Origin: Bacillus sp. 103mf
GTDB taxonomy: Bacteria; Bacillota; Bacilli; Bacillales; Bacillaceae_G
DNA: 64,000 bases
Direction of reading: 5' to 3'
NCBI RefSeq assembly: GCF_900116295.1
Contig: NZ_FPAF01000011.1
Span: 62,001 to 126,000, forward strand
Part shown: positions 1 through 64,000 of the stretch, piece by piece
Numbering within the stretch: position 1 is the first letter of the stretch
How the letters are laid out: every line of letters begins with the position of its first letter
Program-made: the position numbers and the translations under genes
Notes under the pieces: generated by a model
Database searches by the model: none
The model's input: only the letters and a program-made list of their open reading frames with translations
Told to the model about the DNA's origin: nothing

Positions 1-1
1 G

Positions 2-1492
<1,491 letters not shown>

Positions 1493-1513
1493 ATTTCACT
1501 CCCCTTTATATAG

Positions 1514-1560
1514 TGAAAGAGGCTGTCCCAAAAATGAAACTTTTGGGACAGCCTCTTTCA
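1514..1560 (+). terminator. Intrinsic terminator of the neutral protease gene
   Basis: A near-perfect stem of about 20 bp (AAAGAGGCTGTCCCAAAA paired with TTTTGGGACAGCCTCTTT) closes a short ATGAAAC loop 22 bp after the protease stop codon. The run of T after it is weak. The next gene is convergent, so the hairpin may also stop transcription from the right. Confidence 0.8.
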
Positions 1561-1700
1561 TCTCTAAGTACAAATTTAATGATACCAAGATTCTCACTTA
1601 ATAGAAAATCCACAAGCTAAACCTCTTCGCTTGTGTCAGTAATTTAATTTATTCTAATAAAATGCAGTTTACTACTCCTTAATATAAAAATACTTTGTTT

Positions 1701-2924
1701 TCACAAATAATACTCAAACATTTTTGCAACCTTTTCCTTCATTTTTTCTTTTATAGATAATTGATTGACGTCAGAGGATGTTACTCGCTTTGAATTTTGT
1801 AAGTCTGCATTAATGACTGGCTTTATTTTCGAAATATAGACAGGGTCATGGATATAACAGTTCATTTCTTCATTTAAATGAAACGAGCGCGAATCAAAAT
1901 TCACGGTCCCGACCATCAATACTTTTTCATCAATCAAAAATACTTTACCGTGTAACACTCCCTTTTTATAACCATATACTTCTATTCCCTGTTTTAATGC
2001 TTTTCGGATATATGGATACGCTGCTTCTTTAACTAACAGTGCATCCGAATGAGGTGAGAACAGAATTTTGACACGGACTCCCCTCTTTCTTGCATCTACT
2101 AATGCATTCCAAATAGTTCTGTCTTTTGGTATAAAATAAGGTGTTAATATAATGATGGACTCTTTTGCTTGTTTAAACAGCATTGCATAATCTTGCCCAA
2201 GTTTTTCTCCGCTATAATATGCAGTAAATCGATGCGAGGTTGCTCCCTTTTCCTTTATCGCACTGTGTATCGGAATCGGTTTCTCTGAGTTTTTCTTCCA
2301 GTCTAACACAAATTGGTGTTCTAGATCTTGAACTCCTTCTCCTCGTATTTGAAGGTGATAATCTCTCCAGTAACCAAGTTTTTCTTTTTCTCCCAAATAC
2401 TTCTTCCCAATGTTAAATCCGCCAATGTACCCAATCTTTCCGTCAATAATTGAAATACGACGATGATTCCGATGGTCCAAAGAAGAAAGATAAGGGAAAG
2501 CAGGCTTATTGTAATACGTAAAATGCACTCCTTTTTTAACTAATAATTCTCTTTCCTTTTTCTTTAGTAAAATTCCACCTAGCCTGTCCACTGCATAGTA
2601 TACTTCTACACCTTCCTGACTTTTTTGCCTCAATAACTCTAGAAACTGATGACTTACTTTATCATCAGCAATAGAGAAAAAGTTAATATGCACGTAATGT
2701 TTTGCATTCTTTATATCTGAGAATAATTGATTGTTTAACTCTTTCCCGTCTGTATACATAGTAATATCACTTTGACGAATAGGGTATTGGCTAGGCTGCT
2801 GGCCAAATCTTCCACTTTTTTCAGCTGCTGTTCTGTCAATTTCATCCCAAACAAGCAAAACAAAACATAGGCCGATAAATACAAAGAGGAGTACCAGGAA
2901 AGTTTTTCCTATCTTTTTCAACAT
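1701..2924 (-). CDS. Cardiolipin synthase-like phospholipase D family protein
   Basis: A membrane-bound enzyme expected to condense phosphatidylglycerol into cardiolipin. It has 407 residues, an N-terminal membrane anchor (about residues 7-26) and two PLD-type HKD motifs. The second, HGKVFLID near residue 325, is canonical HxKxxxxD followed by GTVNFDSRS. The first, HRRISIID near residue 155 followed by GGFN, has Arg where the catalytic Lys is normally found. The overall order (anchor, two PLD domains, ALKQGIEVYGY before the second motif) is that of Bacillus cardiolipin synthases. It is monocistronic with an AAAGGAG site 8 bases before the ATG. A weak 7-bp hairpin (CACAAGC/GCTTGTG near 1611-1636) lies after its stop. 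Because of the Lys-to-Arg change, activity is inferred and not certain. Confidence 0.85.
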   Translation of the reverse strand: MLKKIGKTFLVLLFVFIGLCFVLLVWDEIDRTAAEKSGRFGQQPSQYPIRQSDITMYTDGKELNNQLFSDIKNAKHYVHINFFSIADDKVSHQFLELLRQKSQEGVEVYYAVDRLGGILLKKKERELLVKKGVHFTYYNKPAFPYLSSLDHRNHRRISIIDGKIGYIGGFNIGKKYLGEKEKLGYWRDYHLQIRGEGVQDLEHQFVLDWKKNSEKPIPIHSAIKEKGATSHRFTAYYSGEKLGQDYAMLFKQAKESIIILTPYFIPKDRTIWNALVDARKRGVRVKILFSPHSDALLVKEAAYPYIRKALKQGIEVYGYKKGVLHGKVFLIDEKVLMVGTVNFDSRSFHLNEEMNCYIHDPVYISKIKPVINADLQNSKRVTSSDVNQLSIKEKMKEKVAKMFEYYL

Positions 2925-3219
2925 ATTTAATCTCCTTTATATATTATCGTTTTCTTTCTGTTAGTTTTTGTTATCGGGACAAAACTATTCCATATCCATC
3001 CATGAAGTTAATCTTTATCGTAGAATATATAAATAAATTACGTTCTTACATGGTAGATTTTTCTTATGAATATTCTATTCACATTAAGTTAACATAACAC
3101 CACTTAACGGTATTCCATGTAGCTATTAGCTAAAAAAATCCTCCTTCGAATAATTAACTGTAAAATTTCTCATTCACATAACCCTAAAATTGGAAATCGT
3201 ACTATGATAACAAAATAGG

Positions 3220-3226
3220 CATTCTA
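3220..3226 (+). promoter_or_regulatory. Possible sigma-G -10 element of the DUF1657 gene
   Basis: CATTCTA fits the forespore sigma-G -10 consensus CATWHTA and lies 36 bp before the DUF1657 ATG. The matching -35 (GTAC around 3198-3202) is poor. Family knowledge (DUF1657 genes sit with spoVA-type sporulation genes) makes forespore expression plausible. The rest of the 2925-3261 interval shows no gene. Confidence 0.35.
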
Positions 3227-3261
3227 TATTTTGAAGTACATTTACAAGGAGGAAATACTAC

Positions 3262-3462
3262 ATGACAGTAAGCACTAAACTTAAACAAACTATCGCTGGA
3301 TTAAAGAGTGCTCAAGCATGCCTAGAAGGATTTGTTCTTGATACTGATAACCAGCAAGCAAAACAATTATATAAAGGTGCAGCACAACAAACTCAAGAAA
3401 TTATTGAATCTTTAAATCCTCGTCTTCAGCAAATTGAACAAGAAGAGCCTCAGTACAAGTAA
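3262..3462 (+). CDS. DUF1657 family small spore-associated protein
   Basis: A 66-residue soluble, Gln- and Ala-rich helical protein with the DUF1657 pattern (MTVSTKLKQTIAGLKSAQACLEGF at the N terminus, then FVLDTDNQQAKQLYKGAAQQ). Proteins of this family occur in Bacillus next to spoVA-like and DUF421 genes and are expected in the forespore, but their biochemical role is unknown. Here the gene stands alone, with a perfect AAGGAGG site 8 bases before the ATG and a possible sigma-G -10 at 3220. The short in-frame tail after it (3478-3549) may be what is left of a former partner gene. Family call is firm; function is not. Confidence 0.85.
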   Translation: MTVSTKLKQTIAGLKSAQACLEGFVLDTDNQQAKQLYKGAAQQTQEIIESLNPRLQQIEQEEPQYK

Positions 3463-3477
3463 TAACATAATACCTTT

Positions 3478-3549
3478 CACATAGAATATCGTCCACATGG
3501 AAGAGTGTTCAGCTTAGATAACGATTATCAAAATGATGATTACAACTAA
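3478..3549 (+). pseudogene. Possible 3' remnant of a lost gene
   Basis: Directly after the DUF1657 gene there is an open frame without a start codon. It reads HIEYRPHGRVFSLDNDYQND and ends in DYN and a stop at 3549. It looks like the charged C-terminal tail of a protein whose body has been deleted, but I do not recognise the parent. It could also be chance; the frame is only 24 codons. Confidence 0.3.
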
Positions 3550-3591
3550 AAGGTCTCACCACATCACTATCAAGAAAAGAAAAGCAAGTAT

Positions 3592-3650
3592 CCCAAAACA
3601 AAAAAACGTACATTTTCATCTGAAGATGTACATTTTTTCGTTTTGGGTGT
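3592..3650. terminator. Long imperfect hairpin, probable bidirectional terminator
   Basis: CCCAAAACAAAAAAACGTAC pairs with the mirrored GTAC...CGTTTTGGG, around a near-palindromic centre (GTACATTTTCATC/AGATGTAC). T-rich tracts flank it on both strands. It separates the DUF1657 unit from the leftward genes. Confidence 0.6.
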
Positions 3651-3662
3651 GTTATAAAATTC

Positions 3663-3869
3663 TTAAGTTGATGGATGTGGATTTAAAAGTAAACGTAAAG
3701 TAATTCTAAAATATACAATATATTTTTGTGTCATAATATACGCCATAATTGACGGGGAAGCGATACTTTTAGGAAAGACAGAAACTGGCATATTGGCTGT
3801 TACAATCGGCGTGGATATCTCATCTAATTCACACTTACGACAAGCGTATACATAAATACTAATTTTCAC
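3663..3869 (-). CDS. Hypothetical 68-residue protein (doubtful)
   Basis: A GTG-started frame with a modest AGGTAGG sequence 8 bases upstream. The product is basic with a hydrophobic middle, a CRKC pair near residue 10 and no motif I recognise. Its composition is unlike neighbouring genes, so it may be a chance open frame. It lies between a terminator-like hairpin and the NUDIX gene on the same strand, with a 48-bp gap to the latter. Confidence 0.25.
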   Translation of the reverse strand: MKISIYVYACRKCELDEISTPIVTANMPVSVFPKSIASPSIMAYIMTQKYIVYFRITLRLLLNPHPST

Positions 3870-3917
3870 TATGTATCCTACCTAATCTGTTATCAATAAT
3901 AAAACCTTCTCTTGATT

Positions 3918-4352
3918 TTATCGGATACCTTCAAATGCATAAAAAGCCTGTATGTTATCCTTGTCACAATTCATTTTTAACATCTCAAATAAAGACGGCA
4001 TGAATTCTTTTATGGTTTCACTATTTGCCCATCTAACTTCAACAATATCATGATCTGGATCATTAATGTTTATTTCACCATCAATAATCTTTGCATAGAA
4101 AGTAATGATTAAAGCATGATGACCTCGTTCTTCAAAGAGCATTTCCCTAACAGAATGTAATCTATCCACAGCAATATTGAATCCTGTTTCCTCTTTTACT
4201 TCGCGAATTACAGCTTGTTCTAAAGTCTCATTTCCCTCAACTGCCCCTCCAGGAAGACCCCAATAAAAAGAATCACCCTTTATGTTTTTAACGATTAATA
4301 TATTTTCATTATTATCATAAATTAAAGCTGAAACTACATTCACTCTTTTCAA
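3918..4352 (-). CDS. NUDIX hydrolase
   Basis: A cytoplasmic pyrophosphohydrolase of about 144 residues. The NUDIX box is complete: GGAVEGNETLEQAVIREVKE followed by ETGFN (about residues 35-59), with the REVKEETG metal-binding helix. The substrate is not predictable. The best start is TTG at 4352, 8 bases after GGGGGA; an earlier in-frame TTG at 4358 sits too close to that site. It is a single gene. The gap on its upstream side (4353-4593) shows nothing I can name. A second, different NUDIX gene lies at 28427-28828. Confidence 0.9.
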   Translation of the reverse strand: MKRVNVVSALIYDNNENILIVKNIKGDSFYWGLPGGAVEGNETLEQAVIREVKEETGFNIAVDRLHSVREMLFEERGHHALIITFYAKIIDGEININDPDHDIVEVRWANSETIKEFMPSLFEMLKMNCDKDNIQAFYAFEGIR

Positions 4353-4593
4353 AAACAATTCCCCCTATTTAAAGCATATTCAAAAGTATTCATATGTGGG
4401 CATTTAAAGAAAATACAACCCTCTAAATCTCCACTTTAAAATACTTTTCCTTGCATTTACTCTTTTTAAATGTTTATCCTTTGTTTAAATATTAATCCAT
4501 AACTTATCTGGGTACAGCGAAGTAACATAACCAATATGAGTTACCCCTTTTATAATTTTTTTGTTTGTTCATTCCTTCTTACTCCACAATAAA

Positions 4594-4917
4594 CTATATT
4601 CTTTTGTCGTAATATTTTACAGCAAAATACTCTACTATATTCCGTGACATTATAAACAAAGATATAATAAGAAAAATATTGGATAATGTAACTTTAATGT
4701 TTAAGTCAACCACTGTTCCAAGAAAAAAGCCTAACAAAACTAACAACGAAATTGAGTTATAGAATTTGATAGTAACGTTATTCACTTTAATTAAAATTAA
4801 TTTCCATCTTTCATCATTTTTGTAAGATATTTTCATTTCCCTTCTTGTACGATCGTTTTTCCATATGAAAAATCCTAAAATAATCACTACAGCTAAACCA
4901 AAGAAATTAATAGTCAT
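4594..4917 (-). CDS. Small membrane protein paired with an XRE regulator
   Basis: A 107-residue protein with three hydrophobic segments (about 3-18, 56-72 and 75-95) and a basic loop (KNDRTRREMKISYKNDERWK). Its ATG overlaps the stop of the upstream regulator by 4 bases (ATGA), so the two are translationally coupled. Small XRE regulator plus DUF2178/DUF3169-like membrane protein modules are common in Bacillus, and the membrane partner usually modulates the regulator or responds to envelope signals. That role is inference here. Confidence 0.75.
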   Translation of the reverse strand: MTINFFGLAVVIILGFFIWKNDRTRREMKISYKNDERWKLILIKVNNVTIKFYNSISLLVLLGFFLGTVVDLNIKVTLSNIFLIISLFIMSRNIVEYFAVKYYDKRI

Positions 4918-5120
4918 TGTTCTTCCTCCTCAAATAAAAATACATCTACTATACTTACATCAAATGATTTTGCTATTTTAAATGCAAGTTCAAGAGAAGG
5001 CGTGTATTTATATTTTTCTATTGATATTACAGCTTGTCTTGAAATACCAACTTTTTCTGCCAAGGTTTCCTGTGTCCAATTTCTTTCTGCTCTTAAAATC
5101 TTAATTCGATTTTTGATCAA
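4914..5120 (-). CDS. XRE-family transcriptional regulator (YgzD/Cro-like)
   Basis: A 68-residue DNA-binding protein consisting almost only of a Cro/C1 helix-turn-helix. WTQETLAEKVGISRQAVISI (about residues 15-34) is the HTH, followed by EKYKYTPSLELAFKIAKSFD, as in small phage-type and YgzD-like repressors. The start is TTG at 5120, 9 bases after GGAGG. A near-consensus sigma-A promoter and a cluster of TTAC/GTAA inverted repeats lie directly upstream (5135-5200), so the protein probably represses its own operon. It is the first gene of a two-gene unit with the membrane protein. Confidence 0.9.
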   Translation of the reverse strand: MIKNRIKILRAERNWTQETLAEKVGISRQAVISIEKYKYTPSLELAFKIAKSFDVSIVDVFLFEEEEQ

Positions 5121-5134
5121 AAATAAAAACCTCC

Positions 5135-5200
5135 AATGTAATCACTTGCTTACATTTATTGTAATCCTAAAATTACTTTTTGTAAACAAGTGATTACATT
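5135..5200 (-). promoter_or_regulatory. Promoter and operator of the XRE/membrane protein operon
   Basis: On the minus strand TTTACA (5186-5181), a 17-bp spacer and TACAAT (5163-5158) form a strong sigma-A promoter. A perfect 14-bp inverted repeat, AATGTAATCACTTG (5135-5148) and its complement (5187-5200), brackets it, one arm just upstream of the -35 and the other in the early transcribed region. Two smaller palindromes lie inside: TTAC-N7-GTAA near 5150-5164 and TTAC-N5-GTAA near 5173-5185. This is the layout of an autoregulated XRE repressor. Confidence 0.75.
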
Positions 5201-5253
5201 TATTTGTTTTCGATTTCTGTTCTGGTTATCCTACTAACTTGTCGATATCCGGA

Positions 5254-5391
5254 CTATTGTCTTTTTTTGATTTCTTCATTGCGCGCTATGACAGAAACCT
5301 TGTGACTATGCTTTATACAAAGTAAAAAATTTGTTAATTTCTTTTCAGATACATAGGTACCAATAGCTGTAATTCTTGCTTTTGACCTCAT
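5254..5391 (-). pseudogene. fabH: Remnant of fabH (3-oxoacyl-ACP synthase III)
   Basis: A 45-codon frame whose first 22 residues (MRSKARITAIGTYVSEKKLT then NF) match the N terminus of Bacillus FabH. After that it jumps to LCIKHSHKVSVIARNEEIKK and stops. Nothing of the active-site Cys-His-Asn domain remains. A normal ATG and a GGGGGA site upstream survive. This looks like an internal deletion plus decay. The next gene, on the other strand, is fabZ with a nonsense codon, so a former fatty-acid biosynthesis locus is eroding. The parent is recognised from memory of FabH N termini, not from an alignment. Confidence 0.6.
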
Positions 5392-5531
5392 TTGTTTGTC
5401 CCCCTTTACTATTATTATCCTCAGTATTATGATCTAATATTAGTATCAGATTCTAATATATATATCAATTATTAAAGATGAAAATAATGGTAATTAAATG
5501 ACACTTGTGAAAGCATAAAGGAGAGGGATTT

Positions 5532-5969
5532 ATGTTCAATACTCAACAAATTAAAGAAATCATTCCACATCGTTACCCGTTTCTATTAGTTAATCGCATT
5601 CTTGAAATAGAGGAAGGAAAACGCACAGTTGGAATTAAAAATGTTACTGCTAATGAAGAATTCTTTAATGGTCACTTTTCAGATTACCCAGTAATGCCGG
5701 GTGTTCTAATTGTAGAATCGTTGGCACAAGTAAGTACTGTTATTATGTTAATGAAAGATGAAAATCGAGGAAAGATTGGGTTGTTTGCTGGTATTGATTG
5801 TTGTCGCTTCAAGAAACAAGTTCACCCTGGAGATTAATTACGTTTAGAAGTAAAAATAACAAGAGTTCGTGGCTTAATCGCAAAAGCAAATGCTCTTGCT
5901 ACAGTAGATGGAGAAATCGCTTGTGAAGCAGAAGTTACATTCGCTCTTTACAACACTAAGAAAGCCTAA
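5532..5969 (+). pseudogene. fabZ: fabZ (3-hydroxyacyl-ACP dehydratase) interrupted by one stop codon
   Basis: The frame codes for a complete hotdog-fold dehydratase of 145 codons except for TAA at codon 102 (5835-5837), where the family has Gln in the conserved PGDQL stretch; one C-to-T change explains it. Upstream of the stop the catalytic region is intact: [20 protein letters not shown], with the active-site His and Glu. Downstream the frame continues cleanly ([20 protein letters not shown]...) to a normal stop at 5967. The 101-residue product would lack the C-terminal strands of the fold and is unlikely to work. FabZ is normally needed for fatty-acid elongation, so a second intact fabZ elsewhere, or a sequencing error here, must be assumed. 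AAGGAGAGGG precedes the ATG. Confidence 0.85.
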
Positions 5970-6025
5970 AGATTCATTATAATCTTTATCTTCTTTTCTA
6001 TAGAATTTACTCTTTTTCTCTTACA

Positions 6026-6070
6026 CAAAAAATCACCTCTTAAGATAGCGATATCTCACGAGGTGATTCT
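6026..6070 (-). terminator. Intrinsic terminator of the YuzF-like gene
   Basis: On the minus strand the stem AATCACCTC...GAGGTGATT, extended by GAGATA/TATCTT pairing, is followed by TTTTTT. It also sits about 60 bp after fabZ and may serve both. Confidence 0.7.
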
Positions 6071-6168
6071 TATCAAACTTTTTTATAAACCTACAATACA
6101 TCACAATCAACTTCCTGGTTATTACCATCATTACAAATGTATAAAAGATAAAGATTATTTCATCCCCA

Positions 6169-6429
6169 TTATCCTTCTGGCGTGATCCAAACAATTTGTT
6201 GCATCCGAATAAAGAACGGTGTATCTTCTTCTTCAATCACAATATGGTCTGGTTTAACGGCCCTTAACATGCCCTGCAAGCTGCCGCGCATTGTATCGAC
6301 AACAACATTTTTCCCAACAATCATTTGTAACGTTTGCACAACATACGGATCCACACTAGAAATTACTTCTCCGCTTAACTGATAACCATTTCGAAACTCT
6401 CCGTACACATCTTCTTTTGAATAATCCAT
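6169..6429 (-). CDS. YuzF-like DUF2642 protein
   Basis: An 86-residue protein of the DUF2642/YuzF type, found in spore-forming Bacilli and related to the CotH-neighbouring and YuzF small proteins. The conserved part is LQMIVGKNVVVDTMRGSLQG (about residues 34-53) followed by AVKPDHIVIEEEDTPFFIRM and QQIVWI, a small beta-rich Sm-like fold. The biochemical role is unknown. It has a good GAGGGGGATAAT site before the ATG and its own terminator, so it is monocistronic. Confidence 0.8.
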   Translation of the reverse strand: MDYSKEDVYGEFRNGYQLSGEVISSVDPYVVQTLQMIVGKNVVVDTMRGSLQGMLRAVKPDHIVIEEEDTPFFIRMQQIVWITPEG

Positions 6430-6578
6430 TATTATCCCCCTCTTTCTACAATTCGTTTGTATTGTATGAAAGGAATTAGCTAGATGTGCCTATGTAAAAA
6501 AGAAACGAGATGCCATCATTTTCAGCATCTCGTTATGTTTCATAAGCTAGAAGGTTTGCTGGTTCTAGTTTATGATTT

Positions 6579-7235
6579 TCATTTATACGTCCAAAATTGC
6601 TCAATTTGCAACCGTTTTGTCGTCGCTGGGTCCTGCTTTTTCAGCTTTGCTTCCATTTCTTCTAACATCGCTTCTGTTTGCGAACGATGCGCACGAAGCG
6701 CCTCTAATTTTTGCGGTAATACATTGCTTATATCATTAACTACATCTGGCTTTCCTAGTACTTCCTCACGATTTTTCGTGATAGCTACCGCATGAATAAC
6801 TGGACGTTCTTCTTTTGGCATACGTTCTACTGCACGAACAGCTGCGCGTCCAAATGCATTGTGATCTGGATGTACACCGTGCTCTGGGTAGAATGTGATG
6901 ATTAAGGAAGGATTCACATCACGAATCACTTCTTCAATTTTATCTGCTACAAAATCAACGTCTTCAAACTCTAATGTTTTATCATGGAAGCCAAGTAAGC
7001 GTAAATCTTCAATTCCCATCGCTTGGCAAGCTTCTTCTAATTCCCGTTTTCGAATGCTCGGAATCGTTTCGCGATTCGCAAATACGTTTTTCCCCATGTT
7101 ACGCCCCATTTGCCCAAGTGTTCCACAAGCATACGTAACAGGAACTCCATTATTTCGATATTGACGAATTGTTCCTCCCGCCGCAAACGATTCATCATCT
7201 GGGTGCGGAAATACTACAAGTACATGTCTTTCCAT
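6579..7235 (-). CDS. bshB2: Bacillithiol biosynthesis deacetylase BshB2 (YojG)
   Basis: A cytoplasmic zinc-dependent LmbE/PIG-L family hydrolase that removes the acetyl group from GlcNAc-malate in bacillithiol synthesis, redundantly with BshB1. About 218 residues. The metal and catalytic motifs are HPDDE in VVFPHPDDESFAAGGT near the N terminus and HPDHN in HGVHPDHNAFGRAAV. The start is ATG 7235, 8 bases after AAGGAG; a GTG at 7244 overlaps that site. It follows yojF by 12 bp, the same order as yojF-yojG in B. subtilis, which supports the bacillithiol assignment over other PIG-L roles. A different PIG-L protein is encoded at 22641-23297. Confidence 0.92.
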   Translation of the reverse strand: MERHVLVVFPHPDDESFAAGGTIRQYRNNGVPVTYACGTLGQMGRNMGKNVFANRETIPSIRKRELEEACQAMGIEDLRLLGFHDKTLEFEDVDFVADKIEEVIRDVNPSLIITFYPEHGVHPDHNAFGRAAVRAVERMPKEERPVIHAVAITKNREEVLGKPDVVNDISNVLPQKLEALRAHRSQTEAMLEEMEAKLKKQDPATTKRLQIEQFWTYK

Positions 7236-7247
7236 AATCTCCACTCC

Positions 7248-7598
7248 TTATGCAAATGGCGTTAAACTTAATTGCAGCGCAACTGCTAAACGCCCTTTTT
7301 CATCATGACCTGCTAATAAAAGACGATTTTTCTCATCTTTTTCCCAATGTGTCACACCTTCTGCATATACCCAGCCGTGCTCCATTTTTAAACCTATGCG
7401 ATATGGATTCGTCCCTGTAATCTTACCGCGTTCAAAACGAATCACTGCGTTACGGATGAACGCCCCAACTGTCATTGCTTTTTCATTTACATGTGAAGCA
7501 TATGCACCGTTTGTCGTCTCTAAATGAAGATATACATCGTGATTTAGAAAACGTTCAATTTCGTTTTGTACGACAGAAGTATCTGTAATTATTTCCAT
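7248..7598 (-). CDS. yojF: YojF family protein (DUF1806)
   Basis: A 116-residue protein of the DUF1806 family, small and beta-rich, with no catalytic motif that I can see. The gene is directly upstream of bshB2 and their spacing (12 bp) indicates one transcript, as in B. subtilis yojF-yojG. It has long been a neighbour of the bacillithiol deacetylase but its function is not established. The start ATG has an AGAGGTG site 7 bases upstream. Confidence 0.88.
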   Translation of the reverse strand: MEIITDTSVVQNEIERFLNHDVYLHLETTNGAYASHVNEKAMTVGAFIRNAVIRFERGKITGTNPYRIGLKMEHGWVYAEGVTHWEKDEKNRLLLAGHDEKGRLAVALQLSLTPFA

Positions 7599-7850
7599 CG
7601 GATTTCACCTCTTTTAACCAGTTTACGAAAAAATAATGTAAATTGCTATCTCTTATAATAGAGGACAATGATTACTTTGCATACTTTTTTGCTTTTCATT
7701 TTTTATATTTAATACGGTATGTGAAATTACTTATCTTTTTTCATTTCTTTCTATATGCGAATTTGCTACAATAAAATTTATGCAGAGGGCTACATTTCGA
7801 CATTTTTATACACAACTATGTATAGGATACTTAAAAAGAAGGTGAACACA

Positions 7851-9176
7851 TTGAATCATTCAGCACATGAAGTTGCAAACTGGCAATACTATTTTGCCAT
7901 TGCTGTATTTTTAATTACATACGGCTTTATTATCTCTGAAAAAATTAATCGTGCTGTCATTGCTTTACTTGGCGCTGCCATTATGGTGATTATGGGAATT
8001 GTAGACTTACATACTGCCTTTACTACACATATTCAATGGGAAACGATCACTCTGTTAATAGGAATGATGATTCTCGTACATATTACAAGTCAATCTGGTA
8101 TCTTTGAATATGTGGCAATTAAAGCTGCAAAAGCAGCCGGCGGAAAGCCAATTCGAATTTTACTGCTTCTATCCCTCTTAACCGCAGTTGGTTCTGCCTT
8201 TTTAGACAATGTAACAACGGTTTTATTAGTTGTACCTGTTACATTATCAATTACACGTATTTTGAAGGTACCTCCTGTTCCGTTTTTAATTTCTGAAGTA
8301 TTATTTTCTAATCTCGGCGGAACAGCAACGCTTATTGGCGATCCTCCAAACATTATGATTGGATCTGCAAATAAGCATCTTGATTTTAATGCATTTTTGC
8401 TGAATTTAGCACCGATCGTTGCTATAATTTCTGCCGTTACATTACTTATTATATATATCATGTATCGTAACAAATTAAAAACAACAGACGAACAAATTCA
8501 GAAACTGATGTCTTTAAATGAAACTGATTATATTCGCGATCGCAGCTTACTCGTTAAGTCTTTATCCATTTTAGGACTAACAATACTTGGATTCATTTTT
8601 CATTCTATTATTCATGTTGATGCTGCCGTTATCGCTCTACTTGGCGCTGTTCTTTTAATGTTAATTGGTGTAAAAGAGCATGAAATAGAAAATGTATTTG
8701 CGCATATTGAATGGGTAACGATTTTCTTCTTTGCAGGTTTATTCGTTCTCGTCGGCGCGCTTGTTGATATCGGGCTTATTTCCTCACTTGCTAAAAAAGT
8801 ATTAGACATAACAAATGGGGATATCGGCTATGCATCTATCTTAATTTTATGGGTATCCGGGGCAGCTTCTGCCACAATTGATAACATTCCGTTTGTCGCA
8901 ACGATGATTCCGCTTATTCAAAACTTAGCAAGCGGACTTGGACTTGGGGCAGATTCTCCGCAAATTGAAGTATTATGGTGGGCATTATCACTTGGAGCTT
9001 GCTTAGGAGGAAACGGTACGCTAATTGGTGCTTCTGCCAACGTCGTTGTAGCAGGTATTGCCAAACGTGAAGGATGCGGGTTTTCGTACATGGATTTCTT
9101 AAAAATTGGGTTACCATTAACAATTGTTGCACTACTTTTATCACATGCATATATTTATTTACGTTATTTAATGTAA
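7851..9176 (+). CDS. ArsB/NhaD-type ion transporter
   Basis: An integral membrane carrier of about 441 residues with roughly 11-12 hydrophobic segments. It belongs to the ion-transporter superfamily that contains ArsB, NhaD and YbiR. Twice-repeated signatures are visible: FLDNVTTVLLVVPVTLSI and the related ATIDNIPFVATMIPLI, each followed by a glycine-rich re-entrant stretch (GGTATLIGDPPNIMIGSA and CLGGNGTLIGASANVVVAG). Substrate could be Na+/H+, arsenite or a small anion; there is no ars gene nearby. The start is TTG 7851, six bases after AAGGTG; earlier ATG codons (from 7755) lack a good site. It ends 12 bp before a short convergent gene, with the terminator between them. Confidence 0.85.
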   Translation: MNHSAHEVANWQYYFAIAVFLITYGFIISEKINRAVIALLGAAIMVIMGIVDLHTAFTTHIQWETITLLIGMMILVHITSQSGIFEYVAIKAAKAAGGKPIRILLLLSLLTAVGSAFLDNVTTVLLVVPVTLSITRILKVPPVPFLISEVLFSNLGGTATLIGDPPNIMIGSANKHLDFNAFLLNLAPIVAIISAVTLLIIYIMYRNKLKTTDEQIQKLMSLNETDYIRDRSLLVKSLSILGLTILGFIFHSIIHVDAAVIALLGAVLLMLIGVKEHEIENVFAHIEWVTIFFFAGLFVLVGALVDIGLISSLAKKVLDITNGDIGYASILILWVSGAASATIDNIPFVATMIPLIQNLASGLGLGADSPQIEVLWWALSLGACLGGNGTLIGASANVVVAGIAKREGCGFSYMDFLKIGLPLTIVALLLSHAYIYLRYLM

Positions 9177-9212
9177 AAAGGTTTGCGGCATGAGCTGCAA
9201 ACCTTTCTTTTT
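9177..9212. terminator. Bidirectional intrinsic terminator
   Basis: AAAGGTTTGC (9177-9186) pairs with GCAAACCTTT (9197-9206) and CTTTTTC follows. It starts at the stop of the ArsB/NhaD-type gene and ends at the stop of the convergent 75-residue gene. Confidence 0.8.
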
Positions 9213-9439
9213 CACCAAAAAATACCAATAATTGCAAGACCACCTAAAATGATACCGCCAACTTTGCCAACCATTGTTGGTGTCCATTCAATTCCCTTTT
9301 TCATTTGTACAACTGGTCTTTCATGCCGCAGTTGCTGCACTTCTGCTTGCAGTTGATGAATGGAACCATGCAACTCTTTCACAAGCTCCTTTAGTTCTAC
9401 TATTTCTTCTTCAGCTGACTTCTTTTTTTCTAAATTCAT
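9212..9439 (-). CDS. Small coiled-coil protein with C-terminal membrane segment
   Basis: A 75-residue protein. Residues 1-45 form a charged coiled coil (LEKKKSAEEEIVELKELVKE then LHGSIHQLQAEVQQL). After a short linker, VGGIILGGLAIIGIFW is a C-terminal transmembrane helix. I do not recognise the family. The tail-anchored layout suggests a membrane-tethered scaffold or a holin/XhlA-like protein (XhlA has the same coiled-coil plus TM plan), but there are no phage genes around. The start is ATG 9439 with AAAAGGGG upstream; a TTG at 9445 is also in frame. It is 14 bp downstream of ilvA and may be cotranscribed with it. Confidence 0.75.
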   Translation of the reverse strand: MNLEKKKSAEEEIVELKELVKELHGSIHQLQAEVQQLRHERPVVQMKKGIEWTPTMVGKVGGIILGGLAIIGIFW

Positions 9440-9453
9440 TTTCAATACCCCTT

Positions 9454-10713
9454 TTAAATCAATAGATTAAATAATGTTGGATTGTGATTGATTTCCATAT
9501 AACGTACACCTTGTTCTTCCATTCTTCTAATAAGAGGCTCATAATCTTCTTTTTTCTGCAGTTCAATTCCAACTAGTGCCGGGCCATTATCTTTATTATT
9601 CTTCTTCGTATACTCAAAACGAGTAATATCATCATGAGGTCCGAGCACGTTATCTAAAAACTCACGCAGGGCACGTGGTCGCTGTGGAAAATTAATAATA
9701 AAATAATGCTTCAGCCCCTCATAAATTAATGATCTTTCCTTTGTTTCCTGCATCCGATCAATGTCGTTATTGCCGCCGCTCACGATACAAACAACTGTCT
9801 TTCCGCGAATTTCGTCTCGGTATAAATCAAGCGCTGCAATCGGCAATGCACCAGATGGCTCTGCAACAATCGCATTTTTATTATAAAGTTCAAGTAGTGT
9901 TGTGCACACTTTTCCCTCTGGCACAGCAATAATATCATCTAGTACGCGTTTACAAATTTCATATGTAAGATAACCAACTTGTTTAACTGCTGTTCCGTCC
10001 ACAAACGAGTCAATATGTGGAAGCGTGACAACCTCTCCTCGTGCAAACGCCTCTTTCATCGAAGCAGCACCTGCTGGTTCCACCCCAACAATTTTCGTTA
10101 AAGGACTAATCCCTTTTATGTATGTTCCAACTCCTGCTGCTAAGCCTCCTCCGCCAATTCCCATAAACATGTAATCAATCGTACAATCCGTATCATGTAA
10201 AATTTCTACACCAATCGTCCCTTGTCCTGCAATGACATGGGGATCATCAAACGGATGAATAAATGTTAACCCATATTCTTCGCAGTATTTCACAGCTTGC
10301 TCATAAGAGCTGTCAAATGTATCTCCTTGCAACATTACCTCTACGCAATCCCCTCCAAAAAAGCGTACTTGTGATACTTTTTGACTTGGTGTTGTATTTG
10401 GCATAAAAATCTTAGCTGGAATCTGTAATTTATGGCATGTATAAGCTACGCCTTGTGCATGATTACCAGCGCTAGCGCAGACAATTCCTTTTTCCAAATC
10501 TTCCATCGGTAAACTACTAATACCGTTATAGGCACCTCGTATTTTAAAAGAACGAACAACTTGTAAGTCCTCTCGTTTTAAATATACGTTACATTGATAT
10601 TTCTCAGATAAAATTGAATCGCGCTCTAAAGATGTATTTCGAATTACGTCTTTTAACGTATTATACGCAACGAGAATATCTTCAATTTTGATCATTTCTT
10701 TTACATGTTTCAT
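9454..10713 (-). CDS. ilvA: Threonine dehydratase (biosynthetic)
   Basis: A PLP-dependent threonine ammonia-lyase that makes 2-oxobutanoate, the first committed step to isoleucine. 419 residues. The PLP lysine lies in SFKIRGAYN (about residue 58), the glycine loop for the phosphate is MGIGGGGLAAG (about 185-195), and the C-terminal third (SLIYEGLKHYFIINFPQRPR then ALREFLDNVLG) is a single ACT-like regulatory domain, as in B. subtilis IlvA, which is shorter than the E. coli enzyme. The gene lies outside any ilv-leu operon here. GAGGCGG precedes the ATG. I saw no T-box in the 200-bp upstream region. Confidence 0.93.
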   Translation of the reverse strand: MKHVKEMIKIEDILVAYNTLKDVIRNTSLERDSILSEKYQCNVYLKREDLQVVRSFKIRGAYNGISSLPMEDLEKGIVCASAGNHAQGVAYTCHKLQIPAKIFMPNTTPSQKVSQVRFFGGDCVEVMLQGDTFDSSYEQAVKYCEEYGLTFIHPFDDPHVIAGQGTIGVEILHDTDCTIDYMFMGIGGGGLAAGVGTYIKGISPLTKIVGVEPAGAASMKEAFARGEVVTLPHIDSFVDGTAVKQVGYLTYEICKRVLDDIIAVPEGKVCTTLLELYNKNAIVAEPSGALPIAALDLYRDEIRGKTVVCIVSGGNNDIDRMQETKERSLIYEGLKHYFIINFPQRPRALREFLDNVLGPHDDITRFEYTKKNNKDNGPALVGIELQKKEDYEPLIRRMEEQGVRYMEINHNPTLFNLLI

Positions 10714-10797
10714 ATCTTTGACCGCCTCACTGTTGGATTTAAAAAGTTTTGCTTTACATTATACAGAATAATCTAAATTTTTAAAATGATGTTTAAA

Positions 10798-10834
10798 TAA
10801 AAAATGAACCAACATATTCACTATGTTGATTCAT
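10798..10834 (-). terminator. Intrinsic terminator of the Bcr/CflA gene
   Basis: On the minus strand ATGAATCAACATA pairs with TATGTTGGTTCAT around a GTGAA loop and is followed by TTTTTTA. It lies about 80 bp after the exporter stop codon. Confidence 0.75.
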
Positions 10835-10914
10835 CCTTTCATGATGGCGTTTCCACTTTAGTATAATTGCTCTTTGACATGTACAAAATTTATTCTTTTT
10901 ATCTCATTATTGTA

Positions 10915-12138
10915 TTAAAGTTTTTCAATACTTTTCCGTCTCGTTAAAATAATGAAGCTAAGCATCGCACCGATATGACAACAAACAATTGTTATTCCCA
11001 TCGGTACAGCTGTATGCTCTCCTTGAATCCCAACTAAAGGTGCTACCACAGCGCCAGAGATAAAAGGTAACAGTCCTAATAAAGCTGCGGCACTTCCTGC
11101 TGCTTTTTGCTGATTTTCCATCGCTAACGTAAATCCAGTCGTCCCAACAATCCCGACGCTAGAAACAATCATAAAGAAGCAGATTAACACCCCTATTAAA
11201 GAAGGTGCCAATAAAATAAGAAGAAGAAGAGTTATGCCTCCAAACAATGCTAAAAGAAGTCCCGTTACTAATAGAGTACGTTCATTCATTCTTCCTGCCA
11301 AACGCCCTGTAACTTGCGATGCAATAATGATACCAAAACCGTTAATCGCAAAAAATAAACTATATAATTGCGGCGAAGCACCAAAAATATTTTGAATCAC
11401 AAACGGTGACCCTGAAATATACGCAAACATCGCTGCTGTAATAAATCCTTGCGAAAGTGCATATCCCATAAATACACGATCTTTTAATAAGCGTTTATAA
11501 TGAGATAGGCTCTCTCCCCATCCACCTGCGGTTCTTTTTTCTTCGTGCAATGTTTCTGGCATGATAAAAATAACACTTAATAACATAAGTCCACTTAATA
11601 TACCTAATACAATGAATACCCAGTGCCAAGAAGCAAAGCTTAAAATTTGTCCCCCAATAATAGGTGCGAAGATTGGAGCAGCTCCGTTTACTAACATTAA
11701 AGTAGAAAAGAATTTCGTAAGCTCTGATCCTGTGTATAAATCTCTCACAATCGCACGCGAAAGTACAATCCCCGCCGAACCAGCTGCACCTTGAATAAAA
11801 CGTAATACAATTAGTACCCATACAGACGGTGTTAGCGCACATAAGAATGACATAGCCGCATAAATAACAAGGCCAATTACAATCGGTTTTTTCCTTCCTT
11901 GGCGATCACTCCATGCGCCGACCCATAATTGACCTAACGCAATTCCTAACAAACATGCAGTTAAACTTAACTGCGTAAGTGCACTTGTCGCATGCAAATC
12001 GTCTGTTAAAGCCGGAAAAGCCGGAAGATACATATCAATAGAAAGTGGCCCAATTGCAGATAAACTTCCGAGAATGATAGCTAAAATGATTCGTTTATCT
12101 TTTGCAACTTGTACTTTCATTTGTAATTCTGTTTGCAA
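10915..12138 (-). CDS. Bcr/CflA family MFS drug exporter
   Basis: A 12-TM major facilitator of the DHA1 Bcr/CflA subgroup (407 residues) expected to export drugs or small peptides/amino acids by proton antiport. Motif D1-like IGPLSIDMYLPAFPALTDDL in TM1 and motif A GAWSDRQGRKKPIVIG between TM2 and TM3 are diagnostic. The start is TTG 12138, 8 bases after GGGAGG. A 16-codon ATG frame starts 7 bases earlier in another frame and could affect initiation. A perfect palindrome 145 bp upstream (12282-12302) is a candidate operator, but no regulator gene is adjacent. Confidence 0.9.
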   Translation of the reverse strand: MQTELQMKVQVAKDKRIILAIILGSLSAIGPLSIDMYLPAFPALTDDLHATSALTQLSLTACLLGIALGQLWVGAWSDRQGRKKPIVIGLVIYAAMSFLCALTPSVWVLIVLRFIQGAAGSAGIVLSRAIVRDLYTGSELTKFFSTLMLVNGAAPIFAPIIGGQILSFASWHWVFIVLGILSGLMLLSVIFIMPETLHEEKRTAGGWGESLSHYKRLLKDRVFMGYALSQGFITAAMFAYISGSPFVIQNIFGASPQLYSLFFAINGFGIIIASQVTGRLAGRMNERTLLVTGLLLALFGGITLLLLILLAPSLIGVLICFFMIVSSVGIVGTTGFTLAMENQQKAAGSAAALLGLLPFISGAVVAPLVGIQGEHTAVPMGITIVCCHIGAMLSFIILTRRKSIEKL

Positions 12139-12281
12139 TCATATAACCTCCCTTTTTCTCCCGCATTAGCGTGCAGAATGAAGCAAACTCCCATTACTAG
12201 AAGCTTCATTTTATTATGTTTCAAATTACATATATCCTTTTCACCTGCATCACTTCACAAGAATATAGAATAACAAACCAG

Positions 12282-12302
12282 ATGTAACTATTTTAGTTAC
12301 AT
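12282..12302. promoter_or_regulatory. 21-bp perfect palindrome upstream of the Bcr/CflA exporter
   Basis: ATGTAACTA (12282-12290) and TAGTTACAT (12294-12302) flank a TTT centre. It lies in the 308-bp interval between the exporter start and the protease end, where there is no gene. The length and symmetry suit a dimeric TetR- or MarR-type repressor; it does not match the TnrA or CodY boxes. Confidence 0.5.
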
Positions 12303-12358
12303 TTATGTTTATTGTCAATAAATTTACCCGATATTTTTCTAATTCAAACATATATAAA

Positions 12359-12384
12359 AGGATATCAACAGATGTCGATATCCT
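12359..12384 (-). terminator. Hairpin terminator of the fungalysin-like gene
   Basis: AGGATATC pairs with GATATCCT around a 10-base loop, followed on the minus strand by TTTTATAT. It is 63 bp after the protease stop. Confidence 0.55.
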
Positions 12385-12446
12385 CTTACCTTCTAGATTT
12401 TCAGCTCAATTCCCTTTACATTTTGTATTTTCTCACTATTATCTTT

Positions 12447-13949
12447 CTAGTTTGTACTAATGCCTCGCGCTTCCCAAATACGATCAATTTCTGCACCGTG
12501 CGCTCCTCCATAAAGAAGGGCATCCGCTTGCTTAATTGCTCTCGCACCGTCACGGAACGTAGCATTAGGAGTAAGAGACCAATGCGATTGTAAAATAATT
12601 TTTGTCGCAATATCCCGTCCAAAAGCCTGCGCCATATCATACTCACCTTGCGACCATATTTCGCCGTCATCATGAACTTCATTTACAATATCTTTCGGGT
12701 ACACTTTGTTGTTATCTAATCTACGAAGGCAAGTTGGATTCGTATTGGAATAAGAAGTCGAATCCCATTCTCCAATACACGCTTTTCCATAACCTGTATC
12801 TGATACAGCATCTTCATAAGTAGCTCCTAAGAAATCTCCAAAGCCTTCTCCCATTGCTCCGCCTTCCGAAGAATTCCCAAATCCAGGAACTTGATTATCT
12901 TGAATAGAATGACCATATTCATGAGCAATCACCCCTGCATCTTCTGCATCATCAACTCCGCCAGAACCGAATGTCAGTGCCTGAGTCGACGGAGAATAAA
13001 AAGAATTATCTGCTGTAGATGTATTTACATTTGCTTTAATAGAACGGTTGTTAATATTATTAAGCCCAAGTTGCTGTATATATCGTTGCAAAGTATCGAT
13101 GTGATAATATGCCATAACATCTTCAAATCTATCATTTGAACGTGTGTAATTATATTGAAGAGATGCGGAATATGTTTTCACTTTTGATGAAATTGTTACA
13201 TACTCACCAGCCAAATATCCTGATCCATTCAGCCCTTTTAAAGTAACTGTTTTCAATTGATTATTTAAAGCAGTTGAGTCTACATCATTATTATCTGCTA
13301 ATCCAGCTAAACCTCCACTTGTTACTACAGGGTTTGGTAGAAACACTTTCCCTTGTCCTTCTGCTTTTCGGTTTAAATCTTTTTTCTTAAGTAATTTTCC
13401 ATTTTCCGCATCAATAAATGTTTCCCAAGCACCAAGTGGCTTTTGAGAATGGATGACAACCCGATACACTGGAATTGCGATACCTTCTTCGATTATATAT
13501 CCGAACTCACGCGTAGTCGGAGCCCATAAACTTGTATCTTCTGCTTCAATATACTGAGTCGATTTACCTTCTGCTTCCTTTTCACTCAGCTTTTGCTTAA
13601 TTTGTTTGACACTCTGTACAGGAAGGTAATCTGAAACTGCTAGTCCACCTTGTCCTTCTTTATTCAGCGTAACCGTTACTTGTCTAGAAAATACAGGAGC
13701 TCCATTTACTGTTTGTTGAAATCTAACATAAGATGCCACCTGTGTATCTGTCGTAGAAACATATTGCAAGTCTGACAAATCCGACTTCAAAGCATACTGC
13801 GCAGCATTCGTTTTTAAATATTCGGTTGCCTGTACTTGAGGCGAAACCGCCTGTACCTTTACTTGTGTTTCCTCTACTGCCGAAGCAGTGGACATAATAC
13901 CAAAAACCAAAGGAATTGCAGTTGCAACCGCGACAACTTTTTTCAACAA
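12447..13949 (-). CDS. Secreted fungalysin-like (M36-type) zinc metalloprotease
   Basis: A preproprotease of about 500 residues. The N terminus is a signal peptide (LKKVVAVATAIPLVFGIMST then ASA). An FTP propeptide (QYVSTTDTQVASYVRFQQ..., about residues 55-115) and a PepSY-like segment (GAWETFIDAENGKLLKKKDL) follow. The zinc site is HEYGH in DAGVIAHEYGHSIQDNQ, and the third ligand is in AMGEGFGDFLGA, which resembles the GMGEGWSDF signature of fungalysins more than the NEAFSD of thermolysins. The best start is TTG 13949, 8 bases after GGGGGAG; the longer GTG start at 13958 overlaps that site. It is probably a secreted degradative enzyme or virulence-type protease; M36 against a divergent M4 is not decided by eye. 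Confidence 0.85.
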   Translation of the reverse strand: MLKKVVAVATAIPLVFGIMSTASAVEETQVKVQAVSPQVQATEYLKTNAAQYALKSDLSDLQYVSTTDTQVASYVRFQQTVNGAPVFSRQVTVTLNKEGQGGLAVSDYLPVQSVKQIKQKLSEKEAEGKSTQYIEAEDTSLWAPTTREFGYIIEEGIAIPVYRVVIHSQKPLGAWETFIDAENGKLLKKKDLNRKAEGQGKVFLPNPVVTSGGLAGLADNNDVDSTALNNQLKTVTLKGLNGSGYLAGEYVTISSKVKTYSASLQYNYTRSNDRFEDVMAYYHIDTLQRYIQQLGLNNINNRSIKANVNTSTADNSFYSPSTQALTFGSGGVDDAEDAGVIAHEYGHSIQDNQVPGFGNSSEGGAMGEGFGDFLGATYEDAVSDTGYGKACIGEWDSTSYSNTNPTCLRRLDNNKVYPKDIVNEVHDDGEIWSQGEYDMAQAFGRDIATKIILQSHWSLTPNATFRDGARAIKQADALLYGGAHGAEIDRIWEARGISTN

Positions 13950-14143
13950 AACTATCACTCCCCCAATTTTAAAATTATTTCGAACGTACGAATAATTCTA
14001 TAGGAGATAATATTTTACCTTTCTATTTTATACAAACCTAACAAATGAAAGATTTTCTCAATAATTTCGTAGAAAAAGAGAATATTTCAAAATCTATCAT
14101 TCATAATACATAGACATAATATTTTATTAAAACTTAAAAGAAC

Positions 14144-14175
14144 AAAAAGGTGCTTACACAAGAAGCACCTTTTTT
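14144..14175. terminator. Intrinsic terminator of the VanW gene
   Basis: AAAAAGGTGCTT (14144-14155) pairs with AAGCACCTTTTT (14163-14174) around ACACAAG, with T-rich flanks on both sides. On the minus strand it lies about 75 bp after the VanW stop codon. Confidence 0.8.
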
Positions 14176-14247
14176 GTATTCATCATAATTCAGCTATTTA
14201 TTTCCATTCACTTCTTTTAACAAGTTTCCTAAAAAGAGTAAAATAAC

Positions 14248-15156
14248 CTATACAGCATGTACCTCTGCGATTAATTTCTGACCATCTATGAACATGACAA
14301 GCTTCACTGGGTTATCGCTTGCATTCTCGAATACTAAATCTAAATACGGATATGCAATCGTCGCATCTCTGCCTTTAGGCACATAACCTACTTCTTTAGA
14401 GTGGGTTGATCTCTCTACCATTTTTAATCCAGCTTGATCTGCAGCGTTAAACAATGTCGAAGAAGTTTGGCATACACCTCCGCCGTATCCATCAACTAAT
14501 TTACCATCTACTATCTCTTTCCCTAACTGATAACCTTTATCAGGTGTAGTATCTCCAACTAAAGAATTAAAGGAAAATCTATCTCCCTTGCCTAATACAA
14601 CCCCATTGACAGTGTTTGAAGACAAACGGATATTTTCTATTCTACCACCAGTAGAACCTCCTAAATTTGTTTCAAATCTCCCTATTACTGTTCCATTGCC
14701 TCTTCCAGCTTCTGCTGTTGCTACAGGCTTCTTCTCTACAATTGGCAACTGATAAGAAGAATCCCACATTCCGGCATTCATCAACTTGTCTATTAACTCT
14801 TTTTCCATTAATTCGTAAGAAGGCTTTCCTTCTACCCATGTACCATCACTCTTCATACGAGAAGGAACCATCTTTGTATCTACACTCTTTGCAATCTCGC
14901 TAACAACCTTAGCAACCTCTTTTTTAAATGTCTTTTCATCTTCGAAATAACCTAAACTTGCTAAGTCTATATTTTTCACTTCTTTTCCAGTTCTACCATC
15001 TACTAAACTTATACTTTTATTTACCTCTGCTTTTGCTTCTACAGCATGATCCCCCGCCCCGCTTACTAACGCAACTTCGCTGACTTTCCCACTGCATCCG
15101 CTAACTACACTTAAGCATAATGTACCTAATACTAAACTTTGAAACTTACGCAACAA
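14248..15156 (-). CDS. VanW family lipoprotein
   Basis: A 302-residue surface lipoprotein. The lipobox is in LCLSVVSGCSGK (Cys near 21). The C-terminal half is a VanW domain: GGRIENIRLSSNTVNGVVLG, then GDRFSFNSLVGDTTPDKGYQ and GYGGGVCQTSSTLFNAADQA, ending in a small G5/immunoglobulin-like strand region. VanW was named from vancomycin clusters but its function remains unknown; the GGGVCQ motif recalls a peptidoglycan-binding or catalytic cysteine site. The start is TTG 15156, six bases after AAGGAGAG. Monocistronic. Upstream there is a long intergenic block of repeats and no gene until 16215. Confidence 0.88.
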   Translation of the reverse strand: MLRKFQSLVLGTLCLSVVSGCSGKVSEVALVSGAGDHAVEAKAEVNKSISLVDGRTGKEVKNIDLASLGYFEDEKTFKKEVAKVVSEIAKSVDTKMVPSRMKSDGTWVEGKPSYELMEKELIDKLMNAGMWDSSYQLPIVEKKPVATAEAGRGNGTVIGRFETNLGGSTGGRIENIRLSSNTVNGVVLGKGDRFSFNSLVGDTTPDKGYQLGKEIVDGKLVDGYGGGVCQTSSTLFNAADQAGLKMVERSTHSKEVGYVPKGRDATIAYPYLDLVFENASDNPVKLVMFIDGQKLIAEVHAV

Positions 15157-15253
15157 TTTACTCTCTCCTTCTATTCTCTATCTTTTTTTCCATTTCAAAC
15201 AATTCTATGTATGTATAATTACATTACTTCTTAATATAAATTTTATGTATTAC

Positions 15254-15582
15254 TCTATAAATACAAATTAAAAAATCGGCATAAAAGCCCTCTTTCTTTT
15301 TAGGCGGGCGAGAGCATCTGGCCATGCATAGAAGCGATCAAGGCCCTTTCCTGCCACATGCAAGGTTTTTTAAAAAAGGAGCAAGCAAGTAGCGGTCATG
15401 TTGTATTCTGCATAGTAGCGACTTACAAAGAAAAGCGGAGCCGACTGTTTAGGACCGTTGACTAAGGGTGCTTTCACACAGAAGGTGTTTTTTACCTTCT
15501 TGTATGGAAGGTTCTTAGACATGCGGGGCCTAGGAGGCATAGCTAGACAAAGATGTTAAAAAATTAAAGTGGATATATATAG
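15254..15582 (+). repeat. Dispersed intergenic repeat family A, copy 1 (long composite form)
   Basis: The core reads CATAAAAGCCC, then GCGAGAGCATCTGGCCATGC and ATAGAAGCGATCAAGG, then GGTCATGTTGTATTCTGCAT and AGCGACTTA. This copy and copy 7 carry an extra 3' module beginning AAGAAAAGCGGAGCCGACTG and ending TTAGACATG...GCTAGACAAAGAT. A/T-rich ends (TATAAATACAA and GGATATATATAG) border it. It resembles the bcr-type repeats of the B. cereus group, but I cannot assign a bcr number. Confidence 0.8.
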
Positions 15583-15851
15583 AATATTTCTCCATATTTT
15601 AAATTACTCTTTTCTTTCATAAAAGTCTACATATATTTCCTTAAAAATTTCTTAACTCTGCTAAAAATTTAACCAACCTTTTCCATCCATTATATACCAA
15701 AGTATACAATGAGACAATTTTTATACAACCGATATTTTATTATACCAATATTACGTAAAAATGTAATGAATAATGATTCTAAAAAAACGAGATATTCTAT
15801 ACATATGTGTTCGCCCTGTCAATCATTCACAATTACACATATGGAGGCTTC

Positions 15852-16070
15852 ATTGACGGAAGTTTTACTTTATCCCGCTATTCGTGGGCAGTAATACTCC
15901 CACCTCAAAATTCAGCGAAAGCATTGTCCAGCTCCAGTGGCTAGAATGTTCGGTGGCTTCGCTTCTTCCTATGAGGTAAAAACCCCCTCTACGTCAGAAG
16001 CTCCATCCCCCTCACATTCTGAACCAGCCACTTCCGCTTTTCTTAAGAAGTTAAGTGGGTGATAAACTGC
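15852..16070 (+). repeat. Intergenic repeat family C, copy 1
   Basis: It contains TATCCCGCTATTC, CTCCCACCTCAA, TCCAGCTCCAGTGGCTAGAA, then TTCGGTGGCTTCGCT and TCAGAAGCTCCATCCCCCTC. The reverse complement of the same modules occurs at 24579-24797. No coding frame is convincing inside it. Confidence 0.75.
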
Positions 16071-16078
16071 TGGCATGC

Positions 16079-16145
16079 GCCCGATTGGGAGGGTTAATAA
16101 TCAGTGGGGGATGAAGAACCCCCCACTGATTATAGTTTCACTTTA
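16079..16145 (-). repeat. Intergenic repeat family D, copy 1
   Basis: Read on the minus strand it is TTCATCCCCCACTGATTATT followed by CCAATCGGGC; the same string with small changes occurs at 48888-48957. It contains an internal hairpin (TCAGTGGGGG/CCCCCCACTGA) that could act as a terminator before the DUF3900 gene. Confidence 0.6.
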
Positions 16146-16214
16146 TTAAATTGACGAATGTTTTCTCCATCTCTATACTGAAAAGAGTTAACGAAATGAA
16201 ACAAGGTGATAATC

Positions 16215-17306
16215 ATGGATTTTGAAATAAATTTTCTTTCCTTTTACGTTGTACAAGTAGACGGACAAGGTGAACAAGCAGACAAACGTTATAAACATTT
16301 TCAAACATTAGATGCAGAAGAATACGAAGACAGTCCATTAAAAGATTTTCTAGATGGTGAATTATTAAAAATTTCGAAACGAAAAGTAGATCGTCACCCA
16401 AAAAGTGAACAAGTCCCAACAAAAATTGGCCGCTTCATTGTTGAAGTTGGACATGAATTTGATTCAAACCCGAACTACAACCTATTTAACCGTATTCGTT
16501 TTGCAGAAACGAAAGAAACATTTAAAGATACAAATGAACCACTCGTCTATACATATATTGATACAAGTGCTGTACGCGGCGGTGTATTTCTCGTTGTCCA
16601 AGCAAAGCTTCGCAAATACTTTGACGATCCATTCGTCTTTGTAATGAAATGTGACTTCGAACCAAAAGTTGCTTCTATTTCTGATGAAACAACGCTAATT
16701 CGAAATGTGGAAATGGCAATCACAACGAAAAACATGAAGTCGATTCAATATCCATACATGCCAGAAGAAGGCATCGTGGAAGTAGGCGAGCTAAAAATCC
16801 ATCAAGCATCACACGCCCGCTACTTCGAGGACTTCTTAAAATTCGTTGAGTACGAGCGTTCTATGCCTGAAATTATGAAAACACAAGTTATGGATATGGT
16901 ATACGACCAAATTGAAGACGTGTTTGAAGAAGGTACAGAAGAACGGGAACAATTCGACCAAGCGATGGAAGTATGGGCTGCGAGTCCAAAGCGTGAAATT
17001 ATGGAGCATTTCACAACAGAAGAAGTAATGGAAGCTACCGCACAAATTGTGGAGCATACCCCTGAGATAGAATTAAAACTAAAGGCCGACCATATTTCTG
17101 TGAAAGCGTTGCTTGCGGATTTTGGAGACCAAATTCATATTGCGAAGGTTAATGATAAATATGTACTAATGATTGAAGCGGATACACTTACGTTTGAGAA
17201 AGGCTTCTCTCCGATTGAGTTTTTGAAGCCGGATGAGCTGCAGGATGTGATTGAGCGTATTGAGAAGAAACAACAGTATGGGCATGGTTTAAAAGAAGAT
17301 ATATAG
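16215..17306 (+). CDS. DUF3900 family protein
   Basis: A 363-residue acidic, soluble protein of the DUF3900 family, which is confined to Bacillaceae. The sequence has a beta-rich N-terminal half (FEINFLSFYVVQVDGQGEQA..., FVFVMKCDFEPK) and a helical acidic C-terminal half (DQIEDVFEEGTEEREQFDQA). The domain organisation recalls nucleoid-associated (NdpA-like) proteins, but I see no DNA-binding motif, so function is unknown. ATG 16215 is preferred: AAGGTG is 6 bases upstream, and the in-frame GTG at 16206 is part of that site. Monocistronic, followed by a very strong hairpin. Confidence 0.82.
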   Translation: MDFEINFLSFYVVQVDGQGEQADKRYKHFQTLDAEEYEDSPLKDFLDGELLKISKRKVDRHPKSEQVPTKIGRFIVEVGHEFDSNPNYNLFNRIRFAETKETFKDTNEPLVYTYIDTSAVRGGVFLVVQAKLRKYFDDPFVFVMKCDFEPKVASISDETTLIRNVEMAITTKNMKSIQYPYMPEEGIVEVGELKIHQASHARYFEDFLKFVEYERSMPEIMKTQVMDMVYDQIEDVFEEGTEEREQFDQAMEVWAASPKREIMEHFTTEEVMEATAQIVEHTPEIELKLKADHISVKALLADFGDQIHIAKVNDKYVLMIEADTLTFEKGFSPIEFLKPDELQDVIERIEKKQQYGHGLKEDI

Positions 17307-17457
17307 ATACCATAAACATGATTTAAAACGTTTTTGTGACCAAAATCTATGTTCTTAAATCTATATAAAGGTTTCCTTTTTCTTTTTACTCATCTTAAAG
17401 AAGATTCGATCCTGTTTTGGATTCCTTTTTTAAAAGGATATATTAAATATATTGGTC

Positions 17458-17494
17458 ATTTCTCAAAAGTCGGTGAACCCGACTTTTGAGAAAT
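17458..17494. terminator. 16-bp perfect hairpin downstream of the DUF3900 gene
   Basis: ATTTCTCAAAAGTCGG (17458-17473), loop TGAAC and the exact complement (17479-17494). It is 150 bp after the DUF3900 stop and is followed by CCCTCTTTT. There is no classic T-run directly after the stem, so a transcription barrier or RNA-stabilising stem is also possible. Confidence 0.6.
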
Positions 17495-17540
17495 CCCTCT
17501 TTTATAAACTGAGTCATTATTCCTCCTATAAATGAATCCT

Positions 17541-17723
17541 CTATATATACAAATTAAAAAACGACATAAAAGCCCCTTTCTGTTTAGGAGAGGACGAGAG
17601 CATCTGGCCGTGCATAGAAGCCGTCAGGGCCTTTCTCTGCCACATGCGCGGTTAAAAGGTTATGTTGTATTCTGCATAACAGCAACTTATATGTCAAAAA
17701 TTAAAATGGATTTATATATACAG
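17541..17723 (+). repeat. Dispersed intergenic repeat family A, copy 2
   Basis: It carries TATATATACAAATTAAAAAA, CGACATAAAAGCCCC, then GACGAGAGCATCTGGCCGTG and CATAGAAGCCGTCAGGGCC, and the tail GTTGTATTCTGCATAACAG. It ends in GGATTTATATATACAG, directly against the stop of the GT4 gene. It is the short form, without the 3' module of copies 1 and 7, and has a small internal deletion of the AAGTAGCGGTC segment. Confidence 0.8.
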
Positions 17724-17726
17724 ATT

Positions 17727-19055
17727 CTAAATATTGCTCATAAAAGAATAATAGATTCTTTCTATCTTTGAAACCATTACATCTTGAGTTAAGTGTTGTC
17801 GTGAATAGACCTGAGCTTCTCTTCCTAATTGTTCACGCAAATCCTTATTCGTTAAAAGCAACTTAAGAGCATCGGAAAGCTGTTGCACATTGCCTGGTTC
17901 ACAAATGATCCCTGTTTTTCCGTTTTGAATCATTTCTGGTATACCGCCGCAGTTTGTTGTAATAATAGCTTGACGAGAAAACATAGCTTCAATAACTGAA
18001 ATTGGAAAGTTATCGTTAATGGTAGGTAAAACATAGATTGCAGAAGACGAAAGAATTTCTGGGATATCTGTTCTTCTGCCAAAAAATTTAATATTATCAA
18101 GACCAAGCTGTATGACTTGATTTTCTAACTTTTCTCTCATGACACCATCACCAACAATCCATACCTCTACATTAGATAAATCTTGTTGAATTTGCGAGAG
18201 TGCTTTTAGAAAAATATCATGACCTTTTCTAGGAGAAAGGCGGGAAATACAGGAAATTACAAGATTATTATTACACTCCTGTTTAGACATAAAATCTTGC
18301 TGAAAATGTATACCTGTATGAACAGTAATCAATTGTTCTGTCTTTGCCCCGTAATCTTTTAAAGGAGGATGAAAGGAATTGCTGATCGTTATGATTTGAT
18401 CAGCCGCTCTTATTCCCTGTTTTTCAATTTCACTGAAATACGCCTCTTCAATTGATCCTTTTTTTATTTTATCAAATTTCACTCGGCTCTTTGTGAAATG
18501 CCCATGCGGTGTAAAAAAAAGTGGTTTCTTATATGCTAAGTTTAGTTGTCCTAATAAAAAGACAGAGAATAAATCTTGTGCATGAAACACATCATATTTC
18601 TCTAGGCTTCTTTCTCTTAAGAAAGACTTAAACACATTCAAAAAACTCGTGTTTTTTATAATTTTTTCATTCACTATACCATATCGTTGTAACATAAAAT
18701 CTCTTGCGCATTGTGCAGCCTTCGGAATGTCTTGCTCTAAATGAACTGCCGTCATTTGAGTAGGAGAGATGACATCTACGTCATGACCATACTTTTCAAA
18801 GCCTGTTTTTAAAGAAGTAATATAGTTTGATAATCCCCCTGTATTAGGATATTTCAAAAATGTTACATAAAGAATTTTTAATTTATTTGTGTTACTTAGT
18901 ATACTACCTTGTTTGATTCCAAACGTCTGAAACGGTTCGATTATATAATCCTTTTTATGATCTATTTGATAGTATTCATCCATGATTTTTAGTAGACTCG
19001 TATGGAAAGGGGAATTACATTCATTTCGCTCTTCCTTTGTTGTATTCAGAAGCAT
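17727..19055 (-). CDS. GT4 glycosyltransferase, last gene of a five-gene operon
   Basis: A retaining GT-B glycosyltransferase of 442 residues. The N-terminal Rossmann domain starts after about 60 residues (LKILYVTFLKYPNTGGLSNY). The donor domain has SRLSPRKGHDIFLKAL, VEVWIVGDGVMREKLE and the EX7E motif in SVIEAMFSRQAIITTNCGGI then PE. It is a clear paralogue of the fourth gene upstream (21319-22644), including a shared N-terminal extension (KIMDEYYQI here, KTMDKYFGI there). It is 37 bp downstream of the kinase. The nucleotide-sugar donor is unknown. The GGAGG site is only two bases from the ATG. Confidence 0.9.
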   Translation of the reverse strand: MLLNTTKEERNECNSPFHTSLLKIMDEYYQIDHKKDYIIEPFQTFGIKQGSILSNTNKLKILYVTFLKYPNTGGLSNYITSLKTGFEKYGHDVDVISPTQMTAVHLEQDIPKAAQCARDFMLQRYGIVNEKIIKNTSFLNVFKSFLRERSLEKYDVFHAQDLFSVFLLGQLNLAYKKPLFFTPHGHFTKSRVKFDKIKKGSIEEAYFSEIEKQGIRAADQIITISNSFHPPLKDYGAKTEQLITVHTGIHFQQDFMSKQECNNNLVISCISRLSPRKGHDIFLKALSQIQQDLSNVEVWIVGDGVMREKLENQVIQLGLDNIKFFGRRTDIPEILSSSAIYVLPTINDNFPISVIEAMFSRQAIITTNCGGIPEMIQNGKTGIICEPGNVQQLSDALKLLLTNKDLREQLGREAQVYSRQHLTQDVMVSKIERIYYSFMSNI

Positions 19056-19092
19056 CTCCTCCTAACTCAGCTAATGATGAAAGTTGTATATA

Positions 19093-20157
19093 CTATAAAC
19101 CTAATTCGCTTCCCCAAGTAGAAATTTTTTCAAGATGATATGGCAATAATTCACCACCGCGGTTATCAAATATTCTTCGCAATTGGGTATGCAATCCCTT
19201 TTCTAATGTTCTCTGCAAATAGGCCATTTTATAAAGATTAATTGGCTTTGTTTTAAAGTTTATGCCATTCTTCTGCATTTCTTTTGCATAGACTTCCACA
19301 CAATGTGTACGAATTTCTTCTGCATTGTTCTGCCAATCTTTTCTGAAACCTAATAATATTTCAACTAGAACAACCATATCAAACCAGACAGGTGCATATT
19401 TAGTTGACTCCCAATCGATAAACTGGATATTCCATGGTGCATGTAGCGTTACATTATTGCTGCAAATATTTTGTAAATGAAGATCGCCATGCGTTATCGA
19501 TGAACCATTTTTAAATAGTTCCGGAAAAAAATCTGGTCCCTTATTATATAATTTTACTAGCGATTTATAATAAGGTTTAATAATTCCCCTTAACTGGTCG
19601 TCTTTCATTCCATCATCGAGAAAATCAATCGTCTTTTCAATGTTTTTAGTTCGATCACTCCTCATGCGGCTCGATTCATAAATAGGGAGCCAATATTTCC
19701 AAACATCTTTATGCTTTTTAATATTGTCTTCAAATGTGTGTGCGTGAAGTTTAGCAACAGCAGGAATAATGTAATCAAAATGTTTCGGGGAGAAGGTAAT
19801 CTGACCGCGTATTTGACGTACAAACTCCATAAATATCCATGTCTCATTTCCAGTTTGTTCAATATGATATATTTCAGGAAGAAATTCTTTCAATATAGGA
19901 TATGCTCTACCGTACATATTAATCTCTATTTCATTTTTGTAATCTGCTGAATTATATATTTTTAAAACAATAGGATAGTAATCAGCTTTTGATTGAATAA
20001 ATATTTTGTAAATGCTACTTCTTCTTGTTGATTTTAAACACTCTATTTTATCAGGATCAATTGCAACTCTCTTATCCATTGAATAAGAGAGTTTTTCTGC
20101 AATTTTTAACTTTTCAAAATGACGGGATAATATTTTTGCCTCGTACAATGTGTTCAT
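19093..20157 (-). CDS. APH-type (aminoglycoside/choline kinase fold) phosphotransferase
   Basis: A 354-residue kinase with the APH fold. The catalytic loop SITHGDLHLQNI has the Asp and the D+5 Asn, and FIDWESTKYAPVWFD contains the metal-binding Asp. The N-lobe Lys is in PIVLKIYNSAD. Relatives include CotS/CotI-type spore-coat kinases and small-molecule kinases; its position between two GT4 genes recalls B. subtilis cotS-cotSA. The ATG at 20157 overlaps the ATP-grasp stop (ATGA), which marks translational coupling; the longer frame start at 20199 would overlap by 46 bases. Predicted to phosphorylate a sugar or amino-sugar intermediate made by the operon (inference). Confidence 0.85.
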   Translation of the reverse strand: MNTLYEAKILSRHFEKLKIAEKLSYSMDKRVAIDPDKIECLKSTRRSSIYKIFIQSKADYYPIVLKIYNSADYKNEIEINMYGRAYPILKEFLPEIYHIEQTGNETWIFMEFVRQIRGQITFSPKHFDYIIPAVAKLHAHTFEDNIKKHKDVWKYWLPIYESSRMRSDRTKNIEKTIDFLDDGMKDDQLRGIIKPYYKSLVKLYNKGPDFFPELFKNGSSITHGDLHLQNICSNNVTLHAPWNIQFIDWESTKYAPVWFDMVVLVEILLGFRKDWQNNAEEIRTHCVEVYAKEMQKNGINFKTKPINLYKMAYLQRTLEKGLHTQLRRIFDNRGGELLPYHLEKISTWGSELGL

Positions 20158-21329
20158 TCCTTTCGCTTTCGTTTCCAGGCGTTTTTCAAATGAGACCATG
20201 TGCTTCTGATGAACGGCATTGGATCATCCCATGCAAACAAAGCATATTCCTTTTTACCGCGCAACCCTTCATAAAAATCTTTCAACGTCATTTCAGCTCT
20301 TTTTTTCTTATAGCGGAATGTTAAATAATACCGCACAAGATAGATCCATTTGATACCGTCTATTTGTTTAAGTCTTGGCGCTGGATTTTGCTTCGTTAAA
20401 TATAAATAATACATGTAAACAAAATCGATGCCGGCAGGTCCTGTCAGACTGTGAGTTAACCAAAAACGAGGGTTTATTTCAATAAACTTATAAACGCCAT
20501 CACGAGGGTCCTTTTTAAATTCTGCCATAGCAATACCTTTAAGATTAATATTTTTAAAAAAGGGTAAACATATATCTACTAATTCTGGAACTTCTTTACT
20601 AACGATATGAGCTCCTGTTCCAAATTCAGCTGGGAATTGATGATTCTTTTGTAAAGAAAATAATGCTAGTAGCTCCATGTTATCGTCATAAAATGTAGCA
20701 ACTTTATAAAAACATTGATTGTCACCAGGAATAATTTCTTGAAGAATAAGCTTTCCGTGCTGTTGATACGATTTATACTCATCTCTAAGTTGGTCTGGAT
20801 TTTGTATAAGAATTGCCTTTTGGTTTATCTTTTTTCGAAACTCATGACCCAGAACCGGCTTTAATATACACGGAAAATCAAAGCTTAATATCGCTTCTTC
20901 CAATTGTTCTTCCGTCTCAATCTCATACGTTTTCGGACACGGAATATTATGCTTAGTTGCCAGTTCATACATTTTATGTTTATTTAATGTTTCCTCAATC
21001 AACGAATGTTCAGGAAACAAAAATAAATAGTAGTCAGACAGCTCCATTCGATATTTTGAAATAAATACTACATAATCATCGGCACCTGTATACAAAACAG
21101 GTTTCAATTTAAATTCTTTAGCTAGGTTGATTAGAAAAGTTAATAATTCTTTTTCTTCAGATAAAGGACTTGGGCATACTCCACATGAAGCAAGGCGTGA
21201 CTTTCCTATTTTATAAGGTTTCTCTACGTCAAATGCGTAAACACTGATTCCTTTTCTCGCCAAACTTCTAATAATTCCAATTCCATTAGCACTTAAATCC
21301 AGCACAACTGCTGCATGTTCATGATTCAT
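20154..21329 (-). CDS. ATP-grasp carboxylate-amine ligase family protein
   Basis: A 391-residue ATP-grasp enzyme expected to activate a carboxylate as acyl phosphate and join it to an amine. Visible parts: N-terminal pre-ATP-grasp domain (AAVVLDLSANGIGIIRSLAR), ATP-grasp lysine in FPCILKPVLGHEF, the adenine loop KLILQEIIPGD, and the magnesium motif MAEFKKDPRDGVYKFIEINP then RFW. The C-terminal 70 residues are basic. ATG 21329 is preferred because GAGGAAGG lies 5 bases upstream; the reading frame overlaps the GT4 stop by 11 bases. Substrates are unknown; a peptide-like bond between an amino sugar and an amino acid would fit the neighbours. Confidence 0.85.
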   Translation of the reverse strand: MNHEHAAVVLDLSANGIGIIRSLARKGISVYAFDVEKPYKIGKSRLASCGVCPSPLSEEKELLTFLINLAKEFKLKPVLYTGADDYVVFISKYRMELSDYYLFLFPEHSLIEETLNKHKMYELATKHNIPCPKTYEIETEEQLEEAILSFDFPCILKPVLGHEFRKKINQKAILIQNPDQLRDEYKSYQQHGKLILQEIIPGDNQCFYKVATFYDDNMELLALFSLQKNHQFPAEFGTGAHIVSKEVPELVDICLPFFKNINLKGIAMAEFKKDPRDGVYKFIEINPRFWLTHSLTGPAGIDFVYMYYLYLTKQNPAPRLKQIDGIKWIYLVRYYLTFRYKKKRAEMTLKDFYEGLRGKKEYALFAWDDPMPFIRSTWSHLKNAWKRKRKE

Positions 21330-22644
21330 AGAATCCTTCCTCATCTAAACACTTTTTGTAGATTTGTTCGATATTTGCTATCATTGTCTCTCTAGTTAAA
21401 TACTTCTTAGCGAACTTTCTTGCATTTTTACCTAACTGCTCCCTAGCCTGTTGATTTCCAATGACATATTTCAATGCCCGCGCCAGTTTATTTGCATCTC
21501 CTGCTTCAACAAGGATACCTGTCTTAGAGTGATTAACAAGTTCAGGTATACCTCCCGATGGCGTCGATATGACACAAATTCCGCTATGCATGGCTTCAAT
21601 AATAGAAATAGGTAGGCTATCGTTTAAAGTTGGTAGTACAAAAATATCAGTTTTACTTAAAATGTCTGGAACGTCATCTCTTTCTCCTAAAAACTCTACC
21701 ATGGAAAGATTCAAATTATTAACTTGCTCTTCTAACGTATGTCTCATCTCACCATCTCCGACAACGAGCAACTTTACATTATCTGTATATTTCCTTTCCA
21801 TTTGTGACAGAGCATCAAGCAATATATTATGGCCTTTTCTTGGACCTAATCTAGCCACGCATGTAATAACAATTTTTTTATGTGCTGATGATGTATTTTC
21901 TGTACGATACTTATCAGGATAATCAATACCCGTCAACACAGTTGTCATATTCTTTTGTTTTGCCTCCAACTGTATTAATGGACGGCGAAATGAATCACTG
22001 AGAATAATAAGATGATCAGCAAATTCAATGGCCTTTCTTTCTAATGCCGTATGATAGAATTCTTCCAGCGAACCCTTTTTAAATATGCCAAACTTTAACC
22101 GATTAAAAGTATACATTCCATGAGGTGTAAAGAGCATTTTTTTTCCATAACGTTCGTTAATTCTTCCTAATATATTAGCTGTAAATAAATCTTGCGCATG
22201 AAAGATATCATATTTTTTAAAGTTAATATTTTCAAGTAGCATTCTTTCGTATATATACATATTTCTGTGATTTTTGACAATTGTGTTATTATAACTTCCA
22301 TAACGCGTTTTAAAAAAATTTTTTAATTGCGGAACAACTACTTCACGCATCTTTTCCACTCGGCTTTTAGAAAATTGATTAGGAGAGATAATGTCGACGT
22401 GATGTCCCTGTTTTCTTAATCCTTCACTAAGTGCCGTAATATAATTAGATAATCCCCCAGTATGAGGATAGTCCCAAAATGTAGCAATTAATATTGAAAG
22501 ATTCTTCTTTTTAGACACCTTTTTCTCTGTATAACGTTCTTGCACTGTACTCTTCTTTTTTTGTAATGAGAATGATTGAATTCCAAAATATTTATCCATT
22601 GTTTTGATTACATAGGGATATGGGAACTCAAATCTCTTTTTCAT
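21319..22644 (-). CDS. GT4 glycosyltransferase, second gene of the operon
   Basis: A GT-B family 4 glycosyltransferase of 441 residues. It has an N-terminal basic extension, then LSILIATFWDYPHTGGLSNY, then ARLGPRKGHNILLDALSQME, KLLVVGDGEMRHTLE and the EX7E segment SIIEAMHSGICVISTPSGGI then PE. Its ATG overlaps the deacetylase stop by 4 bases and has an AAGGAGG site 8 bases upstream. BshA, the GT4 of bacillithiol synthesis, is shorter and lacks the extension, so this is not bshA. Paralogous to 17727-19055, suggesting two successive sugar additions. Confidence 0.9.
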   Translation of the reverse strand: MKKRFEFPYPYVIKTMDKYFGIQSFSLQKKKSTVQERYTEKKVSKKKNLSILIATFWDYPHTGGLSNYITALSEGLRKQGHHVDIISPNQFSKSRVEKMREVVVPQLKNFFKTRYGSYNNTIVKNHRNMYIYERMLLENINFKKYDIFHAQDLFTANILGRINERYGKKMLFTPHGMYTFNRLKFGIFKKGSLEEFYHTALERKAIEFADHLIILSDSFRRPLIQLEAKQKNMTTVLTGIDYPDKYRTENTSSAHKKIVITCVARLGPRKGHNILLDALSQMERKYTDNVKLLVVGDGEMRHTLEEQVNNLNLSMVEFLGERDDVPDILSKTDIFVLPTLNDSLPISIIEAMHSGICVISTPSGGIPELVNHSKTGILVEAGDANKLARALKYVIGNQQAREQLGKNARKFAKKYLTRETMIANIEQIYKKCLDEEGFYES

Positions 22645-23297
22645 TGCCAGATCCTCCTTATCACTTCGAACGCTTCGGCATATGGTACGCCAATCGTCAT
22701 TCCCCTTACTCTTCCTAAATATTGAATTCCTTCGTATGAACGAGGATGAGGAAAATCTCTCATTTCTACATCATAATGTTTAAGCGCCGCAATCTTCGAA
22801 TCCATTTGATTGGTAATGTTAACAAAGTAATTAGGCTTGAAAGATTTATCATTCGTGTGGATATTCCACTCACTAGAGGAAACGGTTTCAAATGTAATCA
22901 ATTCTATTGGTTGTTGGTTTGGTAGAGGGCGAGTCGCAGTCAAAACCGCTTGAAAAGTAATATGGTGATCGATATTGAGATCTCCATAATGATGAGTGAA
23001 GATTTTGCTTGGTTTATAGATTTTTATTAATTGTTCTATTTCTTTCGTTAATTTGTGCAATGGAATTAATTCCAACTCTAAATTAGCATGTTGGAGGAAT
23101 ATCACTTCTTCAATACCAATCGCCTTATTTGCACACCGGCCTAGCTGCTGTATGTGATGAGCTTCCTCTTTTCTTCCTAGAGCAGTAATGATTGAAATTA
23201 CCTGATGCCCTTCTTCTACTAACCTTTTTAAAGTCCCGCCTAATCCTAATAATTCATCGTCGGGATGTGCGCCAATGACTAAAATACACTCTTTCAT
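22641..23297 (-). CDS. PIG-L/LmbE family N-deacetylase, first gene of the operon
   Basis: A zinc-dependent deacetylase of about 218 residues. AHPDDE in VIGAHPDDELLGLGGTLKRL binds the metal, and HHYGDLNIDHHI supplies the second His site. It differs clearly from BshB2 at 6579. In this family the enzyme removes acetyl from N-acetylglucosaminyl conjugates. ATG 23297 is preferred: AAGGAG lies 11 bases upstream and overlaps the in-frame GTG at 23307. A CATAAATTA string at about 23321-23329 (minus strand) fits the sigma-K -10 CATAnnnTA, but I find no good -35 at the right distance. Confidence 0.88.
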   Translation of the reverse strand: MKECILVIGAHPDDELLGLGGTLKRLVEEGHQVISIITALGRKEEAHHIQQLGRCANKAIGIEEVIFLQHANLELELIPLHKLTKEIEQLIKIYKPSKIFTHHYGDLNIDHHITFQAVLTATRPLPNQQPIELITFETVSSSEWNIHTNDKSFKPNYFVNITNQMDSKIAALKHYDVEMRDFPHPRSYEGIQYLGRVRGMTIGVPYAEAFEVIRRIWQ

Positions 23298-23588
23298 TAG
23301 TATTTTCACTCCTTGTACTACCTAATTTATGATTGATGCTGCAAAAAGAAACTGTCATTAGCGGAAAACTGGTTTTTATTTATTATTAATAACCAATAGT
23401 TCAGCTATATATTTATATGTGTATTTCCCCCTCTGTGACAAAGAAAACTTTTTATCACAGATGAAAGTTACTTGCTAATTAGGCACATACAAGCAGGTAT
23501 CGTCCACAAATTTCGGAAACGAAGTAATTAAAAACACAGGAATAGTTTTGTTTTAATATTAAAATATCAAGTCCCAGACACTTCGTTT

Positions 23589-24140
23589 TTATTGATGCTT
23601 CGTCCATGTATTGTAAACAGAAGGCTGTATTTTCTTCACATCTTTTAAAAATTCCTTTTCCAATCCAAATTTTTGAAACCCCTTTAATAACTTACCAGGT
23701 ACTTTACTATTCGAAGTAAAAGCTCTCTTATGGTCAATGACTTTTAGCTGACCTTGTTCATTTATTAAAACGTGTCTCACTTCCGTGTCCCATCTGGTAA
23801 ATCCTAAATTTTTGAATTCACTTAACATTGTTAATATTTTCCCAGTTAATTCTTCTGTAATTTTTTGTTCTCTTTTCAAGTGACGTGCAAGTGAAATTCC
23901 ATGTATATACTCCATAACAATATAATTTTCCCCATATTCATAAAGTCGTGGAATAATCGACGATGATTGTCCAATTACAAGAGCTTTCAACTCTTTTTTT
24001 TGAGTTTCTTCCAGAAAAAATATTTTCACACATTTATCATGGCTTAATTGATATACTTCCCCATCCTTCCCACTCCCAATGAGCTTATATTTTTCTATAT
24101 CTCTTCTACTTACTCTTCTTTTATTGAAGTATGATTTCAT
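23589..24140 (-). CDS. Small atypical serine/threonine protein kinase (YrzF/YbdM-like)
   Basis: A 183-residue protein-kinase fold with almost nothing but the catalytic core. It has a glycine loop (LIGSGKDGEVYQL), the N-lobe Lys in KCVKIFF and a C-helix Glu region. The catalytic loop is RWDTEVRHVLIN, in which Asp is present but the D+5 Asn is His, and the metal Asp is in LKVIDHKRAF, not DFG. Similar short kinases (YrzF, YbdM) are known in Bacillus. The Asn-to-His change could impair metal binding, or the local alignment may shift. It lies 292 bp upstream of the deacetylase on the same strand and could belong functionally to that operon. AAGGAG is 7 bases before the ATG. Confidence 0.75.
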   Translation of the reverse strand: MKSYFNKRRVSRRDIEKYKLIGSGKDGEVYQLSHDKCVKIFFLEETQKKELKALVIGQSSSIIPRLYEYGENYIVMEYIHGISLARHLKREQKITEELTGKILTMLSEFKNLGFTRWDTEVRHVLINEQGQLKVIDHKRAFTSNSKVPGKLLKGFQKFGLEKEFLKDVKKIQPSVYNTWTKHQ

Positions 24141-24299
24141 TTCATTTCTCCTTAATCGGGATTTCGTAATTTTGTAATCGCTTTATCTCATATTCTATGA
24201 TTCATCACTCTCATATGTACCCTAAATTAATATATATTTTTATAAATTGATTCAATTTGAAAAAGGAGTAGTGGTTGATGAGTGGTGGGATTTCTTTGT

Positions 24300-24420
24300 T
24301 TTAACAGGCGGCGCACTGCATGTGGTAGAAAAAGGCCCTGACCGCTTCTATGCACGACCAGATACTCTCATCTCCCCAAAAAGAAAGGGGTTTTATGTCG
24401 TTTTTCACTTGTATATATAC
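24300..24420 (-). repeat. Dispersed intergenic repeat family A, copy 3 (truncated)
   Basis: On the minus strand: TATATATACAAGTGAAAAAC, GACATAAAACCCCTTTC, GAGTATCTGGTCGTGCATAG and AAGCGGTCAGGGCC, then CCACATGCAGTGCG. The 3' half with the GTTGTATTCTGCAT segment is missing. It lies upstream of the small kinase gene. Confidence 0.75.
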
Positions 24421-24578
24421 ATGCTTATGATTAAACAAATTAATACTATTTTATCAAACGTTAAGTGAAGAAAATTATTCTTTCTAGTATTGAAATATTC
24501 ATAGGAAGATTTCTTCGTTTTCATTCCATTTACTTATTTACTGAACCATTTTCGGTGGTTATTCAATTACTGAGTTCA

Positions 24579-24797
24579 ATAAAATGAAACTTCCATCAGT
24601 GATTCTCCACCTATCTTCTTTAGAAATGTGGAAGCGGCTCGCTCAGAATGTGAGGGGGATGGAGCTTCTGACGTAGAGGTGTTTTTTACCTCGTAGGAAG
24701 CAGCGAAGCCACCGAACATTCTAGCCACTGGAACTAGACAACGTTTCTCTCTGCATCTTGAGGCGGGAGAATAGCGGGATAAACGGGGATTCCTTAC
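24579..24797 (-). repeat. Intergenic repeat family C, copy 2
   Basis: The reverse complement of the copy at 15852-16070: GAGGGGGATGGAGCTTCTGA, AGCGAAGCCACCGAACATTC and TAGCCACTGGAACTAGACAA, then TTGAGGCGGGAGAATAGCGG. It begins with AATGAAACTTCCATCAG, a short string that also appears near 28896-28925, 38944-38966 and 60023-60037. Confidence 0.75.
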
Positions 24798-24881
24798 TAT
24801 TAATAGCATGGATGAGCATTTTACAGTTGATCATTTCCTGGTTATTTTTAGGGTCAAAAAGGAGCGCATTCTAATGGAGGA

Positions 24882-25718
24882 TTACTTTTGGTTATTCATC
24901 GCTGCCAATATTTGAAGTTGCTGTTTAGGTTTCTTTAAAGCAGTATTAAAATAATTTTGCAACAGAAGTAAGGTTGGATTATCAAAATGATATTGTTCTA
25001 ATACATTCTCCCATGTCTTACTCTTCATGAATGTATTCCATGTCAAGCGGCAATGTCCACTTCTCTTTACCTCTTTAAACACCCATCTCTTCATTTTCTT
25101 TCTACCCTTATCAGTCAAAGCGCCATTTTTCACAAGAATGAGCTCCACATTTCTCTTATACCGTTTACGAATGTCCTTTTGCTTAGCTGCTGTGAGAAAA
25201 ATATTTGCCGTGTTCTTGGCATCGTCGAAAGCGCGATGTTGTTTCCCTTCCCATTCTAAAGCCAATTGTGCTACTGCAAGTTTCAAACTGGGTGGATTTA
25301 CAAATAATTCTTTATATGCATGAAATACAAATCTCTGTAAATCAAATCTTCTTTCTTTCTCAAGATTAGGACATTTCACATTATATCGTGCACAATCTTC
25401 TGTTAAAAATCCATAATCCTCTTTCCCCCACGTTACAAGCATATAATCCTCTCCAAGAAACTTACGAAATTGCTCAATTACTTTCGGAAATTTTTCTGCA
25501 CCTTTTACATCTTGTTTTGTAATTCCTGTTAGCTTTGTTGTATGACGAGATAGGGATGCCATTGGTTTCACTAATGAAGAAAAGACCTCGATGATGCTCA
25601 TTGTACTTACTTCAATCTTGATAGCTCCGATATCAACAATTTCCGTTGGAGCATCCGATTGATACGGTCTAAAATTTCGTTCAATATCGAATACAATATA
25701 ATACTTTGGTTCATACAT
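24882..25718 (-). CDS. DEDDh 3'-5' exonuclease, KapD-like
   Basis: An RNase T/DnaQ-fold exonuclease of about 278 residues. The four acidic positions are visible: YIVFDIE (DxE, near residue 10), the Asp in VTWGKEDYGFL, and HRAFDD (His plus Asp) in WEGKQHRAFDDAKNTA. In B. subtilis KapD inhibits the KinA route into sporulation; this protein is longer, with a basic C-terminal extension of about 80 residues. Start ATG 25718 has GGAAGAGG 8 bases upstream; the frame is open to 25769 without a better site. Whether it acts in sporulation or RNA turnover is not known. Confidence 0.8.
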   Translation of the reverse strand: MYEPKYYIVFDIERNFRPYQSDAPTEIVDIGAIKIEVSTMSIIEVFSSLVKPMASLSRHTTKLTGITKQDVKGAEKFPKVIEQFRKFLGEDYMLVTWGKEDYGFLTEDCARYNVKCPNLEKERRFDLQRFVFHAYKELFVNPPSLKLAVAQLALEWEGKQHRAFDDAKNTANIFLTAAKQKDIRKRYKRNVELILVKNGALTDKGRKKMKRWVFKEVKRSGHCRLTWNTFMKSKTWENVLEQYHFDNPTLLLLQNYFNTALKKPKQQLQILAAMNNQK

Positions 25719-25802
25719 ACCCCATACCTCTTCCTTATCTCTTCTTAACAGTATATCCCTTATTTCCAATATGTATTAACACCCACTCATATTTAGAGTA
25801 TT

Positions 25803-25830
25803 AAAAAAGAGAAGGGAGTCCCTTCTCTTT
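25803..25830 (-). terminator. Intrinsic terminator of the csp gene
   Basis: AAAGAGAAGGG pairs with CCCTTCTCTTT around a three-base loop, and the minus strand continues with TTTTAA. It is 9 bp after the csp stop. Confidence 0.85.
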
Positions 25831-25838
25831 CACTTCAA

Positions 25839-26039
25839 TTATTTTTTTACTACGTTAGTAGCTTGTGGTCCACGGTTACCTTGTTCAACTTCGAAAGTAA
25901 CTTCTTGACCTTCTTCTAAAGTTTTGAAGCCGTCGCCTTGGATAGCTGAGAAGTGAACGAATACGTCTTCTCCACCTTCAACTTCGATGAAACCGAAACC
26001 TTTGTCAGCGTTAAACCATTTTACTTTACCGTTTTGCAT
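25839..26039 (-). CDS. Cold-shock protein (CspA/CspB family)
   Basis: A 66-residue single-stranded nucleic-acid-binding OB-fold protein that acts as RNA chaperone. RNP1 is KGFGFIEV and RNP2 is VFVHFSAI, both intact, and the C terminus is [16 protein letters not shown] degraded relative lies at 50139-50281. AGGAGGA is 8 bases before the ATG. The leader is long (about 170 bases) and structured, with a terminator-like hairpin at 26115-26172 and an ATGTAC/GTACAT stem just before the ribosome site, which suggests post-transcriptional control. Confidence 0.95.
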
Positions 26040-26114
26040 GAAAAAATCCTCCTAAAATATGTACCTTAATGTACATGTCCATTTTCAACCACTTTACAAA
26101 TAATCATCAGATAT

Positions 26115-26172
26115 AAAAAAACTGTAACCTGGAGAAGATTTAACATTGCTATCCCCTCTGAAGTTACAGCTT
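26115..26172 (-). promoter_or_regulatory. Terminator-like hairpin in the csp leader (attenuator or small RNA end)
   Basis: On the minus strand CTGTAAC (26169-26163) pairs with GTTACAG (26128-26122), with a second helix GAGGGGA/TCTTCTC inside and a run of seven T after the stem. It lies about 75 bp upstream of csp. A promoter-like pair TTTGCA (26244-26239), 18 bp, TATAGT (26220-26215) would start a roughly 100-base RNA that ends here. The rest of 26245-26557 shows no gene. Confidence 0.45.
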
Positions 26173-26557
26173 ATTTAAATCTCTATGGTATTAAAAGTAA
26201 AATGGTTTAACTTCACTATACACCTTTATTAACATAAATGCAAATTTTTATTTTTAAAATTTATGTCAAGGGTACCTTAACACCCATTACTTCATATAAT
26301 TCATGACGTGAACGAATCACAAACTCTGTTTTTTTTATTTCCCTCTATTTTGTCTATGTCTTTCTAAATGAGATTCACTTATTTCTTCCGTCATTATTAA
26401 TCTGACCGTTTTCATTGTGATTTAACGATACACTTTCATATTTTTCTCTTGTCAAATTGTTTATATCATCATATTGTAAAGGAATCTACGCTATTTAAAT
26501 AAGCAGTGATTGCACCACAAAAACTAAAAGCTGAATTATTTAAGAGGAGTTTTCAGA

Positions 26558-27670
26558 ATGAAAAAGTATCTAAAAAATGCAATAAAAATATTTTCCATTT
26601 TATTGCTTATTTTCATTGTAATTGGTGCTGGTGTTTTGTTTGGTACGCCGTATGGACATAAATTACGTGTAATTGCTGCGGAAAGTATCCTAACTTCACA
26701 ACACCGTGATTTAGCAAAATTCACTTTTTTATCACAACAAGAGTTGAATGATATTTCAAATTCAATTAATAATCCAAAATGGAAAAACAGCCAATCCGAT
26801 GGGCTTCAAAAATTTACAAAACAACAATTAGAAGCAAAAAAACATATGCCGCTCCATGTAAAAATTGAAACCGTTCAAAAAAAATATGAGGATCATTATT
26901 TTGAAGGCAAACTCATGACAATTAGTAATCCTTTTAATGTAAAACTTGTAACACAGCAAGGTACACAAGGTAGTGATGTTGGTGAAAAAATTTACGTAAT
27001 GGCAAAGCGGAATCATGCACTTGCTGCGGTAAATGCAAGTGGGTTTTCAGATGAAACAGGACATGGTGGCGGTAAAGTTGGTCTAGGCATTGTGATCGAA
27101 AATGGACAAATTATTCATACACCTGAAAATGATAATACGCCAGCTATTATCACCGGTTTAACAAAATACGGACAAATGATAACAGGCGACTACTCTGCAC
27201 AACAATTGCTGAATAAAAATGTTGTTTCTGCAGCTGGTTTTATGCCCCAACTTATCGTAAATGGTGAAAAAATGCTTACGAATGACGGTGGCTGGGGATA
27301 TGGCCCGCGAAGCATTATGGCTCAAAAAACAGATGGCTCAATTATGTTCCTTATCGTAGATGGTAGACAACCTCACAGTATTGGCGCTTCTTTAAAAGAT
27401 TGTCAGGACCTTTTATATGACAGGGGTGCTGAAAATGCGATGGCTATGGATGGCGGTTCTTCTGCAACTATGTATGCCTTAGGAGATATATTAAATATCC
27501 CTTCTACTTTATCTCATAAATCTCGTTATCTTCCAAACTGTTGGGTTGTAACTACTAATAAAAATCAAAAAGTGGATGTTACAATTGACGGTCACCCAGC
27601 AGAAGCTTCGAAAATTGCAGAAGTTATCGGAACATCTGCAGTTGCTTCTCATGAAACAAAGAGCAGTTAA
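26558..27670 (+). CDS. Membrane-anchored phosphodiester glycosidase-like protein (NAGPA/DUF2233)
   Basis: A 370-residue protein with an N-terminal membrane helix (about residues 8-30) and an extracytoplasmic NAGPA domain. The family signature is near the end: ENAMAMDGGSSATMYALG. Upstream of it is GWGYGPRSIMAQKTDGSIMF and VDGRQPHSIGASLKDCQDLL, also typical. Members split GlcNAc-1-phosphodiesters or act in wall or exopolysaccharide turnover; B. subtilis relatives act on wall teichoic acid. The exact substrate is inferred. GAGGAG precedes the ATG by 9 bases. Monocistronic, ending in a strong terminator that overlaps its stop codon. Confidence 0.88.
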   Translation: MKKYLKNAIKIFSILLLIFIVIGAGVLFGTPYGHKLRVIAAESILTSQHRDLAKFTFLSQQELNDISNSINNPKWKNSQSDGLQKFTKQQLEAKKHMPLHVKIETVQKKYEDHYFEGKLMTISNPFNVKLVTQQGTQGSDVGEKIYVMAKRNHALAAVNASGFSDETGHGGGKVGLGIVIENGQIIHTPENDNTPAIITGLTKYGQMITGDYSAQQLLNKNVVSAAGFMPQLIVNGEKMLTNDGGWGYGPRSIMAQKTDGSIMFLIVDGRQPHSIGASLKDCQDLLYDRGAENAMAMDGGSSATMYALGDILNIPSTLSHKSRYLPNCWVVTTNKNQKVDVTIDGHPAEASKIAEVIGTSAVASHETKSS

Positions 27671-27699
27671 GTATCCTACAGATACTTAACTGCTCTTTT
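27661..27699. terminator. Bidirectional intrinsic terminator
   Basis: GAGCAGTTAAGTATC (27661-27675), loop CTACA and its exact complement (27681-27695), then TTTT. The stop codon of the NAGPA-like gene lies in the stem, and the convergent SatP gene ends 25 bp further on. Confidence 0.85.
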
Positions 27700-27723
27700 C
27701 TGTTTCATTTATGCTGTTATTTT

Positions 27724-28341
27724 TTATTTTTTGAAGATACCGAATGGCTTACCAACCGGTAATACAACTTTTCCGAAATGTATGTTTAATACGGCTGCTG
27801 CTGATCCGTAGAATGAAAGCAGTGAAATAAGCAGTTCAGAAATTGCTGCTAATTTATGCATTGCATGTGGCATAACACCTAAAGTACTAAATGAAAGGCC
27901 TATAAATAAGAAATCAATAAGTACAAAAATCGTAAATAATACTTTATGTGTTTCCATTGCGCCAATTGTCATAAACAAGCTAAAAATTAAGTAACCAACA
28001 AATGCTACTCCAAGTTGTTTTGGATCCACAGTTGCTGCTAATTTCTCACCAAATACGCCAAGTTGAATTAGCCATGAAGTACCAACACCAAACCAAAATA
28101 ATGCAAATCCACCAAACGCTGTTGTACCGAATGTATTATTGTGCTTTGCATCGTTAATGCAAGCAAATAATTGAGCAAAACCTCCTAAAAAGATCGCCCA
28201 TGGCAATACAAATGAAACACCACTTGTTAAGCCAAGTTTTTGTGAGGACGCAACAAGTGTAACCATTGCAAGTCCAAATAAGCCTAGTGCAGACGGATCT
28301 GCTGTTGTCATTTTCACATGATGTGTAGTTTGCTTTTCCAT
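27724..28341 (-). CDS. Acetate/succinate uptake transporter of the GPR1/FUN34/YaaH family
   Basis: A six-TM membrane protein of about 205 residues. The family signature ADPSALGLFGLAMVTLVASS near the N terminus, with the NPAPLG-like motif read here as DPSALG, is clear. E. coli SatP and yeast Ady2 are relatives that carry acetate and succinate with protons. ATG 28341 is preferred because AGGAGGG lies 5 bases upstream; the frame continues to 28377 without a site. Single gene. Confidence 0.9.
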   Translation of the reverse strand: MEKQTTHHVKMTTADPSALGLFGLAMVTLVASSQKLGLTSGVSFVLPWAIFLGGFAQLFACINDAKHNNTFGTTAFGGFALFWFGVGTSWLIQLGVFGEKLAATVDPKQLGVAFVGYLIFSLFMTIGAMETHKVLFTIFVLIDFLFIGLSFSTLGVMPHAMHKLAAISELLISLLSFYGSAAAVLNIHFGKVVLPVGKPFGIFKK

Positions 28342-28426
28342 AATACCCTCCTGATTTAAACACATACTTGAATACAATACTGAAATCAGAGGGTACTGTC
28401 AATCTTTTTTATTACATTCACACAAA

Positions 28427-28828
28427 TTACATATTTTCAAACAAACAATATACATATTCCCCCACTTCTAACGGTTTAATATTTATATTTAGTACATCCT
28501 TTATCGGTACCCATATCGGAATATATTCACCACGCTCCCTATCATTTTGTATATATTCCTCACCTTTTCCACTACCAAACGTACCACCTGCAATTGTCGC
28601 TTCATAAAAGTATTGTGTCCCATTGTAGTTCACCTTCTTTGCAAGCCGCTTAATATGTATATGTATCCCAAGTTCTTCATATACTTCTCTAACTGTTGCT
28701 TCTTCTGAAGTTTCTCCTTCCTCAATTCCACCGCCTGGAAAAACATAGTAAACCTCTTTATCCCGAATCCGTTTTATAAGAGCTAGTTTTCCTTCTTTTA
28801 CAATAATTGCTGCGCCTCGATTTCTCAT
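28427..28828 (-). CDS. NUDIX hydrolase
   Basis: A 133-residue NUDIX enzyme with a complete box, GGGIEEGETSEEATVREVYE then ELGI (about residues 32-55). The N terminus RNRGAAIIVKEGKLALIKR is typical of MutT/ADP-ribose-type members. The substrate is not predictable. GAGGAG is 9 bases before the ATG. It has no close similarity by eye to the NUDIX protein at 3918-4352 beyond the box. Confidence 0.9.
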   Translation of the reverse strand: MRNRGAAIIVKEGKLALIKRIRDKEVYYVFPGGGIEEGETSEEATVREVYEELGIHIHIKRLAKKVNYNGTQYFYEATIAGGTFGSGKGEEYIQNDRERGEYIPIWVPIKDVLNINIKPLEVGEYVYCLFENM

Positions 28829-28895
28829 TTTTATAACATCTCCTCATAATATTATTTTTTGTCTATTTCTGCCTCTTTCAGCAACTTCATTCATT

Positions 28896-28925
28896 GATAA
28901 AGTAAAACTTCCATCAGCGGGTTCT
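28896..28925 (-). repeat. Short repeat fragment (AAAGTAAAACTTCCATCAG)
   Basis: The string AAAGTAAAACTTCCATCAGC is the end of family C copy 2 (24580-24599) with one base changed. Related pieces are at 38944-38966 and 60023-60037. It is the only recognisable content of the interval between the NUDIX and ferritin-like genes besides the terminator. Confidence 0.4.
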
Positions 28926-28980
28926 CTCTTCTCTCTCAATCTTAATATAGGGGTTTTACTGCCCTCGAATAGTAGAGATA

Positions 28981-29010
28981 AAAAAACTAGACAACATCGT
29001 CTAGTTTTAA
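28981..29010 (-). terminator. Intrinsic terminator of the ferritin-like gene
   Basis: AAAACTAGAC (28983-28992) and GTCTAGTTTT (28999-29008) form the stem, and on the minus strand a further TT run follows. The stop codon of the gene overlaps the stem. Confidence 0.8.
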
Positions 29011-29462
29011 GATAAAGAAGATCGTAAAAAACCAAAGCGTATGGCATGCTCTATTTCATCTGTCATCGCTCGAAAAAAAACATCTCGAACTGCTAAGTTT
29101 TGCGTTAGTAAATACGCATTCCGATAGTCTTCATACGCTTCTAGTTCATCTTCATACGCACGTTCTAATCCTTCTTTATAAGAAGAATATTGCGTTTGCA
29201 TCACTTGATACGTCGGCTGTTTCCCCGTTAATGTTGTAAACAATTGTATAAATTGCTGTAAATGTACTTTTTCGTCTTCTAATGCATGTGCAATATCTTT
29301 TTTATGTTTCGCATTTGGCGCTTCTTTTACAAGCCGACTATAAAAATTAATTGCAGCAGCTTCACCTTTAATGGCTTCTAAAATCGCTTGTGATACTTGT
29401 TTATAAGTTCCTTCATATACTCGATATAATTGATTATACGAGTTAGGATTTACATAGTACAT
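29007..29462 (-). CDS. Ferritin-like (four-helix, rubrerythrin-related) domain protein
   Basis: A 151-residue all-helical protein. Glutamates and histidines suited to a di-iron site are visible in AIKGEAAAINFY, ALEDEKVHLQQF (ExxH), DELEAYEDYR and MTDEIEHAIRFG (ExxH), which is the two ExxH pattern of ferritin-like proteins. Related proteins in Bacillus are YhjR-type and spore-coat CotJC-type. The role (oxidative stress or sporulation) is not established. GAGGGGGAG precedes the ATG. Confidence 0.8.
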   Translation of the reverse strand: MYYVNPNSYNQLYRVYEGTYKQVSQAILEAIKGEAAAINFYSRLVKEAPNAKHKKDIAHALEDEKVHLQQFIQLFTTLTGKQPTYQVMQTQYSSYKEGLERAYEDELEAYEDYRNAYLLTQNLAVRDVFFRAMTDEIEHAIRFGFLRSSLS

Positions 29463-29591
29463 GTCTACTCCCCCTCAAAACAATGCATTACTTTATTATA
29501 TGTAGGGGCAATTATTTCGTTCAGTTTCGTTTCGCTTAAACAAAAGAATGCCTTATACTAATACATGTATAGGAAAAGGAGAGATAATCAT

Positions 29592-30344
29592 ATGCGTTAT
29601 GTAATAGTAACAGGAACTTCTCGCGGTTTAGGTGAGGCAATTGCCACGCAATTATTAGAACAAGAGACGAAACTCATTTCTATATCACGTAAACCAAATG
29701 AACAACTCATTGAAAAAGCAAAATACCTTACTATTCCGTTTGATTTTTATTCGTTTGATCTACAGGAGATTCATCAAATTGAATCATTCATGGAAAAGAT
29801 TTTTTCAAATATTGATGTAACAAACGTTTCTTCTATTCACCTTATTAATAATGCTGGTATGTTAGCACCCATGAAACCACTTGAGCGGTCAGAAAGTGAG
29901 CAATTAATTGCAAATGTTCATGTGAATTTAGTAGCACCTATGTTACTTTCTTCAGCGTTTATGAAACATACGAAAGGCTGGAACATAGATAAACGTATTA
30001 TTAACATTTCTTCTGGCGCTGGACAAAAACCGTACTTCGGCTGGGGAGCATACTGCACAACGAAAGCTGGTATAAATATGTTCACGAAATGTATTGCGCT
30101 AGAGGAAACTGACAAAGAATACCCAGTAAAAGTTATTTCTTTTGCACCAGGTGTAGTAGATACAAACATGCAGGCAGAAATTAGACAAACACCAAAAGAA
30201 GATTTTATTCAGGTTGAACGTTTCTTAACTTTGAAAGAAAATGATCATTTACTTTCACCAGATTATGTAGCAAAAGCTGTTATTGAATTATTAGAAACAA
30301 ATCATTTCGATCAAGGTGGCATTATACGTATCGATGAGCAATAG
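29592..30344 (+). CDS. yueD: SDR oxidoreductase, (S)-benzoin-forming benzil reductase type
   Basis: An NADPH-dependent short-chain dehydrogenase of 250 residues. TGTSRGLGEA binds the cofactor, NNAG is present, and the catalytic set is Ser in NISSGAG with YCTTK. The C terminus GGIIRIDEQ and overall sequence match the YueD/sepiapterin-reductase-like enzymes. A B. cereus member of this group is known to reduce benzil to (S)-benzoin; the natural substrate is unknown. ATG 29592 is chosen because AAAGGAGAG lies 9 bases upstream. Monocistronic with a strong terminator overlapping the stop. Confidence 0.88.
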   Translation: MRYVIVTGTSRGLGEAIATQLLEQETKLISISRKPNEQLIEKAKYLTIPFDFYSFDLQEIHQIESFMEKIFSNIDVTNVSSIHLINNAGMLAPMKPLERSESEQLIANVHVNLVAPMLLSSAFMKHTKGWNIDKRIINISSGAGQKPYFGWGAYCTTKAGINMFTKCIALEETDKEYPVKVISFAPGVVDTNMQAEIRQTPKEDFIQVERFLTLKENDHLLSPDYVAKAVIELLETNHFDQGGIIRIDEQ

Positions 30345-30378
30345 AAAACTCATTACTAGCGAGTTTTCTATTGCTTAG
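30337..30378. terminator. Intrinsic terminator of yueD
   Basis: AGCAATAGAAAACTC (30337-30351) pairs exactly with GAGTTTTCTATTGCT (30361-30375). The left arm includes the yueD stop codon. Confidence 0.8.
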
Positions 30379-30472
30379 ATTCTAAAAATAATGGAGTCGT
30401 ATCACTATAATCTCTTCTTTCCTAAATATATAGTGATATATTGGCGATTTAAAAGGGAAAACCTTCTTCATT

Positions 30473-31981
30473 TTATGAGTTTATAATAGTTGTAACAATT
30501 GTATTGACTTGTGTTTCAGCTTCACTAAGCTGCTTCTTTACATCCCTTAACATTTGTTCCTGCCCTGCAACATTGTCTTTTCTTTCTCTAATCATCCGTT
30601 GCATTTGCTCTCGGCTCGGTCCTCCGTATACGTTTCTCCTTGCAACAAAAGAATAAGGGGAAATCATTTCTTTCCACTCTTCTTCTGCTAGTACAACCTG
30701 TAGTTCATTTTGTAAATACACATTAATATCGGCAAGGTTTAGTTCATGTAAATCTTTTTTCTGTTCTTCTGAAAATTTTGCTATATAGCTAGCTACGTGG
30801 TGGGCACGGCGAAATGGAACATCATACTTCCGAGTTAATGAATCAGCTAATTCAGTTATCGTAATTGCATACCTATTTGCACGACTTTGCAAAATTTCCT
30901 TTTCAATTTTCATTGAACGTACCACCGCATTCATTATACGAACAACTCGAATTGCTTTCTCAAACCCTTCATATAAATGAGGCTGTAAATCATCTTCTGT
31001 ATCAACTATATCTCCAAATGGAGTATTATGAATCATTTGAAAAACCGTAAATGCTTCTCCCCAAATGCTACTCGCAAGAGATCTTGCATGTTCAATGGAT
31101 ACTGGATTTCGTTTTTGTGGCATAATACTGCTAATTTGCACATAAGGATCTGCAACTGTAATGCCACTATATTCTTTCGTAGCTAATAATAAAAAGTCTT
31201 GAAGCCATCTACTTGTATTTGTCATCATTATCATAAGTGTGCTGCTTGTTTCTAATAAATAATCAGTGCTTGCAATCGCGTCATATGAATTTTCAATTAC
31301 TTTTGAAAAGCCAAGAAGATCCGCAACGCGCTTTCGATTAATTGAAAAACTTGTTGTAGCAAGTGCTGCCGCTCCTAAAGGAGATTGATTTACAGCACGA
31401 TACGCCCTCCATAACCGCTTCATATCACGCCCCATCATATCATAAATGGCAAGCAAATAATGTCCAAACGTTGTTGGCTGAGCTGGCTGTGTATGCGTAT
31501 ATGCTGGCATAATCGTTTCCATATGCTCTTCAGCCTGCTCTAGAATACCCTCTTGTAGTAACATAAAATGTTCGATGTATCGTAATAAATAACGTCGTAA
31601 GCTCATCCGATACATCGCCACCCCCATATCATTTCGACTTCGACCAATATGCATATTGCTAATACTATCACTGTTTGCTTCTTTTTGAATCAGATGCTCA
31701 ACTAAAAAGAAGAGATCTTCATACTCTTTACTATATACAAGCTTGTCTAATGGGATAGTTTTTACTTTTTCTACTGCCGTTACAATCATCTTAGCATCTT
31801 GTTTTTTTAACAAACCTTCTTCTTCCAACATAATGACATGTGCATGATGAATACGAAACATATCCTCCAATAAATAATTTCTCTGAAAATAGAATATGTG
31901 CTGTAATATACAATCTGCATATGTCTTACCAGGAAAGCTTACTCCTTCCCGTTGCAAAAACTCCTTGTTCCCCTCCTGCAT
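30473..31981 (-). CDS. Argininosuccinate lyase-like (fumarase/aspartase superfamily) enzyme
   Basis: A 502-residue lyase with the superfamily signature SSIMPQKRNPVSIEHARSLA (about residues 290-309) and the HIGRSRNDMGVAMYRMSLR segment typical of ArgH. THTQPAQPTTFGHYL carries the conserved HTQ. It is about 40 residues longer than usual ArgH and no argG, argF or other arginine gene is near, so it may be a paralogue acting on a different C4-dicarboxylate conjugate. GAGGGGAG precedes the ATG. Family call is firm; the reaction is not. Confidence 0.8.
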   Translation of the reverse strand: MQEGNKEFLQREGVSFPGKTYADCILQHIFYFQRNYLLEDMFRIHHAHVIMLEEEGLLKKQDAKMIVTAVEKVKTIPLDKLVYSKEYEDLFFLVEHLIQKEANSDSISNMHIGRSRNDMGVAMYRMSLRRYLLRYIEHFMLLQEGILEQAEEHMETIMPAYTHTQPAQPTTFGHYLLAIYDMMGRDMKRLWRAYRAVNQSPLGAAALATTSFSINRKRVADLLGFSKVIENSYDAIASTDYLLETSSTLMIMMTNTSRWLQDFLLLATKEYSGITVADPYVQISSIMPQKRNPVSIEHARSLASSIWGEAFTVFQMIHNTPFGDIVDTEDDLQPHLYEGFEKAIRVVRIMNAVVRSMKIEKEILQSRANRYAITITELADSLTRKYDVPFRRAHHVASYIAKFSEEQKKDLHELNLADINVYLQNELQVVLAEEEWKEMISPYSFVARRNVYGGPSREQMQRMIRERKDNVAGQEQMLRDVKKQLSEAETQVNTIVTTIINS

Positions 31982-32054
31982 TTCAAATAGCTCCCCTCGT
32001 CTATTGATTATTAATCATCATACCCAACTACTTAAAATAATGTGTTTATCCAAA

Positions 32055-32084
32055 GAAAAAAACCGATGCATACACATCGGTTTT
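32055..32084 (-). terminator. Intrinsic terminator of the serine hydrolase gene
   Basis: AAAACCGATG (32059-32068) pairs with CATCGGTTTT (32075-32084); the minus strand continues with a T-run. It overlaps the stop codon. Confidence 0.8.
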
Positions 32085-33192
32085 ACTTAATAATAGTTGC
32101 TTTATATTTATCACTTTGTAACATTTGAAAATGCAAATTAAGTAAATGTTTACGTAATTCAGCACTGTCGTCTTCATTTACACCATTTGCCAAAAAGACA
32201 ATTTCTGTGCAGTTCCCCTGTTTGTCTGTTGCATATACAGCTTTAGATAAAGACCATGGTGTATAGCCATTTTTTTGACCGGCATGTCGAAAAACTTGGC
32301 GATACTTTTTCCCTTGCATATCTGATTCTACAAGTTGTGCCCATTCTTTCTCTTCTTCTTTTGTAAGATCCCTCTTATGATTTGCTTTCTCTAATAAAAT
32401 CATATAATCATTCGCAGAAGCGGCCGGAAACCTTTCAGACCATATTTTTTCATATTTTTCTCCTAAGAAAAGCGGAATTTCATTTTGCAACTGCGAACCT
32501 TTTTTCTTTAAACGCTCATGCATTAATATCGCGCATTTACGATATTCTTCTTGCGACATGTTTTTCAACTTATGTTCTAGTTGCTGTTTTGGAACATGTA
32601 ATTCCTTGTGTAAATATCCCGGAATATACAAAGACGCAACGATCGGAAATAATGGCTGATGTGACGGTAATGCCAGTTTATTTATGTTTGCATTAATATT
32701 GTCGATACCAAGACGCTCCATTAAATACTCTGTATTTGCATTTGAGCTAAATTTCATCATTCCTTTTGCGATTTCTTCTAATGTAACTGCATTTTCTTCT
32801 ATGAGTCCTTTTTTCATTAAAACTTTTTGCCATCTTTCATGAGCACCGCCATCTGTATTTGGAATATAATAACGATTAACTTCTTCCAATGATACAAGCT
32901 GATTTGGATCAATTTTTCCTTCTCCTACTTGTTTTGTAAATTCTAATGCTACAATAAGCTTCATTGTACTCGCTACAGGTAATACAACATTAGGATTTAC
33001 AGAATAAACCAATTTATCATTTCGTTTTACTAACAATGCGCTGTTTTTTTGCTCTTTATTTTCTTCTACAAATGATGCAACATACTGCGCATCATCATAA
33101 TTTGAACTCCATACTTTTTTCACTAAAAAATTACCTGAGATAATAAATGCGAATAAACCAATTATCCCCACACATAATCCAATTGTTCTCAA
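32083..33192 (-). CDS. Membrane-anchored class A beta-lactamase-like serine hydrolase
   Basis: A 369-residue protein with an N-terminal membrane helix (IGLCVGIIGLFAFIISGNFL) and a serine beta-lactamase/penicillin-recognising fold. Nucleophile motif STMK in VLPVASTMKLIVALEFTK, second motif SSN in MKFSSNANTEYLMERLG, and a KNG triad at RHAGQKNGYTPWS where KTG is usual. Family members are often annotated as beta-lactamases, but anchored forms like this may be wall peptidases or esterases. TTG 33192 is the start, with GGAGAGG upstream. Confidence 0.8.
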   Translation of the reverse strand: MRTIGLCVGIIGLFAFIISGNFLVKKVWSSNYDDAQYVASFVEENKEQKNSALLVKRNDKLVYSVNPNVVLPVASTMKLIVALEFTKQVGEGKIDPNQLVSLEEVNRYYIPNTDGGAHERWQKVLMKKGLIEENAVTLEEIAKGMMKFSSNANTEYLMERLGIDNINANINKLALPSHQPLFPIVASLYIPGYLHKELHVPKQQLEHKLKNMSQEEYRKCAILMHERLKKKGSQLQNEIPLFLGEKYEKIWSERFPAASANDYMILLEKANHKRDLTKEEEKEWAQLVESDMQGKKYRQVFRHAGQKNGYTPWSLSKAVYATDKQGNCTEIVFLANGVNEDDSAELRKHLLNLHFQMLQSDKYKATIIK

Positions 33193-33250
33193 ATGGAATT
33201 CCTCTCCTAAATTTTCTCTTTTAATCTATTATATAAAATTCATATTCAAA

Positions 33251-33288
33251 ACAATAGAGGCGATCTTTTTACAGATCGCCTCTATTGT
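33251..33288 (-). terminator. Intrinsic terminator of the nucleoside hydrolase gene
   Basis: ACAATAGAGGCGATCT (33251-33266) pairs exactly with its complement (33273-33288), followed on the minus strand by TTTTG. Confidence 0.85.
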
Positions 33289-33310
33289 AACTTGTAAACT
33301 TGCATATTGT

Positions 33311-34243
33311 CTATGTCATAATTCGAATGAAATCTCCAAGAAATTGTTTGTAGTGTAATTTCCAGCCAATTCTTACCCAATTTTTCATCGCCTCTGCACT
33401 TGGCTGCGGTCTAAAATCAGCAATACTTTCTCCTTTTGCAAGACCATCTACGTCAACTTGAACACGACGATATACATATTCCATCAAAGAAGGATTTACA
33501 GCAGCCATCATTGTTAAAACATCGTGAATCGGACTTCCCCCTATTTTTGGATTTAATTTTTTATAGGCTACGTAATAATAATTAAAAATTGGTTCAATCA
33601 ATTCACTAAAATTTGTTTTTGTCTTCTTTGCAATAGATGTAACAGTATGAGGAGTAATGATCGCTTCATTTGTTACATTTAGCGGGATTAACGTAACATG
33701 TTTAGCATATTGCATGACTAAATTTGAAGCAATCGCATCTCCGTGAAAATTTGCTTCTGCAACAGGAGTAACATTACCTGGAACAAGAAATCCCCCGCCC
33801 ATTATGTAGTACTCTTCTACACTTTTCATCAATTCTTTCTCTAAAATAAAAGCCGTTGCTAAACTTGTTGAACGACCTGTATCAACGATAATCAGCTCTC
33901 CTTTATACCTTTTAATAACCTCAAATATTTCACAAAATGGTTTCACATTTGCCTTAATTGTTTCAGGTGGACGAATAGGACCTAATCCTTCTTGTCCATG
34001 TATTTCTGGATAATATGTTATAAATTCTCCTGATAAAGGAATCTTTGCCCCATTAATAATGGGAATATCTTCTCTTCCAGCTATTTGCAATAAATATGCT
34101 GCATTATTCGTCGCTTGTTCTTGTGTAACGTTTCCATATCCTGTTACAATGCCAACAATATCAATATCAGGATGTAATAAACCGTATATAATTGCCAATG
34201 AATCATCAATACCTGGATCTCCAAGAAACAGTACTTTTTTCAA
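33311..34243 (-). CDS. Inosine-uridine-preferring nucleoside hydrolase family protein
   Basis: A 310-residue enzyme that cleaves the N-glycosidic bond of ribonucleosides for salvage. The calcium/ribose site GDPGIDDSLAI at the N terminus retains the general-base Asp and the DD pair, and the C-terminal SPIHDVLTMMA supplies the His-Asp pair. The usual first Asp of DTDPG is Leu-Gly here, which occurs in some members. TTG 34243 is preferred since GGAG lies 9 bases upstream and gives the normal MKKVLFLGDPG start; ATG 34258 lacks a site. No transporter gene is adjacent. Confidence 0.88.
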   Translation of the reverse strand: MKKVLFLGDPGIDDSLAIIYGLLHPDIDIVGIVTGYGNVTQEQATNNAAYLLQIAGREDIPIINGAKIPLSGEFITYYPEIHGQEGLGPIRPPETIKANVKPFCEIFEVIKRYKGELIIVDTGRSTSLATAFILEKELMKSVEEYYIMGGGFLVPGNVTPVAEANFHGDAIASNLVMQYAKHVTLIPLNVTNEAIITPHTVTSIAKKTKTNFSELIEPIFNYYYVAYKKLNPKIGGSPIHDVLTMMAAVNPSLMEYVYRRVQVDVDGLAKGESIADFRPQPSAEAMKNWVRIGWKLHYKQFLGDFIRIMT

Positions 34244-34366
34244 GGCATTCAACTCCATCCTATCAATTGCTATTACTATATGAATAAAAAAAGTGTACAG
34301 AAGTAAAATATAGGCGTTTTTTATCTCATATGAAAAAAATTATAAACAAATTATGAATAAACTTAG

Positions 34367-34654
34367 CTAAGACCTTTGAAAAAGTTTCAATTGTTTCATA
34401 TAATCAATAGCCTTAGTTTTATTCTTTTGCTGAGAAACATATTCTGCTTCGTTTGTAACTCTATAATAGTTATTAAATCTTTCCTCTGAGAAAATGCCCT
34501 CAGAAATCGCTTTTTTAACTGCACAGCCAGGCTCGGTTGTATGAGTGCAGTTAGAAAACTTACACTTCATGGATAATTCTACTATATCTTCAAATCCATT
34601 ATCTAAGTTTTCTACAGAATTTATTATTTCAGATACCTTTTTATTAAATTTCAT
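34367..34654 (-). CDS. Stand-alone C-terminal zinc domain of an RsgA-type GTPase
   Basis: A 95-residue protein. From about residue 18 to the end (GFEDIVELSMKCKFSNCTHT, EPGCAVKKAISEG, NKTKAIDYMKQLK) it matches the C-terminal zinc-finger/helical domain of RsgA (YloQ), with the Cys-Cys-His-Cys set in KCKFSNCTHTTEPGC. The OB-fold and GTPase domains are absent, and the first 17 residues are not RsgA-like. There is a good AGAGGAG site 7 bases before the ATG. It could be a decayed second rsgA or a retained ribosome-binding mini-protein. No GTPase remnant is visible upstream, where 34655-34860 is AT-rich and empty. Confidence 0.75.
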   Translation of the reverse strand: MKFNKKVSEIINSVENLDNGFEDIVELSMKCKFSNCTHTTEPGCAVKKAISEGIFSEERFNNYYRVTNEAEYVSQQKNKTKAIDYMKQLKLFQRS

Positions 34655-34860
34655 TTTCCAACTCCTCTTACCTGTATCTTATAAATTTTCTGAATCATCA
34701 ATTTATTTCATCATATATAATAATAAAATATCAATTTTCAATATTTATCTTTAACAGATCCATTCAATGAAGGCACCCGTTAGTTAAAAAGGCTTTGTCT
34801 ATCGATCTCAATACGTTCCTTTAATATTTTATACATTATAGACCACTTTTTTAACTCTGA

Positions 34861-35068
34861 ATATACACATAAATAAAAATTAAAAAATCGACATAAAAAC
34901 CTCTTTCTTTTTAAGCGGGCGAGAGCATCTGGCCATACATAGAAGCGGTCAGGGCCTTTTTCTACCACATGCCAGGTTTAAAACAAAAGGAAAAAGCAAG
35001 TAGCGGTCATGTTGTATTCTACATAACAGCGACTTATATGTTAAAAAACAGAAATCGATATATGTATA
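34861..35068 (+). repeat. Dispersed intergenic repeat family A, copy 4
   Basis: ATTAAAAAATCGACATAAAA, CGGGCGAGAGCATCTGGCCA, CATAGAAGCGGTCAGGGCCT, then AGTAGCGGTCATGTTGTATT, CTACATAACAGCGACTTATA and a terminal GATATATGTATAG. It is a full-length short form and close to the family consensus. Confidence 0.8.
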
Positions 35069-35140
35069 GTAAATAACGTAAAAAAGAGGTTCATCACCGT
35101 AACATGGGGTTGATTTTTTAAAAGTGAATCATTTTCAATA

Positions 35141-35245
35141 CACGGAACGGAGAGTGGCGACTCCTGCGGGAATAGCGAGGAAAGTGAGACCCCGCAGGCT
35201 TGCCGAGGAGGCTCCCTCTCGCCCGCGGAAAGCGTCCACTCGGAG
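35141..35245 (+). repeat. GC-rich Bacillaceae intergenic repeat
   Basis: AGTGGCGACTCCTGCGGGAA, GTGAGACCCCGCAGGCTTGC, GAGGAGGCTCCCTCTCGCCC, GCGGAAAGCGTCCACTCGG. The element folds on itself (CTGCGGG/CCCGCAG) and is strongly GC-rich against its AT-rich surroundings. Similar elements are scattered in Bacillus and Geobacillus genomes. It is adjacent to family A copy 4. Confidence 0.75.
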
Positions 35246-35299
35246 TAGAGTGTACATCTATCTAAATGTCACCCCCGTCTTTTGGTGATAAACCAAAAA

Positions 35300-35343
35300 A
35301 GAAGAGGAACTATGCTCTCATATTTGACATAGTATCCTCTTCT
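35300..35343 (-). terminator. Intrinsic terminator of the panF unit
   Basis: AGAAGAGGAACTATG (35300-35314) pairs with CATAGTATCCTCTTCT (35328-35343) with one bulge, followed by TTTTTTGG on the minus strand. Confidence 0.8.
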
Positions 35344-35373
35344 AATTATCATACGTTTCATGATATTCTCTTT

Positions 35374-36816
35374 TTATCCAATTTGTTGCAACTTACGTGA
35401 AAACAACATGCTTCCTATAATATAAGCAATAAGCGCTAAACAGACTGGAAATACGACCGTATGAACACCAAAAGCATTAGGAAGCAGCAAATGAAATCCC
35501 ATATAAGAACCTACTCCAACAATAATAGAAGCAAGTGCCCCGGCAGCATTCCCTTTTCTCCAATATAACCCAAGTACAAGCGGCCAAATAAATGCTGCTT
35601 CTAAACCACCAAAAGAAAATAGATTTAGCCAAATTAAAAAGTCAGGTGGTTTAATCGCCGCAGCATAAACAAGCAATCCAACAATTGCTGTAATCCAGAG
35701 CGTTCCCCTTTTTACTGTTCGATCTGCAGCATTTTCGTTTATATAATTTACATAAATATCTTTAATAATAGAAGAACTCACAAGTAACAACAATGAGTTC
35801 ACTGTCGACATAATGGCTGCCATTGGAGCTGCTAAGAAAATACCAGCTAGCCAAGGCGGCAATACTTTCATCGCAAGCAACGGCATTACTTTATCTGGTA
35901 CATTCACTCCTGGCAAAACGACACGAGCGAATACACCTGTTAGATGCATACCAATCATAATTGTCCCAACAACTACAGTGCTGATAATTAAAGCTTGATG
36001 CATCGCTTTTGAATTTTTATAAGACATAGCACGTACGCTAATTTGCGGCAAGCCAACTACTCCAACGCCAATTAAAATCCAAAATGATGACACATATACT
36101 TTTGTTAAACTACCATCTGCTCCAAACGGCGTAATAAGATTTGGATTAATCTGTACAAGCTCGTGCATAATATTTGAAATACCGCCGCCTGCAACAATTG
36201 TACCAATTAAAATAATTGTCGTACCAAGCAGCATAATAAGGCCGAGAATTGTATCTGAAAGCGCAACAGCACGAAAGCCACCAATTAACACATAAACAAG
36301 TACAAAAAACGTAAAAAGAAATAAAGACGTTGTATAAGAAAGACCTGTTAATGATTCAATTAATCTTCCGCCGCCAACCCACTGCGCAACAGTTGCTGAA
36401 AACAAGAAAACAATAATACATAATGCCGATAAAATAACAACAACTTTACTATTATATCTTCCTTTCAAGTAATCAATTAACGTAATAGCTTCCATTTCCC
36501 TTGCAATAATCGCAAATTTCTTTCCAAGTACAGTTAATACAATATAACCCGTTACAACTTGAATAGATGCCAATAGCACCCAACCAAGGCCAATGTTATA
36601 AGCAATTCCAGGCCCACCGATAAAGCTACTCGCACTTCCGTACGTCGCAATCATTGTCATTGCTAATAATAATCCACCAAGTTCGCGTCCACCAAGAAAA
36701 TACTCTTGCAAAAATTTGTTATGCGCAGTCGCTTGAACACGTCTCGATGCGTATACACCAATTAAAAATACAACAATAAAAGATAACATCATTGGAATAA
36801 TAACATACCAGTTCAT
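35374..36816 (-). CDS. panF: Sodium/pantothenate symporter
   Basis: A sodium:solute symporter (SSS family, about 480 residues, 12-13 hydrophobic segments). Motifs: FLQEYFLGGRELGGLLLAMT near the N terminus and GLPQISVRAMSYKNSKAMHQ in the middle, both typical of PanF. The upstream gene is yhdT, its usual partner, which supports pantothenate as the substrate. An ATG at 36822 overlaps the yhdT stop (ATGA), but ATG 36816 is better spaced (7 bases) from GAGG; either is possible. Confidence 0.9.
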   Translation of the reverse strand: MNWYVIIPMMLSFIVVFLIGVYASRRVQATAHNKFLQEYFLGGRELGGLLLAMTMIATYGSASSFIGGPGIAYNIGLGWVLLASIQVVTGYIVLTVLGKKFAIIAREMEAITLIDYLKGRYNSKVVVILSALCIIVFLFSATVAQWVGGGRLIESLTGLSYTTSLFLFTFFVLVYVLIGGFRAVALSDTILGLIMLLGTTIILIGTIVAGGGISNIMHELVQINPNLITPFGADGSLTKVYVSSFWILIGVGVVGLPQISVRAMSYKNSKAMHQALIISTVVVGTIMIGMHLTGVFARVVLPGVNVPDKVMPLLAMKVLPPWLAGIFLAAPMAAIMSTVNSLLLLVSSSIIKDIYVNYINENAADRTVKRGTLWITAIVGLLVYAAAIKPPDFLIWLNLFSFGGLEAAFIWPLVLGLYWRKGNAAGALASIIVGVGSYMGFHLLLPNAFGVHTVVFPVCLALIAYIIGSMLFSRKLQQIG

Positions 36817-36818
36817 TT

Positions 36819-37097
36819 TCATTCCTCACTCTTTTCTTCCTCGTCAAACGAAACATCTTGAAATACGAAACGAACAACAAAGACAATAAGTAAAACCATT
36901 ACAACAAATCCCACTATACAACTATAAAAGAACCAGGCTGGAAATCCTAATATGTATGTATACTCTTTTGGATTGCCACTACCTAATCCATATGCAAAAC
37001 CGTACCATAACAGAAAGTTGATAACAGCAAGTCCAATTCCAATCCACGCTTCACGATGTGCAATGCGAAAACGCGGATCATCATGATGTCGATTCAT
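36819..37097 (-). CDS. yhdT: YhdT family small membrane protein (DUF997)
   Basis: A 92-residue protein with two membrane helices and conserved HREAWIGIGLAVINFLLWYG and GFPAWFFYSCIVGFV stretches of the YhdT family, ending in an acidic tail. The gene precedes panF with coding overlap or near overlap, as in E. coli yhdT-panF. It is probably an accessory subunit of the pantothenate carrier. AAGGAGG is 9 bases before the ATG. Confidence 0.9.
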   Translation of the reverse strand: MNRHHDDPRFRIAHREAWIGIGLAVINFLLWYGFAYGLGSGNPKEYTYILGFPAWFFYSCIVGFVVMVLLIVFVVRFVFQDVSFDEEEKSEE

Positions 37098-37326
37098 TTC
37101 TTTTCCCTCCTTCCACGATGTACTATTGTAACATTCTTTGTATAGTTTTTCCTACAAAAAAGCAAAATGAACAGATTTCACAAAAAACATTGGACTTACA
37201 TTGAAAAATTACATATTTTTAACAATTACAACATAAATAAAGATTGAAATTTCTGATTCTTTAAGTTACGATTGAAATTAGATGTCATTCACCTAGTTTA
37301 TCTAACACCTCCTCTTTTATTTGGAA

Positions 37327-37351
37327 TAAACGCAGTATTTTGCTGCGTTTA
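37327..37351 (+). promoter_or_regulatory. Hairpin in the aldehyde dehydrogenase leader
   Basis: TAAACGCAG (37327-37335) pairs with CTGCGTTTA (37343-37351) and is followed by CATTATATATTTTT just before the ribosome-binding site. It could be a terminator/attenuator or an mRNA-stabilising stem. The rest of 37098-37326 shows nothing I can name. Confidence 0.4.
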
Positions 37352-37379
37352 CATTATATATTTTTAAGGGGGTTATACA

Positions 37380-38864
37380 ATGAGTCAACTAGCTGTGAAC
37401 CTTCATGAAAAAGTAGAGAAATTTTTACAAGGAACAAAAAAGTTATATGTAAACGGAGACTTTATCGAAAGCGCTTCTGGAAAAACATTTAAAACACCAA
37501 ATCCAGCAACTGGTGATACGTTAGCAGTTGTATATGAAGGCAGCCGTGAAGATATTCATAAAGCTGTTATAGCAGCACGCCTGGCATTTGATGAAGGTCC
37601 ATGGTCTCGTATGAGCGGTGCCGATCGCAGCCGCCTCATGTACAAGCTTGCTGATTTAATGGAAAAACATAAAGACGAACTTGCACAGCTTGAAACATTA
37701 GATAATGGAAAACCAATTCAAGAAACAACGACTGCAGATCTTCCTCTTGCAATTGAACATATGCGTTATTACGCTGGATGGGCAACAAAATTAGTTGGTC
37801 AAACAATTCCTGTTTCAGGAGATTATTTTAACTATACACGCCATGAACCAGTTGGTGTTGTTGGTCAAATTATCCCTTGGAACTTCCCTCTTTTAATGGC
37901 GATGTGGAAACTGGGAGCAGCACTAGCAACTGGATGTACCGTTGTATTAAAGCCAGCGGAACAAACACCTCTTTCCGCGCTATATTTAGCTGAATTAATT
38001 GAAGAAGCTGGATTCCCGAAAGGTGTTATTAACATTGTACCTGGATATGGTGAAACAGCTGGTCAAGCTCTTGTCAGTCACCCTCTCGTTGATAAAATTG
38101 CTTTCACAGGCTCCACTGAAGTTGGAAAACACATTATGAAAGAAGCATCTCAATCTTTAAAACGTGTGACATTAGAGCTTGGGGGCAAATCGCCAAATAT
38201 TATTTTACCTGATGCTGATTTGTCTCGTGCAATTCCAGCTGCACTTTCAGGCGTTATGTTTAATCAAGGACAAGTATGCTGCGCTGGATCTCGCTTGTTC
38301 ATTCCAAAGAAAATGTATGATAATGTTGTAGCAGATCTTGCCTTATATTCAAAAAGCTTAACGCAGGGTGCTGGATTGGATCCACAAACTAATATTGGTC
38401 CCCTTGTATCAGAAGAACAACAAAATCGAGTGATGGGCTATATTGAAAAAGGAAAAAATGAAGGCGCAGAAATATTAGTTGGCGGAACGAAACCTTTCGA
38501 AAATGGTTATTACGTTTCCCCAACAATTTTCGCAGCTGTACAAGATGAAATGACGATTGCGAAAGAAGAGATTTTCGGTCCTGTCGTTGCTGCAATGCCA
38601 TTCGATGACATTGATGAAGTGATTGAACGTGCTAACAAATCAGCATATGGATTAGCAGCTGGTTTGTGGACAGAGAACATGAAAAATGCCCATTATGTTG
38701 CAAATAAATTACGAGCTGGAACGGTATGGGTAAACTGTTATAACGTCTTTGATGCAGCCTCTCCATTTGGAGGTTATAAACAATCGGGTCTTGGACGCGA
38801 AATGGGTTCTTATGCGTTAAATAACTATACAGAAGTAAAAAGTGTTTGGATTAACTTAAACTAG
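37380..38864 (+). CDS. NAD(P)-dependent aldehyde dehydrogenase (DhaS/ALDH1-like)
   Basis: A 494-residue aldehyde dehydrogenase. Catalytic Cys is in NQGQVCCAGSR and the general-base Glu in TLELGGKSPNI; the NAD-binding FTGSTEVGK and the asparagine in IPWNFPLLMAMWK are present. The sequence resembles the DhaS/retinal-type branch and probably oxidises a range of aliphatic aldehydes to acids. It has AAGGGGG 7 bases before the ATG, an upstream hairpin, and its own terminator. Confidence 0.93.
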   Translation: MSQLAVNLHEKVEKFLQGTKKLYVNGDFIESASGKTFKTPNPATGDTLAVVYEGSREDIHKAVIAARLAFDEGPWSRMSGADRSRLMYKLADLMEKHKDELAQLETLDNGKPIQETTTADLPLAIEHMRYYAGWATKLVGQTIPVSGDYFNYTRHEPVGVVGQIIPWNFPLLMAMWKLGAALATGCTVVLKPAEQTPLSALYLAELIEEAGFPKGVINIVPGYGETAGQALVSHPLVDKIAFTGSTEVGKHIMKEASQSLKRVTLELGGKSPNIILPDADLSRAIPAALSGVMFNQGQVCCAGSRLFIPKKMYDNVVADLALYSKSLTQGAGLDPQTNIGPLVSEEQQNRVMGYIEKGKNEGAEILVGGTKPFENGYYVSPTIFAAVQDEMTIAKEEIFGPVVAAMPFDDIDEVIERANKSAYGLAAGLWTENMKNAHYVANKLRAGTVWVNCYNVFDAASPFGGYKQSGLGREMGSYALNNYTEVKSVWINLN

Positions 38865-38895
38865 AAAAAAGTCTTGCCAATCGGCAAGACTTTTT
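38865..38895 (+). terminator. Intrinsic terminator of the aldehyde dehydrogenase gene
   Basis: AAAAAAGTCTTGCC (38865-38878) pairs with GGCAAGACTTTTT (38883-38895), a textbook stem with T-run starting at the stop codon. Confidence 0.88.
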
Positions 38896-38943
38896 CCTTA
38901 TCTAAATCTAATAAGATTGATGAGCGTTTTCTATCAACCGTTC

Positions 38944-38966
38944 ACCGATGGAAGTTTTACTTTATA
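38944..38966 (+). repeat. Short repeat fragment (GATGGAAGTTTTACTTTAT)
   Basis: It matches GACGGAAGTTTTACTTTATC at 15857-15876 with a single change, and is the mirror of the fragments at 24580 and 28896. It lies across the stop of the SDR gene, so the repeat edge supplied the end of that gene. Confidence 0.4.
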
Positions 38967-39702
38967 CTTGTAATCCCCCGCTTACATTTAACACTTCTCC
39001 AGTAATATAAGAAGCAAAGTCTGATGCTAGAAAGGCCGCTGCGTTCGCAATATCTTGCGGCGTTCCGATTCGCCCAGCTGGAATCGCGGCGATCATCTTT
39101 TCCTTTACTTTGTCCGGTATAGCTTTCGTCATATGAGTATCCATAAATCCCGGACAAATTGCATTACATGTAACACCAAATCCAGCTGCTTCTTTTGATG
39201 CTGTTTTTGTTAATCCAATTACACCTGCTTTCGCAGCAGCGTAATTCGCTTGACCGATATTTCCCTGCCAACTAATCGAAGAAATATTAATAATGCGTCC
39301 ATATTGTTGTTTACGCATATGTAAAAGCGCGGGTTGCATGCAGTTAAATACCCCTGTTATATTTACTTGCAGCACTTGTTCCCATGCTGTTTTTTCCATT
39401 TTATGCAGCATTGCATCTCGTGTAATCCCTGCATTATTTACTAAAATATGCAATGCACCGTATGTTTGAATGGCATACTCAATTAGTGATTTTGCATCTG
39501 TATGACTGCTTACATCACAAACATACGCTCTTACATCATATCCTTCCTGCAACAATTGAGTTGTCGCACTATTTAGAACTTCTTGATTCATATCACTTAG
39601 CAATACTTTTGCTCCCAAAGCGCCAAATACACGCGCAATTTCTTTTCCAATTCCTTGCGCCGCACCAGTGACAACAGCTGTTTTCCCCTCTAAAAAGTTC
39701 AT
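38962..39702 (-). CDS. SDR reductase, FabG/PhaB-like
   Basis: A 246-residue NADPH-dependent short-chain dehydrogenase. TGAAQGIGKE is the cofactor loop, NNAGITRD and the catalytic Ser in NISSISWQG with YAAAK follow, and the C terminus is ITGEVLNVSGGL. This is the FabG/acetoacetyl-CoA reductase pattern; it may be a 3-oxoacyl-ACP or 3-oxoacyl-CoA reductase, and it is not in a fab or pha operon here. GGGGAG precedes the ATG. A short repeat fragment overlaps its stop codon. Confidence 0.87.
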   Translation of the reverse strand: MNFLEGKTAVVTGAAQGIGKEIARVFGALGAKVLLSDMNQEVLNSATTQLLQEGYDVRAYVCDVSSHTDAKSLIEYAIQTYGALHILVNNAGITRDAMLHKMEKTAWEQVLQVNITGVFNCMQPALLHMRKQQYGRIINISSISWQGNIGQANYAAAKAGVIGLTKTASKEAAGFGVTCNAICPGFMDTHMTKAIPDKVKEKMIAAIPAGRIGTPQDIANAAAFLASDFASYITGEVLNVSGGLQV

Positions 39703-39834
39703 TTTTTCTCCCCACTTTCCAATATATATTCTATATATTTCGTCTTATGTATGTCATTTTCCTTTTTGTATAAAAAAGTCTATTTGTGTCACACTATAAT
39801 TGCAACTTAACATAACACAAGGAGATTGTGTAAA

Positions 39835-39984
39835 ATGAAGAAAAAGAATGTACAACAAAACAACGTATCTGACGGTATTGATGTTGCATTTTCTCGAGAA
39901 CTTGCTGATCAAGATGACTTAGAAGCAGAGGCGCGTGCAGATGCTGCAGATGCACGTCAAAAACAGCAACGAAACAAAAAATAA
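39835..39984 (+). CDS. YfhD-like small protein
   Basis: A 49-residue, highly charged protein that starts MKKKNVQQNNVSDGIDVAFS and continues RELADQDDLEAEARADAADA and a basic tail. The ELADxDDxEAxxRAxAAD pattern is that of the Bacillus YfhD family, whose function is unknown (linked to sporulation by distribution). AAGGAGA lies 8 bases before the ATG, and the gene ends in a bidirectional terminator, so it is a real transcription unit. Confidence 0.7.
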   Translation: MKKKNVQQNNVSDGIDVAFSRELADQDDLEAEARADAADARQKQQRNKK

Positions 39985-40012
39985 ACCGAGAATATGTCTC
40001 GGTTTATTTTTT
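39976..40012. terminator. Bidirectional terminator between yfhD-like gene and cyclase
   Basis: AAAAATAAACCGAG pairs with CTCGGTTTATTTTT around AATATGT, with T-runs on both strands. It overlaps the stop codon of the small gene and lies at the end of the convergent cyclase gene. Confidence 0.85.
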
Positions 40013-41863
40013 GTATTTTTTTACATAATGTGCCAAGGTGAGTAAAGGAAATAAACGATGATAACTATGATAACGAATATAAAACTCTCCTGGAAGTCCT
40101 GTTCCAGTCGGGTATTCAATATTATGAAAAGAATGCTCTAACAAATAATTGATTCCGTTTTGAATGCTTGCTGTCTCTGTATCATGCACAGTAATAAGTG
40201 CATCTAGAGCCCATGCAGTTTGAGAAGGTGTACTAAAAGACATGGAAATAAACCGTTTCTCCTTACTGCTTCTACACGATTCTCCCCACCCTCCATCGCG
40301 ATGTTGAATCATTTCTAACCACCGTACTGCTTTTTCTATTGCAGGATGATTCTTTGGCAAATCATTTGCCCGCAGGCCTGTTACAGCAGCCCATGTGCCA
40401 TATATGTAACAAACTCCCCATTTTCCATACCAAGAACCATTTTGTTCTTGATTACGTAGAAGCCATTGCACCCCGCGTTGTAAATCATAACTGTTTATTT
40501 CATTCGATGCATGCGTTCCAAAAAATTCGAGCACCCTTCCTGTTATATCTGGTGTAGACGGATCGAGAATTATATCTTCTGCACTATCGAGAGGAATATG
40601 CAGAAACATATGCTTATCAACATTCTTCTCAAATGCTCCCCAGCCTCCATCTTTGTTTTGCATTCCAAGAATCCAATGTATCCCTTTATCCCAAGCTCGT
40701 TTTACTTTCTTATCTTTCTTCGCCATAGAAGTAAGTGAACGCAGCGCTGCTGTTGTATCATCACAATCTGGTACAATGGTATTCGTTTCGGTAAATCCCC
40801 ATCCACCAGGAGGTAAAGCAGGTGCATGAACATGCCAATCCCCATAAGAAGTATGCTGTTTCTTTAATAAAAAACGATTTGCTCGTTCAATCATCGCATC
40901 ATCTTCTGACACATTTGCTTCTTGCAAAGCGTAACTTAAAAGAGCAGTATCCCATACTGTTGAAGGTGAGTTTTGTAAATGAGCACCATTCTTTGTATTC
41001 CATATGTACGACCGTAACCCTGATACAGCTTTCTCAATAATAGGAGAATGTATAGAATGATCGAGGGCAAGGAGGGCGTAAATCATATAAAAAGTAGCGC
41101 TTGCATAAGTGTAAAGTGTTCCATTTCCTTCTATTCGTTCTAGCATAAAACGTTCCGCTGCTTTATATCCTTTATGATGAAGTGTATATGGATACGAAAT
41201 CAACTTTTTTCCTTCCGATAAAATTGTTTGCCAAACTGAAGAGCGTTTAGAATGAAACCAATTTGATTTATTTGCACTCACTATATGATTCAAATCAGGA
41301 ATATCAATTTCATCTACTACAAATTTCTTATTCAAACAAATAATCGTAGGCACGAAATGGATACGAGCAGTATTACTCACCTCATACATACTAAACGGGG
41401 ATTGATCCGGTAGAAAGAAAAAAGGCATAGGAAAATGAAAAAATGGAGGATAATTGCATTGTCCATGCAATGCTAACATAAACTTCGTCATAAAATGAGC
41501 ATTTGTAATTCCACCTTGTTCGCGAATAAATTGTTCTGCACGGCGCATAATTCTGTCTTCTTTCTTATATTGCAAAGAAGCTAACAATGCAGCATAAACT
41601 TGAATGGTAGCCGAAAGATTCCCATTTGGCTCATCTTCATACAACTTCCATATTCCTTCATTTGCTTGCAAAGAAGTAAGCCTTGCTACAAATGGCTCTA
41701 TTTCTTTTTCTTTTCTTAACATACGTAACAAGAAAATCATCGTGCAATCCGTAAGCGGGGATCCTTCAAAACAAAAACGCCATGTTCCATCTCTTTGCTG
41801 CAGCGTACGTAACGCTGTAACTTGTCGCTCCATTTCGTTTTTTACTTTGTCATACAATAGCAT
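40004..41863 (-). CDS. sqhC: Squalene-hopene/sporulenol cyclase
   Basis: A 619-residue membrane-associated terpene cyclase with two alpha-barrel domains. The protonating Asp motif is PDCDDTTAALRSL (DxDDT, about residue 370), and QW repeats are visible (QNKDGGWGAFEK, QNGSWYGKWG, QHRDGGWGES). In Bacillus the enzyme makes sporulenol from tetraprenyl-beta-curcumene or hopanoids from squalene; which one cannot be told from motifs. AAGGGGGG precedes the ATG. Single gene. Confidence 0.92.
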   Translation of the reverse strand: MLLYDKVKNEMERQVTALRTLQQRDGTWRFCFEGSPLTDCTMIFLLRMLRKEKEIEPFVARLTSLQANEGIWKLYEDEPNGNLSATIQVYAALLASLQYKKEDRIMRRAEQFIREQGGITNAHFMTKFMLALHGQCNYPPFFHFPMPFFFLPDQSPFSMYEVSNTARIHFVPTIICLNKKFVVDEIDIPDLNHIVSANKSNWFHSKRSSVWQTILSEGKKLISYPYTLHHKGYKAAERFMLERIEGNGTLYTYASATFYMIYALLALDHSIHSPIIEKAVSGLRSYIWNTKNGAHLQNSPSTVWDTALLSYALQEANVSEDDAMIERANRFLLKKQHTSYGDWHVHAPALPPGGWGFTETNTIVPDCDDTTAALRSLTSMAKKDKKVKRAWDKGIHWILGMQNKDGGWGAFEKNVDKHMFLHIPLDSAEDIILDPSTPDITGRVLEFFGTHASNEINSYDLQRGVQWLLRNQEQNGSWYGKWGVCYIYGTWAAVTGLRANDLPKNHPAIEKAVRWLEMIQHRDGGWGESCRSSKEKRFISMSFSTPSQTAWALDALITVHDTETASIQNGINYLLEHSFHNIEYPTGTGLPGEFYIRYHSYHRLFPLLTLAHYVKKYKK

Positions 41864-41965
41864 ATAGATATCCCCCCTTCTTCACTGAATCCATATACGA
41901 TATTCAAAAACATACGTAAATATGTGTACAACAAAAAGCAAAGTAAGATTCATTCCTTCCTTTGC

Positions 41966-42391
41966 TTACGAACAATAACAAATCGCAACAACAATTCCTA
42001 AAAGCGCCCCGATCACGACTTGATATGGTGTATGACCAACAAGCTCATTCAATTTTTTATACTCCGTTTGTCTTCCATGGAAAAAATCATTTAAAATTTT
42101 CGCTTGTTTACTAACGGCAAGTCTCACTCCGGATGCATCGTACATGACAATAATCGCAAAAATCGTCGCAATAGCAAAAATTGAACTCGTCATTCCTTCT
42201 TCAATTCCGATTGCTATTGCTAATGCTGTGACGGTGGAAGAATGAGAACTCGGCATTCCGCCAGAAGCAAAAAACTGCGCAAAGTCAAATTCTCTCTTTT
42301 TTACTAAGGTGATGATAACTTTTATAAGTTGCGCTAAAAACCATGCAATGACCGCAGACATTAATGGGTTGTTATGTAAAATTGTTTCCAT
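41966..42391 (-). CDS. YuiD-like divergent PAP2 family protein (DUF212)
   Basis: A 141-residue membrane protein with four hydrophobic segments. FASGGMPSSHSSTVTALAIA and VMYDASGVRLAVSKQAKILN followed by ELVGHTPYQVVIGALLG are the DUF212/acid phosphatase-VanZ-like signature (the SGGMPSSHS and GHTP motifs correspond to PAP2 phosphatase motifs). Probably an undecaprenyl- or lipid-phosphate phosphatase relative; function unproven. GAGGTG precedes the ATG. Confidence 0.85.
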   Translation of the reverse strand: METILHNNPLMSAVIAWFLAQLIKVIITLVKKREFDFAQFFASGGMPSSHSSTVTALAIAIGIEEGMTSSIFAIATIFAIIVMYDASGVRLAVSKQAKILNDFFHGRQTEYKKLNELVGHTPYQVVIGALLGIVVAICYCS

Positions 42392-42441
42392 AATTCACAC
42401 CTCACCGCTTATAATGGAATATCTTTACTTTCATTATAAAG

Positions 42442-42471
42442 AAAACGGCATACATAATACTATGCCGTTTT
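42442..42471 (-). terminator. Intrinsic terminator of rarD
   Basis: AAAACGGCATA (42442-42452) pairs with TATGCCGTTTT (42461-42471); the minus strand continues CTTTAT. It overlaps the rarD stop. Confidence 0.8.
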
Positions 42472-43399
42472 ACGAAACTTTTGCAGATTTATTTTTTATA
42501 AATTTCGGCTGCTTATTTAACATAAATTTTGTTTTTGCTATCGAAAAGATAAATAACGCAATCCAAATAAAGAAAAATGCCGTCATGTGTACAGTAGTAA
42601 AATGTTCATGGAAGACGAAAATTCCTAATATAAGACTAATTGTTGGTGCAATATACTGTAAAAATCCGACCATTGATAATGGAATAAGCTTTGTACCTTT
42701 TGCAAAATATAAAAGCGGCAGTGCAGTAACAATACCAGCCCCTACTAGAAGTAATGTCGATGTAAGCGAAACCACTCCAAATGAACGCATCCCCTCGGCA
42801 CCTAATATTCCTAAATATACGAAAGCTATCGGTGTTACAAGCATCGTTTCCATTGTCAGCCCAATCATTGAATCATAATCTAATAATTTCTTTGATAAAC
42901 CATATAAACCAAACGTACATGCTAACGAAATGGCAATCCATGGAATCGATCCATAGCGAACGGTTAAAATTGCAACTCCAAATGCAGCTAACCCCACAGC
43001 AATGTATTGCCAAAAGTTGAGTTTTTCTTTTAAAACAAGCGTGCCAAGTAAAATACTAACAAGCGGATTAATATAGTAACCTAGACTCGCTTCAATAACA
43101 TGATTATGATTAACGGCCCATATGTACACAAACCAGTTCCCGCTAATTAATATAGAAGCAATAGTTAATGACATGAATAATTTAGGACGTTTAAAAAGCT
43201 GTACAAACTCGTTCGTAAATTGGCCAAAACGTTTGCAAATAAATAAAACGAATAACATAAAAACGAATGCCCAAACAATGCGATGAGCTAAAATTTCTTC
43301 TGCAGGAACGTCGTCTATTAATTTCCAATAAAGCGGCAGGATTCCCCACATCATATATGCACTTGTCGCATATATCATCCCTTTTTTTTGCGCTTCCAT
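42470..43399 (-). CDS. rarD: EamA family transporter RarD
   Basis: A 10-TM drug/metabolite transporter of 309 residues. The RarD hallmark YATSAYMMWGILPLYWKLID near the N terminus and LAHRIVWAFVFML, then GYYINPLVSILLGTLVLKEK and a second EamA repeat (FLQYIAPTISLILG) are all seen. RarD was named from chloramphenicol sensitivity; the natural substrate is unknown. GAGGAGAG precedes the ATG. Confidence 0.9.
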   Translation of the reverse strand: MEAQKKGMIYATSAYMMWGILPLYWKLIDDVPAEEILAHRIVWAFVFMLFVLFICKRFGQFTNEFVQLFKRPKLFMSLTIASILISGNWFVYIWAVNHNHVIEASLGYYINPLVSILLGTLVLKEKLNFWQYIAVGLAAFGVAILTVRYGSIPWIAISLACTFGLYGLSKKLLDYDSMIGLTMETMLVTPIAFVYLGILGAEGMRSFGVVSLTSTLLLVGAGIVTALPLLYFAKGTKLIPLSMVGFLQYIAPTISLILGIFVFHEHFTTVHMTAFFFIWIALFIFSIAKTKFMLNKQPKFIKNKSAKVS

Positions 43400-43494
43400 T
43401 TAACTCTCCTCTTTTCTTTTTTCTTCATTATAAAATGTCCTTTTATTACTTTACAATTTTCCGCTACATAAACTCTTTATAATATTCAAAAGAA

Positions 43495-43533
43495 AAGAGC
43501 ATGTTTTAAAAAGATTAAATAAAACATGCTCTT
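43495..43533 (-). terminator. Intrinsic terminator of the CPBP gene
   Basis: AAGAGCATGTTTTA (43495-43508) pairs with TAAAACATGCTCTT (43520-43533), with TTC T-rich sequence on the minus strand after it. Confidence 0.75.
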
Positions 43534-43539
43534 CTTGCG

Positions 43540-44310
43540 TTAAATTGAATGACTCTTATAAAAAGGACTATTTCTTTTTATTACCAATTTATACAAAATA
43601 AAAACGAAAATTCCAAAAATAAGAGTTGCAAAGGCTGGTAAAATCTTATCATTTGGCACGTATACGCTCCAAAAAGAATTAAGAAGCGCATGAAGAATGA
43701 GACACATAAAAATACTTTTAGTTGCATTATAAATTGTAGTTAGTAAGAAGGATACGGCGATTATCGTAATTGTAAAGGATATAAAGTTCCTTTGAGATTG
43801 GTTCGTGCCTGGAATGAACCATAACGGCAGGTGCCAAACAGCCCATATTATGCTCACAATCACCGTACTAAAAAATGCCGAAAACCTTTTCTGAAGGGCA
43901 GGTTGTAAGAACCCTCTCCAGCCAATTTCCTCAAGTCCGCCGCCAATGATCATTATCGGAAAACTAAGTAAAGCCACGTATAATGGCTTTTGCATCGTTG
44001 CTCCATCAAATATCGTTGGCAGATAACAGCTAATAAAAGCTAGAACAATAATCAAAATATACCATGCAAAATGATATTTAGGATTAACAATATTTTTGAT
44101 AAAAACTCTAAATTCTTCTTTCGATCCATATTTTTTCTTTAGACTAATTTCAATGATCGCTGGCATGATCCCCCCGAAAACAAACAATATCATTGCTAAT
44201 GGAGTTCCAAATGTAGTAATGTTCAATTTTATTAAGCTAATTAATATCCCCCAAAGTCCCCACGTAAATATGAAAGTGCATATTAAATATCGTTTAATAT
44301 CATTATCCAT
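43540..44310 (-). CDS. CPBP family intramembrane metalloprotease
   Basis: A 256-residue membrane protein of the CAAX prenyl endopeptidase/bacteriocin-processing family, with 7-8 hydrophobic segments. The catalytic motif EEIGWR lies in GGGLEEIGWRGFLQPALQKR, followed by WAVWHLPLWFIPG and LHALLNSFWS, which supply the His and Asn. Such proteins process or give immunity to small peptides; no bacteriocin gene is adjacent. AAGGGGG precedes the ATG. The gap 44311-44584 has no gene. Confidence 0.88.
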   Translation of the reverse strand: MDNDIKRYLICTFIFTWGLWGILISLIKLNITTFGTPLAMILFVFGGIMPAIIEISLKKKYGSKEEFRVFIKNIVNPKYHFAWYILIIVLAFISCYLPTIFDGATMQKPLYVALLSFPIMIIGGGLEEIGWRGFLQPALQKRFSAFFSTVIVSIIWAVWHLPLWFIPGTNQSQRNFISFTITIIAVSFLLTTIYNATKSIFMCLILHALLNSFWSVYVPNDKILPAFATLIFGIFVFILYKLVIKRNSPFYKSHSI

Positions 44311-44513
44311 CTACCTGCCCCCTTTGTATTAATTAGAACACAAACTAAGAAGGAATAAAATACCATACGTAAGATTAAACAAACAACTTTTCCCAAGAAA
44401 CATCTATACTCAATAAACACATTTCTGGAGAATAAAGAATTACTTAAAACCTGCTTAACTTCTACATTTAAATGTATCTCCTTCTTGAACTAAGCTAACT
44501 GTATCAACAATAA

Positions 44514-44554
44514 AAAAACTGAAATCCTTTCTGTATTAAGTAAGGATTTCAGTT
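44514..44554 (-). terminator. Intrinsic terminator of the DUF1294 gene
   Basis: AACTGAAATCCTT (44517-44529) pairs with AAGGATTTCAGTT (44542-44554), and the minus strand then has TTTTTTTA. Confidence 0.82.
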
Positions 44555-44584
44555 CATCTTTTTTCAATACGGTCAAACTTTATT

Positions 44585-44830
44585 TTAAATCCACACATAT
44601 ACTCCCAAAGCAGCAAGTAATGGAATACCAAACACAAACTTATTTTTGTGTGTCTTATGATGAAATATATACATTCCAATCCAAGCTCCAATTCCTCCCC
44701 CTGCTGCTGCAATTAAAAATAACGTACTCTCTGGTGTACGCCACTGCTTCTTCTTAGCTTTCCTTTTATCTAGTCCCATCATTATAAAAGCAAAAATATT
44801 AATAAAAACAAAATAACTCCATTTCACCAT
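44585..44830 (-). CDS. DUF1294 small membrane protein
   Basis: An 81-residue membrane protein with three helices. GLDKRKAKKKQWRTPESTLF and AAAGGGIGAWIGMYIFHHKT then HKNKF are the DUF1294 family signature; function unknown. The start at ATG 44830 is chosen because AGAGG lies about 10 bases upstream; an in-frame ATG at 44854 adds eight residues that are not family-like. Confidence 0.85.
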   Translation of the reverse strand: MVKWSYFVFINIFAFIMMGLDKRKAKKKQWRTPESTLFLIAAAGGGIGAWIGMYIFHHKTHKNKFVFGIPLLAALGVYVWI

Positions 44831-44943
44831 ACTATGAAAACCTCTTTCATACATTTTTCAAACTATTCGTCCTACACTCACTAGGTAGTAAACTTCTTAC
44901 TGACGAGAATTTCAATCTATTATACACTCATTTTGTTTTTAAA

Positions 44944-45124
44944 TTATATAAATACAAATAAAAATTCTTTTTAAGATGGACGAGACTATCTGGCCGTGCA
45001 TCGAAACGGTCATAGCCTATTTCTTCCACATGCAAAGTTTAAAACAAAAAGAGTAGGCGACTGCAGATCACGTTGTATTCTGCATAGCAGCGAATTATAT
45101 GTTGCTAAATCAACATGTATATAG
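44944..45124 (+). repeat. Dispersed intergenic repeat family A, copy 5 (diverged)
   Basis: TATAAATACAAATAAAAATT, then GGACGAGACTATCTGGCCGT, GCATCGAAACGGTCATAGCC, ACGTTGTATTCTGCATAGCA. It lacks the CGACATAAAAGCCC part and is the most diverged copy. An open frame across it on the minus strand is not a gene. Confidence 0.7.
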
Positions 45125-45297
45125 TATACGAAAACATCCATGGTAATAATATTATGAATTGCGTATAAACGAGTGAACAGAGATCGTATAACTATAAGAA
45201 AACGAATAGAATAAACTACTTTATAAAACAAATAGAAATCAAAAAATGCCAAAAAAATTGGCATTTTCTTTGACATAATCTTTTTTCAACAAAGTGA

Positions 45298-45326
45298 GGG
45301 GAATGGAAAAAAGTTTTCCATTCCCC
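45298..45326 (-). terminator. Intrinsic terminator of the RND exporter gene
   Basis: GGGGAATGGAAAA (45298-45310) pairs exactly with TTTTCCATTCCCC (45314-45326) around AAG. Its 3' T-run on the minus strand is weak, but a second small hairpin (AAAATGCC/GGCATTTT near 45244-45267) with TTTTTTG follows. Confidence 0.7.
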
Positions 45327-45333
45327 TATTTCT

Positions 45334-48300
45334 TTACGCTGTCTCTTCTACCTCCAAAACCGCCTTTTTCTTTGTGAATTTCCGCTTTATCATATCCATC
45401 ACATAATAAGTAGTCGGTACAATAATTAACGTTAAAAGCGTAGATGTTAATAAACCCGAAATAACCACAATGGCAAGGGATCGAGAAATGAGTCCTCCAT
45501 CAGTAAATAACGCTAGCGGCATGAGTGCTCCAATTGTAGCAAGGGCCGTCATTAAAATCGGACGGAGCCTTGTTGCCCCTGCTTCTAATACAGCTTCCTT
45601 TATAGGCATTCCTTGCTTTTCATTTTGCATAACGCGATCCATCAACACGATGGCATTCGTAACAACAATTCCAATCAACATGAGGAACCCAACAAGCGCA
45701 GGCATACCTAAAGGTTCGTTAGTCATATATAATCCAAGCAAACCACCTGTAAAAAGGAATGGCAGGGAAAATAAGATTGCAATTGGAGCTATTACATTCC
45801 CAAATGTCACTAGCATAACCATGAAGACAAGAACAACCGCGATCCCCATAGCAACAATCATATTTTGAAAGCCTTCATTCATAGCTTGCGACTGTCCCTC
45901 CGAGCGGTATTTTACTCCTTTTGGTAAATCTAGATCCTTTAAACGTTTGTCTACCTCTGCTTGAACGCCAGAAACGTTATCTGTCGTAAATCTTGCGCTT
46001 ACTTGTACATACTCTTGTTGATTCAAACGGTACAACGCAGAAGGCCCAGGCTCTTCAGAAAGTGTCGCTACATCCGACAACTTTACCTGCTGACCAAGAG
46101 GGCTCGTAATCTTTTGACTTGTAATACTTTCAATAGACGTAAGATTATCGCTTTTTAAACCTACATTCACAGAAGTCGTTTTTCCATCTAATTGTACTGC
46201 TGTAATATTTTCACCAGAGATAATTCCTCTTACAAAAGCGGCAACCATCATCGGATTCAGACCTTTTTCTGCTGCTTTTTCTTCATTAATTGCTAGATTA
46301 AGTTGCGGTTTTACTGCGGATAAGTTTGTTTTCACATTGGATAAACCTTTTATATCCCTTATCTTCTCTACAATTTTATTACCGGCATTCTCCAGGTCTC
46401 TAGCATTCCCCCCATCCACAATAAGAGCAAATTGTCCTCCTGTTATACTGATTGGTGTCAAAGTTGTTTCAATATCCGTCCCCACATTTTTCATCTTTTC
46501 TTTTACGTCTTTTTCAAAAGTTGTTACTTCTTCTTTTGTCATGTTATCCTTCAGGTCAATAGATAAACGAACCCTTTCTCCTGAAACGATCGTTTGATAA
46601 CTTTTTACACTCACTTGTTTACTAAGAATACTTTCCATATCCTTCGCCACACTGTTCGCTTTATCAAGTGAAGTTCCAACAGGCAAATCTGTTGTTAAAT
46701 TATATGAGACCGCCTTTTCTTCAGGTAGAAAGTTTTTTGGAATCATCGGCACAAGTAATAAAGATGAAGAAAATACAACGAAAGCCAAAATAAGCGTTAT
46801 GACCTTTTTCTGCATCGCCCAGCTCAGCATACGTTGATATGTTCTCTGTAACATTGTTTCTTGTGGTTCCTTATGTTCCAAACGCAATAAAAACAATTTA
46901 GCAAGAAGTGGTACAACTGTTAATGAAACAAATAACGAGAATGCAAGTGCCACAATAATTGTAATGCCAAAAGGTGCGAAGAACTTCCCAATAATTCCTG
47001 GTACGAACGAAAGCGGACCAAATACCGCCATAGTTGTGATTGTTGAAGATGTAACCGCGCCGCCAACTTCCTTAGCAGCCTCAAGAACCATGCTTTCATC
47101 ACGCTGTTTACTATTTAACGTTCTTCGGTAAATGTTTTCAATCACTACGATAGAATCATCAATTACCCGACCAACTGCTACCGCAATACCTGCCAGCGTC
47201 ATCATATTCAAACTGTATTGTAAATACTTCATTGTAATCATAGCCGCTAACACAGAAAGTGGAATCGATAATACCGCCACAATCGTAGCTCTCACATTAC
47301 GCAAAAATACAAATGTTACGATGACAGCAAATAACGTTCCAAGCAACACTTCCTTAAGCATGCTGTTAACCGATTTTTCCACCTGTTTCGAGCTATCATA
47401 CAGCTTAGTCAATTTATATCCATCTGGCAGTTGTAAATCGGATAACTTTTGATTGATTTGCTTTACAACCTCAACCGCGTTCGCTCCTGGCTGCGCTTTA
47501 ACTGATACAAGAACAGCAGGTGTATCCTTCAATCTTGTATATATCGTTTCTGTCTTACTTCCATACTCCACAGTTGCCACATCTGATAGTTTTACTGTTC
47601 GTACTTCTGTAGGACCTGGCACCATCATTTCCACATTTTTTACGTCAGTAAGTGATTTCAGTTTGAAGTCCGCTTGAACATTTAACGTTTTTTCATTTAA
47701 ATTGACCTGCCCCGCTGGAAAAGAAAAGTTGTGGGCTAAAAGTGCCTGCTTCACTACGTCATAAGTAATATTTTTTTCTTTCATTTTTTCAGCATCAAGT
47801 TTAATAGATAACTGTTTTTCCGTTTCACCGGAAACATCCACCTTACCTATATTTTCAACAGTAGACAAAGCCGTTTTAATTCGTCCGTTCACATATTGCG
47901 AAATATCAGCTTGCTTAGCATTATCTGAAGAAATGGCAAAAGTAAATACTGGCATCTGTGAAGGACTATCTTTTATAATGACAGGCTTCCCTGCCCCGTC
48001 CGGTAATTTTAGAGACGCAACGGCATTTGTTACATCTTTCTCTGCCTCATCCATTTTCCGATCCATGTCAAATCCTAAAATAGCAACTACGCTATTGCTG
48101 TGGGATTCAATATATAAATTATCGAGTTTTTGAATATTAGAGAGTGCAGTTTCTAACGGTCTCCCTATATCTTCTAACCCTTGATCTGGTGTGGCACCCA
48201 TATAAGGAACCTGTATGACTATATATGGAATATCAACATTTGGCATCTGCTCCATTTTCATCGTTTTAATAGAGTATATTCCCCCAACAACGATAAAAAT

Positions 48301-48357
48301 CATTGCAAGAAAAACAACACCTACATTTTTTAAGGAAAAGCGAATCCAAGATCCCAT
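45334..48357 (-). CDS. RND-family efflux transporter (SwrC/AcrB-like)
   Basis: A 1,007-residue, 12-TM RND permease. RND signatures are visible: GATPDQGLEDIGRPLETALS, AVGRVIDDSIVVIENIYR with the charged TM4 residues, and GIVVTNAIVLMDRV in the second half. Gram-positive members such as B. subtilis SwrC export surfactin-like lipids or antibiotics without the outer-membrane partner. No membrane-fusion protein gene is adjacent. ATG 48357 is preferred, 7 bases after GGGGG; upstream in-frame codons extend to 48393. A 19-20-residue cytoplasmic tail is charged. Confidence 0.9.
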   Translation of the reverse strand: MGSWIRFSLKNVGVVFLAMIFIVVGGIYSIKTMKMEQMPNVDIPYIVIQVPYMGATPDQGLEDIGRPLETALSNIQKLDNLYIESHSNSVVAILGFDMDRKMDEAEKDVTNAVASLKLPDGAGKPVIIKDSPSQMPVFTFAISSDNAKQADISQYVNGRIKTALSTVENIGKVDVSGETEKQLSIKLDAEKMKEKNITYDVVKQALLAHNFSFPAGQVNLNEKTLNVQADFKLKSLTDVKNVEMMVPGPTEVRTVKLSDVATVEYGSKTETIYTRLKDTPAVLVSVKAQPGANAVEVVKQINQKLSDLQLPDGYKLTKLYDSSKQVEKSVNSMLKEVLLGTLFAVIVTFVFLRNVRATIVAVLSIPLSVLAAMITMKYLQYSLNMMTLAGIAVAVGRVIDDSIVVIENIYRRTLNSKQRDESMVLEAAKEVGGAVTSSTITTMAVFGPLSFVPGIIGKFFAPFGITIIVALAFSLFVSLTVVPLLAKLFLLRLEHKEPQETMLQRTYQRMLSWAMQKKVITLILAFVVFSSSLLLVPMIPKNFLPEEKAVSYNLTTDLPVGTSLDKANSVAKDMESILSKQVSVKSYQTIVSGERVRLSIDLKDNMTKEEVTTFEKDVKEKMKNVGTDIETTLTPISITGGQFALIVDGGNARDLENAGNKIVEKIRDIKGLSNVKTNLSAVKPQLNLAINEEKAAEKGLNPMMVAAFVRGIISGENITAVQLDGKTTSVNVGLKSDNLTSIESITSQKITSPLGQQVKLSDVATLSEEPGPSALYRLNQQEYVQVSARFTTDNVSGVQAEVDKRLKDLDLPKGVKYRSEGQSQAMNEGFQNMIVAMGIAVVLVFMVMLVTFGNVIAPIAILFSLPFLFTGGLLGLYMTNEPLGMPALVGFLMLIGIVVTNAIVLMDRVMQNEKQGMPIKEAVLEAGATRLRPILMTALATIGALMPLALFTDGGLISRSLAIVVISGLLTSTLLTLIIVPTTYYVMDMIKRKFTKKKAVLEVEETA

Positions 48358-48887
48358 CTCCATTCCCCCTGTTCCCTTGTGTTTATTTATCAAACGAAAC
48401 GCTCTGACTGATATAATCTCATATAAATTGCAGTCTTTTCCCCTGATTTTGAACCATACAAAAAAACAAATTTCTAGCAGGCTTTCTTAATATACGAACC
48501 TCATATTTAAGTTTCTATTTTTACTACGACTACCACGATAATGTACAGATATAGAATATAAATCAATTTGTTTTTTAATATTTCTATATTTCTGACTTTT
48601 AAAAACAGATTCATTCTCCTTCTTTACTAAATAACTTCCTGTCATTATTAGAAAAGATTATAGCTTTCATACATTTTTTTAATAACTATCGTCAGTTCCC
48701 CCCTCTTGTCCTCCTTTTTAAATTGTAAATTTTATCCTGTAAATGTTAACCTAAATATGTACACTTTCGCTTGTTTAAGAATGTACACAATTACTCTTTC
48801 TCTTCGCTAAAATGACTCTTAATTCGATATGATTGTCCCACAATGCTAACGGCAGTGGCGTGGTGTAATAATTTTGTATCTTGGAAA

Positions 48888-48957
48888 ACTTCATCCCCCA
48901 CTGATGGTTAGTTGAACCAATCGGGCTTTTACGGGCAGTAAGACCCCCACCTTTACC
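48888..48957 (+). repeat. Intergenic repeat family D, copy 2
   Basis: CTTCATCCCCCACTGATGGT, then GAACCAATCGGGCTTTTACG and GGCAGTAAGACCCCCACC. It matches the reverse complement of 16079-16145 and also the GGGCAGTAATACTCCCACC part of family C copy 1. The rest of the 830-bp interval 48358-49184 shows no gene. Confidence 0.6.
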
Positions 48958-49184
48958 ATTGAATGAATCATATTTTGCTCACGTATATCAATTTCATAAT
49001 TCGTTAGGTTTACCAGTGCTTCTACGAATGTATGTAGCAGTAATTTTCTTTCATCAAAAAAAACATATAAAAACAAACTAAACCTATTGACTCTGATAAT
49101 TATTTTGTGATATTATAATAAATTTTACTTATCATCTTATATGTGATAGAATTAAGAAGGTTACCACATATGGAGGTGGATTAT

Positions 49185-49661
49185 TTGTTTCAAATTGGCG
49201 ATAAAATTGTTTATCCAATGCATGGAGCAGGTGTGATTGAAGGTATAGAAGAAAAAGAAATTCTAGGCGAAAAACAAAAATATTATGTAATAAGAATCCC
49301 CATTAGTAATATGGAAGTAATGATCCCCATGAAAAAAATGATCCAATCACGCATACGACTAATTGCCGATATGCTCACGTTAGAAAATGTACTACTGATT
49401 TTTCAATACGGCGAATCAGATAACTCACTCTCATGGAAGCAAAGATATACTCAAAACATGGAAAAAATGAAGAGGGGTGAAATACAAGAAGGTGCTGAAG
49501 TAGTACGTGACTTAATACGCAGAAATAAAGTAAGGGCGCTTAATACAAGTGAAAAACAAATGTTAGACAACGCACAGAAAATTTTAATTAGTGAATTGAG
49601 TTTAATTAAAGGAATTACTGAAAATCAGGCAATTGATTTGTTAAATACGAAAGTCGGCTAG
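49185..49661 (+). CDS. CarD family transcriptional regulator
   Basis: A 158-residue protein. The N-terminal Tudor-like RNA-polymerase-interacting domain is FQIGDKIVYPMHGAGVIEGI then EKEILGEKQKYYVIRIP, followed by a helical C-terminal domain typical of CarD/CdnL (RLIADMLTLENVLLIFQ..., ALNTSEKQMLDNAQKILISE). CarD proteins stabilise open promoter complexes. The start is TTG 49185, six bases after GGAGGTG; a GTG at 49143 gives an N-terminal stretch not found in the family. Monocistronic. Confidence 0.9.
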   Translation: MFQIGDKIVYPMHGAGVIEGIEEKEILGEKQKYYVIRIPISNMEVMIPMKKMIQSRIRLIADMLTLENVLLIFQYGESDNSLSWKQRYTQNMEKMKRGEIQEGAEVVRDLIRRNKVRALNTSEKQMLDNAQKILISELSLIKGITENQAIDLLNTKVG

Positions 49662-49924
49662 GTAAAGAAATCCTTTTAAAACCGGTTTGAACTTGATTTT
49701 AAATTATATAAGATACCTAAAACGACAAAATAGCCTAACATCTATTTTGTTTTTTTGCTTTATGTACCTCAATATGATATGATTACAAATACGGTTTGAT
49801 TATAGGAACATTATCCTCTAAGAAAAAATTCTTTTTCCTCTAAATGAATTATTCTCACCACTTTTTATTCTCATACTTCTAAGTATACGATGAGGTTCAT
49901 TTATCCAAGCATTGTTTTTGGATA

Positions 49925-50010
49925 TCCCGATTCATACTGGCACGGTCATCGGAGCCGTAAGGACGAAAGAGAGGTAGGGCTTTCGTTGTTTTGAGGTTTC
50001 AAAAACGATA
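49925..50010 (+). other. Possible structured RNA upstream of the dead csp gene
   Basis: The stretch has unusually high GC for the interval and mutually complementary blocks: CACGGTCATCGGAGCCGT (ACGG/CCGT) and ACGAAAG/CTTTCGT around AGAGGTAGGG. It resembles an RNA leader but matches no riboswitch class I can recall. It lies about 130 bp before the csp remnant. Confidence 0.3.
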
Positions 50011-50138
50011 ATGAACATTTACTGTTCTTATCTTCCATTTTAACGTAAAAACGATAACAAATTTAAATATATGCTTATATTTGCTTGGTTTATATAAATA
50101 AGAGACACACCTTTAGTAACATTTTAAAGGTTGTTTAT

Positions 50139-50281
50139 ATGAAAACAATCAGGACAGTAAAATGGTTTAATAGCGAAAAAGGATTTGAATGTACGAAGTA
50201 CCAAATGATAGTAATGTTACAGTAAATTGCATTCAAACAAGTTAACAGAGGTCAAAACCTAAGAATGTTGTAAAACTATAA
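50139..50281 (+). pseudogene. Degraded cold-shock protein gene
   Basis: The start MKTIRTVKWFNSEKGFE is that of a Csp protein, including VKWFNSEKGF. The frame then shifts (CTKYQMIVMLQ and stop at 50225). About 40 bases on, remnants of the C terminus appear (a run like VTVNCIQ, then QRSKPKNVVKL and a stop at 50281, against VTFEVEQ...NRGPxAVNVVKL). The middle with RNP motifs is missing or scrambled. An intact csp is at 25839-26039. Confidence 0.7.
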
Positions 50282-50290
50282 GAAAACGAA

Positions 50291-50320
50291 AAGAACATGC
50301 AGGTTAACCTGCATGTTCTT
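50291..50320. terminator. Perfect 30-bp palindrome terminator
   Basis: AAGAACATGCAGGTT and AACCTGCATGTTCTT are joined without a loop, and the minus strand continues TTCGTTTTC. It begins 3 bp after the stop of the 46-residue gene and closes the operon from the right. Confidence 0.8.
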
Positions 50321-50322
50321 TA

Positions 50323-50463
50323 TTATTCTTCTACAGTTTCATTTTCTTCTTTAATAATACCGTTATCAATAGATTGAGTATCTTTATTCTCCATACAAAC
50401 CATTGCGTGATAAACTTCTGCATACAATCCAAACACTTGGTACACACTTCCAAGAAACGGCAT
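50323..50463 (-). CDS. 46-residue protein downstream of the tubulin-like operon
   Basis: A small gene (MPFLGSVYQVFGLYAEVYHA, MVCMENKDTQSIDNGIIKEE, NETVEE). The first half is hydrophobic and may insert in or lie on a membrane; the second half is acidic. AGAGGG lies 6 bases before the ATG and a strong terminator follows immediately. It is 57 bp after the stop of the tubulin-like gene, same strand, so it may be the third gene of that operon. I do not recognise it. Confidence 0.6.
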   Translation of the reverse strand: MPFLGSVYQVFGLYAEVYHAMVCMENKDTQSIDNGIIKEENETVEE

Positions 50464-50519
50464 AAGAATCCCTCTTTTCAAAATAATACATTCCAAAGTT
50501 AAGGATTCCCTATCTTTTC

Positions 50520-53500
50520 TTAAACATTCGTTTTTGTATCTTCCTCTTCGATTTGTATATTAAGAAGATGTAACCATTTCTTATATGGTGCACTGTTAGG
50601 ATCTACAAATTCTTTTGCGTATGAGCGATTCCATAGTTGTTTTACAAATAAAGCTGCTTCTTTTTTAGCCGCTGATTCTGCACCAGTCCCGTAATAAGTT
50701 TTAAAATACTGTTCAATTTCATCCATAAGTAATCGTAATAACTCATCCGAAGTTTCTTCTAACGTTGAATCATATTTCGCTTCCTTATCATACATTAAGA
50801 TAATGTCTAAAATATTATGAACATGTTCTTTTCGAAGCCACCTTATATCTTGCGCACCTAATACAAATGAATGTGTATACAAATGTCCTCCATGTTGCAA
50901 CGCTTTTTCCTTCTCTTCTTCAAAACGAGAAATGATGTTTTCATATATAAATGGATTATGAAGCAAGGCACGGTGTAATTTATACCCTTCATTCGTTACA
51001 TTTTTCCCCATCGATTGAATAAGAGAACTTCGGCCCACTCCGTTATATTGGTAAACGAACTGACCATCTACCGCCGCAAGGCTAATCCAGCGATATATAT
51101 ATGCATATAATAAAGCGCGATTACATTTCTCATAATCTAACTTCGTTTGCGTTGCATTTAAATCTGGCATAAACGCTGGCAAATGCCAATATTTATCGAG
51201 ATGAGGCGTTAAATTTGATTTACGAATGTTTAATTTATTTACGCGGCGATAATACGCTTGAAAGTAGTCTCCCTTCTCATTCACATAACCATTTACAAGA
51301 TGTCCGGACGATAACTTCGGAAAATCTTGTAGCGATAACCCGTAATGTGCGCGATAACATACAATTTCATACGGCGAAAAAGCTTTATCAACAGTTTCTT
51401 TTTCTTGAAACATTTCTTGGAGCGCTTCTTCATTTAATTCTTGATGAACAAATGGATGAATACCCCAATATTGTAATTCACGGTGATGCGCAACTTTTGG
51501 TATAAATGGACTTGCTAGATGTAATAAATCTTCTACTTTTTCACTGACATACTCTGTCATATCACGCCTTTGAATAGCAGCTTCTTTTCGAAGCGCTTCA
51601 ATAATATTTAATTCTAGCTTATCTCTGTATCGTTCTTTTAGTTCCTTTTCACAATACGTTAAAATGTGTTTTCGATAAAAATCTTCTACTTTTTGAGATT
51701 GCCCTTCCTCCGCCCCTGCTTCCCTGCAATATTCTCGATATAAACTCATATAAATTTCAGCAGATATCTCTTTTGGCAGCACACCATTGTTTACATGGTG
51801 ATGAATATCGTTCCATATTTCTTCTTGCATTCGTTCATCTGCTAATACGTATACATTTGTTGGATTCGTTTTCCCTTCAAATTCTTTACTTCGCTTTTGA
51901 ATATCTAATAATAAATTTTCACGTGTTTCTTGTAAATTATCAAAGAAACGCTCCCAATATTGAATCATTTTATCTACAGCTTGATATAAAGATTGATACA
52001 CAAGTTCTAGCAACATTTCTTTTCGGTACTCATTTAACTTGTGTACATATTGGGTAGCGATATCTTGAAATTCTTTTCGGAATACACGCTGTTCATTATG
52101 AAATACCTTTCCAATCCACCCCTGCTGCTGTGCGAGTTCAACACGTCGAACGGCCGTTACCGTTCCTTCAATATTACTTACATTAAACTTTTTATCGTAA
52201 TTTTGAACGAGATTACGCTTTTGCTCATTATTTTCGTGCAAACGATTCATTTTCTCCGTTAACAATTTACGAATTTCATATAACATATACCTTGCAGCAA
52301 CAGGATGAACGGGATCAGTTTTCTTCAAAAACCATGTATTTAACTGATATGACTGTCCCTCTGAACCACTTGGCGTAAAACGATCTGCTTCAATTATGTC
52401 ATATACCAATGTTGTTACATGCTCATGTACACGGCTTGGGATTGCATACGCATATAACCGCACCGCATGGTCTACTCGTGCGACTTCTCCTTTCATTTGC
52501 TCGGCAATTTTCAACTTTGCAGCCGAAATTTTACACTCACGCTGCAAACGATTTAACTCTTCATCTTTTTGCACCGTACGCTGTACATAACTTTCTACTG
52601 ACTCGAGAAACAATTTTGCTTTTGATATACCGATTTTTCCACCTTCTGCCCCTTCACGTGCTTCATAGTACATTTGTTTATAAAATACATGTGCTTGTTC
52701 TGGACGAGTCGCTAAATGTTCTAAATCCTCTAAGAAACTTTTCCCTCGCTCTGGTTTTTCACGTTGCATGCCGCGGCGAACATCTTGCTCATACCGACTT
52801 TTCTTCTCTAAAAAGAGTCGATCTAAATGAAGCCATGATTCATCTAGCCCTTGTACCGCCCATCTCAAAGCACAATAACGAAGAACATTTTCATATGGAT
52901 AAATAAGTTTCGCGACTCCCGCCCCGCAATAACGGGCTTTACCATTTGAATCAGCAAGTTGCTGAATTTGATTATCTTCCTGCGCAAAATGACTCGTTGA
53001 CATTGGACTAAATAGTTGTAAATAAATCGTATTTGTCATTTGTTCCATATAGTCAGACAAGCTATTTAAATGATGTCCATGTAAATTTTCATAATCATAT
53101 AAAAAGCAATAATTATATGGTAAGTGATGTTGCATAATTGTATGATTTGTACGACCATCTTCATCCACTTGATCAGGCCTGTATTCTAACTCAATTGTAA
53201 CGCCCCCGCGGCGTGATAATTCTCCTGTAGATCCTAATGTAATAGCGTGCAATTCTTTTAATGATGCATAGCCGTTTGCTTGCACTGCTTCAAATTCTTT
53301 CCCGCTTATTGTACGCGTCTTTACGAGAGCGTCAGGAAGCAAGAAAGCGCCGCGAATTAAAATGTTGTGATGTTGTAACTTTTTCCGAAGCATTTCTCGT
53401 AAATAAAGAGCGATTTGCAAAAACATCCCTGAACCTGTACCGCCAGCTAATGATGTAATAATAATAACTCGTACACCGTACTCTGTTTTATCACTAGTGA

Positions 53501-53882
53501 CCGGAAAAATTTTCTCAATTTCCTGCCAAAACGATGTTAATTTATCCTCCTTCATTGCCGCGCGAAGTGCTAAGCGAGAAATAACTCGAAGCTGACCTGC
53601 ACCTTCTGTTAATGGTTTATCTAGTATAGTTGGATCAATCGGAAACCAGTCTGGGATTGTTGGATCTTCTGCTATATATTCGCGCGGTGTTTTACTAGAA
53701 CTCGTTTGCGTCACAAATTTACGAATATGTTGAAAATGACTTAACGTATTAATATCTGTATCAAAGACGTGCATCGCTACTTTTTTGCGCCGTTCTAGTG
53801 GAAGCTTTCGATAAATATCATGCGTAATCGTGCTGCCAATTCCTCCGAGTCCAATTAAAATTGTCGGCACTTGAAAATCCAT
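50520..53882 (-). CDS. Large tubulin/FtsZ-like protein (Tubulin_2 type)
   Basis: A 1,120-residue cytoplasmic protein. The N terminus is a tubulin-like GTPase domain: FQVPTILIGLGGIGSTITHD (residues 3-22, the nucleotide loop) and the tubulin signature GGTGSG at residues 147-152 in ITSLAGGTGSGMFLQIALYL. After about 350 residues the sequence is helical and charged to the end, unlike FtsZ, TubZ or PhuZ. It resembles the bacterial Tubulin_2 family, which has been proposed, without experimental proof that I know of, to act in membrane remodelling. ATG 53882 is preferred, five bases after AGGTGG; the frame extends to 53891. It is 17 bp downstream of the vWA gene, so the two are one operon. Confidence 0.85.
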   Translation of the reverse strand: MDFQVPTILIGLGGIGSTITHDIYRKLPLERRKKVAMHVFDTDINTLSHFQHIRKFVTQTSSSKTPREYIAEDPTIPDWFPIDPTILDKPLTEGAGQLRVISRLALRAAMKEDKLTSFWQEIEKIFPVTSDKTEYGVRVIIITSLAGGTGSGMFLQIALYLREMLRKKLQHHNILIRGAFLLPDALVKTRTISGKEFEAVQANGYASLKELHAITLGSTGELSRRGGVTIELEYRPDQVDEDGRTNHTIMQHHLPYNYCFLYDYENLHGHHLNSLSDYMEQMTNTIYLQLFSPMSTSHFAQEDNQIQQLADSNGKARYCGAGVAKLIYPYENVLRYCALRWAVQGLDESWLHLDRLFLEKKSRYEQDVRRGMQREKPERGKSFLEDLEHLATRPEQAHVFYKQMYYEAREGAEGGKIGISKAKLFLESVESYVQRTVQKDEELNRLQRECKISAAKLKIAEQMKGEVARVDHAVRLYAYAIPSRVHEHVTTLVYDIIEADRFTPSGSEGQSYQLNTWFLKKTDPVHPVAARYMLYEIRKLLTEKMNRLHENNEQKRNLVQNYDKKFNVSNIEGTVTAVRRVELAQQQGWIGKVFHNEQRVFRKEFQDIATQYVHKLNEYRKEMLLELVYQSLYQAVDKMIQYWERFFDNLQETRENLLLDIQKRSKEFEGKTNPTNVYVLADERMQEEIWNDIHHHVNNGVLPKEISAEIYMSLYREYCREAGAEEGQSQKVEDFYRKHILTYCEKELKERYRDKLELNIIEALRKEAAIQRRDMTEYVSEKVEDLLHLASPFIPKVAHHRELQYWGIHPFVHQELNEEALQEMFQEKETVDKAFSPYEIVCYRAHYGLSLQDFPKLSSGHLVNGYVNEKGDYFQAYYRRVNKLNIRKSNLTPHLDKYWHLPAFMPDLNATQTKLDYEKCNRALLYAYIYRWISLAAVDGQFVYQYNGVGRSSLIQSMGKNVTNEGYKLHRALLHNPFIYENIISRFEEEKEKALQHGGHLYTHSFVLGAQDIRWLRKEHVHNILDIILMYDKEAKYDSTLEETSDELLRLLMDEIEQYFKTYYGTGAESAAKKEAALFVKQLWNRSYAKEFVDPNSAPYKKWLHLLNIQIEEEDTKTNV

Positions 53883-53899
53883 GTGAACCACCTTCCTAT

Positions 53900-55996
53900 T
53901 TATTCACATTCATACTTATATAACTCTTTTCCATATCCACGATCAATGACAACCATTTCGTTCGGATATAACGTTTTATGTTCACGTCCTGCTTCTTCAT
54001 CTGTTAAAAACATACCATCGATCACCATACCTGGTACTTGAGAATCTTTCGTCACAAATATAGATTTTGAACCTTTTTTTGCAATAAACGTAACGGACTG
54101 CACGGTTTTCCGCTCTGCTCGAAATGGAATACCAAAATAATGATTCCACCATTTTGTCCGCAGCGGTTCTGGTTCAGATTTGTATAACCAATCTTCCGCA
54201 ATAGATTGATCCCACTCATAATATATAAGCGCCTTCCTATGAAAACGCGGACGAACCACCCATCCAACAATAAGAGTTGCAATCATGAGTAAGATGATAC
54301 TAAACGGTAAAACGAGCCCGAAAATGATCGCATAACGCTCGAAAAAAGGGACATCGATAATCGAAAGTGAAATTTGTTTACTCACTTTTTGTAATTGTGA
54401 ATCTCGTAATGTGATGGTAGCTTCTACGGTGCCGGTATCTGTAAAATTAAATGTGTTGGAGTAATAAGGACGAGGATAGACGTACAGTTGATTTCTATGT
54501 TGCTTTATCTCATAGTTGATAGATTTATGAAATGTAACAGTAGCTGTTTTCAGTAATTCCTTTACTTCTGCTTCTGACATTGCTTTATCATTCAATAGCG
54601 GCTGTATGATAAATGGTTCACTATGCTTTAAATTTGTTACTTTTTCTGTATAATTCGTTGTCACAACTTGTAATGATAGTTTTGGTTTTGGAACAGATTG
54701 AATATAAAATTCTTTCGTTTGGCGATAAAATCCTTTTATATTCATGTGTACATTTCCGCGTACCGATTCTTTTCCTATCTTTGTTTCATAGTAAAAGGCT
54801 TTCCGCTCTCTACTCCATTTCATCGCATACATTTGACCATTTATTTCTATTTGTGCGGAAAAATATGAAGTATCTACTGGTACATTTGTTGGTTTTGCTT
54901 CTATAATTGCTGTTTGACCTTCATAGAATTGTTCGGTTGTCTTTTTCTGCTCTTTTTCATAAGTGGAAATCGTATAATCTAATGCTGGTTCGACAAGCAC
55001 TTTCATATTTTCCTTTGAAACTACTTGATCAATTTCTACTATATATGCACCGGGTTCGATTACATCATTATTTTTAGACATAATATGTGTAATGCCACCA
55101 TATAGCCCCATTCCTGCCGGTGCTTGAATCGAAAATTTTGATTGTAACTGGAGTGACCCTTTTATATTTTGAATACGATATGGCACTTTCTGAGAAGATT
55201 GATTAACAAGCGTAATTCGTTTTAATGGAAACGGTGTAGTAATTTCCATTTTATTTCCTACTATATTTGTTTTCACCGCTTCTTCTACTGCTGAAAATGG
55301 ATCACGATTCGCTACCAATGCAGCCGCTTGATTAACACTGTGAATAACACCATCTTCTCCGCTTGTAGGTAGCACGCTTCCATTCGTTTGTTTTTTCCAA
55401 ATCTCTTTAAAGCTGTTCATTTGTATTTGTTCTTGCGTTCCTAAATTTTCTTCCATTGTAATTAATACCGCATGTAAAGAAACTTTTTTTGCTTCCATTT
55501 CTTTTTTAAACTTACTTAACGTTTCTGAAATTCGCTTTTTCGCACTATCATCTTGCTTTTCTAACTCATTAAAAGCACCATCCGTTAGAACAATAAGCCA
55601 AAATTCTCGATTGGCATTTACCTGAGCTTCCCTCTTAATCGATTGAATTGCCGTTTCTACCGATTGAAAAGGGGTATTAACTTGCTCATTCCATGTTTGA
55701 ATCTTGTCAATCTCTCCTTGTCGCTTACTATTCTCTAAAGAAACAGATATCTCCCCTGCTGGATGACTCATTGGCACATAAGAAAACGTATCCTTTTCAT
55801 CTAGCAATGCAATCAAACTTTGCAGGGCATAATTGGCATATTTCCATCGATCGTTATTACGCATACTTCCAGAATCATCATACACAAGTGAAACGACACG
55901 CTGTCTTCCCTCTTCTCCTTTCGCTAAATTAGAAAAAGGGTTCATACATACAAATAGCAAAAACAAAATAGTTGTGGCTATGATTCGAGTGTACAT
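53900..55996 (-). CDS. Single-pass membrane protein with extracytoplasmic vWA domain
   Basis: A 698-residue protein. A signal peptide (IIATTILFLLFVCMNPFSNL) is followed at once by a vWA domain with MIDAS motif VSLVYDDSGSM (DxSxS at 40-44) and VLTDGAFNEL for the third metal residue. About 300 residues of beta-rich repeats follow, then one membrane helix (about residues 553-581, AIIFGLVLPFSIILLMIATL) and a 117-residue cytoplasmic tail. Such proteins bind ligands or partners through the metal site. ATG 55996 is chosen (signal peptide begins there); an AAAGGTGG site is about 12 bases upstream. First gene of the operon with the tubulin-like gene. Confidence 0.85.
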   Translation of the reverse strand: MYTRIIATTILFLLFVCMNPFSNLAKGEEGRQRVVSLVYDDSGSMRNNDRWKYANYALQSLIALLDEKDTFSYVPMSHPAGEISVSLENSKRQGEIDKIQTWNEQVNTPFQSVETAIQSIKREAQVNANREFWLIVLTDGAFNELEKQDDSAKKRISETLSKFKKEMEAKKVSLHAVLITMEENLGTQEQIQMNSFKEIWKKQTNGSVLPTSGEDGVIHSVNQAAALVANRDPFSAVEEAVKTNIVGNKMEITTPFPLKRITLVNQSSQKVPYRIQNIKGSLQLQSKFSIQAPAGMGLYGGITHIMSKNNDVIEPGAYIVEIDQVVSKENMKVLVEPALDYTISTYEKEQKKTTEQFYEGQTAIIEAKPTNVPVDTSYFSAQIEINGQMYAMKWSRERKAFYYETKIGKESVRGNVHMNIKGFYRQTKEFYIQSVPKPKLSLQVVTTNYTEKVTNLKHSEPFIIQPLLNDKAMSEAEVKELLKTATVTFHKSINYEIKQHRNQLYVYPRPYYSNTFNFTDTGTVEATITLRDSQLQKVSKQISLSIIDVPFFERYAIIFGLVLPFSIILLMIATLIVGWVVRPRFHRKALIYYEWDQSIAEDWLYKSEPEPLRTKWWNHYFGIPFRAERKTVQSVTFIAKKGSKSIFVTKDSQVPGMVIDGMFLTDEEAGREHKTLYPNEMVVIDRGYGKELYKYECE

Positions 55997-56208
55997 GTTG
56001 AAGCTTCGCCACCTTTGTAGACAAATTCCTATGTTTAAACTTATGAGAAGAAATACAAGATATGACTTGTATTTCAAAAAACAAATATAATTATAATATT
56101 ATTATGTCAACTGATTGTAAAGAAAAAGAGATGAATGTCTTGTTTTTGATTTCTATTTATAAATATTTTGCTATGTTTTCAAATCCTTATTTTCTTTTTA
56201 TTATAACA

Positions 56209-56243
56209 ACAATAAGAGTGCCCTCTATAAGCACTCTTATTGT
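56209..56243 (-). terminator. Intrinsic terminator of the 111-residue gene
   Basis: CAATAAGAGTGC (56210-56221) pairs with GCACTCTTATTG (56231-56242), T-rich on the minus strand. It overlaps the gene's stop codon and separates it from the vWA operon. Confidence 0.75.
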
Positions 56244-56572
56244 TTCACATATACTTCTACAACCGGATTTTCTTTTCGGTCGGCATGAAGACGAATATTA
56301 CTTTCTTTCGTATCATAAATAGTCGCTAGCAGTAATACTGTTAATAGGTTAGGAATTTTGCTATCTGTTCCAAATTTTCGTTCAAGTGCTTCCTTATACT
56401 CAAACGCAAGATCTCCCTGTACATATGTATACACTTCAAATCCATCCTTTAAATCACAAACAATACTATCAATAATATCGGCTCCAACTTGACGCACCAT
56501 TTCTTTTCGCAGTGCATCTATTAATTCCTCCCACGACATTTCATACGTTTGAAACGTATCTGAACGATTCAT
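56237..56572 (-). CDS. Uncharacterised 111-residue protein
   Basis: An acidic soluble protein beginning MNRSDTFQTYEMSWEELIDA, with helix-rich middle (LRKEMVRQVGADIIDSIVCD) and ending VVEVYVKQ. I do not recognise the family. AAAGGAG lies 8 bases before ATG 56572; the frame extends to 56596 without a better site. It is a separate transcription unit, next to but not in the vWA operon. Confidence 0.7.
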   Translation of the reverse strand: MNRSDTFQTYEMSWEELIDALRKEMVRQVGADIIDSIVCDLKDGFEVYTYVQGDLAFEYKEALERKFGTDSKIPNLLTVLLLATIYDTKESNIRLHADRKENPVVEVYVKQ

Positions 56573-56747
56573 TTTTTTCTCTCCTTTTCGTTTCATCTAA
56601 CAGGCAACAGTTTTTTTCATTACTAACATCATTCTTTCCCTATCCTTCCCGTTTTTCATCACAATTATGAAGGAATAGACAAACGTACAAGCCACTGTTG
56701 TCCCTATATCATATAGTAATATTGGAAAGAGAAAGGGGAGAAATTAT

Positions 56748-57068
56748 ATGTGTTCTCATCAACATTATTACACATGTCGACGATATCACGGACGAGTCGT
56801 ACGTGTTGAAGACTATGACGGCAATATTCATATTGGGAAAATTGTCGATGTAACGAATAAATCAGTATGGATTGAACCCGTTCATCAAAAACAATTTGAC
56901 TACGGATTTGGCTATTCTGACTGTGGGTGTGATGTTTGCGGCGGTTTAGGCGAATGTGATAATTGCGGGTTTGGATGTGGCGGATTTGGACGCGGCGGAT
57001 TTGGTGCTGTTGAACTTGGTTTTGGATTCATTTTCGGCATTACATTAGCTGCTTTATTTTTCATTTAA
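56748..57068 (+). CDS. Cys/Gly-rich protein with C-terminal membrane helix
   Basis: A 106-residue protein with a small N-terminal beta-like domain (YHGRVVRVEDYDGNIHIGKI). Then comes a Cys/Gly-rich stretch of about 40 residues (CGCDVCGGLGECDNCGFGCG, then GFGRGGFGA), and a C-terminal hydrophobic helix LGFGFIFGITLAALFFI. The Cys/Gly run resembles spore-coat and spore-crust proteins, and the tail suggests anchoring; function unknown. AAAGGGGAG lies 8 bases before the ATG. It has its own terminator, so a single unit. Confidence 0.75.
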   Translation: MCSHQHYYTCRRYHGRVVRVEDYDGNIHIGKIVDVTNKSVWIEPVHQKQFDYGFGYSDCGCDVCGGLGECDNCGFGCGGFGRGGFGAVELGFGFIFGITLAALFFI

Positions 57069-57100
57069 AAAAGCCAACATGTGTTGGCTTCTTCATTTTT
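57067..57100 (+). terminator. Intrinsic terminator of the Cys/Gly-rich gene
   Basis: AAGCCAACA (57071-57079) pairs with TGTTGGCTT (57082-57090), followed by CTTCATTTTT. Confidence 0.8.
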
Positions 57101-57812
57101 GGCACATAAAAATTCGATGTCCTAATCTATGCTTATATTGCTGTAAAATTTGTTCATGCGAGATCCACGCCTCATACAAATCTTGTGAAATAAAATCTGA
57201 TATATCCCACTCTGGTTGTTCTATGTGTGCAGAAATCGTCTCTGCAATAGTTCCGCCTCCAAGCACACGCACTGTTGTAAATTGTGCTTCTTGAAAGAGT
57301 GCAATCCATTCCTGCTCTGTTAATAGTTGTTCCATTCCATATAAAGCTATAATCTGTTCTTCCTCATGTACTGATAGGTGTTGCTCAGTTACCATTTCAC
57401 TAACAAGAAGTACCCCGCTGCGTTGTAAGACACGATAACATTCATCTATCGCTTTCCTTTTATTCGTAAAAGCAAGAACAGATTCTCCTAATACAATATG
57501 AAACACTTCATCGTGAAACGTTAGTGCCTCTATACTTCCTTTTATGAGTTCAATATTTACTCCATCTTTATTCCATCTCTTTCTTGCTTTTTGAACCATC
57601 GTTTCATTCATTTCAACTGCACTTACCACCGAGCCATATTGTTTCACAATATAAGAGGCTGTCCTGCCCGTTCCGCACCCAATTTCCAATAACTTTGTAT
57701 ACGGCCCTAATGAAAACTGCGCTAATAACTGCTTTGTTACTGTAAAACCTCCTGGATGTGCACTGCCAACACCAAATGCGGCAAGGAAATCTAAATAAGA
57801 ACATTGTTTCAT
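57093..57812 (-). CDS. Class I SAM-dependent methyltransferase
   Basis: A 239-residue methyltransferase. The SAM-binding motif I is LLEIGCGTGRTASYIVKQ (about residues 36-53), motif II acidic residue is in VSAVEMNETMV, and VLGESVLAFTNKRKAIDECY is motif IV-V. The substrate is unknown; the general pattern fits small-molecule or quinone-type methyltransferases. AAGGAGA precedes the ATG by 8 bases. It converges on the Cys/Gly-rich gene. Confidence 0.88.
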   Translation of the reverse strand: MKQCSYLDFLAAFGVGSAHPGGFTVTKQLLAQFSLGPYTKLLEIGCGTGRTASYIVKQYGSVVSAVEMNETMVQKARKRWNKDGVNIELIKGSIEALTFHDEVFHIVLGESVLAFTNKRKAIDECYRVLQRSGVLLVSEMVTEQHLSVHEEEQIIALYGMEQLLTEQEWIALFQEAQFTTVRVLGGGTIAETISAHIEQPEWDISDFISQDLYEAWISHEQILQQYKHRLGHRIFMCQK

Positions 57813-57896
57813 AAATATCTCCTTCTATCTTATACTTGGCAATGAAATTAAACAAAATAATAAAAAATAAATCAATGAAAGTTTTGTTTTATTGTA

Positions 57897-57928
57897 GTAC
57901 TGCATATGTATTCATCACGCTTCAAAAT
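57897..57928 (+). repeat. 32-bp direct repeat, left copy (flanking oppA 1)
   Basis: GTACTGCATATGTATTCATC plus ACGCTTCAAAAT. An identical copy lies at 60047-60078, so the 2,150-bp segment between holds one unit of the oppA duplication. Confidence 0.75.
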
Positions 57929-58013
57929 GTGCACAAAGAAAAAAGGTTACGAAATGATTGTTTCGAAATCATCCATGACACTACCTAGAAGGAATACAAC
58001 CATTTATACATAA

Positions 58014-58060
58014 AAAAAGTGATAGCTTCCTCATTTTCATCGAGAAAGCTATCACTTTTT
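58014..58060 (-). terminator. Intrinsic terminator of the first oppA-like gene
   Basis: AAAAAGTGATAGCTT (58014-58028) pairs with AAGCTATCACTTTTT (58046-58060) around 17 bases, followed by TTATG on the minus strand. It is 57 bp after the gene stop. Confidence 0.8.
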
Positions 58061-58116
58061 AAACTATTAGGATTTTTTAGCAGACTGCTGTATTGTATCC
58101 TCTTTGTAGCTGACTT

Positions 58117-59826
58117 TTATTTTTTATTGTCTTTTTCAGTAACATATGCCCATTTATAGCTGAAATCGCCGCCAAAAGTGTGAGAAGCGATGTCATGTAC
58201 GTACGGACGTACTAAGAAAGAATTACCACGTTGAAATAGCGGTGCAATTGCTGCATCTTTAAGTAAGATTTTCTCCGCTTTTCCAAGCTGTTCCCAACGA
58301 GTTTTCACATCAGTTAATAGTTCTTTTTTACCTTTTTTCACGATTTCATCATACTCTTTATTTGAGTAACTCATTTGGTTATGAGAGTTTGTTGTTTCGA
58401 ACAGATCAATAAATGTCATTGGATCTGGATAGTCTGGTCCCCAACCACCATAAGCGATATCATAATCTTGATCTGTTTCTAACTTTAACTTTTGTTTAAA
58501 CGGTTGGTTCTTCAAGTTAACTTTTAAACCTGGCAAGTTTTTCTCTAATTGTGCTTTTAAGTACTCACCGATTTTCTTCGCATTATCAGTATCATAGTTT
58601 AATAATTCAAGTGTAATTTCCTCTTTACCTAATTCTTTCTTCGCTTCTCCCCAAAGCTTTTTCGCTTCTTTTGCATCATATACTACATCTTTAATAGAAC
58701 CGCCGAATGTATCACGGAAATCTTTTTTATCTGGACCAGTTGTGAGCTCTCTTGGCACAAGGAAGTCCGCTGGCTTAGAGCCGTCATTTAAAATAACATT
58801 CGCTAATCCCTTTTTATCAACGCCTTTTGCAATTGCTTGACGAAGCTTCGTATTTTTCAGTGGTGTATCCTGACCGCCACGTTTTTGATTTAGGCGTATG
58901 AAGAATGTTGACGGATCTAACTCTGTATGGAACTCATCTTTGTTTCCTTTATATTTATCAACATATTCCGCAGCTAACAGAACACGGTCAGCTTGGCCAC
59001 TCTCATATAAGTTAACACGAGTAGATAGCTCTTTAACTACACTAACATTAATTTCTTCTAGCTTCACAGTTTTCTTATCCCAATATTGATCATTTTTCTT
59101 ATATTTCCAACCTTGCTCATGCTTCCATTCAGCTAAAGAGAATGGTCCATTGTATACTAAGCTGTCAGCTTCTAAGGCATATTTATCGCCTTTTTCTTTT
59201 ACAACTTTCTCATTTAATGGATAGAATGAAGCAAATGATGTTAATTGAATAAAATATGGAATTGGATTTTCTAACTCTACCTCTAATGTATAATCATCAA
59301 TTGCTTTTGCTCCTAGCGAGTCAGCCGGTGCTTTTCCTTCATTAATTGCCTTTGCATTTTTCACATCATACATAATAAATGCATATTCAGCAGCCGTTTT
59401 TGGATCTAACAGACGTTGCCATGCAAAAACGAAATCCTTTGCTGTTACAGGGTCGCCATTTGACCATTTTGCATCTTTACGAAGTGTGAATGTGTATTTT
59501 TTTCCATCGTCGCTCTTTTTATGTGATTCTGCAGCACCTGGAGTCGGCTTATTATCTTTATCAAGGCGGTATAAACCTTCCATTACGTTGTTTAACACAA
59601 GAAACGAAACTTGATCTGTTGCTTTAGAAGTATCCATAGATGGAATTTCATTCGTTTCTAATAAATTCAATACTTGCTTGTCTGCTAACTTACCCTCTGT
59701 TTTTTTGTCTCCACTTTTCGGTTCTGTGCTTGATTTTTTGTCCCCTGCCCCGGAACATGCTGTTAGTGCCACGCTCATCGCTAATACTGGTGCTACTACA
59801 GCTGTGATTTTTTTCATCTTTTTCAT
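58117..59826 (-). CDS. oppA: Oligopeptide-binding lipoprotein OppA, copy 1
   Basis: A 569-residue solute-binding protein of an oligopeptide ABC importer. Lipobox LTACSGAGDKK (Cys near 24) gives membrane anchoring. The SBP_bac_5 family stretch GDPVTAKDFVFAWQRLLDPK is present and the ligand domains run the full length. It is closely similar to the next gene (60329-62032), with an almost identical signal peptide and first 80 residues, so the pair arose by tandem duplication. No permease or ATPase genes adjoin, so it must work with an opp system elsewhere. GGGAGGG precedes the ATG. Confidence 0.93.
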   Translation of the reverse strand: MKKMKKITAVVAPVLAMSVALTACSGAGDKKSSTEPKSGDKKTEGKLADKQVLNLLETNEIPSMDTSKATDQVSFLVLNNVMEGLYRLDKDNKPTPGAAESHKKSDDGKKYTFTLRKDAKWSNGDPVTAKDFVFAWQRLLDPKTAAEYAFIMYDVKNAKAINEGKAPADSLGAKAIDDYTLEVELENPIPYFIQLTSFASFYPLNEKVVKEKGDKYALEADSLVYNGPFSLAEWKHEQGWKYKKNDQYWDKKTVKLEEINVSVVKELSTRVNLYESGQADRVLLAAEYVDKYKGNKDEFHTELDPSTFFIRLNQKRGGQDTPLKNTKLRQAIAKGVDKKGLANVILNDGSKPADFLVPRELTTGPDKKDFRDTFGGSIKDVVYDAKEAKKLWGEAKKELGKEEITLELLNYDTDNAKKIGEYLKAQLEKNLPGLKVNLKNQPFKQKLKLETDQDYDIAYGGWGPDYPDPMTFIDLFETTNSHNQMSYSNKEYDEIVKKGKKELLTDVKTRWEQLGKAEKILLKDAAIAPLFQRGNSFLVRPYVHDIASHTFGGDFSYKWAYVTEKDNKK

Positions 59827-60046
59827 TTTGTACCCTCCCTAATTTTATGTACGATACTACCTATGAGAAAGTTTTTGATAACTTTCTATTTCTATTCAGT
59901 TATCAGAAAATTTCTATTAATTAATATTCTACTAATTTTTTTTGTTTTGTAAAGTAATATTATTAAAAAAATCAAAAAATTATTTTATTACAGTAATATT
60001 TATAATCATTCTATGAAATAATAAAGTGAAACTTCCATTTCGTGTC

Positions 60047-60078
60047 GTACTGCATATGTATTCATCACGCTTCAAAAT
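60047..60078 (+). repeat. 32-bp direct repeat, right copy
   Basis: Identical to 57897-57928. It runs into family A copy 6 at about 60077, so the repeat element sits exactly at the join between the two oppA units. Confidence 0.75.
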
Positions 60079-60283
60079 ATATAGATCCAAATTAAAAACC
60101 TGACATAAACCCCTTTTCTTTTTAGATTGTCGAGGGCGTCTGGCCATGCGTAGAAGCGGTCAGTTCCTTTTTATTCCACGTGCGAAGTTCAAACAAAGAG
60201 AGAAAAAAGTAGCAGGTTATTTTTTGTTCAGCATGGCGGCGACTTGTGTGTTGGAAAGTCAAGTTGGATTTATATATAAACAG
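60077..60283 (+). repeat. Dispersed intergenic repeat family A, copy 6
   Basis: ATATATAGATCCAAATTAAA, TGACATAAACCCCTTTTC, GGGCGTCTGGCCATGCGTAG, AAGCGGTCAGTTCC, then GTTCAGCATGGCGGCGACTT and a terminal GGATTTATATATAAACAG. It is a full-length short form, diverged in the middle, inserted between the two oppA genes. Confidence 0.75.
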
Positions 60284-60284
60284 C

Positions 60285-60322
60285 GAAAAGAGGAGGATAC
60301 GATATCGCATCCTCCTCTTTTC
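60285..60322 (-). terminator. Intrinsic terminator of the second oppA-like gene
   Basis: GAAAAGAGGAGGAT (60285-60298) pairs exactly with ATCCTCCTCTTTTC (60309-60322). It is a few bases after the stop at 60329. Confidence 0.85.
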
Positions 60323-60328
60323 AAATGA

Positions 60329-62032
60329 TTATTTACCTTCTTTTTCAGTGATATATGTCCATTTGTAGCTGTATTGGCTACCAACGTTATGCTTATAAAT
60401 ATTGTGTACAGTAGGACGTTGTAAGAATGATCTTCCGTTTTGGAACATCGGTACGAGTGCTACTTCATCCTCAAGTAGAATTTTTTCAGCTTTCCCCATT
60501 TCTTCCCAACGTTTTTTCGGATCTGTTAGCCATTCACCTTGAGATTTCTTAATAATCTCATCATATTTCGCATTTGAATAGCTCATTTCGTTTTGTGGAT
60601 TTCCCGTTTGGAACATATCTAAGAATGTCATTGGATCCGCATAATCTGGGTTCCAGCCCGCATAAGACAGATCATAATCTTGCGCTGTTTCTAATTTTAA
60701 TTTTTGCTTAAACGGCTGAAGTTTTATATTAATTTTTAAACCTGGTAAGTTTTTCTCAAGCTGTTCTTTTAAGTACTCACCAATTTTCTTTGCATTATCT
60801 GTATCATAGTTTAAGAACTCAACTGTTACTTCTTCTTTACCTAATTCTTTTTTCGCTTCTTCCCAAACTTTTTTCGCTTTCTTTACATCAGTTTTGATGC
60901 CAGTAGATTTAAATGTTTCACGGTAGTCTTTTCCATCTGGGCCTGCAGCAAATTTTTCTGGAATAAGGGAATCTACTGGTTTAGAACCATCATTTAATAT
61001 TACATTTGCTAATGCTTTTTTATCAAATGCCATCGCAATTGCTTCACGAACTTTCTTATTCTTAAATACTGTATCTTGACCGTTACGTTTTTGGTTTAAA
61101 CGTAAGAAGAACGTTGACGGTTCTAGCTGCGTTCCAAATTCATCTTTATTTGCTTTATATTTATCAACGTATTCAGCTGTTAAACCAACACGGTCAAGTT
61201 GGCCGCTTTCATACAAGTTGACACGAGTAGATTGTTCTTTCACAACGCTCCAATTGATTTCCTCTAACTTAACATTTGCTTTATCCCAGTACTGATCGTT
61301 TTTTTGTACTTTCCAGCCTTGCTCATGCTTCCATTCTGTCATTTTAAATGGTCCATTATAAACCATCTTATCAGTTTCTAAACCATATTTATCTCCATGT
61401 TCTTTTACCACTTTCTCATTTAGCGGTAAGAAAGACGTAAATGCTGTTAAGCCAAGGAAATATGGAACAGGATTATCTAATTCTACTTCTAATGTGTAAT
61501 CATCTACTGCTTTTACACCTAAAGAATCAACTGGTGATTTGCCTTCGTTAATCGCTTTTCCATTTTTCAAATCATATGCAATAAATGCATATTCAGCTGC
61601 TGTTTTTGGATCTAGAAGACGCTGCCATGCAAAGACAAAGTCTTTTGCTGTTACAGGGTCTCCATTTGACCATTTTGCATCTTTACGAAGTTTAAATGTA
61701 TATTTTTTACCATCATCGCTCTTTTTATAAGATTCTGCAATGCCTGGAATAGGCTTATTATCTTTATCAAGACGATATAAACCTTCCATCGTATTCCCTA
61801 AGATAAGTGAAGAAACAGTATCTGTTGATTTTGAAACATCCATTGAAGGAATTTCTTGTGCCTCTACTAAGTTTAGCACTTGTTTTGCCGCTAACTTACC
61901 CTCTGTTTTTTTGTCTCCATTTTTCGGCTCTGTACTTGATTTTTTGTCCCCTGCCCCAGAACATGCTGCTAGCGCCACACTCATTGCTAACACTGGCGCT
62001 ACTACAGCTGTGATTTTTTTCATCTTTTTCAT
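60329..62032 (-). CDS. oppA: Oligopeptide-binding lipoprotein OppA, copy 2
   Basis: A 567-residue SBP_bac_5 lipoprotein, paralogue of the preceding gene; signal peptide with lipobox LAACSGAGDKK, GDPVTAKDFVFAWQRLLDPK, and the same C-terminal organisation (QNGRSFLQRPTVHNIYKHNV). The two proteins differ mainly in the ligand-binding half, so they may bind different peptides. About 200 bp upstream of both ATGs are also alike, so the promoter was duplicated too. GGGAGGG precedes the ATG. Confidence 0.93.
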   Translation of the reverse strand: MKKMKKITAVVAPVLAMSVALAACSGAGDKKSSTEPKNGDKKTEGKLAAKQVLNLVEAQEIPSMDVSKSTDTVSSLILGNTMEGLYRLDKDNKPIPGIAESYKKSDDGKKYTFKLRKDAKWSNGDPVTAKDFVFAWQRLLDPKTAAEYAFIAYDLKNGKAINEGKSPVDSLGVKAVDDYTLEVELDNPVPYFLGLTAFTSFLPLNEKVVKEHGDKYGLETDKMVYNGPFKMTEWKHEQGWKVQKNDQYWDKANVKLEEINWSVVKEQSTRVNLYESGQLDRVGLTAEYVDKYKANKDEFGTQLEPSTFFLRLNQKRNGQDTVFKNKKVREAIAMAFDKKALANVILNDGSKPVDSLIPEKFAAGPDGKDYRETFKSTGIKTDVKKAKKVWEEAKKELGKEEVTVEFLNYDTDNAKKIGEYLKEQLEKNLPGLKINIKLQPFKQKLKLETAQDYDLSYAGWNPDYADPMTFLDMFQTGNPQNEMSYSNAKYDEIIKKSQGEWLTDPKKRWEEMGKAEKILLEDEVALVPMFQNGRSFLQRPTVHNIYKHNVGSQYSYKWTYITEKEGK

Positions 62033-62456
62033 TTTGTACCCTCCCTAATTTTTATGTACGATACTCATTATTATGAATTTTCTGATAATTTCACACCTCT
62101 ATATATTTATCAGAAATTTCTATTAATTAATATTCTACTGTTTTTTTCTATTTTGTAAAGTTATATTATTGAAAATTCTAAAAATTATTTTATTACAGTA
62201 ATATTTATAATCATTCTATGAAATAAACTATAAAAAAAGCCCCCCTCATTATATGGATGCTATAACTCTTTTATTTATTACTACTTCGTTAAACTCATAT
62301 AAAGCAATTATTTGGGTACATTGTAATCTTATACATATCGTCTTTTTTGGCCTTTTCCTTTGTTCCTCTCATAACGCTGAAAAAACTTTCTCATATTTTA
62401 TCTGACAAACTCATTTTTACTACTCACAACAATAGCAACCTTCTTATTCTTTTTTC

Positions 62457-62760
62457 CACTTTATAAATCCATTTTAATTTTTCGGTATCTTTGTCTAGCT
62501 CTACCTCCTAAGCCCTCATGTCTAAGAACCTTCCACACGAGAAGGTAAAAAACACCTTCTGTGTGAAAGAACCTTAGCAAACGGGCCTAAACAGTCGGCT
62601 CCGCTTTTCTTTATAAGTCGTCGCTATGCAGAATACAACATGACCTGTACTCGCATATGGTAGGAAAAGGCACTGACCGCTTCTATGCACGGCCAGATGC
62701 TCTCGTCCTCCCCTAAATAGAAAGGGTTTTTATGTCGTTTGTTCCACTTGAATATATCAT
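62457..62760 (-). repeat. Dispersed intergenic repeat family A, copy 7 (long composite form)
   Basis: On the minus strand: CGACATAAAAACCCTTTC, GACGAGAGCATCTGGCCGTG, CATAGAAGCGGTCAGTGCC, TGTTGTATTCTGCATAGCGA and the extra 3' module AAGAAAAGCGGAGCCGACTG, GTGGAAGGTTCTTAGACATG and AGAGCTAGACAAAGA. It is the same composite as copy 1 in opposite orientation. The interval 62226-62456 before it shows nothing I can name. Confidence 0.8.
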
Positions 62761-62835
62761 TTTAAATGAGCATTCTCAGAAACAAGCATTCCTATTTTGA
62801 AAATATAGCAGTTATTACAAGGATAACAGATCAAA

Positions 62836-62876
62836 AAACAACCTTATCTCAGTTGAATAGCGAAATAAGGTTGTTT
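62836..62876 (-). terminator. Intrinsic terminator of the ABC exporter operon
   Basis: AAACAACCTTAT (62836-62847) pairs with ATAAGGTTGTTT (62865-62876), followed on the minus strand by TTGATC. It is 30 bp after the permease stop. Confidence 0.7.
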
Positions 62877-62905
62877 GTATTTTTTATCCTGTTTACATAA
62901 CATCT

Positions 62906-63712
62906 TTATAAAGGTAAGTCTCTTCTCTTAAACAGCATAACAGCCATTGCAAAAAGAATACAAGATGCTGCAAGTAAACCAATGCTTGGTGGCCATATGT
63001 TATAAGTTCCATCCACAATTTCTTGTGGACGATATAGGTTAAATATAGATAGATTTCTCATCCATTCCAATTTCTCACTCAATTTTCCTAGCATATCTAA
63101 TCCATAAAATAATACTGTTATACCTGTAGAAATACTTAACGCTTTCTTTTCATCATTCAGTAAGCAAGAAAAGAAAAATGAATAGGCACAAATAACAAGA
63201 AATACAAGTCCGTCAAGAAAATTGAGTTTTAAAAATAGCACTTTATCAAGAGATACTTTTTCAATTAACCATTCTGCCCCAACTAAACCGCCAAGATAAG
63301 TAACCATGACGATTGTAAATAGTCCAATGATTAAGACAGATGCTTGTGTCAAAATTACCTTTGTGCGCGAAACAGATGTAGATAATAAATAAGCCATTGA
63401 TCCTCTATCAACTAGATGAGCAACAAGTTGTGTTGATGCTAAAATACTATATACCATTAAGAGCAAAACAAAGATTAAACCATAATATTCTCCAGCTAAA
63501 AAGTCATTCAATTGTTCAATCCCTTTTTCGAACCCTACTGCTTTTAAAACCCCTTTAGGCATTGCTTTCATTATTTCATCTATTCCCTTTACAGATGAAA
63601 ACGATGGAAAGATCCAAATGAGTAACCATAAATAAAGAACGGAACCAACTGCATAGTTCAAAATCATTTTCGCATTTGCTTTTAAACTAGCAACAAATAA
63701 CGCTTTACTCAT
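62906..63712 (-). CDS. ABC-2 type transporter permease
   Basis: A 268-residue membrane protein with about six TM helices. The N terminus ASLKANAKMILNYAVGSVLY and LVDRGSMAYLLSTSVSRTKV are typical of ABC-2 permeases of export systems. Its ATG overlaps the stop of the ATPase gene by 4 bases (ATGA), so they are coupled. Substrate is not indicated; Bacillus relatives handle drugs, bacteriocins or lipids. Confidence 0.88.
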   Translation of the reverse strand: MSKALFVASLKANAKMILNYAVGSVLYLWLLIWIFPSFSSVKGIDEIMKAMPKGVLKAVGFEKGIEQLNDFLAGEYYGLIFVLLLMVYSILASTQLVAHLVDRGSMAYLLSTSVSRTKVILTQASVLIIGLFTIVMVTYLGGLVGAEWLIEKVSLDKVLFLKLNFLDGLVFLVICAYSFFFSCLLNDEKKALSISTGITVLFYGLDMLGKLSEKLEWMRNLSIFNLYRPQEIVDGTYNIWPPSIGLLAASCILFAMAVMLFKRRDLPL

Positions 63713-64000
63713 AATCGATTTTCTCCTTCCGCATCATAATAATGCATAAAGATATTTTCTAAATCCATTGTTCTCACCTGAAAACCAATTACATTATGCT
63801 GCGCCAATGTTTGAAGAAGTTCATTATAATTTCCCTGTACAATAATAGAAGCTGTATTCCCTTGCACATTCTGAATTTGCAACGCCGTTTTCTTTAATGA
63901 TTGCAATTCTTCGTGCGAAGATACTGTCACATCAATAACCTGCCGTTGTTTCGTTCGCAAATCATGAATATTTTCAACCGTTAGTAATCGTCCTTCTTTA
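63709..64000 (-). CDS. ABC transporter ATP-binding protein, C-terminal part (window edge)
   Basis: The frame is open to base 64000, so the ATPase domain lies to the right of the window and the visible 96 residues are only the C-terminal region after the NBD. KEGRLLTVENIHDLRTKQRQ follows, then SHEELQSLKKTALQIQNVQG and DLENIFMHYY, the usual tail of ABC-2 ATPases. It is cotranscribed with the permease. Confidence 0.85.
   Translation of the reverse strand, partial: KEGRLLTVENIHDLRTKQRQVIDVTVSSHEELQSLKKTALQIQNVQGNTASIIVQGNYNELLQTLAQHNVIGFQVRTMDLENIFMHYYDAEGENRL

Follow-up and report, generated by a model that had tools for sequence, protein, structure and literature searches.

A vWA membrane protein gene paired with a Tubulin_2 (FtsZl1) gene in Bacillus sp. 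103mf and close Bacillaceae, preceded by a probable sigma-E-type promoter

The locus and its two main proteins

The DNA analyzed here, referred to as the window, is a stretch of 64,000 nucleotides from Bacillus sp. 103mf (contig NZ_FPAF01000011.1, positions 62,001 to 126,000) with a G+C content of about 35%. Three open reading frames (ORFs), all on the minus strand, follow one another in the order vWA gene, Tubulin_2 gene and 46-residue ORF, and a hairpin of 14 pairs closes the series. The gap between the vWA gene and the tubulin-like gene is 17 nt. Coordinates and sizes (698, 1,120 and 46 residues, with the terminator-like hairpin) agree with those of a preliminary description of this DNA. 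A tRNA scan of the 64-kb window found none, and a PADLOC run on the window proteins gave no match. The features are listed below in the direction of transcription.

56042..56065, minus strand: probable sigma-E-type promoter, TCATAT-N14-CATA, 45 nt before the vWA start (pattern match, alignment of six loci)
53900..55996, minus strand: vWA membrane protein, 698 aa, ATG start (ORF, Pfam, alignment, hydropathy)
55916..55996, minus strand: predicted signal peptide region, about residues 1-27 (hydropathy only)
55865..55879, minus strand: MIDAS motif DxSxS (DDSGS, residues 40-44), invariant in five of five aligned orthologues
54251..54325, minus strand: predicted single transmembrane helix, about residues 558-582 (hydropathy only)
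53903..54250, minus strand: predicted cytosolic tail, 116 aa (no Pfam match; 37% invariant)
50520..53882, minus strand: Tubulin_2 / FtsZl1 protein, 1,120 aa (PF13809, E 7.4e-75)
52848..53861, minus strand: Tubulin_2 domain, residues 8-345 (Pfam; 73% of residues 1-350 invariant in five orthologues)
53832..53852, minus strand: T1-type nucleotide loop GLGGIGS, residues 11-17 (motif)
53427..53444, minus strand: T4 tubulin signature GGTGSG, residues 147-152 (motif)
50523..52847, minus strand: C-terminal region of about 775 residues (sub-threshold Pfam matches only)
50323..50463, minus strand: ORF of 46 aa, probably a truncated relative of a gene of about 100 aa in relatives (protein comparison)
50290..50321, minus strand: intrinsic-terminator-like hairpin, 14 pairs (stem search)

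The first protein has a Pfam VWA_2 match on residues 37-140 (E 3.8e-5), which at 24.7 bits is slightly below the cut-off of 27. Across five aligned orthologues the MIDAS residues DxSxS (40-44), T108 and D139 are invariant; the vWA protein of locus L004 was aligned five residues short of its ATG. The signal peptide and single transmembrane helix described previously are seen again as a signal-peptide-like hydrophobic core and one membrane segment, both by hydropathy only, and the topology predicted in this way agrees with the earlier placement of the MIDAS side outside the cell. A survey of 16 vWA proteins of the wider family found a MIDAS-like motif in each and, by hydropathy only, a best transmembrane segment followed by a tail of 98-163 residues in all 16 and an N-terminal hydrophobic core in 15, the start of the sixteenth (L063) being over-extended. 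In the alignment of five sequences, 38% of positions are invariant within the vWA domain; for the cytosolic tail the figure is 37%, and for the remainder of the ectodomain it falls to 17%. Thus, in the predicted topology, the ectodomain is changing faster than its cytosolic tail, and the stronger constraint on the tail fits a cytosolic partner. An FHA-like reading of the tail, which was an impression by eye, was dropped as it found no support in Pfam. A sequence search of solved structures with the vWA protein returned two matches, at E 0.15 and 0.48.

The second protein matches PF13809 with 252.8 bits against a curated cut-off of 27, and both of the loops that had been pointed out before, GLGGIGS and the tubulin-type GGTGSG, were located. 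A match to PF00091 (Tubulin) on residues 131-170 (E 2.7e-5, 25 bits) stays under its cut-off of 33. All 9 rows of alignment A1 keep the GxGGxG motif, and 8 of them keep GGTGSG, L062 having GATGSG. When 38 Tubulin_2 rows were aligned to the FtsZ profile, the match had an E value of 4.3e-6 and a probability of 72%; the 13-row clade that contains the window (see below) gave no match to that profile on its own. The T7 loop and the C-terminal tubulin domain of FtsZ were not recognized in the profile alignment, which is of low confidence, and a sequence search of solved structures with the tubulin-like protein found none. From the sequence comparisons we infer a tubulin fold for this Tubulin_2 / FtsZl1 protein. 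Its gene may start at ATG 53882, giving 1,120 aa, or at GTG 53891, giving 1,123 aa. All 11 tested genomes that match the Tubulin_2 family or profile also have an FtsZ-type match over the cut-off, so the tubulin-like protein is not the division protein and was ruled out as a stand-in for FtsZ.

Conservation of the pair and its wider family

Four relatives of the locus, three from Ectobacillus and one from Bacillus sp. 165, were confirmed among 52 pattern matches in a related-locus search, and a fifth (G005) came from a family search with matches in 6 of 19 genomes. In each of the five the vWA gene lies directly upstream of the tubulin gene. The linkage of the two genes proposed earlier is therefore seen in six of six close loci, the window included, and a vWA gene is present in the locus of all 13 rows of the wider clade. 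Identity to the window is 79-81% for the tubulin protein (67% in L004) and 50-54% for the vWA protein (41% in L004). At E 0.001 each of the five genomes (G001-G005) has one Tubulin_2 match, and one vWA gene lies at each locus; the control genome of B. subtilis has no PF13809 match. The downstream neighbours of the window are common to five of five relatives and the upstream neighbours to two (L002 and L003); the window has two further large genes in between. The shared neighbours are most simply explained by vertical inheritance of the locus, and a mobile or defence-island locus was rejected on the same grounds.

The tiny third gene, which had been counted as a member of the operon, did not hold up as such. 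It starts at ATG 50463 (46 aa) or alternatively at TTG 50496 (57 aa), and it resembles the first 19 or so residues of a gene of about 100 aa that is intact in three of the five relatives (L003, L041 and L004). In each of these three protein comparisons none of 2,000 shuffles was as good, and at the DNA level the L003 match outdid all of 500 shuffles, which those of L041 and L004 did not. In the other two relatives (L001 and L002) no such ORF was seen within 450 nt after the tubulin gene. A three-gene system was therefore rejected. By these comparisons the 46-aa ORF is probably decaying and dispensable for the vWA-tubulin pair.

Beyond the close relatives, PF13809 matched 48 of 299 genomes of the G001 class (46 over the cut-off), and with the A1 profile 10 genomes out of 398 were matched in the phylum and 9 out of 391 in the G384 class. 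The names used here, Clostridia for the members from the G384 class and Paenibacillus-type for the larger G001-class group, are presumptive. In a tree of 38 N-terminal domains the window falls within a 13-row clade with support of 100/99, made up of 6 close Bacillaceae, 5 G384-class rows, 1 fecal contig and 1 Azospirillum plasmid row. The 17 Paenibacillus-type rows are separate from this clade, and a tree forcing them into one clade with the 6 close rows was rejected (p-AU 8e-89). Nine rows lie outside both groups, and the tree has several long branches whose positions are unsure. The vWA gene is directly upstream of the tubulin gene in 11 of the 13 clade rows, the exceptions being L089 and L062.

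Three loci of the G384 class, L086, L089 and L092, extend far enough to show what follows the tubulin gene: a gene of 650-700 aa with two predicted transmembrane segments and a gene of 1,000-1,465 aa. The large genes are homologous across the three loci; for the shorter ones homology was detected between L086 and L092 alone. The close relatives have neither gene after the tubulin gene. The third gene of L087 matches the tubulin N-terminus weakly (E 0.001, 44 columns). Apart from this and one further match, no comparison of third genes between operons exceeded 20% probability, and homology among them was not upheld. Scans of viral contigs yielded nothing useful.

Gene clusters were surveyed in 22 of 24 loci (5 close and 17 GAP1-type), L042 and L050 being without a BLASTP anchor. 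In all 17 anchored Paenibacillus-type loci the tubulin gene is immediately preceded by a gene of the vWA cluster and immediately followed by a second gene, always of one cluster. A gene of the GAP1 cluster comes later on the downstream side, and a DO-GTPase cluster was called in 15 of the 17. The second tubulin-like gene of the GAP1-type group matches the tubulin gene by profile comparison. Naming by Pfam covered L052 and L043: the second gene is weakly tubulin-like, below the cut-off; L052 has a DO-GTPase and two vWA proteins, and L043 has GAP1-N2. In the genomes of the window's close relatives, GAP1-N2 was found in none of five and DO-GTPase2 in none of five. The vWA-tubulin pair thus stands alone there, and membership in a GAP1-N2 system, which these two proteins define, was rejected.

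The region upstream of the vWA gene

About 300 nt upstream of the vWA gene were aligned for the six close loci. One block is strongly conserved, and the flank has otherwise diverged. Eight sigma-factor patterns were tried, and sigma-E alone matched all six upstream regions. Sigma-E and sigma-K have the -10 element in common, and position 4 of the -35 element is T for sigma-E (PMC517825).

In all six loci the vWA start codon is preceded, at a distance of 44-68 nt, by TCATAT-N14-CATA. Since this exact form was written after the alignment had been seen, and since the six loci are relatives of one another, its counts cannot be treated as independent: it occurs once in the 64-kb window (0.30 expected, and at least one occurrence in 26 of 100 shuffles) and six times across 119 loci that total 1.10 Mb with overlaps counted. 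Five of those six are the promoters described here, and the sixth lies in L093. A weighted sigma-E score, with weights from the sigma-E consensus, which supplies the individual letters beyond the shared -10 and the -35 T, gave 20, 20, 18, 19, 19 and 17 of 21 for the six upstream regions. Among 3,000 random windows of 150 nt, 3.8% reach 18 and 1.1% reach 19; the score of L004, only 17, is reached by 13.6%.

Control regions gave mixed results. The upstream regions of ftsZ in 14 loci score 13-18, and one of the 14 reaches 18. SpoIVA is present in five of five relatives, and spoIVA is sigma-E-controlled in B. subtilis; upstream of it a TCATA...TCATA sequence is conserved in all five, with scores of 16-18 that are unexceptional by the same null. 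The gene spoIIIAA is also expected to be sigma-E-controlled, and no such site was seen upstream of it in the five relatives, where start codons are uncertain. In the G003 genome the exact pattern is mildly enriched, with 27 occurrences against 18 for the reversed control; 17 of the 27 are inside ORFs, and two other intergenic matches have an ORF close by. One of these two lies ahead of a gene resembling D-Ala-D-Ala carboxypeptidase, which is below the family cut-offs. A sigma-A-like site (TTTACA-17-TATTAT, 10/12) lies at 56121-56093, farther upstream than the sigma-E-type site; the window contains 28 sigma-A-like sites against 29.6 expected. A SpoIIID-like site (consensus WWRRACARNY), exact in three of six loci and not in the window, was too degenerate and was left unused.

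The sigma-E family was matched in 10 of 10 genomes searched and over the cut-off in 8, all five relatives included, and the host is probably a spore former. We regard the conserved block as a probable sigma-E promoter of the close Bacillaceae group. In 27 upstream regions of more distant members the strict pattern was not found and a looser form matched once, so that a role in sporulation cannot be general for the family.

Possible roles and comparison with known systems

The pairing of the two genes, their conserved location, the topology motifs, the nucleotide loops and the promoter signature are read directly from the DNA. We give roughly even chances to the view that the locus encodes a two-gene FtsZl1/vWA module used in sporulation, driven by sigma-E and forming a membrane-bound assembly around the forespore. 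As the promoter suggests, both genes would be co-transcribed by sigma-E RNA polymerase in the mother cell. The vWA protein would be exported through the mother-cell membrane, outer forespore membrane included, with its metal-binding vWA domain outside and its 116-residue tail in the cytosol. The cytosolic tubulin relative would be expected to bind guanine nucleotide, to be recruited by contact with this tail, and perhaps to polymerize; the resulting membrane-bound assembly may have a part in shaping or holding the membrane or spore envelope round the forespore. A bolder form of the proposal is a sporulation-specific cytoskeleton of the tubulin family in some Bacillaceae, in which a mother-cell FtsZl1 polymer is tied via the outer forespore membrane to the external vWA protein and acts in engulfment or spore-envelope building. 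This we hold to be speculative and, taken as a whole, unlikely. Were it true, endospore formation would gain a component related to tubulin, engaged in engulfment or envelope building that B. subtilis accomplishes with no Tubulin_2 protein.

The pair might instead belong to a conflict (anti-phage) module in which detection of an invader makes the tubulin-like protein assemble on the membrane, an idea already put forward for GAP1-N2 systems that contain tubulin; for the pair we consider it quite unlikely. Kaur et al. (2020) place tubulin and vWA genes of Firmicutes in GAP1-N2 GTPase systems (PMC7159879), and the Paenibacillus-type loci described above, with the DO-GTPase and two vWA proteins of L052 and the GAP1-N2 of L043, fit these systems. 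A defence setting is also suggested by three Thermaceae plasmids that carry a distant relative in the order vWA-Tubulin_2-unknown-BrxL, one of them with HmaA/B/C matches beside it. Defence loci usually vary in place and presence, whereas the neighbourhood of the window is common to its relatives; its promoter is of a developmental type, its proteins had no PADLOC match, and the two GAP1-N2-system proteins were absent from the five related genomes.

A general machine for remodelling the envelope or membrane during growth, in surface-structure assembly, motility or transport, seems similarly improbable. It would agree with the proposal that Makarova and Koonin (2010) drew from operon context (PMC2875224), with the impaired phototaxis of Synechocystis when sll0445, which is its Tubulin_2 gene, or either neighbour, sll0446 or sll0447, is mutated (PMC9880817), and with the sigma-A-like site, but the sigma-A pattern matched the window and L041 at positions that differ, and among the eight patterns it was the sigma-E pattern that all six loci shared. 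In any of these settings the tubulin-like protein could be a nucleotide-regulated switch or scaffold that does not polymerize, a possibility that we rate as less probable than not. The failure to recognize the T7 loop and the C-terminal tubulin domain would fit it, within the low confidence of that alignment, and the passages on FtsZl1 in PMC2875224 likewise describe T6-H7 and the C-terminal domain as not recognized. Against it stand the near-complete conservation of the two nucleotide motifs in alignment A1 and the judgement in the same account that filaments formed by a novel mechanism are likelier than none.

For the sporulation reading, the sigma-E-type promoter of the two-gene version narrows the study of a simple two-protein system to one stage and one cell compartment. 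The vWA-Tubulin_2-BrxL order of the Thermaceae offers a second, independent handle on the Tubulin_2 family, in a defence setting. In the open-licence literature searched (titles, beginnings of abstracts and passages) the FtsZl1/Tubulin_2 family is not tied to sporulation, and beyond the one phototaxis study no experimentally supported function of FtsZl1 was found there. The main text of a 2025 Tn-seq study of B. anthracis sporulation mentions neither tubulin nor vWA (PMC12700454).

The comparison with known systems begins with the tubulin and vWA genes of Firmicutes GAP1-N2 systems (PMC7159879), which the window resembles in carrying both kinds of gene. The window type differs in having one tubulin and one vWA gene and in belonging to a group whose five other members have no detected GAP1-N2 or DO-GTPase2; the two tubulin and two vWA genes of the Firmicutes type were not seen in G001-G005, where one of each was found. 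TubZ and RepX are shorter proteins of plasmid replication or partition, unlike the window protein with its 1,120 aa and a neighbourhood common to the genomes of relatives. They too are members of the tubulin superfamily in Bacillus (PMC2875224). The sll0445 cluster of Synechocystis has a Tubulin_2 protein as well, and differs in its phototaxis phenotype and in its neighbours, reported as proteins with FtsA and DivIC domains (PMC9880817).

Closest is the FtsZl1 family itself, and the suggestion that the system was undescribed has to be withdrawn: the family was named in 2010, with vWA genes in most of its predicted operons and a proposed role in membrane remodelling (PMC2875224), and the related Firmicutes loci were published in 2020 (PMC7159879). 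A published reviewer comment already lists BT9727_3336 of B. thuringiensis among the associated vWA proteins with a signal peptide (PMC2875224). The window shares with FtsZl1 as described there the domain, the vWA partner, the N-terminal loops and the long C-terminal region. In the family pattern that region consists of a coiled coil followed by a helical domain. The window differs in that no OmpA, kinase or GTPase gene was recognized beside the pair, and in its sigma-E-type promoter, of which the FtsZl1 passages make no mention. What is new is likely to be the stand-alone vWA-tubulin pair under a sigma-E-type promoter, which would point to the mother cell in sporulation.

Neighbouring genes of the operon

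Directly upstream of the vWA-Tubulin_2 operon in the window lies a small gene, which has a homologue likewise upstream of the operon in L002, one of five close relatives.

56237-56596, 119-aa protein with a weak, sub-threshold match to FabMG

Operons of three further loci (L086, L089 and L092), which are probably from Clostridia, have in addition a protein of 650-700 aa with two TM helices and a membrane protein of 1,000-1,465 aa; those of the added proteins that were tested gave no Pfam or NCBIfam match over the cut-off.

Other occurrences

The pair of Tubulin_2 protein and vWA protein with a TM helix was also observed in a record from human feces named 'Bacteriophage sp.' (MT836542.1). This record, which in our impression also has a purine-biosynthesis gene, is probably a fragment of a bacterial chromosome. 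In Azospirillum sp. TSA2s (L064, 7665-14629), two genes of the caspase family, encoded on the other strand, come after a Tubulin_2 gene, and genes of the OmpA family are close by.

Thermaceae plasmids with BrxL

The gene order vWA, Tubulin_2, a protein of about 680 aa and BrxL is kept on all three Thermaceae plasmids compared, with an IS element preceding BrxL in one of them.

Loci with the vWA-Tubulin_2-BrxL order
L119, 14060-22137, Meiothermus taiwanensis
L117, 12120-21212, Allomeiothermus silvanus
L118, 12158-20117, Thermus oshimai

No paper combining any three of the terms BREX, BrxL, tubulin-like and von Willebrand was found in the open-licence literature searched. Helicase genes are near these loci, as are methyltransferase-type genes on two of the three plasmids, and the M. 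taiwanensis locus adjoins matches to HmaA/B/C.
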